DNA from: Methanocaldococcus infernus ME
Lineage (GTDB): Archaea > AGJL01 > Methanococci > Methanococcales > Methanocaldococcaceae
Length of the DNA stretch: 64,000 nucleotides
Assembly: GCF_000092305.1 (NCBI RefSeq)
Contig: NC_014122.1
Location: 186,001-250,000 of the forward strand
Reading direction: 5' to 3'
The position numbers were made by a program, and so were the translations under genes. Numbering within the stretch: position 1 is the first letter of the stretch; each line of letters opens with the position of its first letter. The notes below the pieces were generated by a model that was given only the letters and a program-made list of their open reading frames with translations, ran no database searches and was not told the DNA's origin. Shown piece by piece: positions 1 to 64,000 of the stretch.

Positions 1-673
1 AAAATAATATAAGGCTAATTATAGCTAAAGCTATCATTAAAACAGCTTTTCCAACATTTCCTAAGTATAATTGGCCTAATCCAGGAAATAGGAAAGAAAG
101 GATAATAGCTAAAGCTTCAGACTTCTTAAACTTTTCATAAATTTCCATCTTTTCAGTATCTGATTTACCCTCAGCCAATTTTTTAACCTTTTCTAACTCA
201 AACTTGTCCATAATATCCCTTAATCTTTTTATTAAATCTATGTATATTGGAACTATATAAAATATTGTTACTGAACCAGCTAAAAATCCTGTTATAAATC
301 TTAGTAAGTTAAAGCTCTCCCTCAACCCAAGATATTGGGTTATCCCATCTATAGCCATTGGAGTTAGGGCTAAGATAAGATATATTTTTCTTGGCAAATT
401 TGTATTTTCAAGTCTTTTTAAGAAAGGATAAATTAGTAAAGAAAGTAAAGCTCCTGTATATATCCCAAAGCATCTGGCACAGACAGCCATTTTATGGTTA
501 AAGATGAAAAAGCTTCTCTCTGGAAGTTGGTGGCAGATTGGAGAATAGAGAGAGTAGAGAAGAAAAGATAAATTTTTAAAACCCAAGTAAGAGAGATAAG
601 GGGCTAAGAGAATTCCAAGATAGAAGAGGAAAAAGAGGAATACAAAAATGAAGTAATAAGTTTTTAACTTCAT
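1..673 (-). CDS. DUF2085-type polytopic membrane protein (3' end outside window)
   Basis: The minus strand is open from an ATG at 673 to the window edge, about 224 codons. The protein starts MKLKTYYFIFVFLFFLFYLG (first membrane segment). A CHQLPERSF motif and a CARCFGIYTG motif follow, the conserved Cys/His signature of DUF2085 membrane proteins. Further hydrophobic segments come next, then a charged stretch and a C-terminal FPGLGQLYLGN motif like that of TM2-type hairpins. The ATG overlaps the stop of the upstream flavoprotein gene by one base (TAATG), so the two are probably translationally coupled. Function is unknown; the Cys/His motifs suggest metal binding, which is inference. Confidence 0.72.
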   Translation of the reverse strand, partial: MKLKTYYFIFVFLFFLFYLGILLAPYLSYLGFKNLSFLLYSLYSPICHQLPERSFFIFNHKMAVCARCFGIYTGALLSLLIYPFLKRLENTNLPRKIYLILALTPMAIDGITQYLGLRESFNLLRFITGFLAGSVTIFYIVPIYIDLIKRLRDIMDKFELEKVKKLAEGKSDTEKMEIYEKFKKSEALAIILSFLFPGLGQLYLGNVGKAVLMIALAIISLILF

Positions 674-1263
674 TATTTCTTCTCTAATAGAGTTTTATAG
701 AACCTATTCAGTGTCTTTCTTAAAGACCTCATTCCTTCTTCATCTTCCTTAACCCCTTCTTCCCCCCTATCCCTTGACCAAAATGTAGCTCCTAAGTTTG
801 CTCCAAAGGAGCCACCACTTACTGGGATCATCTCATTTATTAAATAAAAGTCATGTATTGTCCTTAAAGCTATTTCCTGTCCTCCACACCTATCTCCACC
901 AACAGCTATGCCCATCCCAACTTTGCCACTTAAAACCTTTGGGTTCTTTGCTACTAAAGCCCTTAATCTATCCATCAAAGTCTTTAACTGCCCTGTTACA
1001 TTTCCCTGATAAACTGGAGTTCCTATTATTACACCATCAGCCCACTCAAGGGCTTTATAAACCTCTTCCATATCATCCTTAAAGACACAGCCCTCTCTCT
1101 TCTTCACACAAAAGTCACAGTGCCTACAGAAATTTATCTTCTTCTTATGTACTGTGAAGTACCTAACTTCAGCTCCTTTCTCCTTTAGATAGTTGAGAGA
1201 ATAGTTAACTAAGTAATGAGTTCCTTCCAATCTTGGACTTCCACTGATTCCTAAGATTTTCAT
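673..1263 (-). CDS. Iron-sulfur flavoprotein (Isf / NADPH-dependent FMN reductase family)
   Basis: A 196-residue flavodoxin-fold protein. The N-terminal GISGSPR is the phosphate-binding loop for FMN. The cysteines C46-x2-C49-x2-C52-x6-C59 form the compact 4Fe-4S motif typical of methanogen iron-sulfur flavoproteins. GTPVYQGNVTGQLKTLMDR is the usual second flavin loop. Isf proteins move electrons between ferredoxin-like donors and acceptors and are linked to oxygen or peroxide defence in methanogens (family knowledge). It overlaps the end of the aspartate dehydrogenase gene upstream by 4 bp, so both are probably in one transcript. The physiological partner cannot be told from sequence. Confidence 0.85.
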   Translation of the reverse strand: MKILGISGSPRLEGTHYLVNYSLNYLKEKGAEVRYFTVHKKKINFCRHCDFCVKKREGCVFKDDMEEVYKALEWADGVIIGTPVYQGNVTGQLKTLMDRLRALVAKNPKVLSGKVGMGIAVGGDRCGGQEIALRTIHDFYLINEMIPVSGGSFGANLGATFWSRDRGEEGVKEDEEGMRSLRKTLNRFYKTLLEKK

Positions 1264-2018
1264 AGTACCACTATGTAATCATTTAGATCCTTTAATAATC
1301 TCAATAGGGAGTAAGCAGCCAACTTAGAGGTTTTAGGATTCTTTTCAAATGGGACATTCTCAACTCTAATATTAACCTTGGCTATCTCTCCTATAATTTC
1401 AATCTCATGGATATTTCTTTCTACACTTGGATCAGCTATAACCCAAACCTCAGCTGGAGCTTTAGCTGCTATTGAGAGGGTTACAGAGACATTAACATTA
1501 GCTGGAAACCTCTCAATGGCTTCAAAGACACTCCCTTTAAATAGTATCTTTCTCTCACCTATATTTAAGTTGAAAGCTTTAGGATTCTTTATAGTCCTTA
1601 TAACAATTTTTTTAATGTCTCCAAACTTTAAAGCCTTTATAATGTCTAAGCCACCAATAGCCCCAGAGGGTAAGTAAACCCTTTTATTGAACTTCTTTGA
1701 TAAATTATATAAATAAAGATATAACTCTTTATCTGCAAGAGCTCCAACACTCATTAAAATAACATCCTTTCCATTGGTAAGGGATTTTTCAGCCACTTCC
1801 TTCACAGCCCTGACTGAAGCAGCTTCAACAACTACATCTAAGTCTTCCTTAACAAGCTCATCTATGCTTTCACAAACCTTAGCTTTAGCTATCTTAGCCA
1901 CTTCTTTAGCCTTCTCAAGATTCCTATCATAGACAGCTGTAAGCTCACAGTTAGCTTTTTTAATATTCTCAGCTAAAAAACTACCAATAGCTCCACAGCC
2001 AACTAAGCCAACTCTCAC
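1260..2018 (-). CDS. nadX: L-aspartate dehydrogenase
   Basis: The N-terminal Rossmann motif RVGLVGCGAIGS binds NAD(P). The C-terminal half carries the family motif IADPSVERNIHEIEI with the presumed catalytic histidine. The enzyme converts aspartate to iminoaspartate, the first step of NAD synthesis in organisms without NadB. The open frame runs back to a TTG at 2030 and contains an ATG at 2024. I prefer the GTG at 2018, because GGTGAT lies 4 bases upstream of it and the protein then starts at MRVGLVGCGAIG, as family members do. The downstream flavoprotein overlaps by 4 bp. Confidence 0.85.
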   Translation of the reverse strand: MRVGLVGCGAIGSFLAENIKKANCELTAVYDRNLEKAKEVAKIAKAKVCESIDELVKEDLDVVVEAASVRAVKEVAEKSLTNGKDVILMSVGALADKELYLYLYNLSKKFNKRVYLPSGAIGGLDIIKALKFGDIKKIVIRTIKNPKAFNLNIGERKILFKGSVFEAIERFPANVNVSVTLSIAAKAPAEVWVIADPSVERNIHEIEIIGEIAKVNIRVENVPFEKNPKTSKLAAYSLLRLLKDLNDYIVVL

Positions 2019-2048
2019 ATACATCACCAAAAAAATAAAAAATAAAAA

Positions 2049-2306
2049 TTATTGAATATTTGATATAGTTGGAGGTTTAATTAAAACAATATTTCCTATA
2101 GCATGAACTAGGTGATAAGGGATAACTACTTTTTTCATAGAATCAGGGACAATATCCTTTAAACAACCTTTATGTGCATCCTTTAAAACCAACCCTGAAA
2201 CAGCTCCTTTTTTTTGGTCAATCATTACATCATAGATTTTCCCAACATAGATAGCTTTGGTTGTATAAACTTCCTTTCCTAATATGTCTGTAACTCTAAT
2301 CTTCAT
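2049..2306 (-). CDS. Small PRC-barrel domain protein
   Basis: An 85-residue protein with the beta-rich PRC-barrel pattern: a short N-terminal strand, [20 protein letters not shown] in the centre, and a final [17 protein letters not shown] strand pair. PRC-barrel proteins of this size are common in archaea and usually mediate protein or RNA contacts; no specific role can be assigned. It lies directly after the thiamine-binding-like gene with no intergenic base. A second PRC-barrel protein is encoded at about 30.0-30.3 kb. Confidence 0.65.
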
Positions 2307-2597
2307 TTACTCCACCTCTATAGCTTTTAACTTTCTTTCTATACTGTTTTCTTTATCTTTCCTATGGTCTATTTTCAGCTGACTAACAACTCTGTCAACA
2401 TCTTCTAAAACCTTTAGATGAGCCTCTTTATAAGCTTTTATAACCTCATCAAGCTCTCCCTCAACAACAGTTCCCATAGCATTGGGGACAACCTTTAAGT
2501 TATACTTTTTAAGTACTTCAATAGCTTTTTTAACATACTTTGAGACACTTGGCCCTTTACCCATTGGAATGATGGAGATTTCAGCCACAACCTTCAT
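2307..2597 (-). CDS. MTH1187/YkoF-type thiamine-binding family protein (UPF0045)
   Basis: A 96-residue protein matching the UPF0045/MTH1187 family: VAEISIIPMGKGPSVSKYV at the start, then NAMGTVVEGELDEV, and a C-terminal KIDHRKDKENSIERKL segment. Relatives form ferredoxin-like tetramers and some bind thiamine or its pyrimidine moiety. The gene overlaps the phosphomevalonate dehydratase small-subunit gene by 4 bp, which suggests cotranscription. No enzymatic residues are evident, and ligand binding is inferred from the family. Confidence 0.75.
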   Translation of the reverse strand: MKVVAEISIIPMGKGPSVSKYVKKAIEVLKKYNLKVVPNAMGTVVEGELDEVIKAYKEAHLKVLEDVDRVVSQLKIDHRKDKENSIERKLKAIEVE

Positions 2598-2974
2598 AGT
2601 TTCACCAAGCCCTTATATGCATCTAACACTATTCTTTTCCCACTCTCTAACTTATCTATATCTATCCTATCTATTAAAGGAATTCCTCCTAAGATGGCTC
2701 CAGTAGCCACTATAGGCTCACATTCCTTATTTATAATTCCTTTAAGTATCCCTCTCTTAGCCAAGTCATAAATTACATAGGATCCTACAGTACTTCCCTT
2801 CCCATAAGGGAAAGCAAAGATCTTTCCTTTTAAAGACTCTCCATAAATGTCACTCTCTTTATCTATCACATTTCCCTCTTTATCTACTCCTCCTAAAAAA
2901 GAGAAGGGCTTTTTTGAAACTAATAGTTCAGCTTCAACATAACCTTTAGATATCACTCTTCCCTTTAGTATCAT
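2594..2974 (-). CDS. Phosphomevalonate dehydratase small subunit (aconitase X swivel domain, DUF126)
   Basis: A 126-residue swivelling domain of the aconitase X family. The conserved motifs are GRVISKGYVEAELLVSK, FLGGVDKEGNVIDKESDIYG and FPYGKGSTVGSYVIYDLAKRG, the last with the key serine-containing loop. In archaea this small subunit pairs with a DUF521 large subunit to dehydrate (R)-5-phosphomevalonate to trans-anhydromevalonate phosphate in the archaeal mevalonate route to membrane lipids (family knowledge). The large subunit is not in the window. It lies 6 bp after pyrI. Confidence 0.8.
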   Translation of the reverse strand: MILKGRVISKGYVEAELLVSKKPFSFLGGVDKEGNVIDKESDIYGESLKGKIFAFPYGKGSTVGSYVIYDLAKRGILKGIINKECEPIVATGAILGGIPLIDRIDIDKLESGKRIVLDAYKGLVKL

Positions 2975-2980
2975 GATAAA

Positions 2981-3418
2981 TCACTCAAAAATTAGCTTAT
3001 TTAAGAATCTCTCACAATAATAACACCTAATTTTTAAAGGATTTTTGCTTTCAACTATGAACTCTCCTTTAACATTCTCATAGTGGGTTATACAGTTTGG
3101 ATTTGTACACTTTAATATCCCTTCTATTTTCTTAGGGATTTGAGGCTTTAACTTTCTAACAACTTCTCCATTCTTTATTATATTGATTGTGACATCAGGA
3201 GATATTAAGGAGAGTTTATCAAAATCCTCCTTCTTTATTTCAACATTCTCTATTTTTAAAATATCTTTCCTACCCTTCTTCTTAGAAGGAACATTTATAG
3301 CCATGGTTACAAGAACATCCTTAGGAAGGTTTAGGGCTTTATATATCATCATTCCTTTTCCAGGGTCTATATGATCAATAACAACCCCATTTTTTATTTT
3401 CCTAACTTTTAGTTCCAT
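2981..3418 (-). CDS. pyrI: Aspartate carbamoyltransferase regulatory chain
   Basis: The protein begins MELKVRKIKNGVVIDHI and has the allosteric ferredoxin-like domain followed by a zinc domain. The four ligands are in CTNPNC (C-x4-C) and CYYC (C-x2-C). PyrI joins the PyrB catalytic trimers to give feedback-regulated ATCase of pyrimidine synthesis. The frame also offers a GTG at 3427; I chose the ATG at 3418 because it matches the usual archaeal N-terminus. The catalytic pyrB lies about 52 kb away at 55584-56498. Its start lies within the end of the kinase gene. Confidence 0.92.
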   Translation of the reverse strand: MELKVRKIKNGVVIDHIDPGKGMMIYKALNLPKDVLVTMAINVPSKKKGRKDILKIENVEIKKEDFDKLSLISPDVTINIIKNGEVVRKLKPQIPKKIEGILKCTNPNCITHYENVKGEFIVESKNPLKIRCYYCERFLNKLIFE

Positions 3419-4031
3419 AATTCCCACTTCTTTTATAGAGCTTAGCCAACCTTCTAATAAATAAGATATCTTCCTCTTCTAAATTTAAAGCTTCTTTAAC
3501 TCTATTGGCTATTAGATTATCCCCAAAGAGTAAAGAGATGGCTGAAGTAAAATTTTTTGTAGTTCTCTTAACCCTACTCTTATCAAAGTCTATTATATAA
3601 ACTCTATCTTTAGCAACTAAAAAGTGCCTTCCTCCTTGAATCTCTCCATGCTCAATTCCTAAGGAATCTAATCTTAAGCTTATTTTTAATATTTGTTCAA
3701 CAACCTTTAAAATCTCTTCTTTACTTAAACTATTAATGATCTTCTTTAACTCAACTCCATTTATATACTCCATCACTAAATAGATATCACTATAAAAATA
3801 AACCTTTGGAGAAAACTTATATTCCTCAAGCATTTTTAATATCTCAGCCTCATGCCTAATAGTATTCTTAGGACTATCTTTTCTCATAACCTTTACAGCT
3901 ACCAACTTACCTTTATAAATGCCTTTAAATACTATTCCCCTATGCCCCTTTCCAATAACATCTATAATTTTAACTTTCTTCTCAATCTCCTTTAACACTT
4001 TCTCATCAACTAAGTTCAAAGGTGAGATCAT
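3402..4031 (-). CDS. Predicted small Ser/Thr protein kinase-like protein (COG2112 type)
   Basis: A kinase fold of about 209 residues. Visible elements are a glycine-rich loop (GKGHRGIVFKG), the invariant lysine in LVAVKVMRK, the alpha-C glutamate (RHEAEIL), a hinge (YLVMEYINGVEL), an atypical catalytic loop HGEIQGGRH in place of HRD, and an IIDFDKSR metal motif. This replacement of the HRD loop is seen in the archaeal COG2112 group; the substrate is unknown. The ATG at 4031 shares the tetramer CATG with the divergent methyltransferase ATG at 4030. The frame is open further upstream to 4157, but only inside the antisense methyltransferase gene. It overlaps pyrI. Confidence 0.7.
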   Translation of the reverse strand: MISPLNLVDEKVLKEIEKKVKIIDVIGKGHRGIVFKGIYKGKLVAVKVMRKDSPKNTIRHEAEILKMLEEYKFSPKVYFYSDIYLVMEYINGVELKKIINSLSKEEILKVVEQILKISLRLDSLGIEHGEIQGGRHFLVAKDRVYIIDFDKSRVKRTTKNFTSAISLLFGDNLIANRVKEALNLEEEDILFIRRLAKLYKRSGNYGTKS

Positions 4032-5115
4032 GAATCTCATAGACCTCTTCTCTGGTTGTGGTGGCTTCAGTAGAGGCTTCTCAGAGCTTGGCTTTGAGCC
4101 TCTTTTAGCTATAGAGCTAAATGAAGATGCAGCCTTTTCATATGCTTTAAACTTCAATGGAGAGGTTTATGAAAAAACCCCTGAAGGTTATAAGGTTAAG
4201 GAGATGAAAGGATATGTTGGAGAATACTCTTTTAAAATTCCAAGGGATGAGGAAAGTGTTAAGTGGCTGAGAAGGTTAGGAACCTTAAATGAAACAACAG
4301 AGAAGTTTAGCCCAATTGTATTAAATGAAGATATTAGGGAAGTGCATAGCTTAGATATTAAAAAATTAATTAAAAATAAAAAGGTTGATGTCATCATTGG
4401 AGGACCTCCATGTGAAGGCTACACAGGGGCAAATGCCAAGAGGGAGAAGAATCCTTTTGATAGGCTTTACAAGGATGAAGTTGGTAGGTTGGTTTTAGAC
4501 TTTATTAGGATTGTTGGAGATCTACAACCTAAGATCTTTGTTATGGAGAATGTGCCAGCTATAAGAGATGTTAGGGGAGCCATCATAGAGGAGTTTAGAG
4601 AGGTTGGCTATGAAGATGTCTATTTCAACTTATTAAAAGCTGAAGACTATGGAAATCCATCAGTTAGAAGAAGGGTTTTTATATCAAACATAGAAATAAA
4701 TCCTGAGAAGAGAGAAGGGAAGAATGTAATTGAAGCTATTGGGGATTTAATGTATAAGGGAAGAGATGTTCCAAACCATGAATATGCTGCTCTTCCTGCA
4801 AGGTATAGGAAGAAGGTTCATAACCTTGGCTGGGGGGATGCTTTCCTCTACTTTAAAGGAGCAAATAGAAGGTTAGGGAATTATATAAGGTTACATCCTT
4901 TAAAACTTGCAGAGACAGTTATGGGGAAGAGATACTTTATTCATCCATATGAAGATAGGCTATTAACTCCAAGGGAACAGGCAAGATTAATGAGTTATCC
5001 AGATCATCACCTATTTGCAGGAGGTTGGAGGAGCTGTTATAACCAAATTGGTGAAAGTGTTCCTCCCTGCTTAAGTAGAGCTATAGCTGAAGTTGTGAAG
5101 GAGGAGATAAGATGA
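4030..5115 (+). CDS. Cytosine-C5 DNA methyltransferase (orphan)
   Basis: A 361-residue protein beginning [20 protein letters not shown], the SAM-binding motif I. Motif IV is GGPPCEGYT, with the catalytic cysteine, followed by the ENVPAIRD motif and RRRVFIS (motif VIII). The C-terminal [10 protein letters not shown] is motif X. The start is fixed by AAAGGTGAG just before the ATG at 4030. An unusually long segment of about 80 residues separates motifs I-II from motif IV. No restriction endonuclease gene is adjacent: the neighbours are a kinase-like gene and purT, with which it overlaps by 4 bp. The recognition sequence cannot be inferred. Confidence 0.88.
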
Positions 5116-6269
5116 TTGGAACTCCACTATTCAATGGAAAAAAAATTCTTCTCTTAGGATCAGGAGAGCTTGGGAAAGAAATTGTTTTAGAGGCTCAGAG
5201 GCTTGGCTTAGAATGTGTAGCTGTTGATAGATATCAGTTTGCTCCAGCCATGCAAGTGGCTCATAGGAGTTATGTAACAGATATGAAAGACTATTCCTCA
5301 CTGATGGCAATTATTGAGAGGGAGGAACCAGATTATATAGTGCCAGAGATTGAAGCTATTAACATAGAGGCTTTAAAAGATGCTGAATCCCTTGGTTATA
5401 AAGTAATTCCTAATTCTGAAGCTGTAGAGATAACAATGAATAGAGAGTTAATAAGAAGATTGGCTGCTGAGAAGTTAAAGGTTAAGACAGCAAGATATAG
5501 CTTTGCCAGCAACTTAGAAGAGCTTAAGGAAGCAGTAGAAAAGTTAGGATTTCCCTGTGTAGTTAAGCCAATAATGTCATCCTCTGGAAAGGGGCAAAGT
5601 GTAGTTAGAAAGGAAGAGGATATAGAGAAAGCTTACAGAATAGCAAGAGAAGGAGCAAGGGGGAGAGGAGATAGAGTTATAGTTGAAGAGTTTATAAACT
5701 TTGATTATGAATTAACCATCTTAACAGCAAGAACAGTTTATGGAACCTACTGTTGTCAACCTATAGGGCATGTTCAGGAGAGTGGAGACTATATAGAGAG
5801 CTGGCAACCTCATAGTGTTTCAGAAGAAGTTAGGAAAAAAGCTGAAGAGATTGCTAAAAAGGTTGTTGATAAGCTTGGAGGCTATGGAATCTTTGGAGTT
5901 GAGCTCTTTGTTAAAGGAGATGAAGTAATATTTAGTGAAGTCTCTCCAAGACCTCATGACACTGGAATGGTGACAATGGTTAGCCAGGAAATGAGTGAGT
6001 TTGAAATTCATATAAGAGCTTTCTTAGGTTATGAGATCTCAACAGAGCTTATTAAACCAGGAGCTACACATGTTATAAAGTCTAAGATAGAGAAGTTTGC
6101 CCCTAAGTATAAGATAAAAGAGATTCCTAAGAATGTTAAAGTTAGAATATTTGGAAAACCTAAGGCTTTAGTTGGTAGAAGGATGGGAGTGGTTTTAGCC
6201 ACAGGGAAGAGTGTTGATGAAGCAAGAGAGATAGCTAAGAGAGTAGCTAATACTATTGAAGTCCTATAA
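5112..6269 (+). CDS. purT: Formate-dependent phosphoribosylglycinamide formyltransferase 2
   Basis: A 385-residue ATP-grasp enzyme with an N-terminal [20 protein letters not shown] and a central [22 protein letters not shown] loop. The metal-site motif [15 protein letters not shown] and a C-terminal barrel complete it. It makes formyl-GAR from GAR, formate and ATP, the folate-independent route used by methanogens with methanopterin. Length and order fit the family. The ATG overlaps the methyltransferase stop (ATGA). Its 3' end overlaps the convergent BofA-like gene by 17 bp. Confidence 0.95.
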
Positions 6270-6504
6270 GGTTGAGAAGAACCAAAATAAAGACTCCAAC
6301 TATTCCTCCAATGGCCACAATTAACAAGTTTATGAGAGTTAGCTTAATATTAACAATCCCTAAAAAGTTTAAGATTCCAATTAATATTAGCCCAACAATT
6401 GTATTAACAGCTAAATATCTTATTATTTTAAAGGTTAGCCTAAATATAATAAGAGCTACAGCTATCACCAATAAAATTAAAATTAAATGCTCTAAGCCAA
6501 ACAT
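6253..6504 (-). CDS. BofA-like small membrane protein
   Basis: A protein of about 83 residues with two or three hydrophobic segments. The pattern is an N-terminal helix, [21 protein letters not shown], and a C-terminal [19 protein letters not shown]. This is the organisation of the pro-sigma-K processing inhibitor BofA family, which is common in archaea where no sigma factor exists, so the bacterial role cannot be carried over. I start at the ATG at 6504, preceded by GTGATTTCT; an upstream ATG at 6513 is in frame. It follows the marker 5 gene in the same direction with overlap. Confidence 0.7.
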
Positions 6505-6509
6505 AGAAA

Positions 6510-6947
6510 TCACTCTAAACTTTTTAAGAAGTTTGCTATTTTATTAACTAAGATTTCAGCCTCTTCTTCAGTTTTTGGAAACTTAACCCTTATTGTAGGA
6601 ATTCCTTTTCTCTTCACCATATATAGAGTTAGCTCATTGGTTCTTGCACAGCCAATACATCCAAAGGCTATAGGAGCATCATCCATTATGATGGCTGCTT
6701 CAGCTTCCTCTATCAATGGGCCAATTAAAGCCATCCTTCCCCTAACTCCTGAAGGCACTTCAACAGCAGCATATTTTAACCCCTTCTTAGGCTCTTCATC
6801 AGTTATATTCATTGGAGGGCTATCAATTTCAGGATTTCTAACCAGCTTACCAACAACAATATTTAAGGTTAAAGGCTTATGGCCAAATCTCTCCACTAAA
6901 TCAGTTAAGATTAAGCTATTTGGGGGGTAGATAAATATTTTTTTCAT
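6510..6947 (-). CDS. Methanogenesis marker protein 5-type (DUF2102)
   Basis: A 145-residue protein, [20 protein letters not shown], with conserved [19 protein letters not shown] and a cysteine motif FGCIGCART. These match the DUF2102 family that occurs in methanogens as methanogenesis marker 5. The two cysteines and the preceding MDDAPIAF suggest a ligand or metal site (inference). Function is unknown; such markers are implicated in McrA modification or cofactor assembly. It sits 4 bp after the DUF2111 gene, likely in the same operon. Confidence 0.75.
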
Positions 6948-6951
6948 TTCA

Positions 6952-7338
6952 TCACCTTGGGAATGCTTCTTCTGGTAGGAACTTGGCTAACTCAGGTCTT
7001 CTTGAAATAGCAAGGATTTCCTCAAAGATTCCAGCTGTTATATCTACAACCCCTATAGAGCCAAGTACTTCCCCATCTTTAACAATAGGAACTACAATAA
7101 CAGGAACCCCTTTATAAGGGCCAGCTATAGGAGTAGCTTTTATAGTCTTTCCTGTTTTTATAGCTAACTTTAGCACATAACCCTCATAGTTCTCATCAAC
7201 TATCTTCCCCTTCTCTACCCTAACCCCTGGCTTCTTTTTACTCCTCATAGCTACAGGGAGTTTGTTAACCAAGTGGTGAATTGCTAAAGCTAAATCTTTT
7301 ATCTCCTTGGCATCAGCATCTTCAGATAACTTTATCAT
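6952..7338 (-). CDS. DUF2111 family methanogen protein
   Basis: A 128-residue protein with a GAF/PAS-like small domain feel: [20 protein letters not shown] and [18 protein letters not shown]. It resembles DUF2111, a methanogen-restricted family often found beside methanogenesis marker genes. The ATG at 7338 is preceded by GGTGACACCCA. A 52-bp spacer separates it from the divergent MoaE-like gene. The molecular role is unknown. Confidence 0.65.
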
Positions 7339-7390
7339 TGGGTGTCACCAAATAATCTATAATTATAATTTAAATCTTGGGGGATATATA

Positions 7391-7747
7391 ATGATATTTG
7401 ATAACCTTGAGGAATATAAAAAATATATTGAGAAGGTTAAGGAAGAGCTTAAGGGAGAGTATGGCTTTATCTTAAATAGCTCTGGGTATGTTAGAAAATA
7501 TTCAGTTGTTGATGGGAGAAAGATAGAGGTTAATAGCTTAGATATAAATGTAAATTTAGAAATATTAAAGAATATTGGAGAAGAGATAAAAAAGAAATAT
7601 AACTTATTGGAGTTGGCTATCTATCACAACAATGGGAAGCTTAAGGTTGGAGAGGAGATAGTTGATATAACCATATTCTCAAGACATAGACATGAGGCAT
7701 TTGAAGCTTTAAAAGAGCTAATAAATGAGATTAAAAAGTATCACTAA
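7391..7747 (+). CDS. MoaE-like protein lacking the usual C-terminal tail
   Basis: A protein of 118 residues from an ATG at 7391, preceded by GGGGGAT. The second half, LAIYHNNGKLKVGEEIVDIT followed by SRHRHEAFEALKELI, is clearly the MoaE (molybdopterin synthase large subunit) motif. It ends at NEIKKYH, just where normal MoaE proteins continue with a tryptophan- and lysine-containing segment that completes the active site, so catalysis may be altered. The open frame extends upstream to 7307, but that part overlaps the divergent gene and lacks a ribosome binding site. Confidence 0.7.
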   Translation: MIFDNLEEYKKYIEKVKEELKGEYGFILNSSGYVRKYSVVDGRKIEVNSLDINVNLEILKNIGEEIKKKYNLLELAIYHNNGKLKVGEEIVDITIFSRHRHEAFEALKELINEIKKYH

Positions 7748-7757
7748 GTGATTCTCT

Positions 7758-8555
7758 ATGATAAAAAAAAGAGGAGGATACATCTTTACCTTAGAGGCTG
7801 TTATAGCCTCATTTTTAATTTTAACTATATTTTTTATGTTTTATGGAAGCTTTTCCCATAACTTCCAATCTACTTTAGAGAGTAAAAAAGAAACTGAGAG
7901 GTTTCATAAGGCCCTATATTTAAAAGATTACTATATAAAGAAATATTCTTTTCCTGGGTTGTATAGGGAAGATTATTTAAACTTTGTTAATAGCTTAGAG
8001 CTAACAGAGAAAACCTTTGATCCAATAAATAACATAAGTGGCTTTATTTTTTTAATAGAGAATAATAGTTATGACTCTCAATATAATGTAAATTTGCCAA
8101 CTATTAAATTTAAATATATAACACTGTACTCTAATGTTAATGAACCTTGTAATTACTCATTAAGTGTTGAAAATAGCTATGTTACTTTTAAAGAAAATCT
8201 ATATATTCCAAAAATTACTGGAGAAGAAAATACTAACAACTTCTACCTGTATGGAGGTTTAGGGGATCATATTTACTTCGAAGTTGATAATAATATAAGA
8301 GAGGTTTCAGCTAAGTTGGAGGATGGAGAGGGAGATGTAATTATAATGGTTAATAATATCCTATACAACCTTTATTTAAACTCAACTTATGAGAGAATAG
8401 ATATTGAGCCAAGTTTAAAGGTTGGAGTTAATAAGATTGAAATTTTAAGCTCCCCTTCAGTTGTAGTCTTTAATATCACTACTGAAAATACAGGAAATGT
8501 TTATTATTTAACCCTCTCTCCAAGGAATATAACTTTTATTATTCCAATAAGTTAA
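7758..8555 (+). CDS. Type IV pilin-like secreted protein
   Basis: A 265-residue protein starting MIKKRGGYIFTLEAVIASFL followed by a hydrophobic helix. A short basic leader ending in glycine, then a glutamate near the start of the hydrophobic stretch, is the plan of a type IV prepilin (class III) signal cleaved by a prepilin peptidase. The cleavage site would be atypical (GG-Y instead of G-Q). The rest is beta-rich with many Asn/Tyr and looks extracellular. It lies 10 bp after the MoaE-like gene and its end overlaps the convergent truD by 4 bp. I do not recognise the mature domain. Confidence 0.55.
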   Translation: MIKKRGGYIFTLEAVIASFLILTIFFMFYGSFSHNFQSTLESKKETERFHKALYLKDYYIKKYSFPGLYREDYLNFVNSLELTEKTFDPINNISGFIFLIENNSYDSQYNVNLPTIKFKYITLYSNVNEPCNYSLSVENSYVTFKENLYIPKITGEENTNNFYLYGGLGDHIYFEVDNNIREVSAKLEDGEGDVIIMVNNILYNLYLNSTYERIDIEPSLKVGVNKIEILSSPSVVVFNITTENTGNVYYLTLSPRNITFIIPIS

Positions 8556-9697
8556 AGAAATAGCCTTTTTATAACCATTGTAGCATAACTACCTTTCTTT
8601 AAAAAGTATTCTAACTCAACCTTTCTTTTCCCTCTGTAGATTTCATCCTCTTTAACTGAATATCTAAAGTCCTTTGGCTCCATTAGGATGTCTCTCCTTG
8701 TATAGACAAATTTCCCAAAGATTTTAGCTCTATCTAAGTCCTCTAACCTTATCCCTTCCCTCTTTAAAACTCTATCTATTATCTTCCTCTCCTCTTCATT
8801 ATAGTTAGAGTCTAAAGCTATAGTTGGGAAATCTTTAAACTCCAGCTCTTCCTTAAGCTCCTTAAAAAATAGAAGGGTGCCACACTCATAGTTATAGTAG
8901 AGGGGTTCATTAACTTTATTTTTTAAAATTTCCTTTACACACTCATTCCATAGATAACTTTGATAAGCTGCTAAAAAGAGCTTTTTTAGTCTATCATCTA
9001 TATATGTTAAAGCTTTCTTGAAGTCATTACTCTCTTTTAACTCTTTAATAATATTAACATAAAGCTTAGCTCTAATATCCTTATTCTTTATATAATCCCA
9101 AATTTTCTCCCAATCTCCCCAATGTTGGTTAACAAATCTTTTAAAATTCTTGATCCTCTTATTCTCAGATTTCTTATACTGAGTTAGAATAATCTTTAAA
9201 GCCTCTTCATAGTTTCCCTTAATTATCTCCTTAACAATAAATTTTTTATTAAAGACACTTCCAAACCTTTGGCTGTCAAAATAGTTAGGAATCTTTTCAA
9301 TATAATTAACATTCTCATAGAATCTCTTTAAATGTTCTTCTCCTAAGTCTCTAACCACTATTTTAAATTTATTTCCCTCTAAGTCCCCAAGTTTTAAGAA
9401 TCTGCTTTCTCCAACAAGTTCAAGCTTTAAATTCTTCTCATTTAAACTTAACTTCCCATACTTCTTAGGGATTGAAATATACTGAATTGTTAAAGCATGT
9501 CTATCCTTAAGCCCACAGTAGCCAATATCCTTTAAAGGAATCTTAAATTTCTTTGATATGTAAGAGAGAGCCTTTAAACACTCTATGTTTCTCTTAGTCA
9601 ATTTATATAAATAGCACTTACTTCCTTTAACCTTATTCAGATCTAAAACTTCCTCAACAATAAAGTCTTCTGGCTTAACTCTTAACTTAACCTTCAA
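8552..9697 (-). CDS. truD: tRNA pseudouridine(13) synthase
   Basis: A protein of about 381 residues beginning MKVKLRVKPEDFIVEEVLDL. GYCGLKDRHALTIQYISI contains the catalytic aspartate of the TruD family. FDSQRFGS and later insert-domain features fit archaeal TruD/Pus7. It makes pseudouridine at tRNA position 13. I take the TTG at 9697 as start: AAAGGTGAG is 4 bases upstream, while the GTG at 9706 would overlap that site. The divergent mptD starts 27 bp away. Confidence 0.92.
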   Translation of the reverse strand: MKVKLRVKPEDFIVEEVLDLNKVKGSKCYLYKLTKRNIECLKALSYISKKFKIPLKDIGYCGLKDRHALTIQYISIPKKYGKLSLNEKNLKLELVGESRFLKLGDLEGNKFKIVVRDLGEEHLKRFYENVNYIEKIPNYFDSQRFGSVFNKKFIVKEIIKGNYEEALKIILTQYKKSENKRIKNFKRFVNQHWGDWEKIWDYIKNKDIRAKLYVNIIKELKESNDFKKALTYIDDRLKKLFLAAYQSYLWNECVKEILKNKVNEPLYYNYECGTLLFFKELKEELEFKDFPTIALDSNYNEEERKIIDRVLKREGIRLEDLDRAKIFGKFVYTRRDILMEPKDFRYSVKEDEIYRGKRKVELEYFLKKGSYATMVIKRLFL

Positions 9698-9723
9698 GTT
9701 TCTCACCTTTTTAGGTGGTAGTG

Positions 9724-10098
9724 ATGAGAGTAGAAGAGAAAGAGCTATTTAAAGAATACTTTAAAAATTTAAGTGATAGAGAAAGAGTTATCTTTGAAGG
9801 AGGAATCTCCTTAGGAACTATATTTCATCAGTTTGTAGGCACTCCAGTAAGTAAAAATAGTAAGTATAGCTTAGAGAGAGCTATAGAAGAGGCTATAAAA
9901 AATCAGCCATGTGTTTATGATGTTAAGGTTAAAATTAATTATGATGGTGAGGAATATATAGAGTTGAGGGGAGATATGCTAGATGTTGAGTTAATGATAA
10001 AGGTTAATAATGTTTTAGGAATCTTTAGGCTTGAGTATATAGAAGAGTTAAACTATCCTTTAATGTATGTAAAGGAGATAAAGGAGGTTAGAGAATGA
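9724..10098 (+). CDS. mptD: Archaeal dihydroneopterin aldolase
   Basis: A protein of about 124 residues of the DUF381 family. Its hallmark is FEGGISLGTIFHQFVGTPVS followed by AIEEAIKNQPCVYDVKV. MptD converts 7,8-dihydro-D-neopterin to 6-hydroxymethyl-dihydropterin in methanopterin synthesis. The open frame extends to a GTG at 9715, but AGGTGGT at 9713-9719 fits the ATG at 9724 as its ribosome binding site. The 3' end overlaps the secreted-protein gene by 4 bp. Confidence 0.88.
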   Translation: MRVEEKELFKEYFKNLSDRERVIFEGGISLGTIFHQFVGTPVSKNSKYSLERAIEEAIKNQPCVYDVKVKINYDGEEYIELRGDMLDVELMIKVNNVLGIFRLEYIEELNYPLMYVKEIKEVRE

Positions 10099-11657
10099 AG
10101 AAGATAATTTTAATATTTACAGCTTTACTTCTCCTCTCCTTTAATTATGCTCTTCAATACAAGTATGCAAGCTCTAAACCTGTAGAAATTGTTTATATTA
10201 AAAATTTGAGGAATTTAAGCTACTCTCCATACATTGATGATAAAGCTTTAACAATCTTCTATATCCCTCTCCCTGATTATGTCCTTGAAGATTGGTATAA
10301 AAAAGTTGAGGATGGAGTTTATGAGATTAAAGAAAATAAGTTAATATTTAACTTCAAGCCAAACCTCTCAGAGAAAAAAACCTTAGATATCATAGGAAGA
10401 TATATTAAAGCCCATGGAGGAACCTTTGTTTATATTGACAAAGCTCCAGCTGGATACAAAGGGGTTTTAGGAACTGGAGTTATATTGAGTGGCTTAGAGA
10501 TAAGTGATAATGGAGACTATGGCTTAGATGTGGCTAAGAGGAAGTTAAGGGTTAATTATAATGAGATTGATAAAATTAAGGCTTTAAAGGTTTCAAAAGC
10601 CCTTGGAATAAATATAAGTTATATAGTCACTGGAGACTCTGGAGTTAAGCTTGTAAAAGAAACTTTCCCAAACCCTTCAGAGATAGGAGAGATTATAGGG
10701 GTTTATTGGTTCCCCTATAGGGGAGATAACTACACTCACCTACAGTATAAGCCAGATGAACTTATAAACTTAATTAAAAAAATTTATCTTGCAACAGATG
10801 ATATAGTTGGGTTAAGCTACTATCCAATTCCTCACTTAGATAAAGCTCCATACACCTTTAGAAATGATCCTATTGGTTATTACTATCCAAAGGTTATACA
10901 CTACAATCCAAGTATTAAGGATTGGGAAGAGGGCTTAGAAAGTGAGAATAAATACTATCATGCTGTTTCTGATGAGCCATATTGGGATGAAAAATATGAA
11001 GAAGTGTCAAAATGGTACTATGAAGGAAATCCTGTACCTTTAGTTAATGAGAGCAAGATGTGGGAGAGATACAAGTATTTCTCAGATTGGTATGTTAAGA
11101 ACTATGCCTATCTCTTAGCTATTGGTTGTGATGCACTCTACTTAGAAAGCTCAGATAAGTATTTATTAAACTTAATCTTAGGAAGGGCTGATAGTGATTC
11201 AAAGATAGTGAATATTAAAAATCTAACTTCTTACTTAATTGTTCCTGGAGAGAGAGGGTTTAAAATAGAGGATGGAGTTCCAATAATAACCTTCCCATCC
11301 CTCTGGAATGAAAGTTATGGAGCAACAGTTATTAATGATGTATATATTAAGCCTGATGATGACTTTGGGGTTTATGTAGCTAAGTTGAGTAGTTATAACA
11401 CAATGTTTATTTATAAGTTGAAAAGAGAAGGAATAAAGGTTATGTCATTTAAAGAGTTAGCTAATTGGTTAGAAAGATACTATAGAAACAGTGTTTATTT
11501 AAAAAATAATACTATTGAACTTAAAGATTACAAAGGGTTTAAGGTTGTTATTTACACAAACAAAAAGATAAAAGAGGTTTATCCTGAAAATTCAACAATA
11601 ATCTATTTGAAAGATAAAATAATAGTTGAGAATGCTAAGAAAATTGTTCTCTCCTAA
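10095..11657 (+). CDS. Secreted protein of unknown function
   Basis: A 520-residue protein with a clear N-terminal signal peptide (MKKIILIFTALLLLSFNYAL). The body is rich in Tyr, Trp and Asp. One stretch, KALGINISYIVTGDSGVKLV followed by FPNPSEIGEIIG, recalls barrel folds that act on glycans, and DEPYWDEKYEEVSKWYY is conspicuously aromatic. I could not assign a family; a deacetylase- or glycosidase-like barrel is only a guess. It overlaps mptD by 4 bp and is cotranscribed with it. Its end overlaps the convergent radical SAM gene by 4 bp. Confidence 0.6.
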   Translation: MKKIILIFTALLLLSFNYALQYKYASSKPVEIVYIKNLRNLSYSPYIDDKALTIFYIPLPDYVLEDWYKKVEDGVYEIKENKLIFNFKPNLSEKKTLDIIGRYIKAHGGTFVYIDKAPAGYKGVLGTGVILSGLEISDNGDYGLDVAKRKLRVNYNEIDKIKALKVSKALGINISYIVTGDSGVKLVKETFPNPSEIGEIIGVYWFPYRGDNYTHLQYKPDELINLIKKIYLATDDIVGLSYYPIPHLDKAPYTFRNDPIGYYYPKVIHYNPSIKDWEEGLESENKYYHAVSDEPYWDEKYEEVSKWYYEGNPVPLVNESKMWERYKYFSDWYVKNYAYLLAIGCDALYLESSDKYLLNLILGRADSDSKIVNIKNLTSYLIVPGERGFKIEDGVPIITFPSLWNESYGATVINDVYIKPDDDFGVYVAKLSSYNTMFIYKLKREGIKVMSFKELANWLERYYRNSVYLKNNTIELKDYKGFKVVIYTNKKIKEVYPENSTIIYLKDKIIVENAKKIVLS

Positions 11658-12487
11658 AAGTCTATTGGCTGATACTTTCTTTTTATTTCTGGGACCTCTG
11701 AAAAAGAGTCATACTTTACATTACTTAAAATAAAGCCATCCATCTCTTTTAGCTGAACCAAGAGACAGCCTTTAATTGTGACATTAGCCTTAGAAATCTT
11801 GTTCATCTCATCCACTAAAAAGAGGAGATCTTTAATACTTCCTAATCTATTTTTGTCAATCTTTAACTTTTCTATAATTTTGTCATTATAGATAATTAGG
11901 TGATGAACCATAATTTCATCTACATTCAACTTAGCTATCTCCATTAAATCCTTCTCATTTACTCCTGGTAGATAGATAGCCCTAACAATGGTGTGAAAAT
12001 ACTTTGAAGCTAACCTGATATTCTCTAAAACTTTATCAACAAAGTTTTTTCCATAAAGCTCTTTATATTTACTTATTGAACTCAAGCTTATCATAACTAT
12101 GTCTAATCCTAAATCCTTAAACTCTTTTAATAACTCTTCATTTAACAAAACTCCATTTGTTTGTAGATCAACCCTCAAACCATAACTTTTTCCAAGCTCT
12201 ATTCCCTTCTTAACCCCCTCAATATCTAATAAAGGCTCCCCATACTGTGAGATAGTTAAAGCTTCAGCTTTGTCTAAGTCTCCATATAAGCCTCTTCTAA
12301 CCTTCTTTAGTTTTGAATAACAGAAAGGGCAATTTAAATTACAGGCTTGGGTAAGCTCTAAGGAGGGATGATGCTCAGGATTCTCTATCTCTAAGTTTAG
12401 CCCTTCACAGCCAATACAGTGCTTAACCACCTTTAACCTCTTAACTATTCTCTCAAGTTTTTCAGCAGTTTCACTTCTTAGTATCAT
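11654..12487 (-). CDS. Radical SAM protein of unknown function
   Basis: A 277-residue protein with the classical C-x3-C-x2-C cluster motif in QACNLNCPFCYSK, preceded by a CIGCEG motif near residue 25 that could hold extra metal. Downstream, TISQYGEPLL, LQTNGVLLNEELLKEFKDLG and MISLSSISKYKELYG follow the radical SAM barrel. The first ATG overlaps the stop of the DUF116 gene by 4 bp, so the pair is likely a functional unit. Substrate unknown. Confidence 0.78.
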   Translation of the reverse strand: MILRSETAEKLERIVKRLKVVKHCIGCEGLNLEIENPEHHPSLELTQACNLNCPFCYSKLKKVRRGLYGDLDKAEALTISQYGEPLLDIEGVKKGIELGKSYGLRVDLQTNGVLLNEELLKEFKDLGLDIVMISLSSISKYKELYGKNFVDKVLENIRLASKYFHTIVRAIYLPGVNEKDLMEIAKLNVDEIMVHHLIIYNDKIIEKLKIDKNRLGSIKDLLFLVDEMNKISKANVTIKGCLLVQLKEMDGFILSNVKYDSFSEVPEIKRKYQPIDF

Positions 12488-13110
12488 TTCAATCTCTCCA
12501 ATTTATATATTAGCTCATTCTTATCTATGACTGTCTCAAAACAGCCATCTTTTAGTAATGCTAATCCCTGAGGAGCTATTCCCTTTCTACTTAACATATT
12601 CATGCCAAAAAATAAATCTCTACTACAGGCTACACCAAAGACTGCATCAGCCCTTTCTTTTAAAAGAATTCTCTTTAAAAAGGTTGATCCTGGGACAATA
12701 TAGACTTTAAAGTTCAGTTTTTCAGAAATCTCTAAGATTTCTCCAATCACACATTTTTTACACTTAACACAGATTAAGCCATTATTATTTAACTTAGCTG
12801 GGCACTTATTATTTCTTAAACAGTGTGGTAAAATTAAAAGTTTCTTTCTTGCATTCTTAAACTTCTCAAAGTAAAACTTATTGTAAAGTTCAACTCCTAT
12901 TAAATAAAAGAGATTTTCAGCATCAAGCCATGAGAAAAACTTAAAGATTATTGGATAAAAGTTATCTAATAGATAGATAGCTAACTTAGGAAAAATTAAT
13001 TTATTTCTCTTAATAAGGAGGTAGCCAGTGATGAAAACAATTAATATAGAGAAGACTAAGAAGATAATGAAGGCTAAGGTTATCAATCCTAATAAATATA
13101 TGATATCCAT
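12484..13110 (-). CDS. DUF116 membrane-anchored cysteine protein
   Basis: About 208 residues. The N-terminus (MDIIYLLGLITLAFIIFLVF) is a membrane segment. A cysteine-rich domain follows with LPHCLRNNKCPAKL and CVKCKKCVIGEI, then VYIVPGSTFLKRIL and GVACSRDLFFG, all DUF116 features. Cysteine spacing suggests an iron-sulfur or zinc site. I choose the ATG at 13110, which has AAGGTG upstream; the frame is open to 13203 but that part is antisense to comB. It is coupled to the radical SAM gene downstream. Confidence 0.75.
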   Translation of the reverse strand: MDIIYLLGLITLAFIIFLVFSILIVFITGYLLIKRNKLIFPKLAIYLLDNFYPIIFKFFSWLDAENLFYLIGVELYNKFYFEKFKNARKKLLILPHCLRNNKCPAKLNNNGLICVKCKKCVIGEILEISEKLNFKVYIVPGSTFLKRILLKERADAVFGVACSRDLFFGMNMLSRKGIAPQGLALLKDGCFETVIDKNELIYKLERLK

Positions 13111-13139
13111 AGGAAAACACCTTCTTAGGGGGAGAAAAT

Positions 13140-13781
13140 ATGATAGATATAGGAGGGAATCAAAAGGTTTCTGTTGTTGTAGATATTTTAAGATTTTCCT
13201 CAACAGTCACAACTTTACTTACATTTGTAGATGAAATATATATAGCTTTATCTGAGAGGGAGAAAGGGATTTACATAGGGGAAAAGTTTGGAGTGAAAAG
13301 AGAAGGCTATGATTATGGAAACTCCCCTATTGAAATCTTGAAAAATAAGGAAGAAATTTTAGAGAGGTATGAGAGAGGAGAGAAGATATTTATAAAAACC
13401 ACAAATGGGACAAGGGTTTTAGAAAGTTTAAAGGCTGAAGAGATATATATAGGAAGTATCTTAAATGCTGAAGCTGTTTCTAAGGTTTCTAACAGCTTCT
13501 CCTTAATCCCCTGCCATACTTTAAAAGGCTTTGCCATTGAAGACTTTATAGGTTGTGGAGTTATAGCCAAATTTAGAGAGGACTTAGATGAATCTGCCTT
13601 ATCTGCTAAGCTGTTAGCTGAAAGAGATTATAGAGAGGTTATAATAAACTCAAGATCAGCTCAAAATTTAAAAGATTTAGGGTATGAGAATGATATTTAC
13701 TTCTGCTTGTTAGAGAATCTATATGATATTGTTGGAAAATATGAGAAAGAGAAGAAGAGGATTGTAAGATGTATGATATAA
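13140..13781 (+). CDS. comB: 2-phosphosulfolactate phosphatase
   Basis: A 213-residue ComB-family enzyme: VVVDILRFSSTVTTLLTF at the N-terminus, a GYDYGNSPIEIL motif, TTNGTRVLE, and IPCHTLKGFAIEDFIGCGVI. ComB removes phosphate from 2-phosphosulfolactate in coenzyme M synthesis. The ATG at 13140 follows GGGGGAG. It is divergent from the DUF116 gene with a 29-bp spacer and overlaps rnp3 by 13 bp. Confidence 0.92.
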   Translation: MIDIGGNQKVSVVVDILRFSSTVTTLLTFVDEIYIALSEREKGIYIGEKFGVKREGYDYGNSPIEILKNKEEILERYERGEKIFIKTTNGTRVLESLKAEEIYIGSILNAEAVSKVSNSFSLIPCHTLKGFAIEDFIGCGVIAKFREDLDESALSAKLLAERDYREVIINSRSAQNLKDLGYENDIYFCLLENLYDIVGKYEKEKKRIVRCMI

Positions 13782-14455
13782 ATAGATTAGAGAGGAGAGA
13801 AGAGTTAGAGTTATTAAAAAAACTTAGATGGAAGGGCTTTGTCTATTACATGTATGACACTGAATTTAGCTTAGAGAAATTTGAGGAGGTTAAAGACACT
13901 GCAGAGTCTTTAAATTTAAAGGTGTTTAGTGGAGTTAAGATAAGGGCTGAAAAGGTTAAAGAGTTGAGAAAGAAGATAAGAAAGTTTAGAAAGAAGTGTC
14001 ATATAGTTATGGTTGAGGGAGGAAATTTAAAGATAAATAGGGAAGCTGTGGAGAGGCATGAGGTTGATATCTTATCAACTCCAGAGTTGAATAGAAAGGA
14101 TAGTGGAATCAACCATGTCTTAGCAAGGTTAGCCTCTGAGCATAGGGTAGCTATTGAGATAAATTTTAATGAACTTCTACATAAAGATGGCTATGAGAGA
14201 GCAAGGACAATAAACTTTTTTAGAAGAAATTTGATGTTGGCTAAGAAGTATAAAGCTCCAGTAGTAATTTGCTCAGATGCTAAAAATATTTATGAAGTTA
14301 AAAGCTTATATGACCTAAGGGCTTTTTTAAACACTCTCACAGAAAGAGAATTTGCTAAGGAAATCTTACTTTATAATAAAAAGATCTGTGAATTTAGAGA
14401 ATATCTAAGTAGAAAGAATGTTATTAGATATGGGGTAGAGGTTGTTGAGGAATGA
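13769..14455 (+). CDS. rnp3: RNase P protein component 3 (Rpp30 homologue)
   Basis: A 228-residue TIM-barrel-like protein with VFSGVKIRAEKVKELRKKI, VEGGNLKINREAVERHEVDI, LSTPELNRKDSGINHVLARL and VAIEINFNELL, which are diagnostic for archaeal Rpp30. It pairs with the Pop5 protein to activate the RNase P RNA in tRNA 5' maturation. It overlaps comB by 13 bp and the following radical SAM gene by 4 bp. Confidence 0.9.
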   Translation: MYDINRLERREELELLKKLRWKGFVYYMYDTEFSLEKFEEVKDTAESLNLKVFSGVKIRAEKVKELRKKIRKFRKKCHIVMVEGGNLKINREAVERHEVDILSTPELNRKDSGINHVLARLASEHRVAIEINFNELLHKDGYERARTINFFRRNLMLAKKYKAPVVICSDAKNIYEVKSLYDLRAFLNTLTEREFAKEILLYNKKICEFREYLSRKNVIRYGVEVVEE

Positions 14456-15960
14456 GAGCTTTAATCTTAGATGGCTACACAGATGAGCCAGCTGGGTTAG
14501 GGGTTCCTCCTTATATTGGGACATATCCAAGGTATGCCTATGGAGTTTTAGATAAGTATAGAGTTGAAACTGACTACATAACAATAGATAAATTTAGAAG
14601 CTCAAAGATAGATTTAGAGAAGTATGATTTACTAATCTGTATCTGTGGCTTTCACACCCCTGGGAAGTATTTAAATGCTAAACCAGCTGATTTAAAAGAG
14701 ATGGCTATTATAGCAAGTAAATTTAATGGAATAAAGATTTTAGGAGGACCAGCAGCTACAAGGTTTGGCTCTTCTCAGATTGGAGGGACATTGAAGGATG
14801 AGAAGAAGTATAAAGAGGTTTTTGATATAGTTGCTGAAGGAGACTTAGAGGCTGTTTTAGAAGACTTTTTAAAATTTGGCTTGGAGAGAGTTGATAATAA
14901 AAGATATAGAAGTTATGAAGAGCTTAGAGAGATAGCTATCAGAGGAGCTAAGATAGTTAAGAAGCATCCAAACTTTCCATATATAATAGCTGAGATTGAA
15001 AGCTATAGAGGTTGTCCAAGAGCTTTATCTAAAGGTTGTTCCTTCTGTGTAGAACCAAGAAGGTTTGGCTTACCAAAATTTAGGGATGAGAAAGATATCT
15101 ATGAGGAGGTTAAAGCTCTCTCTGAGGAAGGGGTTAAATTCTTTAGAGTAGGGAGACAGCCATGTATTTACTCATATAAAGCTATTGATACAGAGAAGGA
15201 AGAGGTTCCTAAGCCAAATGTTGAAGCTATAGAAAAGCTTTTTAAATCCTTAAGCTCTCTAAAGCCAAGGGTTTTACATATAGATAATGCTAACCCTGCA
15301 GTGATAGCAAGGCATGAAGAAGAGAGTAGAGAGATAACAAAAATTTTAGTTAAATATTGCACCTCAGGAAATGTTGCTGCCTTTGGGGTGGAGAGCTTTG
15401 ATGAGAAAGTGATAAAAGCCAATAATTTATTAACAACTCCAGAGGATACATTAAAAGCTATTGAAATTTTAAATGAGATTGGTGGAGAAAGAGGAGAGAC
15501 TGGCTTACCTAAGCTATTGCCAGGGATAAATTTATTGTTTGGCCTAAAAGGGGAGAGCAAGAAAACTTTTAAAATAAATTATGAATATCTAAAGCTAATA
15601 TATGATAAAGGGCTAATGCTGAGAAGGATAAATATTAGGCAAGTTGTTCCCTTCTATAGCACAGATATTAGCTTAAAGGATGTAAAGAAGGCTGAGAAGA
15701 GGAGAGAATTATTTTTATGGTTTAAGAAGAAGATTAGAGAGGAGATAGATAACAAAATGCTAAGGAGAGTAGTTCCAAAGGGAACCATATTAAAAGATGT
15801 TTTTATGGAGGTTAAGAAAGATAACTTATACTTTGGGAGACAGTTTGGAAGCTATCCTTTACTTGTTGGAGTTAAGGATAAAGTGGAGTTAAAAAAATTC
15901 TATGATGTTAAAGTTGTTGATTATGGAATGAGATCTATAACTGGGGAAATATATTTATGA
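14452..15960 (+). CDS. Large radical SAM protein with N-terminal cobalamin-binding-like domain
   Basis: A 502-residue protein. Residues 1-150 form a B12-binding-like Rossmann domain (KILGGPAATRFGSSQIGG). The radical SAM cluster motif is atypical, RGCPRALSKGCSFC (C-x7-C-x2-C), followed by FFRVGRQPCIYSY and a barrel with HIDNANPAVIARHEEES. A C-terminal TRAM-like segment ends at ITGEIYL. The family is conserved in methanogens, function unknown. Its last codons lie inside the reading frame of the glf remnant (see 15941). Confidence 0.75.
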   Translation: MRALILDGYTDEPAGLGVPPYIGTYPRYAYGVLDKYRVETDYITIDKFRSSKIDLEKYDLLICICGFHTPGKYLNAKPADLKEMAIIASKFNGIKILGGPAATRFGSSQIGGTLKDEKKYKEVFDIVAEGDLEAVLEDFLKFGLERVDNKRYRSYEELREIAIRGAKIVKKHPNFPYIIAEIESYRGCPRALSKGCSFCVEPRRFGLPKFRDEKDIYEEVKALSEEGVKFFRVGRQPCIYSYKAIDTEKEEVPKPNVEAIEKLFKSLSSLKPRVLHIDNANPAVIARHEEESREITKILVKYCTSGNVAAFGVESFDEKVIKANNLLTTPEDTLKAIEILNEIGGERGETGLPKLLPGINLLFGLKGESKKTFKINYEYLKLIYDKGLMLRRINIRQVVPFYSTDISLKDVKKAEKRRELFLWFKKKIREEIDNKMLRRVVPKGTILKDVFMEVKKDNLYFGRQFGSYPLLVGVKDKVELKKFYDVKVVDYGMRSITGEIYL

Positions 15961-16696
15961 AAAAGTTTTTCTAAACTATACAAGAAAACAGTGGGACTTA
16001 GAGCCTGAAGAACTTATGGGAGTTACTGATAGAGTTCCTATTTTAATATCAAGAGATGATAGATATTTTCAAGATAAATATCAAGTAATGCCTAAAGAAG
16101 GTTATACAAAAATGTTTGAAAGAATGTTAAGTAGTAAAAATATTAAAATTATGCTAAACACCGATTATAAAGAAATAGTTAAAATTGATTTTGATGAAGG
16201 GAAAGTTTATTTGTTTAACAATGAGTTTAAAGGAATATTTATATATACTGGAGAAATTGATTATTTTTTTAATTACAAGTATGGAAAACTACCATATAGA
16301 AGTTTAAGATTTAAGTTTATTGAGTTAGATAAAAAATTTTATTTAGATACTGCTACTGAAAATTTTCCTAATGAATATGAATTTACGAGAATAACAGAGT
16401 TCAAGCACTTTTATAAAAGTGTTAATGATGGGAATATAAATAAAACTATTATAGTTGAAGAATATCCAGAAAAATATAATGAAGAAAATGAACCTTACTA
16501 TCCAATTCCAAAAAAGGAATATTTAGAAATTTATGAAAAATATAAAAAAGAAGTAAGTAATCTAAATAATAAATTCAGAAATATTAAATTTTATTTTGTT
16601 GGAAGATTGGCAGAGTATAGATATTACAATATGGATAAGGTTGTAGAGAGAGCTTTAGAAGTGTTCGAAGAAATAAAAGAAGGTGAAAAAAAATGA
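15941..16696 (+). pseudogene. glf: C-terminal remnant of UDP-galactopyranose mutase
   Basis: The frame is open from 15941 after a TAA at 15938. Read from there it gives GKYIYEKVFLNYTRKQW and then ELMGVTDRVPI, SRDDRYFQDKYQVMPKEGYT and GRLAEYRYYNMDKVVERAL. These are the middle and end of Glf, which makes UDP-galactofuranose. The N-terminal FAD-binding half (about 150 residues) is absent, because the sequence upstream is the radical SAM gene. An internal ATG at 16016 could give 226 residues, but without the FAD domain it cannot be an active mutase. It overlaps the sulfotransferase gene by 4 bp. Confidence 0.85.
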
Positions 16697-17619
16697 AAGA
16701 TAATACTGAATCAAAACTACCTAATTTTTTAATTGTAGGAGCTGCCAAAAGCGGTACTACATCTCTTTATCATTATTTAAAAGAGCATCCTGAGATTTAT
16801 ATGAGTCCTATAAAGGAACCCAAGTTTATTACTTCTAATTTTTTAAAGTTTCCATTTCAAGGAATAGGTGATCATCTTGTAGAAAGAAGCATAATTAAAA
16901 CATGGGAAGACTACACTAAACTATTTTCTAAGGTAAAAAATGAAAAAGCTATTGGTGAGGCTAGTGCAGATACCCTATACTACTATAAGAACAGTATAAA
17001 ATACATTAAAAAATATTTAGGAGAACCAAAAATAATAATAATTTTACGTAATCCAATAGATAGAGCATTTTCTGCTTATTTACATTTACTAAGAGATAAT
17101 AGGGAATACTTAACATTTGAAGAAGCTTTAAAAGTAGAAAAAAAGAGAATAAAGCTAAATTGGGATTTTATATGGCACTATAAAAATGTAGGATTCTATT
17201 ATAAGCAGGTAAAAGCATATATGAAATATTTTTCAGAAGTTAAGATATATTTATATGATGACCTCAAAAAAGATACTCTTAAAGTTGTTCAGGACATATA
17301 CAAATTCTTAGAAGTTAATGATTCATTTGTACCTACAAGTATAAAAATAAAGTTTAATGTTTCTGGTATTCCTAAAAATAGATTTTTGCATCGTTTTTTA
17401 ACACAACCCAATCCCTTAAAAAGTGTTATTAAACCTTTTGCGAAAGCTTTGATCCCTAAAGACATGAGAGAAAAGATCATGAATAAACTGATCCAGATAA
17501 ATCTTGAAAAGTTACAAATGAAGCCAGAAACAAGATCATACTTAAAAAATCTTTATAGAAAAGATATATTACGACTACAAGATGTAATTGAAAGAGATTT
17601 ATCTCATTGGTTAAAATAA
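16693..17619 (+). CDS. PAPS-dependent sulfotransferase 1
   Basis: A 308-residue cytosolic-type sulfotransferase. The 5'-phosphosulfate loop is FLIVGAAKSGTTSLYHYL and the 3'-phosphate motif is IIILRNPIDRAFSAYLHLLR. IGEASADTLYY fits the acceptor-side region of heparan-type enzymes. The likely acceptor is a surface glycan, since it is joined by a 4-bp overlap to the glf remnant (inference). It contains CpG dinucleotides (for example in AGCGGTACT and TTACGTAAT) that are rare in the core genes here, a sign of transfer. Confidence 0.85.
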   Translation: MKDNTESKLPNFLIVGAAKSGTTSLYHYLKEHPEIYMSPIKEPKFITSNFLKFPFQGIGDHLVERSIIKTWEDYTKLFSKVKNEKAIGEASADTLYYYKNSIKYIKKYLGEPKIIIILRNPIDRAFSAYLHLLRDNREYLTFEEALKVEKKRIKLNWDFIWHYKNVGFYYKQVKAYMKYFSEVKIYLYDDLKKDTLKVVQDIYKFLEVNDSFVPTSIKIKFNVSGIPKNRFLHRFLTQPNPLKSVIKPFAKALIPKDMREKIMNKLIQINLEKLQMKPETRSYLKNLYRKDILRLQDVIERDLSHWLK

Positions 17620-17675
17620 ATAATCTATTGTTCTACAGATCATGTGCTCGTAATTAATATGTATACTATCTTCAT
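17620..17675. other. Gap between sulfotransferase 1 and the IS remnant
   Basis: A short AT-rich spacer after the sulfotransferase stop. I see no gene or clear terminator; it abuts the left inverted repeat of the degenerate IS. Confidence 0.4.
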
Positions 17676-17922
17676 GAGGTTGTCGAAAATTAAAAATTGA
17701 TTATTATTGATTTATTACTTGATATTACTCTTATTAAAGTTTGTATGTTGTGAACTATCTATATTATATTAATACATTTCATTCTCCAATCTTACTGATA
17801 ATTTTAAGTAGATTTTTTCCGTCTTGACCATATCTACTATCCCAAACAGCTGAAGTTATAGAAATTAAACCATAATCTTTATAATAACAAAGCTAAGATT
17901 GAAAGTTTATCATGAATTTGTT

Positions 17923-18135
17923 TTATTTAACCTTCTTTTTTGTAATATACATCAATCTGTTTATGGTAGCTCCGGTAGAATCTGATATATATAGCTTATC
18001 TGAACTTTTTAGAAGTTTATCAATTATTTCGTAAGTAATAGGGAGAATTTTAGATAAATCTTCTAAAGTAATTCTTTTAAATGACCTACCAAACGTAGAA
18101 TGGTCAATATACGGATTAAACAGAGTTTTTGACAA
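17923..18135 (-). pseudogene. Transposase fragment (DDE, IS5/IS4-like)
   Basis: The longest surviving open piece of the transposase, 70 codons, containing KLYISDSTGATINRLMYITK. Upstream and downstream homologous pieces are separated by stop codons. It encodes neither a complete N-terminal domain nor the later catalytic residues, so it is inactive. Confidence 0.7.
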
Positions 18136-18311
18136 TGTTTCTAAATCTCTTAAACTTATTTTAAGGATAAATTTTATAATAAAGGCTGATATATACTGAT
18201 TATATGATAATAAAGGATTTCTACCGACTCTACTAAACTTATTTTTGGATTCACCAAGTTAGTTATGGATAAAATTAAAATACAAGTTTGACGTAAATCA
18301 AAAAGTGAGCA

Positions 18312-18417
18312 TCTTCTGTCCTATTTTTTCCAGTACTATTTTTACATTTTTATCCGCTCATACATTTTATTATCTCTTTAACTATATTCCATAATTTCAT
18401 AATTTTTCGACAACTCC
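18312..18417. repeat. Exact 106-bp direct repeat, copy A (IS right end)
   Basis: This segment is identical, base for base as read, to 20044-20149. It includes the terminal inverted repeat and the IS sequence upstream of the transposase. The second copy lies in the same orientation 1.7 kb away on the far side of sulfotransferase 2. Confidence 0.9.
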
Positions 18418-19099
18418 CTGATGTTGGTAAAGTTAAAATCGTGCAGTGTTGATAGAAAATCAGAAAAAACCTAAGTATTTAGTTTCTACATACTATAAAA
18501 AGAAGATAGAAAGCATAATAAACGAGTATATGATGGAATCAAAGATAGAAAAAAACATAGAAGGAATAAATCGATTTTAGAAATCGAAGAAAACCATCTA
18601 ACGTCCAAAAAGAGCAACATTGAATTTGTTAGATTTATAGCAATAGTATTAAACTGTATAAAATATTTAAGCCTAAATACGGATTATCGTCTTATAAAGC
18701 GATTAAAGGTGTAGTAAAGAACTAATAAAGAAGGAAATATCGTGATCACACTGTCAGTTAATACATTTTTCATCTTTTTAGAATGAATAACTTTATATAC
18801 TCTGAAGACACTTATAAAGACTAGTTTATAGAAATATCATTTATATTAAGATAACTCTAAATGAACATGAGCGAAAAAATTAATTAATAGCAAATTAGAA
18901 ATAATGTATTTTGAGATATAATGATATAACAAAGTCTCTAAAACATAAAAAATTTAAGAAATTTAGTATTTAATACAAACTTTATTAAATTTATACTATT
19001 TAAAGTAATACATTTAAGTAATACACTCTTAACAATAACTCTTATATTAAAATTTAAAAATTATTAGGTATCATTTCCCAAAAAAATAGAACACAATAT
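18418..19099. other. Gene-free decayed DNA between the IS and sulfotransferase 2
   Basis: There is no intact gene. On the plus strand around 18461-18580 a short frame reads YLVSTYYKKKIESIINEYMM, and at about 18620-18715 another reads EFVRFIAIVLNCIKYL. Both look like the C-terminal part of a second decayed transposase, although the family assignment is weak. The rest is AT-rich with scattered stops. The region before 19100 probably holds the promoter of sulfotransferase 2, but I could not pick a convincing TATA box. Confidence 0.45.
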
Positions 19100-19111
19100 T
19101 TGGTAGATATT

Positions 19112-20029
19112 ATGAATCTCAAAAATAAAAAAGTTAAAGTTCCTAACCTTTTTATAATTGGTGCTGCAAAATCAGGAACAACATCATTTTGTAATTGGAT
19201 AAAAAAATCGGATAAATTTTATTTTCCAAAAGGTCTAAAAGAACCACTGTATTTTTCAAATGCTCCAAATAAAAATGTAAAAACATTAGAAGAATACATA
19301 TCATTATATAAAAATAGTAAAGACTATCAAATTTTAGTAGATGCTAGCGTTATTTACTTTCATTCACCAAAATATACAATTCCAAAGTTAAAAGAATTTT
19401 ATGGTAAAAAATTTCAAGAGTTGAAATTTATAGTAATATTAAGGGATCCAATAAAAAGAGCAATTTCAGAATATCTAATGGCAGTAAGAGAAGGTTGGGA
19501 AACGAGGGAATTTAATGATGTAATAAATAGTTTTCTTAAGGGAAATGATGAATATTATTTCAAAAATAGTTTATATTGGAGACAATATTTAGAATGGATC
19601 AAAGAAGTGAACCCAAGTAATATAAAAATAATAATATTTGAAGAATTAATAGAAAATAAAAATGTAATTATAAAAGAACTTGAAGAATTTTTAAACATTA
19701 GTTTAAGTGAGTTATATAATGAAGAGATTCCAAAAATTAATTCTGGAGGATTATTTAAAAATGAATTTTGTAAAATACTATATCATATTTTATATAACAA
19801 AAAGTTAATCTCAATTGTAAAAAAATCTTTGCCTGAACCATTTTTATATAAAGGAGACCTTTTAATTAAAAGATATATATTAAAAAAACCAGATTATAAC
19901 AGCATAATCAATAAAGACAATCTAGAAAAACTTAGAAAAATACTTGGTGAAGATGCAAAGAAACTTGGAGAGGAATTAAGTATATTAAATAAAATTGTAA
20001 AATATTGGAATTTTACCTTAAACAAGTAA
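19112..20029 (+). CDS. PAPS-dependent sulfotransferase 2
   Basis: A protein of about 305 residues with FIIGAAKSGTTSFCNWIKK (5'-phosphosulfate loop) and FIVILRDPIKRAISEYLMAVR (3'-phosphate motif). It is a distant paralogue of sulfotransferase 1. The ATG at 19112 is chosen over an in-frame TTG at 19100, though the ribosome binding site is weak. The gene is very AT-rich with codons such as TCG and ACG that core neighbours avoid. It ends 14 bp before the second IS end. Acceptor unknown; a sulfated surface polymer is a reasonable guess. Confidence 0.82.
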   Translation: MNLKNKKVKVPNLFIIGAAKSGTTSFCNWIKKSDKFYFPKGLKEPLYFSNAPNKNVKTLEEYISLYKNSKDYQILVDASVIYFHSPKYTIPKLKEFYGKKFQELKFIVILRDPIKRAISEYLMAVREGWETREFNDVINSFLKGNDEYYFKNSLYWRQYLEWIKEVNPSNIKIIIFEELIENKNVIIKELEEFLNISLSELYNEEIPKINSGGLFKNEFCKILYHILYNKKLISIVKKSLPEPFLYKGDLLIKRYILKKPDYNSIINKDNLEKLRKILGEDAKKLGEELSILNKIVKYWNFTLNK

Positions 20030-20043
20030 TAAGGGTGAGAATT

Positions 20044-20149
20044 TCTTCTGTCCTATTTTTTCCAGTACTATTTTTACATTTTTATCCGCTCATACATTTT
20101 ATTATCTCTTTAACTATATTCCATAATTTCATAATTTTTCGACAACTCC
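20044..20149. mobile_element. Solo IS right end, exact 106-bp copy B
   Basis: Identical to 18312-18417 and ending with the same terminal inverted repeat. No other part of the IS is present, so this is a truncated copy or the product of recombination. It marks the right border of the acquired island, directly upstream of the promoter region of the next core gene. Confidence 0.88.
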
Positions 20150-20217
20150 AGTTTCAAAGAAAGTTTTTTATAGAACTTCAAAGACATATTATATAAAAAT
20201 CTTAAGCAGGTGAGAGC

Positions 20218-20919
20218 TTGGTAGTGGATGCTAAGCAAGTAGAAATAATAAACACCTTGGTCTTTGAAACCCTTGGAAATCCTGAGAAAGAAAGAGAGTT
20301 TAAGTTAAAGTCCCTAAAGAAGTGGGGGTTTGACTTAATATTTGGTAAGATTGATGGAGAGGAAACATACTTTACAGTTGAGATCGACACTAAGAAGGCT
20401 GGAGACAAATTTAAAAGAGAAGAGAAGGAATATGAGGTTATAGAGGTTTTAGAAGAGCTTCCTAAGAACTCTGAGTTATATGCCCATATAGAGATGGAGA
20501 TGGGAATCTCTTACATAGTTTGCCAACTGAGAGATGAGGATGGAAACAACATAGAGGTTTTAAGAGTTCCAGCTGGCTCTTTGTTAATGGCCTTCTTCAA
20601 GAAGAATAAGTTAAGCAACCTAATAAAAACCATAAGAAACATTGGGATAAGCTCAGAGTTCTTCATGCAAAATGGAGCTGGTGGGAAGCCTTATAGCTAT
20701 GAAGAGCTTCCAAATGTTGCAAGAAGATTTATAAGAAGTGTTAGAAAGGTTGAGAAGGAAACAGGCTTTGGTAGGTTAGCTTTTGCATACTATGGAGAAA
20801 CAAAGGATGGAGAGCCAAGATATTGGTTAAGCTGGTTACTTCCAACCATAGCCTTGTTTGACTTAGACATCGCTAAAAAAGCTGATCAGGCATTAGGAAT
20901 ATTAAAGATAAAAGATTAA
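20218..20919 (+). CDS. Conserved archaeal protein of unknown function
   Basis: A 233-residue soluble protein. It starts with TTG at 20218 after AGGTGA (an in-frame GTG at 20224 is possible). Notable segments are FDLIFGKIDGEETYFTVEID, YAHIEMEMGISYIVCQLRDE and FGRLAFAYYGETKDGEPRYW. I do not recognise the family by name. Base and codon composition match the core genome, unlike the island to its left. It is 15 bp upstream of a small gene on the same strand, likely an operon. Confidence 0.6.
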   Translation: MVVDAKQVEIINTLVFETLGNPEKEREFKLKSLKKWGFDLIFGKIDGEETYFTVEIDTKKAGDKFKREEKEYEVIEVLEELPKNSELYAHIEMEMGISYIVCQLRDEDGNNIEVLRVPAGSLLMAFFKKNKLSNLIKTIRNIGISSEFFMQNGAGGKPYSYEELPNVARRFIRSVRKVEKETGFGRLAFAYYGETKDGEPRYWLSWLLPTIALFDLDIAKKADQALGILKIKD

Positions 20920-20934
20920 AGGAGGTAGATAAAA

Positions 20935-21183
20935 ATGATTTATGGAATTCTTTTAAACATCCCTGAGAAGTATGCTAACAAGTATGAAGATTTGATAAGG
21001 AGAATTATAGGAGAGGGGATAGCAAGAGGAGACATTCTCTCCTTCTGTGAAGCAAGATATGAGGGAGATGTAGCCTTTGTCATGTTAGCAAGGTCAAGAA
21101 GAGCAGCTATGAAGGTTTATGAGCAATTAAAAGAGCATCCAATCCATGTTAAGGTTATAGAAATTGAGGGTAAGGGAGATTAA
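20935..21183 (+). CDS. Small conserved archaeal protein
   Basis: An 82-residue protein (MIYGILLNIPEKYANKYEDL) with a strong GGAGGT ribosome binding site. The alternation of strands and helices suggests an ACT- or ferredoxin-like fold, but I do not recognise the family. A single cysteine (FCEARYEGDVAF) is present. It overlaps the convergent dihydropteroate synthase-like gene by 4 bp. Confidence 0.6.
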   Translation: MIYGILLNIPEKYANKYEDLIRRIIGEGIARGDILSFCEARYEGDVAFVMLARSRRAAMKVYEQLKEHPIHVKVIEIEGKGD

Positions 21184-22697
21184 AGATTCCAGAAGTCATT
21201 ATAAAATAGTGGGAAGTCTTGGTTGTACTTTTTTCCTATTTTTAGGGCTATCTCTGCTTTACTTAACTCTCTTCCTAAATACATACAGTGAGAGAAAGAC
21301 TTAACCAAGTTCAACTTTAATATGGTGTCACAGATCTCCTTAGCTTTTTTTCCTCTAATAGATAGAATTGGCTTATTCTTCTTAAAGTAAGTGGCAACTA
21401 TCTCTCCTCTCTCTCTATCTATTTGAATTTTAAAGCTTCCTCTATCTAATTTAAAGTTTTCTTCCTTAGCATAGACCTCTTCTACATTATAGTTAATAAA
21501 TTGCTCATCAAATTTTTTATCCTTGTATAGAATTAAGTTATATCCTATATCCTTTGGAAAACTCTTTCTTTTCTTAGAGATAAAAAGTAGCTTGCTTGCT
21601 ATCTTCAGCTCTTTAATTGAGAATTTACACTTTGGGCTTGCTTCAGGGGTAAAGATAATGTTAGCTCCAACCTCATAGGCTAAGGCTGTGAGGAGAGCAT
21701 TAACTCCATGGCTATCAACATCAAAGAGTTCAGTAACATTCCCAGCTCCAAAAAAGAGAGGGTAGGAGAAGAGGGATTTAACCTTTTTATAGATAACTAA
21801 GCTCTCAAAGAAACCATGATTTATAGGCTCTAAGATAGGATCAATAATAATCTTATCAACTTCATTTTTCTCCAACAACTCAACTAAGTTTTTTAATCTC
21901 TCTATCTTATTTCCTTTAGGGATAATGACAATAGGAACATCATAGTCTTTAATCTCATTTATCAACTCTCCAATATTGTCAGGGGAAATACTTAATACTA
22001 AGTCAATCTCATGCTTTAAAGCCTCTCTTATCTCCTCAGGGTTTAGAGTATCTATACTTATAGGCTTATCTGTCACATCCTTGGCTATCTTTACTATCTC
22101 TCCCACTCTGTCTTTAAAATTTTCACCACTAACCATCCCTAAATCTATCATATCAGCTCCACTGAGATCATAGTAAATAACTTTCTTCTCCAGCTCTTCC
22201 CTCTTTAAGTAAGGAACATGAACAATTTCTCCTAAAACCCTTATAGGGAAAGAATCTCCTATCTTTAAATTTTTAATTTTAAATTTTTCCTTTTCTTTTT
22301 CACTCTCCTCTATAAGCTTTTCACTTTCCTCCAAGATGAGTTTATAAAGCTCTCTATCAGCTTCATACTTGGGAGATAAGTTAATTTTGTCAAGGTTTTT
22401 TAATAGTATTGGAATATCTATAGCTTCTCTTGTTGATTTATAACACTTAATTCCAGTTTCTTCTTCAACTAAGCTAAAGTCTCCTCTTGTTAAGCCAGTG
22501 ACTAAGATAAAATCATATAGCTCAAAAATTTTCTTCCCTTTTCTCTTCTCAATCTCCCTTATCTCTCTAATAACAAGTTTTGGAGTTAAAAAAGCAGCTA
22601 CATCAAGGTTAGCTACATGAACATCTACAAAGTTAAAGTTTTTTACAGCCTCTTTAACCTGATTCTCAGCCAACTTTCCAGTGATGATTAGGATCAT
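21180..22697 (-). CDS. Dihydropteroate synthase-like protein (methanopterin-related)
   Basis: A 505-residue protein. The N-terminal third is specific to the archaeal family. The central barrel carries DHPS-like elements: GADMIDLGMVSGE, DKPISIDTLNPEEIREALKH, DLVLSISPDN and IIDPILEPI. This corresponds to the archaeal dihydropteroate-synthase-related family, thought to act in tetrahydromethanopterin synthesis; direct proof for this gene is lacking. It overlaps pfkC by 4 bp at the end of the sugar-phosphate operon. Confidence 0.78.
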   Translation of the reverse strand: MILIITGKLAENQVKEAVKNFNFVDVHVANLDVAAFLTPKLVIREIREIEKRKGKKIFELYDFILVTGLTRGDFSLVEEETGIKCYKSTREAIDIPILLKNLDKINLSPKYEADRELYKLILEESEKLIEESEKEKEKFKIKNLKIGDSFPIRVLGEIVHVPYLKREELEKKVIYYDLSGADMIDLGMVSGENFKDRVGEIVKIAKDVTDKPISIDTLNPEEIREALKHEIDLVLSISPDNIGELINEIKDYDVPIVIIPKGNKIERLKNLVELLEKNEVDKIIIDPILEPINHGFFESLVIYKKVKSLFSYPLFFGAGNVTELFDVDSHGVNALLTALAYEVGANIIFTPEASPKCKFSIKELKIASKLLFISKKRKSFPKDIGYNLILYKDKKFDEQFINYNVEEVYAKEENFKLDRGSFKIQIDRERGEIVATYFKKNKPILSIRGKKAKEICDTILKLNLVKSFSHCMYLGRELSKAEIALKIGKKYNQDFPLFYNDFWNL

Positions 22698-24037
22698 AAA
22701 GACTTCCTCTTCTTTATAGAGGTGTAATAGACAAAGGCTCCACTTGATACTGTATCTCCTAAACCAACTGTTGACTTTGGATTTTTAACATATCTTGAAG
22801 GAACTGAAACAATCTTTAAGTTATCTTCCTCATAAGCCTTTAGGAATAGCTCTTTATACTCATTGTATGGAACATTTAGTCCAACTTTTAAATCTTCCTT
22901 CTTTTTGATGTCTCCAAGCTTTGCCTTAGTGGCTGCTAAGATGGTTGAGAAGTCTAAGCAATTTTTAAGCTCTTCTAAGCTTACCTCTTCTTTAGTTAGC
23001 ATTAAGATATAGTAGAGAGTATGAACCTGAACAACTTCCAGGTTTTTAAACTCATCTAAGATAATTTTACATCCCTCAATAACATCCTCTATTTTACTCT
23101 CTTTTAAGATTATGTCTGATAATTTCTCATAGCCTATACTGTGTAATACATTAGCCAACTCTGTCTCATCCATCCCTACACTGTCAACCTCTCTTAAAAT
23201 GTAGTTTATCACTGCCTCTCTAATTTTTAAGTTTGGGATGGAGGCAAATTCTAAATGGGTTAAAACTCCCTCTTTTTTTAAAGTTTTTATATCTTCTCTA
23301 TCTCTTTCAAAGTAGTCTATATATGTAGTTCCATCACTATACTCCTCCTTAATCCCCTGAAATCCTGATAGGAAAGAGCAATCAATCATTTTAGCAAGCT
23401 CTTTTAAAAACTTTCTTACACTGTTGTCAAAGCACATCCTTAAAGCTTCAGGCCTTGAGGCAACTATAAACCTTGTTGATGCCTTAGCTTTAATCTTCTC
23501 TTCTCCCAACTTAAAGGTTAATCCCTCTTTAAACTCAAAAATTCTATTAATTTTTGTTAGCTTATCTTTTTTAACCTCTTTAACCTTAATTAACTTTAAC
23601 TCATCATTCCCTATTGGATACACTAAGTTGTTAGAATCTATGAACATCCTACTCAATCTCTCTGAAATTAGAGGAGTGTAAAAGATAACTCTCTTTAACC
23701 CTAAGACAGCCATTAGGTTAGAAACTATCCCTGCCTGCCCTCCTATCTTTTCCTCATCATACTTGAAGGAGTTGAACCAATCATTAAGCTCTTCATTCTT
23801 TAATGGAACTTCAGCAGGTTTCCCTAACTTTATACTTAATATTAATCTTGCTATGAAATCTAAAGGTTCATTAATAGCCCTTGGATATTCCTCTATTTTT
23901 TCCCTTATTTTTTCAGGAGGGTAGAGAGAAATTAAGGAAGAAATAAATTCTTCATTAACATATTTGATAGCATCTATATTAGCATTGTAAGCTGTTAATA
24001 GACTAACATCCTTTATTTTCTCAAGATACTCCAACAT
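22694..24037 (-). CDS. pfkC: ADP-dependent phosphofructokinase / glucokinase
   Basis: A 447-residue member of the archaeal ADP-dependent sugar kinase family, with LTAYNANIDAIKYV near the N-terminus, KIGGQAGIVSNLMAVLGL, and the C-terminal catalytic motif STVGLGDTVSSGAF with the base aspartate. It phosphorylates fructose-6-phosphate (and in methanococci also glucose) with ADP in the modified Embden-Meyerhof pathway. It overlaps pgi by 25 bp. The gene order glycogen synthase, pgi, pfkC shows that it serves glycogen breakdown or synthesis. Confidence 0.92.
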   Translation of the reverse strand: MLEYLEKIKDVSLLTAYNANIDAIKYVNEEFISSLISLYPPEKIREKIEEYPRAINEPLDFIARLILSIKLGKPAEVPLKNEELNDWFNSFKYDEEKIGGQAGIVSNLMAVLGLKRVIFYTPLISERLSRMFIDSNNLVYPIGNDELKLIKVKEVKKDKLTKINRIFEFKEGLTFKLGEEKIKAKASTRFIVASRPEALRMCFDNSVRKFLKELAKMIDCSFLSGFQGIKEEYSDGTTYIDYFERDREDIKTLKKEGVLTHLEFASIPNLKIREAVINYILREVDSVGMDETELANVLHSIGYEKLSDIILKESKIEDVIEGCKIILDEFKNLEVVQVHTLYYILMLTKEEVSLEELKNCLDFSTILAATKAKLGDIKKKEDLKVGLNVPYNEYKELFLKAYEEDNLKIVSVPSRYVKNPKSTVGLGDTVSSGAFVYYTSIKKRKSL

Positions 24038-25110
24038 ATCCTCTTCTCCTCCTCAACTGCTGGCTGGTTAAATGGGTTAATATTGTAAAGAACTCCCATA
24101 AATGCCACTTGGATCATATAGAAGTATAGTAAAGAGCCTAACTCTTCCTCACAAACCTCTTTAAGCTCAACTGTAATATTTGGCACTCCTCTATTGGTTA
24201 AGGCTTTTTCAGTAGCTAACTTCTCAGCTTTAATAATTTCAGAATACTTCTTAGCATTTTCAAACTCTATCTCAACATCTTCTCTATAATTATCAACAGT
24301 TAAGAATGTTATTACTTTATCTTTCTTACCATCTAAGTAAAGTTGTAAAAGGGAATGCTGATCCTTAGCTCCAATAGACAATAGAGGAGTTATTCCCAAC
24401 CCATTCTTTCCTAAGCTCTCTCCTACTAACTGTTTATACCACTCTCCAAAGTATGTTAAGGCTTCAACATAGGTGAAGAGAACACTTATATCCCTTCCCT
24501 CTCTCTCATGTAAGTAGTGTATGATGGCATTTTTAATAGCTTCATGCTTCTCATCTATTTGGTCAAGAGCCTTAGCCCCTTTTAACAGCCTCTTTACATC
24601 AACTCCCACAGCTGAGAGAGGAGCTTTCCCCACAGCTGTAAATATTGAGTATCTTCCAGGAACTTCTTCAGGGATATTTAAAACTCTATAATTATTTTTC
24701 TTGGCTATCTCTAATAACTTTCCTCCATTTGTGATAAAGATAAATTCTTTAACTTTAACCTTCTCTTTAACCAACTTATAGTTAATTAGGGTTTCAAGTG
24801 TATTCCCAGACTTACTTACAACATAAACCTTAGGGTTCTCTAAGCTCTTTATCTTCCTTAGAGTACTTTCAGGGTCAGTATTGTCTAAAAAGATGGCTTT
24901 ACACTCTGGGTTTAAGGCATAGTAAATAGTTTCAGTTCCTAAGATAGAGCCACCCATTCCAATAACTAAGATTTCATCATGAAACTCTTCTTCAACCTCT
25001 TCTTTATAGATGGTTTCTCTTATTGGAGAGAATAAAGTTAAAAATTTATTTAGCTCTTCAGAGTAATCTTTATTAATATCTATCATACAATTTTTAAAGT
25101 CTACCTTCAC
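24013..25110 (-). CDS. pgi: Glucose-6-phosphate isomerase
   Basis: A 365-residue member of the PGI superfamily: VIGMGGSILGTETIYYAL, VYVVSKSGNTLETLINYKLV, and the QHSLLQLYLDGKKDK segment. It is shorter than bacterial PGI, as in Methanocaldococcus. A GTG at 25110 directly follows the TAA of the glycogen synthase gene. It interconverts glucose-6-phosphate and fructose-6-phosphate between the two flanking enzymes of this operon. Confidence 0.92.
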   Translation of the reverse strand: MKVDFKNCMIDINKDYSEELNKFLTLFSPIRETIYKEEVEEEFHDEILVIGMGGSILGTETIYYALNPECKAIFLDNTDPESTLRKIKSLENPKVYVVSKSGNTLETLINYKLVKEKVKVKEFIFITNGGKLLEIAKKNNYRVLNIPEEVPGRYSIFTAVGKAPLSAVGVDVKRLLKGAKALDQIDEKHEAIKNAIIHYLHEREGRDISVLFTYVEALTYFGEWYKQLVGESLGKNGLGITPLLSIGAKDQHSLLQLYLDGKKDKVITFLTVDNYREDVEIEFENAKKYSEIIKAEKLATEKALTNRGVPNITVELKEVCEEELGSLLYFYMIQVAFMGVLYNINPFNQPAVEEEKRICWSILRK

Positions 25111-26640
25111 TTAGATCCCCTCCACATAGTACTTATAGATAGCTCCTCCAAATAAGCCTATATACTTCCTTATAGACCCAGAGTTTTGCCAGCTGAGGTT
25201 TTTAAGGACATGATGATAACAGTTTCTCATCATCATTGAGAGTGGAGAATTTTTATGATATGGATCCCTTGGACAGGTTCTATAATTTAGATATTTGCAA
25301 ACTTCATCTATCCTATAGAAGCTCCAGTTTAAAGCATGCTCTAAACCCCATCTTAGCCCAAGTTTATCAGGAACCTTAAAAAGAACTCCTGTAGCTCTGT
25401 CAAAGTTAGGCTCTTCCAATGGGTTTGGAGAGAGAGGAATTATTGTATCCTTTAGCCCTCCTGTCTCTGTAGCCACTACTGGAGTACAGTAAGCCATTGA
25501 CTCCATCTGAACCAAGCCACAAGGTTCCCAGTAAGAAGGCATCATAGTCCAGTCACTGCTTGCATAGATGATGGAGGTTAAAGGAAGACAATAGCCAATG
25601 ATAGCCATGACATTATCAAGTTCTCTACAAAGCTCTTTTAGCCTTTCCTCTATCCCTCTTTCCCCTTTTGTTAGGAAAATAAAATTAACATCATGCTCCT
25701 TTAAAAACTCTGGGAGTGTTTCAAAGATAGTATTGAACCCTTTCTGATAAGTTGCTCTTCCAACAAATCCTATTAATGGCTTTTTTATATCTCCCTCTAA
25801 AGAGCCATAAACTTCCAAGTTTTGGAAATACTTATTCCAATCATTTATATAGTCAAAGATTCCACCCTTGTAGATCCAAGCATACTTAATTTTTGGTTTA
25901 ATATCATGGGCATCCTCAGCTGTGTAGGGAGAGATGTAAGAGTAGTCAAGGGGATTCAACTTATTCTCTGAGAGAATGAGCATTCTATCAATAATTTTTA
26001 TGGGGTCATAGACCTCTATATCAATTCCATTCAAAATTCCTAAGAAAATTTTATTGTCTATATTTATCTTCCCTCTGATCTCTTCAGCATGGCTTGGGCT
26101 TACTGTATTTATGGCTGAGCTATACTTTATTCCCAAGTCTAAAAAGGTTAGGACTTCTCCTTTGTACTCAACTAACTCTCCCTTAAAGGCTTCATTATGT
26201 ATAGTTAAGGTTGTTGGTAAATTTAAAAGATCTTTGCACTTTGCAAGGGCTAAGCCACACATCCAATCATGGCCAGAGACAACATCAACATCTTTATCTT
26301 TTAGATATTCAACAACAAGTTCTGAAAAAATCTCATACTTTGTTGGATCCCAAACATTTAAATTATTTATTTTCTCATTGCTGAAAACTGTAATGTCAAA
26401 ATTTGCTTCAGGATGCTTACACTTTAAGACATCAAAGGAGAATTTAACATTCTTATATTTTATTTCAATCTCTCCAATATTTTCATGGATTAATTTAAAA
26501 TATTTTCCATAGTGGTTAAGTGTAAGAACCTCAACCTCACAACACTCTTTTAAAAACTTTGGCAGATCTCTCATCACATCTCCTAACCCACCATAGGAAA
26601 CAATTGGAGTTATAGTAGGGGCTAAAATAACAATTCTCAT
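25111..26640 (-). CDS. Glycogen synthase-like glycosyltransferase (GT5)
   Basis: About 509 residues from an ATG at 26640 (GGGTG upstream). The N-terminal motif SYGGLGDVMRDLPKFL is the nucleotide-sugar loop variant of GlgA enzymes. VSGHDWMCGLALAK, FVGRATYQKGFNTI and MMPSYWEPCGLVQMESMAYC follow, with the EX7E-type catalytic region. It builds alpha-1,4-glucan storage polymer. It is the first gene of the operon with pgi and pfkC; the promoter should lie in 26641-26739. Confidence 0.87.
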   Translation of the reverse strand: MRIVILAPTITPIVSYGGLGDVMRDLPKFLKECCEVEVLTLNHYGKYFKLIHENIGEIEIKYKNVKFSFDVLKCKHPEANFDITVFSNEKINNLNVWDPTKYEIFSELVVEYLKDKDVDVVSGHDWMCGLALAKCKDLLNLPTTLTIHNEAFKGELVEYKGEVLTFLDLGIKYSSAINTVSPSHAEEIRGKINIDNKIFLGILNGIDIEVYDPIKIIDRMLILSENKLNPLDYSYISPYTAEDAHDIKPKIKYAWIYKGGIFDYINDWNKYFQNLEVYGSLEGDIKKPLIGFVGRATYQKGFNTIFETLPEFLKEHDVNFIFLTKGERGIEERLKELCRELDNVMAIIGYCLPLTSIIYASSDWTMMPSYWEPCGLVQMESMAYCTPVVATETGGLKDTIIPLSPNPLEEPNFDRATGVLFKVPDKLGLRWGLEHALNWSFYRIDEVCKYLNYRTCPRDPYHKNSPLSMMMRNCYHHVLKNLSWQNSGSIRKYIGLFGGAIYKYYVEGI

Positions 26641-26739
26641 AATAACACCCAATAACTAAGTTAATAGATAAAGTAAAATTAGCTAATGATATTAAATTTA
26701 GTGCCAATATTATAAAAAAGTTAAAAAAAAGTTAATAAT

Positions 26740-28581
26740 TTAAGTTTTAAACATTTCAACATATTTCTTTAAGTCATCAGCTATCTTAGTTATATTCTCA
26801 ATAGCCTTACTTGTGTTTTCAATAGCTCCGTTCAACTCTTCAGTTGAAGCTGTTAATTCCTCAGCGGTGGCAGCGAACTCCTCTGAAATTGAAGCGACAT
26901 CTTGGACATCTCTTAAAGCTTTTTCAACATTCTCAGTTACGTTTTGGACAGCTTGTTTAATAACTTCCATTTTCTCATGAGCTTTATCAACAGCCTCTTT
27001 TATCTTTAAGAATGCGTTATTAACCTCATCTATAGCAACAACTCCTTTATCAACTTCATTCTTTCCAGTTAATCCTAAGTCTATAGTTTTCTCTATAGCC
27101 TCTCTTATCTCTTCGACCGTCTTATTGATGTCGTCTACAGACTTTCCAATCTCTTCGGCTAAGCCTTTAATTTCACTTGCAACTACAGCGAAACCTCTTC
27201 CAGCCTCTCCAGCTCTTGCAGCTTCAATAGATGCGTTTAAAGCTAATAAACCTGTTTGCTCAGCAATATCTTTAATTAAAGCTGTAATCTCATTAATCTT
27301 CTGACTCTTCTTACCAAGCTCTTCTAACGCTCTTCCTAATTCATCAATAACGTTAGCTATTCTTTGCATTGTTTCTATAGCGTTTTCAACCTTCTCAACC
27401 CCAACCTGAGAAGCTTCTTCTACAGATTTAACAGCTTCAACTCCTTCTAACGCTGAGTTATATGACTCGTTAGCTAATCTATTAACATCTTCTAACTCCT
27501 GAGTTATATCTTGTAACTTATTAGACTGATCTGTTGCAGCTACAGCAACTTGGTTAGCAGCATCGGCAATTTGATCAGAGGTTTCTTTTAATCTTTCCAT
27601 CTCCTCTTTTATGTTGTTTAATTCTGTGTAAAGTCTTTTAGACACATCTTTTAGATTCTCAATAATTTCCTTAATTTTGTCAAGAGATTTATTAATAATT
27701 TCTTCTATTCCTCCTTTCTTCATAACTTTCATTCTTACAGTTAGATCTCCATTAGCAAAGGCCTTCATAACCCTCTCTATTTCTTTGAATAAATCCAATA
27801 ACTCTTTTTCTTTCTCCTCTTCTCTCTTTAAATCTTCTAATAAATTATTATAAATTTGTTTAACATTTTTGAATATATCAGCAATTTCATCCTCTCCAGA
27901 AACTTCAAGTTGTTCAATATCCTTTAAATCCTTCTTAGCTAATTTTTGTGTAAATAGATCTAAAATTTCTAATCTTCTTATTATGAACTTGTTAATTAAT
28001 ATTATTGCTACTACAATTACAATTATAGATAAAGCTGATAATGCCATAGAAAGAGTTTCTATGAATGATAATTTACTATTATAAAGTTCTTCATACATTA
28101 CAACAGCTTTATGCATCTCTTTAAGTAAGTCTAAGTTGTTATTTTCAATATATCTTAAAGCTTCTTTAAACTCTGGATCATCCCTATTCTTAGTGGCTAC
28201 TGTTTTAACAGCATTATAATAAGGCTCCCACTTTTTCTTAACAACTAATAACTGTTCCCTAATCTCAGGAGGGGCTGGATAAAACCCTCTTTCAGGATTA
28301 CCATTTATTAGATCATTTAGATTCTTCTCAAAAGTTTTAGCTCTCTCTAATATATCTTTTTTATAGTAATCTTCATCTATCCCCAAAGCTATAAATGCAG
28401 CATCTTTAGCCATTATTTGGGTTAAAGCTCTTTGTAATCCTGCAGTATTTATTATAGCTGCATCCTGCTTAATATCATCATGTACTTTAATTGTTGCAAA
28501 AGTTAAAGCAAGGTTAATAACCAACAAAACTAACAAAATTGTTATCAACCTACCCTTTACAGTCTTTAAAAGCTTTATCAC
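26740..28581 (-). CDS. Methyl-accepting chemotaxis protein with PilJ/NarX-like sensor
   Basis: About 613 residues. TM1 lies near residues 10-28. The extracellular domain begins with [20 protein letters not shown], which resembles the PilJ/NarX P-box helix. TM2 is at about 180-200, then a HAMP segment, then a long coiled coil. The hairpin tip is [20 protein letters not shown], the conserved signalling tip. I start at the GTG at 28581, preceded by GGGGGTGACTTTT; a GTG at 28590 is also in frame. A TATA-like element lies about 60 bp upstream. The signalling half has 18 CpG dinucleotides and the sensor half none. Confidence 0.9.
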
Positions 28582-28641
28582 AAAAGTCACCCCCTATACA
28601 TAGAGAGGTTTATCTATATATTATTCCAATAGTCTAAAATA

Positions 28642-28650
28642 GTATATAAG
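28642..28650 (-). promoter_or_regulatory. TATA-like element upstream of the chemoreceptor gene
   Basis: The minus strand reads CTTATATACT here, about 61-69 bp upstream of the GTG start. The position allows a leader of about 35 nt. Assigned from sequence pattern only. Confidence 0.45.
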
Positions 28651-28653
28651 TAT

Positions 28654-29178
28654 TTAGTCCTTTTTCATGACAACATTTTTCCCTTTTTCAGAAGGAATCA
28701 CTTTTATTTTAGCATTTTCAAACTCTCTATATAGTGTCTTTCCTTCAAATAATCTATCTAAAAAAATAGCTAAAGCTGCTATCTCAGAATGTGGCTGATT
28801 GCCAATAGAAACATTAAAGTCAGCTAACTCATAAACCTCTCTTGGCACTTTCTCAGCACCAACAATAACCAATATATTGTCAAATTTTTTTATTTTCTCA
28901 ATGGCTTTATCAATTCTCTCCCCATACATGGTTAGATGAACAACAATTCCATCCTTCTTAAAATCTTTTATATAGCTTCTCCAATTCTTGACAACCCTAA
29001 ATTTAAAATCTCCTCCCCAGTTTTTCACAATTTTCTCAACACTTTTCCTTACATGCTCATCTTCTTCAGTAAAAATAATTTCCTCAGCTCCCAAGGCTCT
29101 GGCTGTTAATGCCACATGGGTAGAGACTCTTCTATCCCTATCTCCCCTATGTCCAAGTCTTAAAACCTTAACCCTCAT
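28654..29178 (-). CDS. trm56: tRNA (cytidine(56)-2'-O)-methyltransferase
   Basis: About 174 residues, [20 protein letters not shown], the signature N-terminus of archaeal Trm56, followed by [18 protein letters not shown] and [20 protein letters not shown] (SPOUT knot). ISIG-like [20 protein letters not shown] closes the SAM site. It methylates the ribose of C56 in the T loop of archaeal tRNAs. The ATG at 29178 lies inside the end of dapF; an ATG at 29205 is less likely. Confidence 0.92.
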
Positions 29179-30037
29179 AAGCTTCCCTAAACATAACCCC
29201 ATCATAAACCATTACAGCATCTCCTTTCATATAAGCTCCATCATCTTTAATCTCTATTTCCAAGTCTCCACCATCTAAGTGAACCAAAACCTTATCTTTT
29301 GTAAATCCTAATCTATTGGAAACAACTGCTGAAGCTGTTGCTCCAGTACCACATGCCATAGTATAGCCAACTCCCCTTTCCCAGGTTAGTATCTTAATCT
29401 CTTTATCATTTAAAACTTTAACAAAATGAACATTTATTCTCTCTGGGAATATTGGAAGATTTTCTATTTCACTTCCAATTACATCTAAATGCTCTCTAAT
29501 CTTCTCTAAGTCATCTACAAAGATAATGGCATGTGGGTTTCCAACACTTACAGCTGTTATATTAACCTCTTTCAAATAGGGATTTTTTAGCTCAGCCCTT
29601 TCATTTATAAACTCTTCCTTCTCACTCTTCACTGGAATATCTTTACATTTAAATGAAGGCTTTCCCATATAAACCCTTATCTTCTTAACCCTATCATCTT
29701 CAACTTCAAGCTCACAAACCCTTAATCCAGCTTTGGTTTCAACCTTTAGAGGATTCTTTTTTAAAATTCTCTCATAGACATACTTGGAAAAACATCTAAT
29801 TCCATTCCCACACATCTCTGCCTCAGAACCATCACTATTAAAGATTCTAAATTTAACATCATAGTTATTAGAGCTTGGCTTTTGAATAAAGATAACTCCA
29901 TCAGCCCCAATGGAGAATCTCCTCCTACAAACCTTCTTAGAAAACTCTTCTTTATTTTTAACCTTCTCTCCATCAAATTCATTAATCACAATATAGTCAT
30001 TCCCAAGGGCATGCATCTTAGTAAATTCCAAAGCCAT
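29168..30037 (-). CDS. dapF: Diaminopimelate epimerase
   Basis: A 289-residue protein with two pseudo-symmetric halves, each with a catalytic cysteine: [15 protein letters not shown] and [14 protein letters not shown]. The start [14 protein letters not shown] matches DapF. It interconverts LL- and meso-diaminopimelate for lysine. Its last 11 bases overlap the trm56 start. Confidence 0.94.
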
Positions 30038-30042
30038 CCCTC

Positions 30043-30318
30043 TTAGTCTTTTATTACTTTAACTACCTTAGTCTTTATTCCCTCCCCCTCTAAGAGCTCT
30101 TCATTTATGACTACAACATCCTTTATAGAATTAACCAACTTATATGGAATTAGAACATTCTTCCCTTCCTCAATATCTAAGATACTTCCTTCAACTGGTT
30201 TTACTTCAATAAATACTAACTTCCCATCTTCATCATTGAAGATTAGATCTACAACTTCACCAATAATACTACCCAAGCTTCCAATTATCTTTTTTCCCTC
30301 CAAAATTCTCCAGGGCAT
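30043..30318 (-). CDS. PRC-barrel domain protein
   Basis: About 91 residues: WRILEGKKIIGSLGSIIGEV then DLIFNDEDGKLVFIEVK and VLIPYKLVNSIKDVVVI. This is the strand pattern of PRC-barrel proteins. The start (ATG 30318 or 30327) overlaps the 3' end of cobY by 34-43 bp. It lies 5 bp before dapF. Function unknown. Confidence 0.65.
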   Translation of the reverse strand: MPWRILEGKKIIGSLGSIIGEVVDLIFNDEDGKLVFIEVKPVEGSILDIEEGKNVLIPYKLVNSIKDVVVINEELLEGEGIKTKVVKVIKD

Positions 30319-30830
30319 CTTTTCCATATCTTTCCACCAACCTTTTTTAAGTCTTCAGGAGTGTTTAAATTAACAATATCTTCATAAATATTTAAAATCT
30401 TCTCTTTTTGATAACCATCTTTTGGTGACACTATATTTAACCCTATAGGCTTGTTGTAGTTAAGCACTGTTAAAGCTTCATATTCATTAGAAAAGCTACT
30501 AATAATTTTATTTATTATTTTATAGGTTAAGCCATAAATATCTGAGGGAATGACTAAAAAAGGATCATCAAAAAATTTAAAACAATAATTTATATCCTCT
30601 ATAAACCCATTCCCAGGAGTCTCTATTATCTTATCTTTATAACCCTTCTCTAAATATCTTTTAGTTTCAGGAGTGTAGGGAGAAACAGCTATATAAAAGT
30701 CTTCAACTTCTGATTTTTTCACTTCATCTAAGATGAGATCAATTAAAAATTTATTTTTTATTATTATTAAGGGTTTTTCAACATATCCTAACCTCCCCCC
30801 TTTTCCACCAGCCATGATTAGGGCTTTCAT
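30285..30830 (-). CDS. cobY: Adenosylcobinamide-phosphate guanylyltransferase (archaeal type)
   Basis: A 181-residue nucleotidyltransferase with the GTP-binding signature MAGGKGGRLGYVEKPLI, then FYIAVSPYTPETKRYLEK and LVIPSDIYGLTY. CobY replaces bacterial CobU for GDP transfer to adenosylcobinamide phosphate in cobamide assembly. It overlaps sepS by 4 bp upstream. Other archaeal NTP transferases share the N-terminal motif, but length and the PYTPETKRY segment favour CobY. Confidence 0.8.
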   Translation of the reverse strand: MKALIMAGGKGGRLGYVEKPLIIIKNKFLIDLILDEVKKSEVEDFYIAVSPYTPETKRYLEKGYKDKIIETPGNGFIEDINYCFKFFDDPFLVIPSDIYGLTYKIINKIISSFSNEYEALTVLNYNKPIGLNIVSPKDGYQKEKILNIYEDIVNLNTPEDLKKVGGKIWKRCPGEFWREKR

Positions 30831-32443
30831 CTTATGTACACCTTAGCATTTAAGAATACAGGCCCCCTAACATCTATAACCTTATTCTCACCCATAATTT
30901 GTTTTAAGGCTAAGTCACTAATCTTTAAGTTTATATCACTTAATCCTCTAACTATGGTTACTCTAAAATTGAACTCTTCTATGTTAGAGAGTAGAGCCTC
31001 TTCAATCTTAGAAGTTAGCTTAAACATAATTCCATCAATATATCTTATCCCTGTACTAACTCCATCAGCCAATATCTTACTTATTAACTCCTTATATTCC
31101 TCCTTAACACCCTCTAAGCTCTTAGGAACTCCATATATTGAGCCATCATAAACATAAACCTCATTTAATGCTGATGGTCCCAACAATCTTTTATTTTCTT
31201 CTTTTTCAAATAACTCTACTGTTATTTCCCTCTCAACACTATTAAACTCAATATTCTCCTTAATCACTATAGATACTGGACTCTCCTTATCCTTATTTCT
31301 TATAGCTTCATCAATCAATTTATTGGTTAAGTTATATAGCTCATCTAACACTGGGACATTATCAACCTTTATCTCCTTAGCCAACTCTCTATCACTCAAC
31401 CTTTGCCTATAAAATTGAGGATAAACCATTGCTCTAACATCTTCATAGTTATACAATATCATGGCTAACCTCTCAACTCCTAAACCAAGGTTTAACACAG
31501 GGACATCTATCCTATAGTTTGCCAATGCCACTGGAGAATAGATTCCAAAGGTAGCCACTTCCAACCAGCCAAGCTTTGGATGATAGGCATAAACCTCAGT
31601 CTGAGTCTCTGGAGTGTAGTATTTACTCCTCTTCTCATCAGGCTTAAATTTAAATCTTTTAAAGCCAAACTGTTCTAAGAGAGCTTCAGCTATTGCCATT
31701 CCATCATCAACACTAACATCCTCAGAAGCCAAAACACAAGAAGCTGAGTGATAACTCATTAAATGACTCTTATCCTCTCTCTGCTCTCTTCTAAAACATC
31801 TATCTATTGAAAATAATTTTATTGGCAATTCTCTATTCTTTATTAGGCTACTGAGTGTTATAAACCATCCTGATGTCATGTGACTTCTTAAAGTTAGCTT
31901 ACTACTCTCTGGCTTTAGCTCCTTAAACTCTGGAAAAGCCTTTTCCAAAATTTTTAGGGAGAGCTCATCACTTATATTTAGAGCTTCAGCTATCTTATAG
32001 GTTAAGTCATCTCCATCTATAGCTCCCTTCTTATAGCTGTGTAAAACTCTCCTTAAACTTTCAGCTTTCTCCTCATTTAACTTAACCCCCAACTCTTCAA
32101 TAATCTCTATTTTCTCTCTACCTAAACCAACATCTGGCCTTGGTAAGCCAGCAAGGTAGAAACATCTGTCAAGGACAGCCATAGCTTCAGGGCCAAACTG
32201 CTTATAGATATCTTGCTCATCAACAATAATAGGGTTTATAACCTCTTCAAAACCTAACCTTAGATAAGCTTCTCTCAATCTTTCAATGGTTTCCATAACA
32301 GGATGTGGTTTTCCATAACTTAGCTTAATCCTTGGATACCTCTCATTAATTCTCTTCTCCTTTATCAACTTCTTAGTTTCTATCCAAGCCTTTTCAAAGT
32401 CTTTCTTTGCTAATTCAGATACTTCCTCAATATTGAATCCCAT
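30827..32443 (-). CDS. sepS: O-phosphoseryl-tRNA(Cys) synthetase
   Basis: A 538-residue class II aminoacyl-tRNA synthetase. LSYGKPHPVMETIERLREA and the LRSHMTSGWFITLS region are typical of SepRS. GLGVERLAMILYNYEDVRAM is motif 3. It charges tRNA(Cys) with phosphoserine, which SepCysS converts to cysteine; this marks methanogens lacking CysRS. The ATG follows AAGTGATAGG. It overlaps the upstream methyltransferase gene by 34 bp. Confidence 0.95.
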   Translation of the reverse strand: MGFNIEEVSELAKKDFEKAWIETKKLIKEKRINERYPRIKLSYGKPHPVMETIERLREAYLRLGFEEVINPIIVDEQDIYKQFGPEAMAVLDRCFYLAGLPRPDVGLGREKIEIIEELGVKLNEEKAESLRRVLHSYKKGAIDGDDLTYKIAEALNISDELSLKILEKAFPEFKELKPESSKLTLRSHMTSGWFITLSSLIKNRELPIKLFSIDRCFRREQREDKSHLMSYHSASCVLASEDVSVDDGMAIAEALLEQFGFKRFKFKPDEKRSKYYTPETQTEVYAYHPKLGWLEVATFGIYSPVALANYRIDVPVLNLGLGVERLAMILYNYEDVRAMVYPQFYRQRLSDRELAKEIKVDNVPVLDELYNLTNKLIDEAIRNKDKESPVSIVIKENIEFNSVEREITVELFEKEENKRLLGPSALNEVYVYDGSIYGVPKSLEGVKEEYKELISKILADGVSTGIRYIDGIMFKLTSKIEEALLSNIEEFNFRVTIVRGLSDINLKISDLALKQIMGENKVIDVRGPVFLNAKVYIR

Positions 32444-33459
32444 CCTATCACTTCTGACATCCTCTTTATAATCTCTGTTGAATTCCCTCTCTCTTTTTGG
32501 ATTTTTAAGATCTTCTCACTAACTTTCCCAGCTCTAATCTTTTTTGTTGGTATGTAAATATTCTTTTTAATCAATTCATTTTTTATTTCCCTCTTAATTT
32601 TCTCTCTATACTCTTTAATCTTTTCCCTACTCCATGATAAGTTTTTATCTATATATGGGATGGAGTTTATAGATAAAGCTATTAATCTCTCATCAACCTC
32701 ATTTATTCTCTCCTCAGTGCTTTTCTCTTTATAAGCTAAGGTTATCCCTCTCTTCCTCTCTGGACTTTTTCTCTCTACTATTATATAGTTAGATTCAACT
32801 AAAGCTCTTCTAAATGGGATAGAGGAGGAGTAGGAAACTAAAACTCCCTCTTTATTTAAGTGGCTATAGAGCTTTTTTAAAAAGTTGTATGTGTAAAGAG
32901 TAGGATCTCTCTTTGGAGAGAAGGCATCATGAAAAATTATATCATAGTTGTAAAGGTTAATTTTCCTTGCATCAGCAACATCCAAAATAATGTTTTTATA
33001 TTTACTTTTGTATGAATAACCAAGCTTATTTAAAAAATATTCCCTTATCTTATCTTTAACTATCTCATGCTCTTTAAATGGAATCTCCAAGAATAGAGAT
33101 AGGAAGAGAACTTCCTCACAGATCTCTACCATGTGTATCTTAGCATCTTTATTAAAGTGCAGAGCTGAAACAGCATTATATGTTAAGCCTGAGCAGAGGT
33201 CTAAGATAAAAGGTTTCTTTTTATATTCAAGCTCTGTTGGTTTAACAAACTTATAAATAGCCTCTTTTAAGGATCCCATAGAAGAGTGCATCTTTTCATT
33301 TTCATCCTCAGCCTTTAATGTAAAAGTTCCATCTTCAGTTTTCACTAAAAATTTCTTTATCTCCTCTAAGATTCTCACTTTTAGCTTCTCTTCATTATCT
33401 CCATCATAAATAGGGATATACTTCCTAATTACTTTAAGAGCTTCCCTCTGTGGTAGCAT
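32410..33459 (-). CDS. MnmC-like SAM-dependent methyltransferase
   Basis: About 349 residues. The SAM motif is FILDLCSGLTYNAVSALHF, the acidic loop is IHMVEICEEVLFLSL, and the catalytic-region motif DIIFHDAFSPKRDPTLYTYN matches the MnmC/DUF752 methyltransferases, which modify a uridine substituent in tRNA. The C-terminal lysine-rich part is not in MnmC and may bind RNA (inference). Start at ATG 33459. It overlaps sepS and the ThiF-like gene. Confidence 0.72.
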   Translation of the reverse strand: MLPQREALKVIRKYIPIYDGDNEEKLKVRILEEIKKFLVKTEDGTFTLKAEDENEKMHSSMGSLKEAIYKFVKPTELEYKKKPFILDLCSGLTYNAVSALHFNKDAKIHMVEICEEVLFLSLFLEIPFKEHEIVKDKIREYFLNKLGYSYKSKYKNIILDVADARKINLYNYDIIFHDAFSPKRDPTLYTYNFLKKLYSHLNKEGVLVSYSSSIPFRRALVESNYIIVERKSPERKRGITLAYKEKSTEERINEVDERLIALSINSIPYIDKNLSWSREKIKEYREKIKREIKNELIKKNIYIPTKKIRAGKVSEKILKIQKERGNSTEIIKRMSEVIGWDSILRKYLN

Positions 33460-33463
33460 AATT

Positions 33464-34066
33464 TTAACCATAATAAAGATATTTTAAGCAGAGAATAACC
33501 ATTTTTTTGGCTATCTCATCTAATGTATAAGGGGTTATTGGTTCCCCATCTTTAATAAACTTTCTTGTTCCCACAACAGTGTGGTTTTTAACACCTAACA
33601 GCTTAGCAGGCCCCTTAGTGTATTGGCTATCATCAATGTAAACCTTCTCCTCTATTCCAAAGACACCATTTGAGCCTATAGTTTTAATTCCCCTCTCATG
33701 ACAATAATTTACTATCTCTCTTGTTATTGGTATTGTATTTCCTCCAGCTATGCAAATGATAACAACATCTCCCTTAATAAGGTGTAAGTTATCTTTATTT
33801 ATATTAGTCCTATAGACTTCAGCCCTCTCTCCAAAGAATCTTTTAACAAGATCAACCTTATACTCTCCAACCTTTCCTCCAAGTCTTCTATGAACAATAT
33901 CATTCTCCTCAATCTTTGCTGAGTCAAAGAGATAAACCTTTTCAGCCCCTCCTCTATGAACCTCTAAGAGGTTGAAGGCTACTCTAACCCCCAACCTTCC
34001 ACAGCCAATTATTGAAACCTCTCCTCTTGGCTTTAATTTTTTTTCTAACTCTTCAACTTCATCCAT
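33464..34066 (-). CDS. ThiF/E1-like protein
   Basis: A 200-residue Rossmann protein: EVSIIGCGRLGVRVAFNLLE followed by VYLFDSAKIEENDIVHRRLG, the E1/ThiF nucleotide-binding pattern. VVIICIAGGNTIPITREIVN comes next, but the catalytic cysteine and zinc motifs of true E1 enzymes are not obvious. Relatives include the HcgE adenylating enzyme of FeGP cofactor synthesis; I cannot confirm that identity here. GGGGAG precedes the ATG. It overlaps the methyltransferase gene by a few bases. Confidence 0.65.
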   Translation of the reverse strand: MDEVEELEKKLKPRGEVSIIGCGRLGVRVAFNLLEVHRGGAEKVYLFDSAKIEENDIVHRRLGGKVGEYKVDLVKRFFGERAEVYRTNINKDNLHLIKGDVVIICIAGGNTIPITREIVNYCHERGIKTIGSNGVFGIEEKVYIDDSQYTKGPAKLLGVKNHTVVGTRKFIKDGEPITPYTLDEIAKKMVILCLKYLYYG

Positions 34067-34069
34067 GGA

Positions 34070-35065
34070 TTACTCCCCTAAGTATTTCTTTAACTTATCC
34101 AACTGCTCACAGGTTCCAAATGCATAAATAATATCTCCAACATTCAGCTTTAACTCAGGTGGAGGGTTGGTTATATATTTTCCATCCTTTACAACCACCA
34201 GTATAGTAGCTCCAGTTTTCTCTCTAATCTTGGAATCTTTTATAGAGACTCCATCTAACTCTTTATTTTTAACTTCAAATCTTCTAATTTCCATGTCTTC
34301 CTTTGTAGCCACTAATGAATGGATAAACTCAACAATCTCAGGAGATATTGCCAACCTTGCTATTTCCATTCCTCCAACAGTGTAGGGGCAGACAGCTCTA
34401 TCAGCTCCAGCCTTTATTAACTTGTCTAATGTAGATGGAGCATCAGCTTTAGACACAATAAAGATATTTGGATTCAATTTTTTGGCTGATAATGTTATAA
34501 AGACATTCTCAGCATCTGAGCCCACAACAGTTATTAAACCTTTAGCCTTCTTTATCTTAGCTTTCTCTAAGGTTTCATCCTGAGTAGCATCTCCATGGAT
34601 ACAGAGAAAGTTAGGATTTTTTTCTATTTCCTCCTTTAACTTCTCTTCATCTTTATCTATAACTATATAAGGAATATTATTCTTCTCAAGCTCATAAGCT
34701 ACTATCCTTCCAAGCCTTCCAAAACCACAGATAATATAATGATTTTCCAACTTTTTTATTCTATCTCTCATCCTTTTCAGCCTAAAGTATCTTTTAAAAT
34801 GCCCCTCTATAAAGAAGCTGGCAACATTACTTAATGTATAAGCTACAGCCCCAACTCCAGCAAAGATGTAGATGATAACTGAAAGCTTTCCAAGAAAGGT
34901 TTTGGGGGTGTAGTCTCCATAACCAACTGTGGAGATGGTTACAACTGCTGTATAGAAAGCAGTGAAAAAATCCCAATGCTCTGTAATACTTAAAATTAAA
35001 GATTCTAAGAGGATAATAGAGAATATAGCTAAAATCCCAACAATAATTTTCTCATGAGTTTCCAT
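34070..35065 (-). CDS. Ligand-gated potassium channel with RCK domain (MthK-like)
   Basis: A 331-residue protein. TM1 is at residues 7-28, the pore helix and filter are TVVTISTVGYGDYTPKTFLG, and TM2 follows. From residue 105 an RCK/TrkA-N domain begins (HYIICGFGRLGRIVAYELEK, then FLCIHGDATQDETLEKAKI), and a TrkA-C domain ends the protein. This is the MthK plan: ligand binding to an RCK ring opens a 2-TM pore. It overlaps the next channel gene by 14 bp. Confidence 0.9.
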   Translation of the reverse strand: METHEKIIVGILAIFSIILLESLILSITEHWDFFTAFYTAVVTISTVGYGDYTPKTFLGKLSVIIYIFAGVGAVAYTLSNVASFFIEGHFKRYFRLKRMRDRIKKLENHYIICGFGRLGRIVAYELEKNNIPYIVIDKDEEKLKEEIEKNPNFLCIHGDATQDETLEKAKIKKAKGLITVVGSDAENVFITLSAKKLNPNIFIVSKADAPSTLDKLIKAGADRAVCPYTVGGMEIARLAISPEIVEFIHSLVATKEDMEIRRFEVKNKELDGVSIKDSKIREKTGATILVVVKDGKYITNPPPELKLNVGDIIYAFGTCEQLDKLKKYLGE

Positions 35066-35669
35066 CTTCTCCTCTTAAAGCCTTCTGTATAGATGTAATG
35101 ATCCCTGAGATAAATAAAAGGACAGAAAAGATAATAATTAACTTCCCAGCCTCAGTTTTTGGGGTTATATCTCCATAACCAACTGTTGTTATTGAGATGG
35201 TTGTAAAGTAAAAGGCATCAAAGAAGTTATTTATTTCTGGATTAACCTCACCCTCAAAAACCCAGATAAAGCAGGAAGATATAAAGCAGAGAATTAAGAG
35301 AGTTAGAAAGTTAATAACCTCTGGATACTTCTCTATCTTCCTTATTTTTATAATTCTAAGCAAAACTAAGATTCTTATCAAGTTGATAAGCCTTAAATTA
35401 ACTAAAACCTTTGAGTAGAAAATATTTAGGGTGTAAAGAACAAAAGCTATAATAACTATAGTATCTATAATATTATAAATATCTTTAAAAAACTCCTTTT
35501 TGCACTTAGCCTTGTAAAAATTGTAAAGAGTTTCAAAAGTGAAGTAGAGGATAGCTATATAATCCAAGATAAAAAGAACTTGAGAATGTATATGATAGGT
35601 TGAGAGTATAAAGGAAATAGCTATCTCCAATGTGAAAATTAAGCTTAAAAGTTCTTTAATTTTTCCCAT
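35052..35669 (-). CDS. Voltage-gated-type potassium channel (6 TM)
   Basis: About 205 residues with several membrane segments. An arginine-spaced S4-like helix (NLRLINLIRILVLLRIIKIR) is followed by a pore, FTTISITTVGYGDITPKTEA. The arrangement resembles the M. jannaschii voltage-gated channel MVP, though I infer gating from the S4 pattern only. I choose the ATG at 35669 with GGTGGTTAC just upstream; the frame extends to 35681. It overlaps the RCK channel gene, giving a two-channel operon. Confidence 0.85.
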   Translation of the reverse strand: MGKIKELLSLIFTLEIAISFILSTYHIHSQVLFILDYIAILYFTFETLYNFYKAKCKKEFFKDIYNIIDTIVIIAFVLYTLNIFYSKVLVNLRLINLIRILVLLRIIKIRKIEKYPEVINFLTLLILCFISSCFIWVFEGEVNPEINNFFDAFYFTTISITTVGYGDITPKTEAGKLIIIFSVLLFISGIITSIQKALRGEDGNS

Positions 35670-35699
35670 TGTAACCACCAAAAAAGAGGGAGGAGTTAT

Positions 35700-36209
35700 A
35701 TGTTAAGAGAGCTTGTTAAAAGAAGTTGGGAACTTATTGAAGAGGAAGAGAGGATTAGATACATTGATGAAGCATTTTTAGGCTCTTTGATCACCCTCCT
35801 ATTGGATAACAATTTTGTTCTAATTGAAATTAAAACTATGAATGAATATAAAAGCTTAACCTTTGAACACTTAGACAGTTGGCTTAGGGTTAAGTTAGAT
35901 ATCTTCCCCAAAGAGCATAGCTTAGCTGAGTTTAAAACTGTAGGATCAAGAGCTTTATTAAGGCTCTCTGTTGGAGCTCCTTCAAAGCTTGAGAAGTTTT
36001 TAAAGTTTGGAGTTAAAGAAATACTTTCTTCAAGGCTTGGGAGTGTTGGCTCTATAGTTTATGACTATGACAATTACTACACCTATGTAGGTGTAACTTT
36101 ATATATACTAATAAATGACTACATAGATGAAAATCTTAACATAGACTGGGAAAAGCTAAAGAACTTCTTAAAAGCTATTGAAGAGCTTACAGCATACTTA
36201 GAGGGATGA
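35700..36209 (+). CDS. Unknown protein, tandem paralogue 1
   Basis: A 169-residue soluble protein starting MLRELVKRSWELIEEEERIR with a good GGGAGGAG ribosome binding site. Its core, DEAFLGSLITLLLDNNFVLI, then LTFEHL and GSRALLRLSV, aligns with the next gene's DEIFVGELIRYMYKNGGYLI, LTFKFK and GSQTLLTLEV. Both therefore come from a duplication. Family unknown. It is divergent from the voltage-gated channel with a 30-bp spacer and overlaps its paralogue by 4 bp. Confidence 0.6.
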   Translation: MLRELVKRSWELIEEEERIRYIDEAFLGSLITLLLDNNFVLIEIKTMNEYKSLTFEHLDSWLRVKLDIFPKEHSLAEFKTVGSRALLRLSVGAPSKLEKFLKFGVKEILSSRLGSVGSIVYDYDNYYTYVGVTLYILINDYIDENLNIDWEKLKNFLKAIEELTAYLEG

Positions 36210-36724
36210 AGATGTTTAACATTCTAAGAGAAATTAAACATAGTAAAGAGTTAATTAGTGCAAAGGATGAGATTTTTGTAGGAGAGCTTATAAGATACAT
36301 GTATAAGAATGGAGGCTATCTTATAAATATTAGCTCTTTAGAACACTCCCATAACTTAACATTTAAGTTCAAAAATTCTAAGATTTATAAGTTGAATGTT
36401 TCAGTTGAGAGAAAGGTTGATGGCTTAGCCTCCAAGCTTATAGGTTCTCAAACCTTACTAACCTTAGAGGTGATCAAAAAGAAAGAGTTGGTTGAGCCAG
36501 AGGAAGTTATTAAAATGATAGGGACTGATTTAAAAAACATGTTGAAAGTTCCTTTATTTGGGCAGGTTAAGATTGATCATGACTTAAATTATATTAAGGC
36601 AAGAACTACCTATATAATTGACTTAAATAAATTTATTCATGAAAAGGAAGTTAATAAGGAAGAGCTGGAGAAGGAGATTGAAAAGATTATAGGGACTTTA
36701 ATTGAAAGTTTAGAAGAGGTTTAA
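36206..36724 (+). CDS. Unknown protein, tandem paralogue 2
   Basis: A 172-residue protein homologous to the preceding gene (see above). It has a predicted mixed alpha/beta fold and an acidic C-terminal helix (KEELEKEIEKIIGTLIESLE). No membrane segment or metal motif is visible. Translation is probably coupled through the ATGA overlap. Confidence 0.6.
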   Translation: MKMFNILREIKHSKELISAKDEIFVGELIRYMYKNGGYLINISSLEHSHNLTFKFKNSKIYKLNVSVERKVDGLASKLIGSQTLLTLEVIKKKELVEPEEVIKMIGTDLKNMLKVPLFGQVKIDHDLNYIKARTTYIIDLNKFIHEKEVNKEELEKEIEKIIGTLIESLEEV

Positions 36725-36763
36725 ATTTATTCTCAAGTAAGTTAATTTACTAAATTTCTATTC

Positions 36764-38337
36764 TTATCTTCTATAATATTTTTCAATAATTTCCTCAACC
36801 TCTTCCTCAGGGATGTTAAATTTCTTTGCTATCCTCTTTAGCCTCTTTTCTAATGGAGGGTGTCTATAAAACATATTTAAAAATCCAAAGCTCTTAGGGA
36901 GATAGTTGGAGGAGTGTAACTTACATAAAGCCCTAATATATGTTTTAGCTCCAACAGCTTTAGATGCTAATAGATCAGCTTCAGTTTCAAGCTTTCTAAT
37001 AAAGTAGCTTTGAACTAACTCTATTAGCACATAGATAAGACCAAATAAGACTATTAATATTGGCTCCTCAACATTAAACTTTAATAGGAAGTAATAAACT
37101 TTAATAGGAAGTAATAGAGGATTGAGAAGATAATAATGGTTATAACTATATTCCCAAGAAAGCCTATTTTAACATGTATCTTCTTCCTATGTGCTAACTC
37201 ATGGGCAATTATTCCTTTAATTTCATCTTCATTTAAAGATTCAAGTAATTTAGTGGTTAGGACTAACCTCTCTCTGAACAATCCTTTTATATAAGCATTT
37301 GCCATTGGAGATTTTATAACCTCTATTTTCTTAGGAGGAGAGACATTTAATTTTTTACTAAGCTCATTGGTCCAAGATTTAATTCTTTCATCAGCTTCCT
37401 CAACTTTAACAAATCCAACTTTTTTAAAGAGAAGATCAATAAGTTTATAGTAGATGTTAAAGATAATTGAATAGAAGATGATCCAAAATGAAATTCTTAA
37501 GACAAAAGGAAGATTATAGAACTCTTTCTTAAATGGCTCTATTATCTTTTCTGACATCCCACTAATTAAGAAAATAAATACCCCAACTATTGGAAGAACT
37601 ATTATGATTAAAACAATAAGGGTTTTTAAATACTCTTTTCCTGTAACCTTTTCATCATAAAAGTTGCTTATCTCTTTTAAGTTTATAAAGATTGGGATAA
37701 AGACGATTAAGAACACCACTAAAAATAAGGCAGGAAAAATAATAGTTGGAGAGATATTTAGGAAGTAAGAGAGTAGTAAAGGAGAATCACAAACTATTAA
37801 AGAAAGTAGGAAAAGAATAGCAATAACTATAGAGTTAAGAAATAATAGAGAGTTATATTTTTTTATAACCTTACTCTTTTCCTCTACACTCAATGGCTTG
37901 GATTTAAAGAGAGCCTTAATTTTCAAGCTTATTAATATAGTTGAAACTATCATTATAAGAAAAAGTGCTATACAGAGTATAATTATTGGAAGGTTGAGAG
38001 AATACTTAACCCTTAAAATAGAGCCATTTAGAGAATAATCATTAATCTTTAGAAATTTGGCACAGCTTACTTCATTTAAAGTTAGGTTACTAAGATTTTT
38101 AAAGTTAAAGGTTAAAATTTCCCTCTTTTTATCTAATGGAACCTTCAAAGAATAAAAATAATTAGAGTCTTCTTTAAACTTATTTAATTCTAAGTAGGAA
38201 AGGTTGGAGATTATGGGAGAGATATTATTTTTAGACTCAATCTTAATCCAGCCATAGCTATCTAAATTGACACTAACATTTATAGAATAAACTGAGTTAA
38301 TTAGTAAAAGTATAAAAATTAGCTTTAAAGCTCTCAT
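36764..38337 (-). pseudogene. M48-type zinc metalloprotease, frameshifted by a 20-bp duplication
   Basis: The 5' part (37081-38337, 418 residues) has a signal peptide (MRALKLIFILLLINSVYSIN), an exported N-terminal domain, several membrane segments, and the HELAH zinc motif (IKGIIAHELAHRKKIH). It then runs into a stop. The 3' part (36764-37030) carries the second zinc element, ETEADLLASKAVG, and the usual C-terminal RHPPLEKRLKRI. Between them a 20-bp unit is repeated in tandem (37076-37115). Removing one unit joins the frames as FLLKFNVEEPILIVLFGLIY and gives a protein of about 515 residues. As it stands the gene lacks its third zinc ligand. Confidence 0.85.
37076..37115. repeat. Perfect 20-bp tandem duplication inside the M48 gene
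   Basis: The unit AAACTTTAATAGGAAGTAAT occurs twice with no base between. Twenty is not a multiple of three, so the duplication shifts the frame and creates the stop at 37081-37083 on the minus strand. Confidence 0.92.
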
Positions 38338-38338
38338 C

Positions 38339-40782
<2,444 letters not shown>

Positions 40783-40792
40783 TTATAAAACT

Positions 40793-40803
40793 TTTTATAT
40801 AAC
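40793..40803 (-). promoter_or_regulatory. TATA-like promoter element of pyrG
   Basis: The minus strand reads GTTATATAAAAAG here, about 30-40 bp upstream of the pyrG ATG, which fits an archaeal TATA box with a short leader. Pattern-based. Confidence 0.5.
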
Positions 40804-40905
40804 AAAGCTTTACAATTATTACAAAAACTTATTTAAAATAATAAGCAGCTTTTTCCAACGTTTATAGTGTTATGTCAATTAAATTATTTAATAAGTGTGA
40901 TTTGA

Positions 40906-41613
40906 ATGAGTGTTAGCGCAACACGAATCGTTAGGATGTTGGAGATTATTGATAATAAAGCTAAATTTATGGGTATTAAATTAACAATGATAAGGAACTT
41001 ATTAGAAAGATACAAAAACAATAAAGAATTAATTAAAGAGGTTTTAAAACTCACTGAAGGGAAAAGATTATATGACTTAATCTTAGAAGCTTGTCCTGAA
41101 TTGAAGGAAGTGGTTGATGAAATAAAATATGAAGAAATCTATGAAGAAGAGAAAGAAATTATTAAAGAGGAGATTGAATCTTTTAGCTTTGAAAATAGAA
41201 TTAGTCTTATGGCATATATAAAGGATCACCTAAGGGATATGTACTTTGGAACAAATTCAAATAAAATTTTTTATGAGATAGGAAAAAACTATGCTTTAAA
41301 ATGTAATATCAAAAGTTATGAAGAGATGGAAGAGCTTATTAAGGAAGAGTTTGGAGAGGTAGAAATTATAAAGGATGATAAAGATATTAAAGTTATAATA
41401 AGGGATAATAAAGAAGCTAAAAATTATGTATCTTCTGAGCCTGTTTGTTGTATTGCCAGTGGTGTTATCTCAGGATGCTTAGAAAGTATATATAATAAAG
41501 AGTTTATTGTAGATGTGTTTGAAGAAAAGTGTATAGCTAAAGGAGATGAATATTGCTTATTTATAGCAAAGAAGTCAAGAAAATTAATTAGAGAATTATT
41601 TGATAAATATTAA
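40906..41613 (+). CDS. V4R-domain protein upstream of chemotaxis genes
   Basis: A 235-residue protein. Residues 1-95 are helical (MSVSATRIVRMLEIIDNKAK); the C-terminal half matches the V4R small-molecule-binding domain, with CCIASGVISGCLESIYNKEF and the signature FEEKCIAKGDEYCLFIAKK. V4R domains bind hydrocarbons or metals and often act as sensors. It is the first gene of a plus-strand run into CheF, CheY and CheC, so a sensing role in taxis is plausible (inference). Four CpG cluster between 40859 and 40927. Confidence 0.7.
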   Translation: MSVSATRIVRMLEIIDNKAKFMGIKLTMIRNLLERYKNNKELIKEVLKLTEGKRLYDLILEACPELKEVVDEIKYEEIYEEEKEIIKEEIESFSFENRISLMAYIKDHLRDMYFGTNSNKIFYEIGKNYALKCNIKSYEEMEELIKEEFGEVEIIKDDKDIKVIIRDNKEAKNYVSSEPVCCIASGVISGCLESIYNKEFIVDVFEEKCIAKGDEYCLFIAKKSRKLIRELFDKY

Positions 41614-41629
41614 AAAGAGGTTGAGAGTG

Positions 41630-42667
41630 ATGCCATCAAAACCTAAGGAGATAGCAAGGTTCAATGGAAAGGGAATATTATTAAACCAATATACTATGAA
41701 AAATCCTGCTCTAAAATGGGAGAAGTTAGAAATTATATTATATGAGGATCACTTTGAATTTATTTTCCCAAATAGAAAAATTAATGTTGAAATCCAATAT
41801 GTTGAAGATGTTGGAGCTGAGTTACCAAGGAGAGCTATAGAAGTTGCTAAGGCTTCTTTAGAAGATATTACTTACCACTCCTCTATAGTCTATAAGTTAC
41901 CAAACTCAGACAAAACAATGGTTGGTTTTGCTCCAGAAACATCAATATATGGAAGAAAGCCAATAGAGATATTTTTAAACCATGTCTTCCATGTTCTCTT
42001 AGATAAGAAACCCTGTAAAATCCAATATGCTGCAATTAAGGGAGGAACCTTAGATCCAAATGTAAAATGGGAGGATGGTAAGTTTATATTTGTTAAAAGA
42101 AAATCCTCATTAATAAGTGCTGATCTCCTTGCTGTTGTTGTTATCAAGGATGGAAAGCCAAAGGCATATAATATATTCACAAATATAGAATCTATTAGAA
42201 TAAAGAATAAGCTTGTTGATGACAAAGAGGAGGAAGTATTAGAGATAAAGCAGGTTAAGAATAATGAGAATATTACTTCATACTTATATGTCCCAGCAAG
42301 GGAAAGGTTGTTTGTTTTAAGGTACATATATACATTAACAAAATACAAGAATGTAGTTAAAGATCTATTACCAAAAACTGAAGATGAAATAGCTTCTGAG
42401 TTTGCTGCTGAAGCCTTCTCTGGAGACAAAATAAAGAGTGAGCTTGAAAAGCTTACTCCAGAAGAGCAAGAGATTCTTATGGCTTTATATACAGGGATCT
42501 CTTCATTAGAGCTACCTAATGTTTTAAATATGGATGTTGATGAAGTTGAAAGGATACTTGATGACTTGATAGAGAAAGGTTTATTAACCCTTGTAAGAAT
42601 TAGAAAAGAAGTTGAACTTTCAGAGAAGGGTAGAGCAATAACAAACTATATAGTCTCTAACTTCTAA
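41630..42667 (+). CDS. cheF: Archaeal chemotaxis adaptor CheF
   Basis: About 345 residues from an ATG at 41630. The N-terminal domain (IARFNGKGILLNQYTMKNPA, then HFEFIFPNRKINVEIQYVED) and VGFAPETSIYGRKPIEIFLN match DUF439/CheF. The C-terminal region from about 270 is a winged-helix (LTPEEQEILMALYTGIS, then LIEKGLLTLVRI). CheF links phosphorylated CheY to the archaellum motor in archaea. It overlaps nothing and is followed 20 bp on by cheY. Confidence 0.85.
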   Translation: MPSKPKEIARFNGKGILLNQYTMKNPALKWEKLEIILYEDHFEFIFPNRKINVEIQYVEDVGAELPRRAIEVAKASLEDITYHSSIVYKLPNSDKTMVGFAPETSIYGRKPIEIFLNHVFHVLLDKKPCKIQYAAIKGGTLDPNVKWEDGKFIFVKRKSSLISADLLAVVVIKDGKPKAYNIFTNIESIRIKNKLVDDKEEEVLEIKQVKNNENITSYLYVPARERLFVLRYIYTLTKYKNVVKDLLPKTEDEIASEFAAEAFSGDKIKSELEKLTPEEQEILMALYTGISSLELPNVLNMDVDEVERILDDLIEKGLLTLVRIRKEVELSEKGRAITNYIVSNF

Positions 42668-42687
42668 AAAAGTAAGGAGGGATTTCA

Positions 42688-43065
42688 ATGGCAAAGATAG
42701 TAAAAACCTTAGTTGTTGATGACTCAGCATTTATGAGAAATATATTAAAGAAGATATTAACTTCCACAGGTAAGTTTGTTGTTGTAGGAGAAGCTTCAAA
42801 TGGAAAAGAGGCAATAGAAAAAGCTAAAGAGCTTCAGCCAGATTTAATAACTATGGATATAGTTATGCCAGAGATGGATGGGATTACTGCAACAAGAGAG
42901 ATAAAGAAGATCTTACCAAATGTAAAAATAGTTATGTGTACCTCCATTGACCAAGAGAAGAAGGTTATTGAAGCCCTTGAAGCTGGAGCTGATGGTTACA
43001 TAGTTAAGCCATTCCAAGCTCAGAAGGTTATAGAAGAGCTTAATAAATTGTTCCCTGATGAATAA
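42688..43065 (+). CDS. cheY: Chemotaxis response regulator CheY
   Basis: A 125-residue receiver domain: VVDDSAFMRNILKKIL (acidic pair), phosphoacceptor in DLITMDIVMPEMDG, threonine/serine switch in VMCTSIDQEKK, and lysine in YIVKPFQAQ. A strong AAGGAGGG ribosome binding site precedes the ATG. Phospho-CheY would act on the archaellum through CheF. Confidence 0.93.
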   Translation: MAKIVKTLVVDDSAFMRNILKKILTSTGKFVVVGEASNGKEAIEKAKELQPDLITMDIVMPEMDGITATREIKKILPNVKIVMCTSIDQEKKVIEALEAGADGYIVKPFQAQKVIEELNKLFPDE

Positions 43066-43134
43066 AATTTTTTATATAGCATAATAATAAATCTTCTTAA
43101 GTATAAATCTTTCTATTTTGTAATGGGGTTGATT

Positions 43135-43866
43135 ATGAAATATGGAAAAGTTGAAATCTCACCAAAGTCTTGGGAGATCATTGTGAAAAATATTATTGAA
43201 GATACCTTAGGGAATGGAGAAAGTAAAGGGAAGATAGATTTAGAGAACTTATCAAAAATTGAAGAAGTTGGTAAGTTTGCTTCTGAGAAGGCCATGAGAT
43301 TTATCTCAGATATGACAGGTTATAAATCATGTCTCAAGGTTTTTAATGTTAGGCTAATAACCCCATCAGAGATTATGGAAGAGTATGGAGATGAGAAGAG
43401 AATCTTTACTAAAATAGACTTTTCTGGAGATATAAAAGGGTCAGGGATATTAATATTCTCTGAAGAAGATGCTATTAAGTTGGCTAAAGCTATGTTGTTA
43501 GGCATGGGAATGGAATCAGATAGTGATGAAATGGATGAGATGAAAATATCAGCTATAAATGAGATCTGTAATATTTTAATTTCTGCCTATGTTGATTCTT
43601 TTGCAAACTTTATGAAAACCTCTCTAACCATGACTCCTCCAGAGTTTATAACTGGCTCTGGAAAAGAGGTTTTAAAGAAAATTTTTGAGAAGTATAATAT
43701 AGGGGATGAAATAATCTTAGCATTTAGATCAACTTTACATGTTGAAGAGGTTGGCTCACAGTTTGATGTCCTTATAGTGTTACCACAGGAATCTGTAACC
43801 ATGATCTTTGAGGCTATAAGAAAAGGAGAAATTAATGATAAGCTCTCTGTAAAGTATGACCAATAA
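43135..43866 (+). CDS. cheC: CheC/CheX-type CheY-P phosphatase
   Basis: About 243 residues. The second half carries the CheC consensus S-x3-E-x2-N-x22-P in KISAINEICNIL through MTPPEF. The corresponding motif in the first half (SKIEEVGKFASEKAMRF) is degenerate, so only one active site appears intact. GGGTTGATT precedes the ATG at 43135; the frame extends to 43123. It presumably dephosphorylates CheY. Convergent with the ABCE1 gene. Confidence 0.82.
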   Translation: MKYGKVEISPKSWEIIVKNIIEDTLGNGESKGKIDLENLSKIEEVGKFASEKAMRFISDMTGYKSCLKVFNVRLITPSEIMEEYGDEKRIFTKIDFSGDIKGSGILIFSEEDAIKLAKAMLLGMGMESDSDEMDEMKISAINEICNILISAYVDSFANFMKTSLTMTPPEFITGSGKEVLKKIFEKYNIGDEIILAFRSTLHVEEVGSQFDVLIVLPQESVTMIFEAIRKGEINDKLSVKYDQ

Positions 43867-43869
43867 TTT

Positions 43870-45627
43870 TTATTCATAGTAATATTCTCCCTTCTCCTTC
43901 TGCTCTCTATCCTTTTGACTTCCCTCTTTATTAGCCCTTGGCCTTCCTGTTTCAGGATCTCTCCTAAAGGTGATTTGCATCTCTTTTAAAAATCTATTAG
44001 CTCCTTCCCTCTTATTCAATGGCTCACTTCCCTTCCCATAAATTCCTGGCTCTCCTGAGAATACTATGAATCTATCTGAGATATAGTCTTGGAAGAGGAT
44101 GTCATGATCAACTACAAAGATTCCAGCCTCTTTTTCATCAGCTATTCTTCTAATAACCTTAGAGACAGCTAACCTTTGCTCAACATCTAAGAAGGCTGAT
44201 GGCTCATCCAATAAATAGATGTCAGCATCTCTACTTAAACATGCAGCTATAGCTACTCTCTGCAACTCTCCACCTGAAAGCTCTTTAACTTCCCTATCCA
44301 ATAGTTTCTCAAGCTGTAAAGGGTTGATAATCTCTGACTTATAATAGGAGGAGTGTATATTAGTTATTGAGCTTAGAAGGTCTTCAACAGTCCCATCATA
44401 GTCTGGAGTTATATACTGTGGCTTGTAAGAAACTTTGATATCTTCACTAAATACTTCTCCCTCATCTGGCTCTATAACCTTAGCTAAGAGCTTGATAAAG
44501 GTAGTTTTTCCTATCCCATTAGGGCCTAAGATCCCTATAACTTCTCCCTTGTAGATTGTTCCTCCTTTAACTTCCAATTTAAAAGATCCAAGAGACTTTT
44601 TCATATCAGAATAGCTTAATAAAATAGGCCTATTTTTGTAATCTATAATAGCTCTCTTTTCAAAAACAATAGGCTCTTTTCTAAATCTTATATTCTCATC
44701 CTTTAACTCTCCATAGAGATATTCATTTATTCCCACTCTAACACTCTTTGGTAGTGAAACAATTCCATAAGCTCCAGGAACCCCATACATGATATGAACA
44801 TAATCAGAGAGGTAGTCAAGGACTATTAAGTCATGCTCAACAACAACAACCTTTTTTAACTCCCTAACAAGCTTAGCCATGTTAAACCTTTGCCTTATAT
44901 CTAACCAAGAGGTTGGCTCATCAAAGAAGTAAATGTCTCCCTCTCTTAAATAAGCTGCAGCTATAGCAACTCTCTGCAACTCTCCACCAGAGAGTTTGTC
45001 AAGCTCCCTATCTAAGATATTTTCAAGCTCAAGCTTTTTAACAACTTCCTCAAACTTTCCTCTCTCATCTACCCTCTTTAAAATATCTCTAACCTTTCCC
45101 TTAACAACCTTTGGCAAGATGTCAACATACTGAACCTTATGAATAGCTTTTACTTTCCTCTCTTTTAGCATTTCAAAATAACTTTGTAACTCTGTTCCTT
45201 TAAATTTTTCTATCACCTTATCATAACTTGGCTCTTCATCATGTTTTCCTAAGTTAGGGATTAATTCCCCTGCTAAGATCCTTAATATTGTACTCTTCCC
45301 AATAGCATTTTGCCCAATGATTCCAACAACCCCATCCCTTGGCACAACCAAGCCAAAGAGCTTAAACCTATTCTGTCCATAGGAATGGACTATCTTACTC
45401 TCATCAAGCTCTTCAGGTAAGCCTATAATTGATATAGCTTTAAATGGACATCTCTTAACACAGATCCCACAGCCAGAGCATAAAACCTCTGAAATAACAG
45501 GCTTTCCAGTGTCTTCATTAATCTCTATTGTTTTCTCTCCCATTCTAACTCCAGGACAGTATTTTAAGCACTCTAAGGAGCATTTTTTTGGCTGACATCT
45601 CTCATAGTCAATTATTGCCAATCTCAT
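43870..45627 (-). CDS. Ribosome recycling ATPase ABCE1 (RNase L inhibitor homologue)
   Basis: A 585-residue protein. The N-terminal ferredoxin domain has cysteines in CQPKKCSLECLKYC and CSGCGICVKRCPF. Two ABC domains follow, with Walker A loops GIIGQNAIGKSTIL and GILGPNGIGKTTFI, and signature motifs LSGGELQRVAIAA in both. It splits ribosomal subunits after termination. A C-terminal lysine/glutamate tail is present. It overlaps the helicase gene by 4 bp. Confidence 0.95.
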   Translation of the reverse strand: MRLAIIDYERCQPKKCSLECLKYCPGVRMGEKTIEINEDTGKPVISEVLCSGCGICVKRCPFKAISIIGLPEELDESKIVHSYGQNRFKLFGLVVPRDGVVGIIGQNAIGKSTILRILAGELIPNLGKHDEEPSYDKVIEKFKGTELQSYFEMLKERKVKAIHKVQYVDILPKVVKGKVRDILKRVDERGKFEEVVKKLELENILDRELDKLSGGELQRVAIAAAYLREGDIYFFDEPTSWLDIRQRFNMAKLVRELKKVVVVEHDLIVLDYLSDYVHIMYGVPGAYGIVSLPKSVRVGINEYLYGELKDENIRFRKEPIVFEKRAIIDYKNRPILLSYSDMKKSLGSFKLEVKGGTIYKGEVIGILGPNGIGKTTFIKLLAKVIEPDEGEVFSEDIKVSYKPQYITPDYDGTVEDLLSSITNIHSSYYKSEIINPLQLEKLLDREVKELSGGELQRVAIAACLSRDADIYLLDEPSAFLDVEQRLAVSKVIRRIADEKEAGIFVVDHDILFQDYISDRFIVFSGEPGIYGKGSEPLNKREGANRFLKEMQITFRRDPETGRPRANKEGSQKDREQKEKGEYYYE

Positions 45628-48197
45628 CCTTCTCCCTCCAGTAGCTGTTTTAAAATTTCAATAGCTTGCCACTTGCTTAAAAATTCATTGAAGTTACCAC
45701 ACTTTGTTGATAAGATACATTTGGGACATCCATAATAGCAATTGCAAATATTTAAGTGTTTATAAACCTTCTTTATTAAGGTTTCACTATACTTATAGAG
45801 AAGTTCAGAAAGCCCAGAACCTCCTTCATTGGCATCATAAATAAAGATAATGCTCTTTCCTAAATAAGGAGCCTTAGGATAAGAGCTATAACTCCTTCCT
45901 CCAAGTTCTTTACTATTAACAAAGGCAAAAATAGGAGAAAGTTTTATAAAAAGATGCTCTATAGCATGTAGCCCACTAATAACCCCATCCTTACTTTCAA
46001 TAATGTTGAAAATTTTATAAACTATCTCATCAGAGGCTTTTAATCTCTTACTATAAAGAGCTTTTTTAATTCTATTCCTTATATAGTGAGATGTAGCCCC
46101 TAAGAAGAGATTATATAAAGATCTCCTATTAATCTCTGAGTAAAGCTCTATAGCCACCTCTTTATAGTCATCATCCAACTGACTGAAAAAGATATCAAAC
46201 TCTCTCTTAGGAATTTGCTTTATTGAATTTGGGAAGATTAGATAAATTCCCTCAGTTTCAAAGATATGCTCTCTCTTAGGGAAGGAAACTACTACCTTTC
46301 CTAACCTTTTTAAATATTCAACCTCCAAATCTTTGAAGTAGTTAGAATTTTTTAATTTCTCTATTAAATTTAGATATTTTTCAACCTCTCCATCAACTAT
46401 AAATTTTGAGATAGTATTAACTATCTTTAACCTTCCTCTACAGATCTTAATTCCCTTAAATTCTTTCTCATCATTAACCTTTAATATGGAAACCTCTTCC
46501 TCAGAGAGAGGAGAGCATTTAACATTTATATTTAACTTTAATGATGAAAGGAAGTGATAATGCTTATTACTCACAACATCAAGGATTAGATAAGCTTCTC
46601 CTCTTGAGTAATAAACCATCCCAGGGAGTAGAGAAGAGTAAAATTCTTCAATTGGCAGAACTTCAACCAACTTTTTCTCTTCCTTTAACTTATCTATGTA
46701 ACTTAAAATCTCCTTCTCATCATAATCCTTTATTTTCTCATCTACAAAGCCATTAACTAAGTAATAGCTGTCATCTCTTATATTTCTAAGAGAGTTATAT
46801 TTCACATCTTCTAAAGTGGTGACATATAACTTATCCTTTATTCTAACAAGCTTGACCTTTCCCTCTATACTTAGCTCCTTCAAGATACTCTTTTCAAAGT
46901 CATTGAATTTATCAATACTTATATATCCATGCTCTTTTATCATTAGTAGTATGTGTTTCTTGGCTATTAACCTATTTTCCTTAGTTATTGGTAAGTCTTC
47001 AATAATTCCCTTAACAACCTTCTCAGAGAGCTCTTCAACATTCTCTTTATAATAAATGTCCAAACCATCCTTTCTTAGTATGATAGCATTTATTGCTTCC
47101 CTATCTCTTCTCCCAGCTCTACCAAATCTTTGGATTAAAGAGAAGATGCCAGTTGAGGGAATTCCATAGTTAATAACTGTATCAACATCTCCTATATCTA
47201 TTCCTAACTCTAAAGCATTTGTGGTTAGTAAAACTAAATATTCTCCCTCTTTAAATTTCCTCTCTATCTCTCTCCTATCCTCATGGGTAAAGGTTCCTCT
47301 GTAAGTTATTATCTTTTTTAAGCCCCTACTAAGTAAAAATTTTAATATCTCCTCAGTTTTCCTTCTTGAATCAAAGAAGGTGAGAGTTTTTATATTTTTA
47401 CTTATTAAATAGCTTAATATCTTCCCTAATAGGTCTTTCTCATCTATATTTTCAGAATAAAAGACTAAAAAATATTTCTTTGGGCTTGGATTGTAGGCTT
47501 TACTTATAACTTCAAAGTCTCTCTCAAAAAGAGTTTTTGTAAAGCTTTTAGGATCCTTTAATGTTGCTGATAGAGCAATAATTTGAGGCTCAGTTAGGGA
47601 GAGAAGTCTTTTAAAGACATAGCTAACATTTGCCCCAAAGACACCATTGTATTCATGAATCTCATCAACAACTAAGTATCTTAGATTATCTAAGAGCCAT
47701 CTATATCTTTCTCTAAATCTCAATATTTGGAAGTGTAGCATGTCTGGAGTAACTATTAATATCTCTGGTTTCTCCTCCAAGATTTTTAGCCTCTTACTGT
47801 ATGAAGTGTCTCCAGTCAAAACCTCTATTTTTAACCCTTCATTGATTAGCTCTTTAAATTTCTCAATAATATATTTAAATTTTTCATATTGGTTATAAAT
47901 TAATGCTCTTGTTGGGAAAATTAATAGATATTTATCTTCCCTCTCACTGAGAAAGTTGTCTAAGATACTTAGCCTAAAGACTTCACTCTTTCCACTGGCT
48001 GTAGGTGTTGTTAATAAAATATCTCTACCTTCATAAAGAGCTTTTAAAGCCTCAACCTGATGCTTATACAACTTAAAATTTAGCTTCTCAAGAAGAGCAT
48101 TAACTTCTTTATTTTTGAAGTTGAATTCTCCAAAAACTCCTTCTCTCTTAGGGATCTCCTTAGAATAAATAATATATTCTTTAAATTCTTTAATCAT
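45624..48197 (-). CDS. DEAD/DEAH helicase of the Hrq1/MrfA (YprA) type
   Basis: An 857-residue SF2 helicase. Motifs: Q-like LYKHQVEALKALYEGRD, Walker A TPTASGKSEVF, LVVDEIHEYNG (DEIH), LSATLKDP, TTNALELGIDIGDVD and QRFGRAGRRDREA. The C-terminal DUF1998-like part has four cysteines in CNCYYGCPKCILSTKCGNFN. Such enzymes unwind DNA 3'-5' in repair of bulky or crosslinked lesions. It is coupled to ABCE1. Confidence 0.88.
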   Translation of the reverse strand: MIKEFKEYIIYSKEIPKREGVFGEFNFKNKEVNALLEKLNFKLYKHQVEALKALYEGRDILLTTPTASGKSEVFRLSILDNFLSEREDKYLLIFPTRALIYNQYEKFKYIIEKFKELINEGLKIEVLTGDTSYSKRLKILEEKPEILIVTPDMLHFQILRFRERYRWLLDNLRYLVVDEIHEYNGVFGANVSYVFKRLLSLTEPQIIALSATLKDPKSFTKTLFERDFEVISKAYNPSPKKYFLVFYSENIDEKDLLGKILSYLISKNIKTLTFFDSRRKTEEILKFLLSRGLKKIITYRGTFTHEDRREIERKFKEGEYLVLLTTNALELGIDIGDVDTVINYGIPSTGIFSLIQRFGRAGRRDREAINAIILRKDGLDIYYKENVEELSEKVVKGIIEDLPITKENRLIAKKHILLMIKEHGYISIDKFNDFEKSILKELSIEGKVKLVRIKDKLYVTTLEDVKYNSLRNIRDDSYYLVNGFVDEKIKDYDEKEILSYIDKLKEEKKLVEVLPIEEFYSSLLPGMVYYSRGEAYLILDVVSNKHYHFLSSLKLNINVKCSPLSEEEVSILKVNDEKEFKGIKICRGRLKIVNTISKFIVDGEVEKYLNLIEKLKNSNYFKDLEVEYLKRLGKVVVSFPKREHIFETEGIYLIFPNSIKQIPKREFDIFFSQLDDDYKEVAIELYSEINRRSLYNLFLGATSHYIRNRIKKALYSKRLKASDEIVYKIFNIIESKDGVISGLHAIEHLFIKLSPIFAFVNSKELGGRSYSSYPKAPYLGKSIIFIYDANEGGSGLSELLYKYSETLIKKVYKHLNICNCYYGCPKCILSTKCGNFNEFLSKWQAIEILKQLLEGEG

Positions 48198-48221
48198 GGA
48201 TCAGCCCTTAAAAAATAGTAA

Positions 48222-48440
48222 TTAAGGATTTTTAAGCTTGATAACCATTTTCCTATTGTCTTTTAAGACATCTACTTTATCCTCCCTTGCCAACCAGCCT
48301 ATAGCCATCTTTATAACACTTGGGCTATATCCTTCTTTTCTTAATATTTTTTCCAACTGAGATAAAGTTTTCTCTCCCTCAAGTAAAATATTATATATTC
48401 TTCCAGCAGTTTCTCCAATTTTAGCCCAAAGGTTTTCCAT
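48222..48440 (-). CDS. Winged-helix protein of the DUF2582 type
   Basis: A 72-residue protein: LWAKIGETAGRIYNILLEGE then LSQLEKILRKEGYSPSVIKM and AIGWLAREDKVDVL. This is a compact winged helix with no other domain, as in DUF2582. A DNA-binding role is likely but targets are unknown. Its start overlaps the end of the glycosyltransferase gene by 20 bp. Confidence 0.75.
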   Translation of the reverse strand: MENLWAKIGETAGRIYNILLEGEKTLSQLEKILRKEGYSPSVIKMAIGWLAREDKVDVLKDNRKMVIKLKNP

Positions 48441-49596
48441 AGCTCATCATCTCTATAGCCTTTTTATAGACTTTAACAGTTTCCTTAGCTATATTTATCC
48501 AACTGTATTTAGTATAAGCATCTTTCTTGGCATTCTTAACTATATAGTTTCTTAAGCCTTCATCATCTAAAACTCTACTAACCCCCCAGGCTATAGACTC
48601 TGGATTCCCTGGATAAACCCAGATACCATTATATTCATGCTGTATTATCTCCCTCAACCCACCTACAGAACTTGCCACCACTGGGCAGCCAGATGCCATG
48701 GCTTCAAGGGCCACAATTCCAAAAGGCTCATAGATGGAGGGGATTACAGTTAGATCAGCTGAGTTATACAAATATTTTAACCTCTCCCCATTTACAAATC
48801 CTAAGAAGTTAACCTTATGCCCAACATTTAGCCAGTTACAGAGGTCTTTTAAATAGTTAGCCATATCTCCATTTCCAGCTATAACTAACCTTATATTATA
48901 CTTACTTAAAAGTATTGGCATAGCTCTTATTAAATACTCAACCCCTTTCTGATATGTTAGCCTTCCAACATATAAGAGCATGATCTCATTGTCATGAACT
49001 CCTATTGATCTTCTAAAGTTTATCTTCTCCTCATAACTTAAATTTAGATCAAACTCCTCAGGGTTTATTCCATTGTATATAACATTAACCTTATCCCATG
49101 GAGTTGAGAAGATAGAACAAACTTCTTCTTTTAAAGCCCTACTTACAGTGATAACTTGACAAGATTCATAGGTTGAAAGCCATTCTAAATGATGGATGAG
49201 GGAAGAGTCTTCAGAATTTATTCCTCCACATCTTCCCATCTCAGTGCTGTGAATAGATTGAACATAAGCTATCTTCCTATTATGCTTTAAGTTAGCCCCT
49301 ACAAAGTGTGTCATCCAGTCATGACAGTGAATAACATCATAGTCCTTATCAACAATTCCTACCTTTTTCTCAAGCTCTTCAGCCATCAGTAAAATTCTTG
49401 TTAGAAAGTGGCTATGGTAAGGAGGAGAAACTCTATATATGTTAACTCCATTTATAACTTCATCCCTATCACCCACAGTGATAACATCAACCTCTTCCCC
49501 AATCTTAGCTAAAGCCTCAGCTAACCCCTTACAGTGTATGGATAAACCCCCTACTATGTTAGGTGGATATTCCCAAGTCACTATACAGATTCTCAT
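48421..49596 (-). CDS. Glycosyltransferase family 4 (glycogen synthase-like)
   Basis: A 391-residue GT-B enzyme. WEYPPNIVGGLSIHCKGLAE, DYDVIHCHDWMTHFVGANLK, LLYVGRLTYQKGVEYLIRAM, and SIYEPFGIVALEAMASGCPV with the EX7E motif. Related genes in Methanocaldococcus lie next to the glycogen synthase and pgi cluster; here that cluster is at 22-26.6 kb, so the locus has been split. Acceptor unknown. Upstream at 49597-49754 is its promoter region and then CRISPR array 1. Confidence 0.83.
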   Translation of the reverse strand: MRICIVTWEYPPNIVGGLSIHCKGLAEALAKIGEEVDVITVGDRDEVINGVNIYRVSPPYHSHFLTRILLMAEELEKKVGIVDKDYDVIHCHDWMTHFVGANLKHNRKIAYVQSIHSTEMGRCGGINSEDSSLIHHLEWLSTYESCQVITVSRALKEEVCSIFSTPWDKVNVIYNGINPEEFDLNLSYEEKINFRRSIGVHDNEIMLLYVGRLTYQKGVEYLIRAMPILLSKYNIRLVIAGNGDMANYLKDLCNWLNVGHKVNFLGFVNGERLKYLYNSADLTVIPSIYEPFGIVALEAMASGCPVVASSVGGLREIIQHEYNGIWVYPGNPESIAWGVSRVLDDEGLRNYIVKNAKKDAYTKYSWINIAKETVKVYKKAIEMMSYGKPLG

Positions 49597-49754
49597 ATTT
49601 TCACGAAATTCGTAATCTATATTATATTATGGTGTCCGGTTCTTGTTTATATAACTTTATATAATGGCTATTAGGTTTATTTATATCTTATTTTTGAAAA
49701 TTTGATTTTATATATTTAAATATATAAATATAGTTGGGTAAAATAGTGATTAGA
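49597..49754 (-). promoter_or_regulatory. Promoter region of the GT4 gene
   Basis: 158 bp between the glycosyltransferase start and the distal CRISPR repeat. It holds several TATA-like tracts, for example TTTATATAACTTTATATAAT at 49647-49666. I cannot decide which is used. Confidence 0.4.
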
Positions 49755-50383
49755 GTGTTTATCCCCTAAGGGGCGTTATTTTACTTGCCTAAATTACTAC
49801 TATTGACGAAACACTTCTCGTTTCCATCCCCTAAGGGGCGTTATTTTACTTTATTAGGGTTAAAGAAAATGGATTTATATGCGATTATGTGGTTTCCATC
49901 CCCTTAGGGGCGTTATTTTACAGAATTTAAAAGTGTTATCATCTACGGAAAGAAAAGAGTTTCCATCCCCTTAGGGGCGTTATTTTACTTTGAACGAATT
50001 CAGAAATAGAGCAATAATAGAATGTTTCCATCCCCTTAGGGGCGTTATTTTACGATGTGATATTCAGAATAAAACTACCTGATGGGTTTATGTTTCCATC
50101 CCCTTAGGGGCGTTATTTTACTTAAGACATTATATGATGAACTGCCTAAAATAAGTTTCCATCCCCTTAGGGGCGTTATTTTACCTGGAGACTTCTGAAG
50201 CATTAAAGGCTCAGCTTGGTTCGTTTCCATCCCCTTAGGGGCGTTATTTTACGAATTTTCAGTTATATTTGAAATTTCAATCACTGCGTTTCCATCCCCT
50301 TAGGGGCGTTATTTTACTTTAATCTTTTTTGTGATGCTAACTTAATTGCATATGTTTCCATCCCCTTAGGGGCGTTATTTTAC
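49755..50383 (-). CRISPR. CRISPR array 1: 10 repeats, 9 spacers
   Basis: Thirty-base repeats start at 49755 (degenerate), 49820, 49892, 49959, 50024, 50092, 50155, 50223, 50288 and 50354; spacers are 33-42 bp. Read on the minus strand the repeat begins GTAAAATAACG, has the palindrome CCCCTAAGGGG, and ends ATGGAAAC, the usual form of an archaeal 8-nt crRNA tag. The two leftmost repeats carry a changed palindrome centre and the leftmost has a mutated end. Both signs place the old, distal end on the left and the leader on the right. Confidence 0.95.
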
Positions 50384-50807
50384 AAGGCAAAATTTTGCTT
50401 ATTTATAACATTCGCTCTTATAGTATATAAGCTTTATCCTAACCAACAGGCTGAAGGTTAGGTTCTCCCATTTATTTAAAAAGATCTGAAGTTTGATAAA
50501 AACCTTTACTTTCCTTAATACTAAAATAAAACCAAACCTCAAAACCAAAAACAAAATTTCCAAAGGGAAAATAAAATTCTAAAAATAAATAACCCAAAAA
50601 ACTAAAAAAGCCCAATAATTCACAAAAACCGAATATTCAAATTAATAACATTAAGCTACCCTCCGAAGCTAATTAAAAACCAAATAAAAATCAAAAAATC
50701 CCACCTAAAAACAACAAAAACCTAAAAACAAGAACTTCAAACAAGACACAACCTAAAAACCAATAAGAATAAATAAAACTAAGATAAAAATCATCAAGCC
50801 ACTTTAT
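50384..50807 (-). promoter_or_regulatory. Leader of CRISPR array 1
   Basis: A gene-free 424-bp stretch between the array and rfcL. It is strongly skewed: the plus strand is A/C-rich, so the transcript strand is T/G-rich, typical of archaeal leaders. A TATA-like TTATATACT on the minus strand lies at 50419-50427, about 36-44 bp upstream of the first repeat. I see no open frame. Confidence 0.75.
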
Positions 50808-52259
50808 TCAAAAGAAAGCATCTAATGTTAACTGCTTTTTCTTCTCTTTCTTATCTTCTTTTGAAGCTTCTTTCTCTTTTTTCTCATCTTTAGGCTCTTC
50901 TTTCTTCTCTTCCTCTTTCTTCTCCTTCTTAGTTTCTATTTTTTCCTCTTTAACCTCTTTTTCCTCTAAATGCTCCTTCTTCTTAACCTTGGAAGTCTGT
51001 TCTTTAACTCTCTTTTTCCTCAATTCTCTCATTATTTTAATAATCTCATTGGCATTCTTAAACAACTTCTTTATCTCCTCTTCAGTCAACTCATAGTATA
51101 GACAGAGATCAGCAGCCATCTCTGGGTTATGTTCAGCTATCATCTTTAAGCTTTCAAGGTCAAATCTAACCCTCTTGGTTGAGCCATGAGATTTTTCCCC
51201 AATCTTTTTTAAAATTTTCTTTAAAAACTCTCTTTGCTCTTTTGTTGAAGAGAGTAATCTAAAGATCTTAGGATATTTATAGGGTGTCCATTTTCTATAC
51301 TTCTCTTCTTTAGATAAGGCCACTCCAGCAGTCATTAGGTTAGTGGCATACTTCCAAAAGCTATAGTTTTGCCTTCTAACAGCTCTTCCAAGGAAAAGAT
51401 CAGCTTTTGATAAGTAGTCATAAGCTCTTTCAATCTCCTCAAGCTTCTCATACTCATAAGGAATATTTTCAGCTAACCACTCTATTATTACATCAGGGGT
51501 TTCATCAACATCTATTAAGGCAGTTGTGGCCACTTTATAATTTGTAGTCTTCAAAATTATTCTTAAGGCATCAAAGATATTTTTCTCCCTATTCCTCTCT
51601 GGAAGGGATTCAACAGCCTCAATAGTTAGATCTCCTGAGAGGGCTAAGGCTTGGAGATCATTAATAGCACTTCTCAAATCTCCAGCTGAGTGGCTTGCTA
51701 TAACTTTTAATACTTTATCATCTACATCCAACCCTTCCTTTTCAGCAATAGCTTTTAATATCTTATAAATCTCATTAACCTTTAAGGGCTTTAACTCTAT
51801 AAGTTCAACATGAGGTAACAAATTTTTTAAATTTGGGCTATAGGCATCATTGGCTGTCATAATTATAGGGTTCTTACTCTCCTTAGCTATCTTTATTAAC
51901 TCTCCAACTCCTCCAGCATCTTCCTTTCCAGAGATTCCATCAACCTCATCCAAGACAATAATAAACCTATTCCCTAAGATAGACTTAGAAACTGCTGACT
52001 GCCCTATAATTCTTCTAATCTCTTCTCTACTCCTTCTATCACTTGCATTCAACTCTATTACATCAAAGCCATAGTCATTAGCCAATGCATAGGCTAAAGT
52101 AGTCTTTCCCACCCCTGGAGGACCATAGAGAAGAATGGGCTTCTCCTTTTTTCCCTTAATAAAGCTCTCTATCCATCTCTTTAATCTCTCTTTAACCTTC
52201 TCATGCCCAACAACATCTTTTAATGACCTTGGCCTATACTTCTCAATCCAGTTTAACAT
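50808..52259 (-). CDS. rfcL: Replication factor C large subunit
   Basis: About 483 residues: [20 protein letters not shown], Walker [19 protein letters not shown], Walker [11 protein letters not shown] and the sensor segment PIIMTAND. The C-terminal 70 residues are a Lys/Glu-rich tail ending QLTLDAFF, a PCNA-interacting (PIP) box. RfcL and the small subunit load PCNA clamps. Start ATG 52259; the divergent thiolase begins 26 bp away. Confidence 0.95.
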
Positions 52260-52284
52260 AACTAACACCAATAAAAAGGGTGAG

Positions 52285-53157
52285 ATGTTGAAGTGCTTCT
52301 GTGGTAAGGAGAGTTATATAAAAGTTACATATCCAAAGGTTAAATACTTATGTAAAGAGCATTTTATAGAATACTTTGAGAATAGAGTTAAGAGGAGTAT
52401 AGAGAAGTTTAAAATGCTAAGTAAAGATGAGAAAATCTTAGTCCCAATCTCTGGAGGAAAGGATAGTCATGCAGCAGCATATATATTAAAAAAACTTGGC
52501 TATGATATAGAGCTTTTCCATATAAACCTTGGAATCTCTAACTTCTCAGAGATATCATTAGAGAAGGTTAAAGAGCTCTCCAACTTTATAAATGCTAAGT
52601 TACATATTGTTAACCTTAAAGAGATAACTGGAAAAACTATAGAAGATGTTAAGGGAAAGAAGTGTTCAATCTGTGGAATAACTAAAAGATACTTAATGAA
52701 CAAGTTTGGTTATGAGCATGGCTTTGACACTATAGTGACTGGCCATAATATGGATGATGAACTCTCTTTCATGTTAAACAATCTCTTAGGCTGGAATATA
52801 AGATATCTTGCTAAACATCTTCCAGTGCTTCCAGCACATGACAAGTTTTTAAAGAAGGTTAAGATTTTCTACGAGATTGAGGAGAAGTATATAAAGGCTT
52901 ATGCTGATGCCCTAAATATTCCTTACACAACAGTAAAGTGTAAGTATGCAAAAAAAGCTATAACTATAAGGCATAGGGAATATTTAAATAAACTTGAGGA
53001 AGAGAAGCCAGGGATAAAGTATCACTTTCTCTATGGTTATTTGAAAAATAGGGAGTTATTTGAAGTAGAAAAAGATTTCAAGTTTAGAGAGTGTGAGATC
53101 TGTGGTATGACATCAGCATCTAAGATCTGCTCTTTTTGTAGAGTGTGGAGAAGATGA
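52285..53157 (+). CDS. TtuA/Ncs6-type tRNA 2-thiolation enzyme
   Basis: About 290 residues from an ATG at 52285 (AAAAAGGGTGAG upstream). An N-terminal zinc knuckle ([10 protein letters not shown] and LCKEHF), the PP-loop [14 protein letters not shown], a cysteine pair site [15 protein letters not shown], the second active cysteine in [11 protein letters not shown], and a C-terminal zinc finger ([16 protein letters not shown]) match TtuA. The enzyme thiolates uridine or methyluridine in tRNA using an Fe-S cluster. The exact position modified cannot be fixed. Confidence 0.87.
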
Positions 53158-53759
53158 AAAAGAAGAAGCTTGAGATGCTCTTAGACTCTTTAAAACCTCA
53201 CCCAAACCCTAAGGTTGAGCTTGAACAGTATACAATCAGTGGAAGCTTAGCCTCTGAACTCCTCTTCTTAGCTCAGAAAGATTTTATAGGTAAGACTGTC
53301 TTAGACCTTGGCTGTGGTACTGGAAGGTTAGCTATAGGGGCTAAGCTCTTAGGGGCTAAGAGAGCTGTGGGAATAGATATAGATAGAGAGAGTATAGAGG
53401 TAGCTAAAGAAAATGCTAAAGCCCTTGGGGTTGATGTAGAGTTTATATGTAATGATGTTAGAAATATAAAAAGGGAGATGTTTGATGAAGAAGTTGTAGT
53501 TATACAAAACCCTCCCTTTGGAGCTCAGAAGAAGGGTTCTGATAGAATTTTCTTAGAGAAGGCTCTTGAGTTAGGGGATGTGATATATAGTATTCACAAC
53601 TACCCAACTAAAGACTTTGTTGTTAAGTTTGTTGAGAGCTTAGGAGGGGAAGTAACCAACATCTATAAAGCAAATTTTAGAATTCCAGCCATCTATAGGT
53701 TTCACAAAAAGAGAGCTTTGGAAATTCCAGTTTTAATATTTAGAATTGTAAGGAGGTAA
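53145..53759 (+). CDS. METTL5-like RNA adenine-N6 methyltransferase
   Basis: A 204-residue Rossmann methyltransferase: [36 protein letters not shown], and catalytic NPPF in [16 protein letters not shown]. The C-terminal [13 protein letters not shown] also fits the METTL5 family, which methylates adenine in small-subunit rRNA. It overlaps the thiolase gene by 13 bp, joining two RNA modification genes. Confidence 0.85.
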
Positions 53760-53763
53760 AGAG

Positions 53764-54321
53764 ATGTTCTCAGAGAGGGAATTAAAAGATTTGATAATTT
53801 CAGTTATTATGATAGCTATCATCTTTGTCTACCCTCATATAAGTTTAACAAATATTTTAATAGCTCTCCTAACTGTTGGTTTGGGCTTTATATTTCATGA
53901 GCTTATGCATAGAGAAGTTGCCAGAAAGTTTGGAGCTATTAGTGAGTTTAGAGCTTGGTATGAAGGTTTAATTATTGGTTTAATATTGAAAATGATACTT
54001 GGAGCCACATTTATAGCCCCTGGAGCTGTCTATATTTATAAGGATTACTTAACTGTGGAAGAGAGTGGAAAAATAGCACTTGCTGGACCTTTAGCAAATA
54101 TTTTATTAGCTATTCTATTCTTTCTCCTAACCTTAACTCATGGAAATTATTTACTAAATATTATAGGCTTCTTTGGCTTTCATGTAAACCTCTTCTTAGC
54201 TGGCTTTAACCTCTTACCAATCCCTCCATTTGATGGAGAGAAGGTTATTAGATGGAACCCTCTGATTTGGGCAATCTTTGGAATTCCTTTATTAGCCTAT
54301 GTCTTCCTAAGGCTCTTCTAA
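53764..54321 (+). CDS. Site-2 protease family (M50) membrane protease
   Basis: A 185-residue polytopic protein. The zinc motif is FIFHELMHREVARKFGA (HExxH) in TM2, and the second motif is FNLLPIPPFDGEKVI (NxxPxxPxDG). AGPLANILLAILFFLLTL is the conserved inner hairpin. It is short with no PDZ domain. It would cleave membrane proteins inside the bilayer. The end overlaps the convergent CheF-like gene by 15 bp. Confidence 0.88.
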   Translation: MFSERELKDLIISVIMIAIIFVYPHISLTNILIALLTVGLGFIFHELMHREVARKFGAISEFRAWYEGLIIGLILKMILGATFIAPGAVYIYKDYLTVEESGKIALAGPLANILLAILFFLLTLTHGNYLLNIIGFFGFHVNLFLAGFNLLPIPPFDGEKVIRWNPLIWAIFGIPLLAYVFLRLF

Positions 54322-55023
54322 GAAGCTCTCAAAGTGACAAGTAGTTTTAAACTCCTTAAGAAGCCCAACATTTACATTTAGCACACTCTTTAAATATTTT
54401 AACAAGAAATATTTTAGTTCATCATCAAGGGAGAGATATGAAGTTACCTTCTTTCCCACAACTGACTGAGTTATTCTCAAATAGCCATTTTCAAGATTTA
54501 CATCTTTTATTTTTGAGAATATGTCATAGTATTCTTTATCTCTTGTTTCAAATAAAATTTTTTCTTCAATTTTTGTTATAAAATTAACCTTAATTTTCTT
54601 CTTAACTAACTTTAGTTTTCCCTTTTTCCATTCATCACTCTTTTTTATATTATACAGAACTTCCAACTCCTTATCCAAAATAAATTTATAGAGAATTTCT
54701 TTTAAAACTGATTTGACTGGAAATTCTCCATAGATAGAGCTTTCAACACCAAAGGCTATCATAGCAAGGTCTTCTTCAAATGGGATAACTATTGAAGAGA
54801 TGTTATAAGCACCTTCTAATGTAGTCTTTATTAAATACCTAACCTTCTTTGGAACTTTAGAGTCAATATCTATTATATCATTAAATTCAGCCTCTAACTC
54901 TTTATTTTGAAACTCAAAAACTATTTTACTATCATCAATAAAAATATCTAACTTTTCCCATCTATCAAATAATGTAATTTCTTTTCCTCTTTTTAAAAAA
55001 AATCCCACTCCTGAGAATTTCAT
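54307..55023 (-). CDS. CheF-like protein without winged-helix domain
   Basis: A 238-residue protein matching the N-terminal two thirds of CheF at 41630: LEGAYNISSIVIPFEEDLAM and IAFGVESSIYGEFPVKSVLK against the CheF segment with FAPETSIYGRKPIEIFL. KKVTSYLSLDDELKYFLLKY matches ENITSYLYVPARERLFVLRY. The C-terminal winged helix is missing. It is thus a divergent paralogue. It follows two small genes in one minus-strand operon. Confidence 0.75.
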   Translation of the reverse strand: MKFSGVGFFLKRGKEITLFDRWEKLDIFIDDSKIVFEFQNKELEAEFNDIIDIDSKVPKKVRYLIKTTLEGAYNISSIVIPFEEDLAMIAFGVESSIYGEFPVKSVLKEILYKFILDKELEVLYNIKKSDEWKKGKLKLVKKKIKVNFITKIEEKILFETRDKEYYDIFSKIKDVNLENGYLRITQSVVGKKVTSYLSLDDELKYFLLKYLKSVLNVNVGLLKEFKTTCHFESFLEEP

Positions 55024-55025
55024 AA

Positions 55026-55235
55026 TTATCCCATTATCTCAGAGATCTTATTCAAAATTATTTTATAGTCAGTTATTTTAGTTATGTCTTTTTCTTCTTT
55101 TAATCTCTTATTTACAATTTCCTTTAGCTCTTCTAAGCTATTTACTCTATTAAATAACTCTTTTATCTCTTCAATATGAGAGACATAGGGAAGAATCTCT
55201 ATTAGCAACTCATTAATCTCTTTTCTTTGGCTCAT
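55026..55235 (-). CDS. Small charged helical protein
   Basis: A 69-residue protein (MSQRKEINELLIEILPYVSH) made of amphipathic helices with no recognised domain. It sits between the DUF2304 membrane protein (23-bp overlap) and the CheF-like gene (2-bp gap). Operon position suggests a shared role; none can be named. Confidence 0.5.
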   Translation of the reverse strand: MSQRKEINELLIEILPYVSHIEEIKELFNRVNSLEELKEIVNKRLKEEKDITKITDYKIILNKISEIMG

Positions 55236-55557
55236 ATCTATCCCTTATAGCAATCTCTCTAACAATTTTAGTTATCTCCCTCTCCAATTTTTCTAACCTT
55301 GCATATATCCTATAAACTAAGTAGAACAATAAAATAATTGATAAATATATTATAACATCAACCCCTCTCCCAACTCCTAAGACTGTTGCTAAATAGCTCA
55401 TAAAATTTGGGAAGATAACTATAAGTAATGCCAGCAACCAAACAAATAACCAAAATATTCCTTCCTCAAGCTCCATAGATTTCTTTTTAATTTGCTTAAT
55501 AACCCTTGTTAAAGCAAATAAAATTATTATTAAGCCAACTATTTGAATAAGTTCCAA
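55213..55557 (-). CDS. DUF2304-type membrane protein
   Basis: About 114 residues. Three hydrophobic segments: LIQIVGLIIILFALTRVI, EGIFWLFVWLLALLIVIFPN and VDVIIYLSIILLFYLVYRIY, followed by a charged coil. The pattern matches DUF2304. I start at the TTG at 55557, preceded by AGGGGTG; the frame reaches 55602 but overlaps pyrB antisense. It is divergent from pyrB with a 26-bp spacer. Confidence 0.7.
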   Translation of the reverse strand: MELIQIVGLIIILFALTRVIKQIKKKSMELEEGIFWLFVWLLALLIVIFPNFMSYLATVLGVGRGVDVIIYLSIILLFYLVYRIYARLEKLEREITKIVREIAIRDRYEPKKRD

Positions 55558-55583
55558 GCTTACACCCCTTTTAAGGTGAGATT

Positions 55584-56498
55584 GTGAAGCATTTAATATC
55601 AATGAGAGATATAGAGAGGGAAGAGATTGAAGAAATTTTAGAGGAAGCTAATAGGATGGAGAACTTATTAAACAATAAAAAGCCTTTGAAACTTCTTGAG
55701 GGGAAGATATTGGCAACTATTTTTTATGAGCCATCTACAAGGACAAGGCTTAGTTTTGAAACAGCTATGAAGAGGTTGGGAGGAGAAGTTATAACCATGG
55801 ATGCTAAAGCTTCATCAGTGGCTAAGGGAGAGAGTTTAATAGACACTGTTAGAGTAATCAGTGGCTACTCAGACATTATAGTCTTAAGACATCCAAGAGA
55901 AGGGGCTGCAAGACTTGCAGCTAAGTATTCTTCAGTCCCTATAATAAATGCTGGTGATGGAGCTAACCAGCATCCAACACAGACATTATTAGATCTATAT
56001 ACAATAAAGAGGGAACTTGGGAAGATAGACAATATAAGGATAGCCTTTATTGGAGATCTGAAATATGGAAGGACTGTTCATTCATTAGTTTATGCTCTCT
56101 CACTATTTAATAATATTGAATTCTTCTTTATTTCTCCTGAAAACTTAAAGATTCCTGAGGAGATAAAAGAATATTTAAGAAGAAGAGGGTTAAGATTTAA
56201 GGAAACTAAGGAGTTTATTGATGAAGAAATAGATGTTCTATATGTTACAAGGCTACAAAAAGAAAGATTTACTCCAGAGGAGTATGAGAAGGTTAAGGGA
56301 AGCTATAAGATAACTAAGGAGTTTGTTGAAGGGAAAAACTTTATTATTATGCATCCTCTGCCAAGGGTAGATGAGATAGATTATGAAGTTGATAATCTAC
56401 CAAATGCCAAATACTTTAAGCAGAGCTATTATGGAATTCCTGTAAGGATGGCTATCCTTTATAAGTTGCTTAGAGATTCTGATAAAGCTCTCCAGTGA
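55584..56498 (+). CDS. pyrB: Aspartate carbamoyltransferase catalytic chain
   Basis: A 304-residue protein, MKHLISMRDIEREEIEEILE. Active-site motifs are FYEPSTRTRLSFETAM (carbamoyl phosphate), INAGDGANQHPTQTLLDL and MHPLPRVDEID. The start is GTG at 55584, with AAGGTGAG upstream and the usual N-terminus. It catalyses the first committed step of pyrimidine synthesis; its PyrI partner gene is at 2981-3418. Its 3' end overlaps the CBS regulator gene. Confidence 0.96.
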   Translation: MKHLISMRDIEREEIEEILEEANRMENLLNNKKPLKLLEGKILATIFYEPSTRTRLSFETAMKRLGGEVITMDAKASSVAKGESLIDTVRVISGYSDIIVLRHPREGAARLAAKYSSVPIINAGDGANQHPTQTLLDLYTIKRELGKIDNIRIAFIGDLKYGRTVHSLVYALSLFNNIEFFFISPENLKIPEEIKEYLRRRGLRFKETKEFIDEEIDVLYVTRLQKERFTPEEYEKVKGSYKITKEFVEGKNFIIMHPLPRVDEIDYEVDNLPNAKYFKQSYYGIPVRMAILYKLLRDSDKALQ

Positions 56499-57360
56499 TA
56501 GTTTTTAAGATGTCTGTCCTTGTTATGATTCCAAACACTTTATTATTATCAACTATTATTAACCTTCCAACATTGTACTTATTCATAATCTTTAGAGCAT
56601 CATAAATTTTCACATCTTTATCAACAGTTATAATGTCTTTTTTCATAACCTCCTTAACTTTTTTATCTATTTTATTGATATTCTTTATAATATCTCTAAC
56701 TGTTAAGATGCCAACTAAATTATTATTCTCCATAACAGGAGCTCCACTTATGTTTTTCTCAGCAAAGTATTCAGCAGCTTCTTTTAAGCTCATATTGGGG
56801 GTTAAGTAATACTTTAAAGGATTTCCTATATCTGAAACTTTAAGATTTGGGATACTGCAGACACTATACACATTCATCAGCAATATTTTATGAATGTCAT
56901 CTCTTCCTATCACTTCTCCAGTGATCACTATTTTATTGTGATAGGTGGGCCCAACCTTAATAATGTCTCCAACATTGAACTTTTTAGTGTCTCCTTCAAT
57001 ATAGATTTTAGAGGAACAGCTTTTCTCATGGGAAACTGTGTCAAACTCTATCTTAATAACCTTCACTCCATCAATTTTTACATTATTCTTATATATTGGA
57101 ACTATTATATCCCCTTCATCCTCAATTCCCAATGCTCTATATGCCTTACTTGTTGGTATATAGCCACCCTTAGGTCCTGGGACACCATCAACCAAGTCTA
57201 AAGCTCTCAGAGCTTGCATTTGATTTCTTATAGTTCCTGGATTTCTCTTTAGCCTTAAGGCTATTTCAGTCCCTTTAATTGGTCTATTCTTTTCTCTATA
57301 TAAGTTAATAAGCTCACTTAAAATTTCCTTCTGAATAACAGTTAGCTCCATAACAACCAC
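56470..57360 (-). CDS. Transcription regulator-like protein with HTH and two CBS domains
   Basis: A protein of about 294 residues. The N-terminal winged helix (LTVIQKEILSELINLYREKN, RNPGTIRNQMQALRALDLVD) is followed by a middle domain and two CBS repeats, YYLTPNMSLKEAAEYFAEKN and KDIITVDKDVKIYDALKIMN. CBS pairs bind adenosine nucleotides. A nucleotide-responsive repressor is plausible (inference). It faces the divergent sulfurtransferase gene across 142 bp, so it may regulate it. Confidence 0.8.
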   Translation of the reverse strand: MVVMELTVIQKEILSELINLYREKNRPIKGTEIALRLKRNPGTIRNQMQALRALDLVDGVPGPKGGYIPTSKAYRALGIEDEGDIIVPIYKNNVKIDGVKVIKIEFDTVSHEKSCSSKIYIEGDTKKFNVGDIIKVGPTYHNKIVITGEVIGRDDIHKILLMNVYSVCSIPNLKVSDIGNPLKYYLTPNMSLKEAAEYFAEKNISGAPVMENNNLVGILTVRDIIKNINKIDKKVKEVMKKDIITVDKDVKIYDALKIMNKYNVGRLIIVDNNKVFGIITRTDILKTITGELYQNL

Positions 57361-57502
57361 TTAATTATAAATGATTATAAATTATATTAGTTCTTATTTT
57401 ATATAGAGTTATTGATATGGTTCTAAAGATAAGTTAATAACAAAAGTTATTATCATGGCTTTTCATAAATTTTTAATTCTAAAAAGCTACTAAGGGAGAG
57501 GT

Positions 57503-59026
57503 ATGAAAACAATAAAAGAAATAAATGAAAAAATAAAGAAAGGAGAGGCTGTAGTGGTTACAGCTGAGGAAATGATTAAGATAGTTGAAGAGGAAGGGGC
57601 TAAGAGAGCTGCTGATTATGTAGATGTGGTTACAACTGGAACCTTTGGAGCTATGTGTTCCTCTGGAGTGTTTATAAACTTTGGCCATTCTGACCCTCCA
57701 ATAAAGATGCTTAAAATTTATTTAAATAATGTCCAAGCCTATGGTGGCTTAGCTGCTGTTGACACTTACATAGGGGCTACCCAACCAAATGAAGATCCTG
57801 ATATAGATATAGACTATGGAGGAGCTCATGTTATTGAAGACCTTGTTAGAGGAAAGGAAGTTGAGTTATATGCTGAAGGTTATACAACAGATTGTTATCC
57901 AAGAAAAGATGTCTGTGTTAAGATTAGCTTAGATGATGTTAACCAAGCCATTATGGTAAATCCAAGAAATTGCTATCAAACCTATGCAGCTGCTACAAAC
58001 AGTAGGGAAGAAAAAATTTACACTTACATGGGCATTCTCTTACCAGAGTTTAACAATGTCCACTACTCTGGAGCTGGGCAATTGAATCCTCTACAAAATG
58101 ACTACAATCCAGAGACCAAGACTTTTAACACTATAGGAGTTGGAACAAAGATCTTCTTAGCTGGAGCTGAAGGTTTTGTTATTGGAGAGGGAACTCAGCA
58201 CAACCCTCCATTTGGTACTTTAATGGTTAAGGGTAACTTAAAAGAGATGTCTCCTGAATTCTTAAGAGCTGCAACAATGCCTAAGTATGGACCAACCCTC
58301 TATATTGGAGTAGGAATACCAATTCCAGTATTAAATGAAGAAATAGCTAAGAGAACAGCTATAAGGGATAGAGATATAGAAGTGCCAATCTATGACTATG
58401 GTGTGCCAAGGAGAGAGAGACCATTAGTTGGAAAAACTAACTATGAAAAGTTGAGAGATGGGAAAATAGTGCTTAATGTTGAGATTGATGGGAAGAGAGT
58501 TGAGAAAGAGGTTAAGACTGGACCAGTTTCAAGCTATAAAAAGGCAAGAGAAGTTGCTGAGGAATTGAAGAGAAGGATTTTAGAAGGCTCTTTCTTACTA
58601 ACTGAGAGAGTGGCTCCACTTGGTAAGGGAGAATTTAAGCCTATGAGATCACCTATAACCTTGGTTAGGGATGTAATTAAGAGAGAGCCAATAGTTGCTA
58701 AGTTAGGGATCAGTATTGAAGAGGCTGCTAAGATATTGATGAACAATAATATTAACCACTTACCAATAGTTGATGAGCATGGGAAAATAGTGGGAATTGT
58801 AACCTCATGGGATATAGCTAAGGCAGTGGCTGAAAAGAAGAGGAAGATTGAAGAGATTATGACAAGAAATGTTGTTACAGCAAGGAAAGATGAGCCTATA
58901 GATGAGGTTGCAAGGAAGATGTGTAGATATGACATTTCTGGCTTGCCAGTGATTGATGAGAATAATAGAGTTGTTGGAGTTGTCACTTCAGAAGATCTTT
59001 CAAGGTTATTAGGTGGTAGGAAATGA
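57503..59026 (+). CDS. L-aspartate semialdehyde sulfurtransferase (DUF39 plus CBS pair)
   Basis: A 507-residue protein. The N-terminal DUF39 domain holds [38 protein letters not shown] and [15 protein letters not shown], with conserved cysteines. The C-terminal CBS pair is [20 protein letters not shown] and [20 protein letters not shown], which in the M. jannaschii homologue bind S-adenosylmethionine (family knowledge). It makes homocysteine from aspartate semialdehyde and sulfide. A ferredoxin gene overlaps its end by 4 bp. Confidence 0.9.
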
Positions 59027-59421
59027 AAAAGAGAATTTACTACTGGACAAATCCAGAGTATATAAATAAGCCAGTTATCTCAGAGACTATCTTAAAGACA
59101 GGGATTAATATAAATATCTTAAAGGCCAAGGTTGAGCCTCAGGAGGCTTTTTTAATCTTAGAGCTAATTGGAGATAAAGAAACTATAGAGAAGGCTTTAG
59201 AGTATTTATCCAAGTATGGAGAGCTTGAGGAGATAAAGAAAGTTATAAAGAGAGATCTTGAGAAATGTGTCCATTGTGGTTGCTGTGTAACCCAGTGTCC
59301 TTTAGATGTCATTTATATTGATAAAAGTGACTATAGTGTAGTGTTTAAAGAAGAAGAATGTGTTGGTTGTAAAAATTGTTTAAAGGCCTGTCCATTCAAG
59401 GCTATTGAGATCTTAGGATGA
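59023..59421 (+). CDS. NIL-domain ferredoxin partner of the sulfurtransferase
   Basis: A 132-residue protein: an N-terminal NIL domain ([20 protein letters not shown]) and two 4Fe-4S motifs, [12 protein letters not shown] and [13 protein letters not shown]. It is the electron-transfer partner of the sulfurtransferase in homocysteine synthesis and is cotranscribed with it. Confidence 0.9.
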
Positions 59422-59432
59422 AACCTTTAGAA

Positions 59433-59552
59433 GAAACTTTTAGAAAAAGCTCCATCTGAAACTTTTAGAAAAAGTTTCATCAAAAGAGTTAGCTTGATGA
59501 GTTTTTATTTTTGTTATTAATTATAAACTTTTAGAAAAAGTTTCATCAAAAG
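59433..59552. repeat. Three copies of a hairpin-forming repeat
   Basis: Units begin at 59433 (divergent), 59458 and 59525. The core GAAACTTTTAGAAAAAGTTTC is an inverted repeat and is followed by ATCAAAAG. Since they lie directly after the ferredoxin stop and the last is followed by TTTTTT, they may act as stacked terminators. Confidence 0.7.
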
Positions 59553-59938
59553 GGTTTTTTGTTATTAATAAGTTTATTGTGGTTATTAACTTTCCTAATT
59601 AAGTTTTCTTGCTTTTATATAGAGGTTGTTGGAAATTGGTACGAGAAAATTGGGAAAAAGTAATACTGATTTTTTCGTTGGAGAATTGTGATTTTTTAGT
59701 TTGTTGGATTGTTTGCTGTTATTTTATTGGTTTTAGGTTTAATTAGACTTTATTTTTAGTGAAATATGGGTTAATTGTTGAGCTTTGTTTTAACGGTTGT
59801 GCATAGTATTTTTAAATGGAGGGAACAATCTTTCTTACTTTTATATAGGGGTTCAATAATCAACCAGTAAGAAAACTCGGGTTTAAAAAGAAAGTTTTTT
59901 ATAGGAGTTTTGATATAAAATAAGGACAGACATTAAGG
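59553..59938 (+). promoter_or_regulatory. Leader of CRISPR array 2
   Basis: A gene-free stretch of 386 bp, G/T-rich on the plus strand. Two similar TATA modules occur, CTTGCTTTTATATAGAGG at 59608-59625 and CTTACTTTTATATAGGGG at 59834-59851. The second is flanked by an inverted repeat, TTTCTTACT at 59831-59839 and AGTAAGAAA at 59866-59874. The downstream module lies about 90 bp before the first repeat. I see no open frame. Confidence 0.7.
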
Positions 59939-61616
59939 GTTTGAATCGCCAGTCCATTAAAACAAGGATGGAAACTAAATTCTCCAAGGTCACAAATGGT
60001 TTTAAACGCGTGTTTGAATCGCCAGTCCATTAAAACAAGGATGGAAACTCAGTGATTCTTTGTAAGATGTATGTGGAGATACAGTTTGAATCGCCAGTCC
60101 ATTAAAACAAGGATGGAAACAATTTATCTTCTAATATATCTTTTGCGTAGTATGATAGTTTGAATCGCCAGTCCATTAAAACAAGGATGGAAACAGTCGT
60201 TTCTTGCTAATTCCCAACTATATATATAAGTTTGAATCGCCAGTCCATTAAAACAAGGATGGAAACACCCCAAATCAATTATCACATCGACTAAGTGTGG
60301 GGTAGTTTGAATCGCCAGTCCATTAAAACAAGGATGGAAACTGTTCACTTTTCTCAAGTAACTTCAAGAGTTTCTGGTTTGAATCGCCAGTCCATTAAAA
60401 CAAGGATGGAAACTTTCCCTCATACTCAAACTGATACCCAAATCCCCAACTGGTTTGAATCGCCAGTCCATTAAAACAAGGATGGAAACACCCCAAATCA
60501 ATTATCACATCGACTAAGTGTGGGGTAGTTTGAATCGCCAGTCCATTAAAACAAGGATGGAAACTGTAAATACTGTAAATTATCATTAGATACATACGAT
60601 AGTCATAAGATATAGTTTGAATCGCCAGTCCATTAAAACAAGGATGGAAACTATACTATAACCGCTAAGTAATTAACCGACAAAAGTTTGAATCGCCAGT
60701 CCATTAAAACAAGGATGGAAACAGTATAGATGGTAAAGAGCAGGAATGTCCTGAAATTGTGTTTGAATCGCCAGTCCATTAAAACAAGGATGGAAACCTG
60801 TTATCAGTCCTTTTTTTCTGAGATATTGCAAGTTTGAATCGCCAGTCCATTAAAACAAGGATGGAAACAATTACGGGTATTTTACAACAGCAGTAAGCCA
60901 AGCCAGTTTGAATCGCCAGTCCATTAAAACAAGGATGGAAACTGAGTTCATCTTTTCCAGATCTTATAATATCTTCAATATGTTTGAATCGCCAGTCCAT
61001 TAAAACAAGGATGGAAACAAACATTCATAATAAAACCTCTTCCAGCCATTCCTTGTTTGAATCGCCAGTCCATTAAAACAAGGATGGAAACAGCAAGAAT
61101 TTCTTTTCTAAATTTTCAGCATTGAAGTGTTTGAATCGCCAGTCCATTAAAACAAGGATGGAAACAGCTCTTCTTTGAGCTTTTCTAATGTCAATTTTAG
61201 AGAGTTTGAATCGCCAGTCCATTAAAACAAGGATGGAAACTAAATCAAATTTATTGATGCTTCTATTATTGCCTTGTTTGAATCGCCAGTCCATTAAAAC
61301 AAGGATGGAAACGTAAAGTTTCCAACGTTAGCATTAAATCAATTGGAGAAGTTTGAATCGCCAGTCCATTAAAACAAGGATGGAAACTTACTTTTGAGAA
61401 CTTTTTTAATAACGAAATTAAAGATTATAGTTTGAATCGCCAGTCCATTAAAACAAGGATGGAAACTTACTTTTGAGAACTTTTTTAATAACGAAATTAA
61501 AGATTATAGTTTGAATCGCCAGTCCATTAAAACAAGGATGGAAACCTAACTATCACATCTATATTTATGAATTCATCAAGTTTGAATCGCCAGTCCATTA
61601 AAACAAGGATGGAATC
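59939..61616 (+). CRISPR. CRISPR array 2: 23 repeats, 22 spacers
   Basis: Thirty-seven-base repeats begin GTTTGAATCGCC and end GGATGGAAAC, starting at 59939, 60012, 60084, 60158, 60230, 60305, 60377, 60453, 60528, 60615, 60686, 60761, 60832, 60906, 60982, 61055, 61129, 61204, 61276, 61351, 61430, 61509 and 61580. Spacers are about 34-50 bp. The last repeat ends GGAATC, marking the distal end, so transcription runs left to right. Two spacers are each present twice. No cas gene is in the window. Confidence 0.97.
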
Positions 61617-61659
61617 TACAAATAAATCCAAATCTATTAATAACATAAAAAATAAAAAC

Positions 61660-62577
61660 TTAAATCTTCACACTAACATCCTTATCCTTATTCACCAGTA
61701 GAACAACCCTACTTTCCTCACAGCCATCAGCTATTTTATATCTACTATTCTCCTCAACTTTCTTAGCTAACTTTAAGATTTCATCATAACTAAGCATATG
61801 CTCCTTTTTTAATCTTCTCTGTGAGTATCCAACATGCATATATGACTTCAGCTCAATAAAATCAACATTTGCCAACTCATAGAGGGGAATAAACTTTTCT
61901 ATATTAGTATTATAGTTCCTAACTAAAGTGGTTCTTATACAACTTCTCTCCTTTTTATCTAAGATATTTAAAGTCTCTAAGATGTGCTCCCAAAACTCTT
62001 CCTTTCCTCTACAAATTTTTTTATAGCTTTCTAAGTCATAGGCATCTAAGGAGATATAAAGTTGAGTAGGCTTAATCTTCTTAATAACCTCTGTCAATAT
62101 TCCATTAGATACTAAGAAGGTTGTAAAGCCCTTATCTTTAAATATTTCTATTAATTCATCTATGTAAGGGTATAGGGTTGGCTCTCCTGAGAGAGATAAG
62201 GCTATATGCTTAGGATTTAAAGCCTCTTCAAACTTTTTCTCTCCAACTCTATCCAAGATTCCTTTATAACCCATTATAGCCTTTTTATGAAGCTCTAAGA
62301 TTTTCTCAGCTACTACCTCAGGCTTTTCCCACTCTGGGCTTGGGAATTCATCAATGTCTAAATCTCTTGGTAAAACCCTCCAGCAGAAGATACAGCTCTG
62401 CTGGCACCAAATAACTGAAGGGGTGCACTGGACACATCTATGGGTTTCTATCCCATAAAACTTAGACTTATAACAATCTTTATTATAGAGCATCTTTTTC
62501 TTTAGCCAGCCACAGAGCTTAACTCCAACATGCTTATAAATTTGATACCTCTGCTTTCTTAAAATTTCAAAGATCAT
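61660..62577 (-). CDS. taw1: tRNA 4-demethylwyosine synthase
   Basis: A 305-residue radical SAM enzyme. [20 protein letters not shown] holds the C-x3-C-x2-C motif; earlier cysteines ([23 protein letters not shown]) bind the second Fe-S cluster. [19 protein letters not shown] is the TYW1 signature. It builds the tricyclic wyosine core at G37 of tRNA(Phe) with pyruvate. It overlaps the Dph6-like gene by 4 bp. Confidence 0.95.
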
Positions 62578-63245
62578 GGTTTATCAACCAACCTAGCCTT
62601 TTTTATATGATAGATGCCCCAAGTTTCATGCCACTCTATCTCTCCCTCTATAATCTCTATTCTCTTCTTAAACACAGGAGAGTCTAAAACAAAGGTTTCA
62701 GCTTCTCCTCCTTCAAAGGCCTTATGAATTCCATATTTCTCACAGAGCTTTATTAAATCATCAATATTACTTTTATCTATCCTTTTCCCTAACCACTCTT
62801 TTCCCAAGCCATAGGCATAGACTCCAACTATAATAACATTAAATAGCTCTGACACCTCCCTTAGGATTGACTCTGGCTCTCTCCCCCAAAGAGGAGAGAA
62901 GGATTTTAGCTTAAGCTCTTCACAAACCCTATCAATTCTTTCCTTCTGGTATTTACTTGCTATAGCTCCTGTTACAACACCATCTATGTCAAGCTCTCTT
63001 AAACCTTCCTTTAGATCTTCAACTTCCTTCTCCTTCTCTCCTTTAGTATATATCTTCACCAAGGGAATACCTACAGCCTTGGAGCTTAGCTCAGTTAAAT
63101 GAACATTTGGAATGTGAAACATATAGCTCTCTTTATTTTCACTCTCAACATTAACTAAATATTTAACATTAAACTTATTCTTGATAGCCCAATAGAGAGC
63201 ATAGTTAGAATCTTTACCTCCAGAGTAGAGAACAGCTACATCCAT
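62574..63245 (-). CDS. dph6: Diphthine-ammonia ligase-like ATP pyrophosphatase
   Basis: A 223-residue PP-loop enzyme: [50 protein letters not shown] and the C-terminal [15 protein letters not shown]. These are the Dph6 family motifs; Dph6 amidates diphthine in EF2, while archaeal members are assigned by homology. It is divergent from the SPOUT methyltransferase gene, 24 bp apart. Confidence 0.85.
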
Positions 63246-63269
63246 AATAAATCACCAAAAGGTGGGATC

Positions 63270-63950
63270 ATTATAAAGGTTATCTTAGTCCATCCTAAAT
63301 ATGGTGGAAATGTTGGAAGTGTAGCAAGGGTTATGAAAAACTTTGGGTTCAAGGAGTTGAGGATTGTTGGGGATAGAAAGATAATAAATGATGAAGCTAA
63401 AATGATGGCTGTCCATGCTAAAGATATATTGGAGAAAGCCAAGTTCTATGAAACCTTTGACAGTGCTATAGAGGATTTAGACTTTATCATAGCCACTTCT
63501 GGAGCAAGGGGGGGAGATAGAAATTTAAAGAGGGTGCCAATAACTCCAAGAGAGTTGGCTGAGAAGATTAAGGAGGTTAGGGGAAATATAGGGTTAGTAT
63601 TTGGAAGAGAAGATGATGGTTTATACAATGAAGAGCTTGATAAATGTGATCTTCTTGTTTCCATCCCAACCTCTGAGGAATATCCTATAATGAACCTATC
63701 CCATGCTGTTGCTGTGATCCTCTATGAACTCTATATAAGTAAGGTTGGCAATAAATTTTTAGACATAAATATTAGAGAGGCCTCTAAAGAAGATAAGGAA
63801 CTTTTAATTAAAAAGTTTAATGAATTCATAGATAAAAAGGATATCCCTGAACATAAAAAAGAGTTGTGTAAAATAATATTTAAAAGATTAGTTAATAGAG
63901 CCTTTATCACAGGAAAGGAAGCTTGGACCCTAATGAGTGCATTTAAGTGA
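63270..63950 (+). CDS. TrmJ/TrmH-type SPOUT RNA methyltransferase with non-canonical start
   Basis: From the ATT at 63270 the frame reads IIKVILVHPKYGGNVGSVAR then VMKNFGFKELRIVG; the essential motif VHPxYGGNVGSVAR lies before the first ATG (63333), so the gene must start upstream. No ATG, GTG or TTG is in frame between 63243 and 63270. AAAAGGTGGGATC precedes ATT, so ATT (or ATC/ATA beside it) is the likely start. LVFGREDDGLYNEEL and SIPTSEEYPIMNLSHAVAV complete the SPOUT knot. It methylates a tRNA or rRNA ribose; the target is unknown. Confidence 0.85.
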   Translation: MIKVILVHPKYGGNVGSVARVMKNFGFKELRIVGDRKIINDEAKMMAVHAKDILEKAKFYETFDSAIEDLDFIIATSGARGGDRNLKRVPITPRELAEKIKEVRGNIGLVFGREDDGLYNEELDKCDLLVSIPTSEEYPIMNLSHAVAVILYELYISKVGNKFLDINIREASKEDKELLIKKFNEFIDKKDIPEHKKELCKIIFKRLVNRAFITGKEAWTLMSAFK

Positions 63951-63954
63951 AACC

Positions 63955-64000
63955 ATGTTAATTATTGATGGCTCTGAAGGTGGTGGCCAGATTTTAAGAA
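63955..64000 (+). CDS. rtcA: RNA 3'-terminal phosphate cyclase (5' end only)
   Basis: The visible 15 codons read MLIIDGSEGGGQILR, matching the conserved RtcA N-terminus (IDGS.GGGGQI.R). RtcA makes 2',3'-cyclic phosphate ends on RNA using ATP. The ATG is 4 bp after the SPOUT gene stop. The remainder lies beyond the window. Confidence 0.8.
   Translation, partial: MLIIDGSEGGGQILR

What the first reader, a model, noticed from the sequence alone, without database searches (positions are those of the whole stretch)
36764..38337. M48 membrane protease split by a perfect 20-bp tandem duplication
The unit AAACTTTAATAGGAAGTAAT occurs twice in direct tandem (37076-37115). With both copies the frame stops at 37081 and the zinc motif HELAH is cut off from the third ligand (ETEADLLA). 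Deleting one unit fuses the halves smoothly into a protein of about 515 residues. Everything else in both halves is intact. The lesion must be recent, or it is a reversible slippage switch, or it is an assembly error. The neighbour upstream is another membrane protease (SDH class).
Basis: seen in the sequence. Interest (0 to 1): 0.72.

Follow-up and report, generated by a model that had tools for sequence, protein, structure and literature searches.

The report
Protease gene broken by tandem duplication
In this heat-loving archaeon a membrane-protease gene carries one 20-letter stretch twice in a row, which shifts the reading frame and cuts the protein off before its last metal-binding residue; it looks like an ordinary recent loss of a dispensable gene (or a sequencing/assembly slip), with no sign of a purposeful switch.

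Summary
A perfect 20-bp tandem duplication (37076-37115, inside a 42-bp period-20 run, 37075-37116) lies in a minus-strand M48-family membrane metalloprotease gene. The frame ends at 37081, after HELAH but before the third zinc ligand, and the rest of the gene stays open in the -1 frame. Six intact homologues from five Methanococci genomes are single open frames of 409-536 aa; in the four aligned, 61-64 residues separate HExxH from the third-ligand Glu. The one-unit reading here gives 60 residues and a 517-aa protein; a rescued two-unit reading would give 67. The single unit is therefore ancestral and this genome holds the derived, broken form. The downstream half has diverged no faster than the upstream half and has no further stop, so the lesion is recent (rough bound <0.13 substitutions/site). 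The gene is accessory (4 of 14 genomes of the genus) and HtpX is intact elsewhere. No slippery heptamer, RNA structure or internal ribosome-binding site argues against frameshift rescue or a split enzyme. Nothing supports an evolved switch, although any perfect 20-bp tandem repeat can revert. No reads or second strain are held, so an assembly error stays open at about 1 in 5. Ordinary finding.

The parts
37075..37116 (-). Period-20 perfect tandem run, two copies of a 20-bp unit plus 2 nt; frame-shifting lesion
37081..38337 (-). Upstream half of the M48 membrane protease (418 aa): signal-like helix, extracytoplasmic domain, TM helices, HELAH; ends ...YYFLLKFITSY*
   Evidence: (PF01435 profile positions 4-99/186)
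36764..37168 (-). Open frame with the downstream half: third zinc ligand (ETEAD), last TM helix, C-terminal part; no start codon with a recognisable ribosome-binding site
   Evidence: (PF01435 profile positions 128-184/186)
38339..39178 (-). Upstream neighbour: SDH-type ClpP-fold serine protease, stop 1 nt before the M48 ATG (same transcription unit likely)
39154..40776 (-). CTP-synthase-like gene (pyrG, named from its sequence), overlapping the start of the SDH gene; probable head of the operon
   Evidence: identification by eye

Best explanation
A spontaneous 20-bp tandem duplication (strand misalignment over a 2-nt TA microhomology in an AT-rich stretch) arose recently in an accessory M48 membrane metalloprotease gene. 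It shifts the frame, so translation ends 4 codons after the junction. The predicted product is a 418-aa membrane protein that keeps the two His ligands but lacks the Glu ligand, the last transmembrane helix and the C-terminal part, and so should be proteolytically dead. Shown: the duplication, the frames, the single-unit state of the intact homologues, the missing ligand. Inferred: that the DNA is real, the slippage mechanism, lack of activity, and that loss was tolerated because the gene is dispensable.
For: Perfect duplication and frame effect. All six intact homologues in G006 (two copies), G007, G013, G034 and G035 are continuous frames. For the four aligned with it (G006 two copies, G007, G013) the HExxH-to-Glu distance is 61-64, against 60 in the one-unit reading. 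Relative-rate check: identity of G006a to own versus to G007 is 42.8/57.4% (ratio 0.75) upstream of the lesion and 48.0/63.6% (0.75) downstream, so no relaxed decay downstream. No second stop in 110 downstream codons; 6.8% of substitutions there would make one, which bounds divergence since the lesion at about 0.13 per site. Accessory gene: 4 of 14 genus genomes carry it; HtpX intact elsewhere. In archaea, large indels/tandem duplications form 10-15% of spontaneous pyrE mutations in Sulfolobus acidocaldarius (PMC7785828), and a 9-nt direct repeat is an indel hotspot in Halobacterium (PMC2816208).
Against: No read data and no second strain, so a sequence error cannot be excluded. The 2-nt microhomology is barely more than chance in AT-rich DNA. 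The product's inactivity is not measured.
Confidence: 0.68

Rival explanations
1. Assembly or finishing error: two contig ends that overlapped by exactly 20 bp were joined without merging, or a base-level error in that stretch. The real gene has one unit and is intact.
For: The one-unit reading gives a perfect family member. It is the only such duplication in 284 kb. The copies are 100% identical. Two extra matching bases occur by chance in about 1 of 13 cases (match probability 0.28).
Against: A 42-bp run is far shorter than any common read, so a spanning read should settle it; the assembly is a single finished-looking contig.
Confidence: 0.2
2. Reversible ON/OFF state: slippage or recombination between the two units deletes one and restores the protease, so a population is mixed and the locus works as a low-frequency switch.
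For: Perfect tandem 20-mers can lose a unit. Reversible microhomology-mediated tandem duplications with premature stops are described in fission yeast ssp1 (review PMC13207564; the primary paper was not available).
Against: Reversibility alone is not a switch. The unit is single in the intact homologues, only two copies exist here, no strain variation is known, and flanking DNA structure is unremarkable (149 of 406 windows fold as well).
Confidence: 0.06
3. The full protein is still made from the two-unit gene by a -1 ribosomal frameshift in the ~85-nt frame overlap (7 extra residues in the loop after the HELAH helix), or the halves are made separately and assemble.
For: The overlap is open in both frames; the extra residues would fall near a helix boundary where homologues vary in length by up to 3 residues (low-confidence model).
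Against: No X-XXY-YYZ heptamer in frame in the overlap; RNA fold z = -0.27; no purine-rich site before the GTG at 37030; all homologues are continuous.
Confidence: 0.04

Closest known systems
Intact M48 membrane proteases of Methanococci (G006 x2, G007 = JAADDS010000001.1, G013, G034, G035)
   Same: Same architecture, 39-43% identity to the full-length homologues of the genus (36% to the shorter G006 copy), HExxH ... ExxAD, about 60 residues between ligands
   Different: They have one unit and one open frame, and lie directly upstream of a cbiL-type gene; here the gene is broken and lies behind SDH/pyrG
Ste24p / HtpX (M48A / M48B)
   Same: Pfam M48 catalytic core; a weak profile match to Ste24p 4il3 (E=0.0012)
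   Different: All NCBIfam HtpX models score far below their cut-offs; an extra N-terminal extracytoplasmic domain is present
Short frame-shifting tandem duplications, including microhomology-mediated tandem duplications (MTD)
   Same: Exact tandem copy of a short coding segment giving a premature stop, reversible in principle
   Different: Microhomology is only 2 nt; reversion has not been observed

Membership tests
Peptidase family M48 (PF01435) | Profile score above the curated cut-off | tested here: met
   Upstream half 58.9 bits and downstream half 29.1 bits, cut-off 20.3; they cover profile positions 4-99 and 128-184 of 186
Peptidase family M48 (PF01435) | HExxH plus a downstream Glu ligand in one chain | tested here: not met
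   HELAH is in the upstream frame, ETEAD in another frame behind the stop; met in all homologues. So: a broken member of the family, not a functional one
HtpX (NCBIfam equivalogs) | Score above the equivalog cut-off | tested here: not met
   Best 36.8 bits against cut-offs of 245-422; intact relatives also fail
Repeat-tract phase-variable gene | Repeat tract whose unit number varies between strains or cells | not testable with these tools
   No reads or second strain held; the unit is single in homologues
Programmed -1 frameshifting | Slippery heptamer plus downstream structure in the frame overlap | tested here: not met
   No in-frame heptamer; z = -0.27
Microhomology-mediated tandem duplication | Microhomology pair at both ends of the single-copy segment | tested here: inconclusive
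   2 nt (TA) only

The most novel reading that the evidence does not exclude
The two-unit form is one state of a naturally maintained, reversible genetic switch (or bet-hedging mixture across the several chromosome copies of the cell) that turns a membrane protease on and off in a hyperthermophilic methanogen.
Probability: 0.04. Interest if true: 0.6.

Novelty: new member of a known kind. Interest (0 to 1): 0.17.

Why it matters
Mostly an annotation matter: the gene should be recorded as a frame-disrupted M48 protease, and the site is a simple resequencing target. If the duplication is real, its loss rate in culture would give a measured rate of tandem-repeat deletion in a hyperthermophilic methanogen.

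Tried and rejected
A flanking hairpin as driver of slippage: present (CTTCTCAA...TTGAGGAG), but windows of equal size fold as well in 149 of 406 cases. Programmed frameshift: no heptamer, no structure. Separate start for the downstream half: no ribosome-binding site before the GTG. Another genomic copy of the unit as source: only a 2-mismatch match at 956086, with one match also in the reversed-pattern control. The first scan of genome contigs with the broken protein found nothing; the second, with an alignment, found one close relative, already known as G007, and distant ones. A structure model of the G007 homologue has mean pLDDT 60: too poor for a fold search, used only to note a helix boundary near the lesion. 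Rfam: nothing. The sigma-70 promoter scan is at the level of shuffles and does not apply to an archaeon.

Full report
OBSERVATION. The unit AAACTTTAATAGGAAGTAAT is at 37076-37095 and 37096-37115 without a mismatch; the period-20 run is 42 bp, 37075-37116. From base composition such a run is expected about 3e-8 times in 64 kb. Outside the CRISPR array no other perfect tandem with a unit above 12 bp was found in the window or in eleven 20-kb stretches sampled across the same genome. The genome is a single contig of 1,328,194 bp.

FRAMES. On the minus strand the upstream frame runs from ATG 38337 to TAA 37081: 418 aa, with HELAH at 379-383 and the end ...SILYYFLLKFITSY. The other half is open from 37168 to 36764 in the -1 frame and holds ETEADLLA and HPPLEKR. 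Pfam M48 matches the two halves at profile positions 4-99 and 128-184 of 186. With one unit read, the halves join into 517 residues.

RELATIVES. Homologues were found in G006 (tandem pair, 536 and 409 aa), G007 (536), G013 (536), G034 (525) and G035 (530), all uninterrupted. In G006a, G006b, G007 and G013 the distance from HExxH to the Glu ligand is 61, 64, 61 and 61 residues; the one-unit reading here gives 60, while a two-unit reading rescued by a -1 shift would give 67. The single-unit state is therefore ancestral. The family is accessory: 4 of 14 genomes of the genus, and 6 of 36 in the class, counting the own one. An intact HtpX-like protein is encoded elsewhere in this genome. NCBIfam HtpX models are not met by the broken or the intact proteins; a profile of the family matches Ste24p (4il3) weakly.

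AGE OF THE LESION. Measured against G006a, identity upstream of the lesion is 42.8% for the own gene and 57.4% for G007 (ratio 0.75); downstream it is 48.0% and 63.6% (ratio 0.75). The downstream half has not diverged faster. It has no further stop in 110 codons although 6.8% of substitutions would create one, which bounds divergence since the lesion at about 0.13 per site at 95%, assuming equal substitution rates. This is a loose limit and fits anything from laboratory loss to moderately old natural loss.

CONTEXT. In the five other genomes the M48 gene lies directly upstream of a cbiL-type methyltransferase gene. Here the best cbiL match is at 103,684, about 120 kb away, and the M48 gene follows SDH and pyrG with 1 nt between the SDH stop and the M48 ATG. 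In the 13 other genomes of the genus the SDH gene is followed by a different small ORF, not by M48. The M48 gene thus sits at a rearranged locus in this species.

MECHANISM. A 2-nt microhomology (TA) bounds the unit, consistent with strand misalignment, but weak evidence. The flanking inverted repeat is not unusual. Large indels and tandem duplications are a normal part of archaeal spontaneous mutation spectra (PMC7785828), and direct repeats are indel hotspots (PMC2816208). A related methanogen lost a nitrate reductase gene to a stop codon, which its authors attribute possibly to laboratory transfers (PMC13381448), a precedent for recent loss of dispensable genes.

ALTERNATIVES. A frameshift rescue lacks a slippery site and structure, and a split enzyme lacks a translation start for the second half. 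A switch is possible in the trivial sense that any perfect tandem repeat can lose a unit; nothing here shows that it is used. An assembly error, typically an unmerged 20-bp overlap, would look exactly like this and can be judged only with reads.

VERDICT. Accurate observation, ordinary meaning: most likely a recent inactivating tandem duplication in an accessory protease gene, with an assembly artefact as the main rival.

Noticed in passing
L018:4207-6121, L019:3278-5647, L020:3835-6203, L051:1489-3749, L052:1483-3758: In five relatives this M48 gene is directly followed by a cbiL-type (precorrin-2/cobalt-factor II C20-methyltransferase) gene, in G034 and G035 with a 1-nt overlap; a conserved pairing of a membrane protease with a corrin-pathway gene, for no evident reason, and broken in the window's genome.
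   Followed up: partly
L018:4892-7738: G006 holds two M48 copies in tandem; the second lacks the N-terminal extracytoplasmic domain, and the C-terminal tails of the two (KEFNIPDEEVEKIMDEAYEE) are identical, as if recently converted.
   Followed up: no
window 34070-35681 (-): Two adjacent ORFs both with a K+-channel selectivity-filter motif (TVGYGD), the downstream one continuing into a TrkA-N-like domain; identification by eye.
   Followed up: no
window 35700-36724 (+): Two overlapping ORFs (169 and 172 aa) without any Pfam match, convergent with the broken protease gene.
   Followed up: no
window 49959-50184 and 60012-61614: CRISPR-like arrays; the second has repeat GTTTGAATCGCCAGTCCATTAAAACAAGGATGGAAAC and includes a perfect 79-bp repeat-spacer duplication (61350-61545).
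   Followed up: no
L020:8420-10911: A TnpB-like ORF with an HVHLLL (TnpA-like) ORF end interrupts a methyltransferase-like gene that is intact in G007 (L019:8545-9963), consistent with an IS200/IS605-type insertion; by eye.
   Followed up: no

Follow-up and report, generated by a model that had tools for sequence, protein, structure and literature searches.

A short CheF paralogue of Methanocaldococcus devoid of the CheY-binding domain and its possible role at the archaellum

The window, i.e. the whole stretch of 64,000 nucleotides of Methanocaldococcus infernus ME DNA analysed here, carries two genes of the CheF family, which are the only CheF genes in the whole genome (G000). One of them, full-length, belongs to a cluster of chemotaxis genes, and the other, short and referred to as CheF-S, lies downstream of genes coding for a DUF2304 membrane protein and a 69-residue protein. 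Comparisons were made with a family-level set of 14 genomes (G000–G013, G000 being the window genome) and with a class Methanococci set of 36 genomes. The features of interest are as follows:

40906–43866, V4R–cheF–cheY–cheX/cheC-like cluster around the full-length CheF, with Response_reg and CheX/CheC matches
41600–42667, plus strand, full-length CheF, with the C-terminal domain (PF04283, 2.1e-40)
54307–55023, minus strand, CheF-S (short CheF), 238 residues, two PH domains and the start of the linker helix, without the C-terminal domain
55026–55235, minus strand, 69-residue soluble protein, conserved partner of DUF2304, whose homologues adjoin DUF2304 in relatives
55213–55557, minus strand, DUF2304 (GacJ/WpsB-like) membrane protein, 114 residues (PF10066, 5e-30)
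55584–56498, plus strand, pyrB-like gene, presumably encoding aspartate carbamoyltransferase, an old divergent neighbour of the DUF2304/69-residue pair

The V4R-domain gene (40906–41613) stands directly ahead of the full cheF, and the C-terminal part of the protein encoded by the latter matches the crystallised CheF C-terminal domain 7od9 at 6.8e-40. On the minus strand, our reading of the DUF2304 frame starts with a TTG codon at position 55557, with GGGGTG ahead of it; this gene overlaps that of the 69-residue protein by 23 bp, and a gap of 2 bp separates the stop codon of the latter from the ATG of CheF-S. This is the operon layout that had been described in an earlier note, made from the sequence alone, and the three segments ascribed there to the DUF2304 membrane protein are likewise present as three hydrophobic segments counted in its sequence. 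A Pfam scan of the 69-residue protein yielded no significant match.

CheF-S scores 43.2 bits with the CheF family profile PF04283 (E-value 5e-11; the cut-off is 25 bits). When its structure was modelled with AlphaFold2 from ten short homologues (mean pLDDT 84.7, pTM 0.83), the best PDB match in Foldseek was the CheF protein of P. horikoshii (7ovp_A, 2.5e-11); VIA aligned 216 residues of the model with residues 4–252 of this 340-residue chain (Z 17.4, rmsd 3.8), the next row, at Z 9.8, being a single PH domain. According to this match, CheF-S has both PH domains, of the type seen in PhCheF, and ends where the C-terminal domain of full-length CheF starts. Since only residues 4–252 of the chain are covered, the missing tail is real, and the earlier description of the 238-residue protein as a CheF paralogue without the C-terminal winged helix is borne out by profile and fold alike. 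The domain in question, which is responsible for CheF dimerisation and CheY-P binding (PMC9126983), is absent from all short members, which end at the same point and share a VGILRYL-like motif there. Altogether, CheF-S resembles PhCheF (7ovp; PF04283, formerly DUF439) in its PH domains, profile score and fold, but differs from it in lacking the dimerising, CheY-P-binding domain, in lying outside the che cluster and in being kept in genomes without che genes. The possibility that che-less genomes have a split CheF, whose tail has a gene of its own, was considered and rejected, no such tail gene being found in G003–G006; the same search gave in G009 a sole tail-like match, which is weak and contains a stop. 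Note that the tandem-PH histone chaperones Pob3 and Rtt106 also appear among the Foldseek matches, with low TM-scores (0.27–0.28).

The ten short proteins fall on one side of a branch with a support of 100/100, whether or not the tail columns are included, and this support stays the same when the three longest branches are dropped and seven short proteins are left. With P. horikoshii CheF as a single distant outgroup, the core tree becomes unstable and the support of the short group goes down to 61/90. Rooting in this way does not single out the oldest of the three CheF groups; identity values favour a duplication inside the Methanocaldococcus line. No short CheF was detected in the 22 genomes of other genera, where full CheF occurs in 13 genomes (14 copies, frames of 353–368). 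The phylum-level search covered the same 36 genomes; a contig scan for relatives outside Methanococci gave seven loci, all in methanogen or archaeal records, and a search for plasmid-borne relatives of CheF-S gave no match. Judged by these sequence comparisons, CheF-S is a separate paralogous subfamily, confined to Methanocaldococcus among the genomes searched.

The distribution of CheF-S was compared with those of chemotaxis and archaellum genes in the family-level set. Seven of the 14 genomes (G000, G001, G002, G007, G008, G012 and G013) have full CheF, and these are also the seven that have CheW; ArlD/E and archaellins are found above cut-off in the same ten (G000–G006, G008, G012 and G013), and CheF-S is present in ten (G000, G001, G003–G008, G012 and G013), with a fragment in G010. 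CheF-S thus coexists with full CheF in six genomes, but its gene lies outside the che region and its occurrence is untied to the che genes. More specifically, in all four genomes that have archaellum genes and neither CheW nor CheA (G003, G004, G005 and G006), CheF-S is the sole CheF. Archaellins, ArlD/E, CheW and any CheF are missing together from G009 (99% complete) and likewise from G011 (89% complete). Conversely, G002 lacks CheF-S despite having an archaellum, che genes and full CheF, and CheF-S is therefore dispensable. In G007 (86% complete), which has CheF-S, and G010 (81%), which has a piece of it, arl genes are not above cut-off, possibly as a result of incompleteness. Among the ten genomes that are at least 95% complete, CheF-S is found in eight of the nine with an archaellum and is missing from the one without. 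CheF-S probably follows the motor rather than chemotaxis, a pattern built on few events and, as regards the link with the archaellum, on one genome.

In six of the ten genomes that bear it (G001, G003, G004, G005, G006 and G012), the CheF-S gene is divergent from guaB, an assignment backed by an IMPDH profile match. In G002 and G009, it is cleanly missing beside guaB, with 134 and 153 bp, respectively, to the next gene, which is the gene following CheF-S in relatives. The window genome has at this place, beside guaB, a TP_methylase gene (L101:2793-3545), which in many relatives stands behind the DUF2304 pair instead. Given that CheF-S usually sits beside guaB and that a TP_methylase gene is found there in G000, the arrangement in the window is a rearrangement, whereby CheF-S apparently moved to the DUF2304 pair. 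A two-break exchange between CheF-S and the TP_methylase gene was discarded, as the orientation of the latter does not fit one simple exchange. No convincing relic of CheF-S was found beside guaB in G000, G002, G007, G008, G009 and G013 (best E-value 0.15). On the gene maps, CheF-S is nowhere seen beside arl genes; its other neighbours are metabolic or transport genes, the list comprising guaB, a TIM-barrel gene, CbiZ and TrkH.

As CheF-S lacks the CheY-binding tail, a role outside the CheY–CheF route is the natural reading. Such a role had been suggested in the earlier note: this part of the suggestion is supported by the missing tail and by the retention of CheF-S without CheW and CheA, whereas the partnership with a membrane protein to which it was tied does not hold (see below). 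We propose, with moderate confidence, that CheF-S may act at the archaellum as a CheY-independent ligand of the ArlCDE switch ring. It keeps the two PH domains, which are the proposed ArlCDE-binding part of CheF (PMC9126983), and, without the dimerising, CheY-P-binding tail, it would probably be monomeric. CheF-S could occupy or tune the CheF site on the ArlCDE ring, thereby fixing the rotation bias or stabilising the ring; it would be the sole ligand of that kind in che-less relatives, whereas in che-plus species it would either work alongside full CheF or be its competitor. More tentatively, a PH-only, CheY-blind CheF might be a standing component of the switch ring in Methanocaldococcus, which sets the rotation bias in species that have lost chemotaxis and rivals full CheF in those that retain it. 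If a conserved second subfamily does follow the motor, then there exists a CheY-independent input to archaellum rotation.

The main alternative is that the PH domains of CheF-S bind another partner and that its function is unrelated to the archaellum. The divergence of the second PH domain points in this direction: CheF-S of G003 shares 62% identity with the full CheF of the genus in PH1 and 40% in PH2, whereas full CheFs of different genera are 55% and 54% identical to each other, respectively, although the comparison of conserved positions kept in PH1 versus PH2 gives p = 0.07. Furthermore, positions 173 and 191 are occupied by Glu in 21/21 full CheFs and by Lys or Arg in 10/10 short ones. 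Given this drift and these charge changes, ArlCDE docking need not be conserved, and the metabolic and transport neighbours, together with the absence of CheF-S from archaellate G002, fit a function elsewhere. On the other hand, PH1 is as close to that of the genus full CheF as the PH1 domains of full CheFs from different genera are to one another, and CheF-S and the archaellum are both absent from G009, so that we consider a role away from the archaellum unlikely.

CheF-S is under purifying selection. The dN/dS ratio is 0.094 (G003–G006, both che-minus), 0.105, 0.127 and 0.137 in the four informative pairs; two other estimates are poor (0.48 at a dS of 0.01 for G004–G005 and 0.40 at a dS of 1.53 for G000–G012), and full CheF pairs range from 0.03 to 0.08, mostly at near-saturated dS. 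The copies are intact in nine of the ten genomes; the G008 copy (L019:1489-2154) displays an in-frame TAG near its C-terminus and ends about 20 residues early. The window copy is the fastest-evolving member, with the longest branch (1.95), and may be losing constraint in G000. These last two copies, as well as the absence of CheF-S from G002 and G009, would fit a decaying, functionless CheF relic that is being lost piecemeal, but this explanation is quite improbable in view of the low dN/dS ratios, the number of intact copies and the common end with its shared motif; besides, the six genomes that hold both proteins indicate that CheF-S is not a remnant of full CheF.

As regards the two genes upstream of CheF-S in the window, DUF2304 is found above cut-off once per genome in 13 of the 14 family-level genomes, and a homologue of the 69-residue protein adjoins it in 13/13 DUF2304-bearing Methanocaldococcus genomes. 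Across the class, DUF2304 is present in 31 of the 36 genomes, 18 of these 31 lying outside the family, and the 69-residue homologue stands beside it in 12 of the 17 loci examined in other Methanococcales, CheF-less genomes included. The usual neighbours of the pair on gene maps, where some of the genes were scanned with profiles, are pyrB, divergent from the pair in 9/13 genus genomes, and a TP_methylase gene, whose family was assigned by scanning a homologue, convergent behind it in 7/13 (G001, G003, G004, G005, G006, G009 and G011); in other genera, five of the 11 loci examined share this order (pair, pyrB, TP_methylase). DUF2304 is kept without any CheF in G009, G011, G034 and G035, and G000 is the one genome in which CheF is next to the pair, the coordinates placing it elsewhere in the others (about 6 kb apart in G008). 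The pair is older than, and separate from, its association with CheF-S, and the earlier proposal that its two members are partners of CheF-S is not upheld. Of the two points named in the earlier note as telling against it, the absence of the arrangement outside this genome was observed among the genomes searched, and a lack of fold similarity to CheF was not. Tight spacing does imply co-transcription in this genome, but it is very improbable that CheF-S and the pair work together as a single membrane-associated regulator of taxis or of the archaellum, since the arrangement, when looked for, was found in one of the 31 DUF2304-bearing Methanococci genomes, CheF-S lies elsewhere in nine other genomes of the genus and DUF2304 is kept without CheF. 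We infer from the spacing that CheF-S and the pair are merely co-transcribed, in this lineage alone.

The DUF2304 proteins with tested roles, GacJ and WpsB, are activators of a GT2 enzyme that produces lipid-linked GlcNAc (PMC8327497 and PMC10821137). The window protein resembles these helpers of GacI and WpsA by its PF10066 match, its three membrane segments and its conserved C-terminal part, which in WpsB is the modelled site of contact with the enzyme, but differs by its 69-residue partner and by the fact that no GacI-like gene was identified adjacent to the pair on the gene maps, where some of the neighbours were scanned with profiles. As the tested DUF2304 proteins are glycosyltransferase helpers, the pair is, by analogy, most likely a glycosylation unit, i.e. 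the helper of a membrane glycosyltransferase unrelated to taxis. Note that in G013 a V4R-like-looking gene (L055:4686-5375) is divergent from DUF2304, in the usual place of pyrB.

The existence of the CheF-S subfamily explains the 'CheF without Che' of M. jannaschii. CheF occurrence is stated to be strictly correlated with che genes (PMC6718144), and M. jannaschii, whose DUF439 protein was called truncated at its C-terminus by Schlesner et al. 2009 (PMC2666748), has until now been an exception to this tie, without explanation. Used as a named control, M. jannaschii gave matches to PF04283, ArlD/E and DUF2304 and none to CheW. G003, which we take to be M. jannaschii, has a single CheF, which is short and belongs to the same group as the window copy. 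In Schlesner et al. 2009 and Altegoer et al. 2022 (PMC9126983), the M. jannaschii protein is regarded as a CheF, or possibly as non-functional or different, and neither paper frames it as a second conserved subfamily; no paper on a PH-only CheF subfamily was found by title or abstract beginning in the openly accessible literature searched. We infer that the crystallised MjCheF is probably the CheF-S paralogue, although the accession list in PMC9126983 omits it. If CheF-S is indeed a standing component of the switch ring, then the crystallised MjCheF would be a switch-ring component rather than a chemotaxis adaptor, and the M. jannaschii protein would be unfit as a stand-in for the latter. The second haloarchaeal CheF (OE2404R) is also a paralogue of CheF, whose role is distinct and milder, but it lies in the che region, interacts with CheY, CheD and CheC2, and arose in haloarchaea (PMC2666748).

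Finally, some other features of the window deserve mention. Positions 16001–20000 have a low GC content (0.235–0.255), possibly the mark of a recent island, and the genes there are presumably sulfotransferase-like. A CRISPR-like array at 59928–61616 comprises about 23 near-identical repeats with a spacing of 71–87 bp, including a tandem pair of identical 79-bp units. Another CRISPR-like array, distinct from the first, lies at 49753–50394 and consists of 10 repeats spaced by 63–72 bp.
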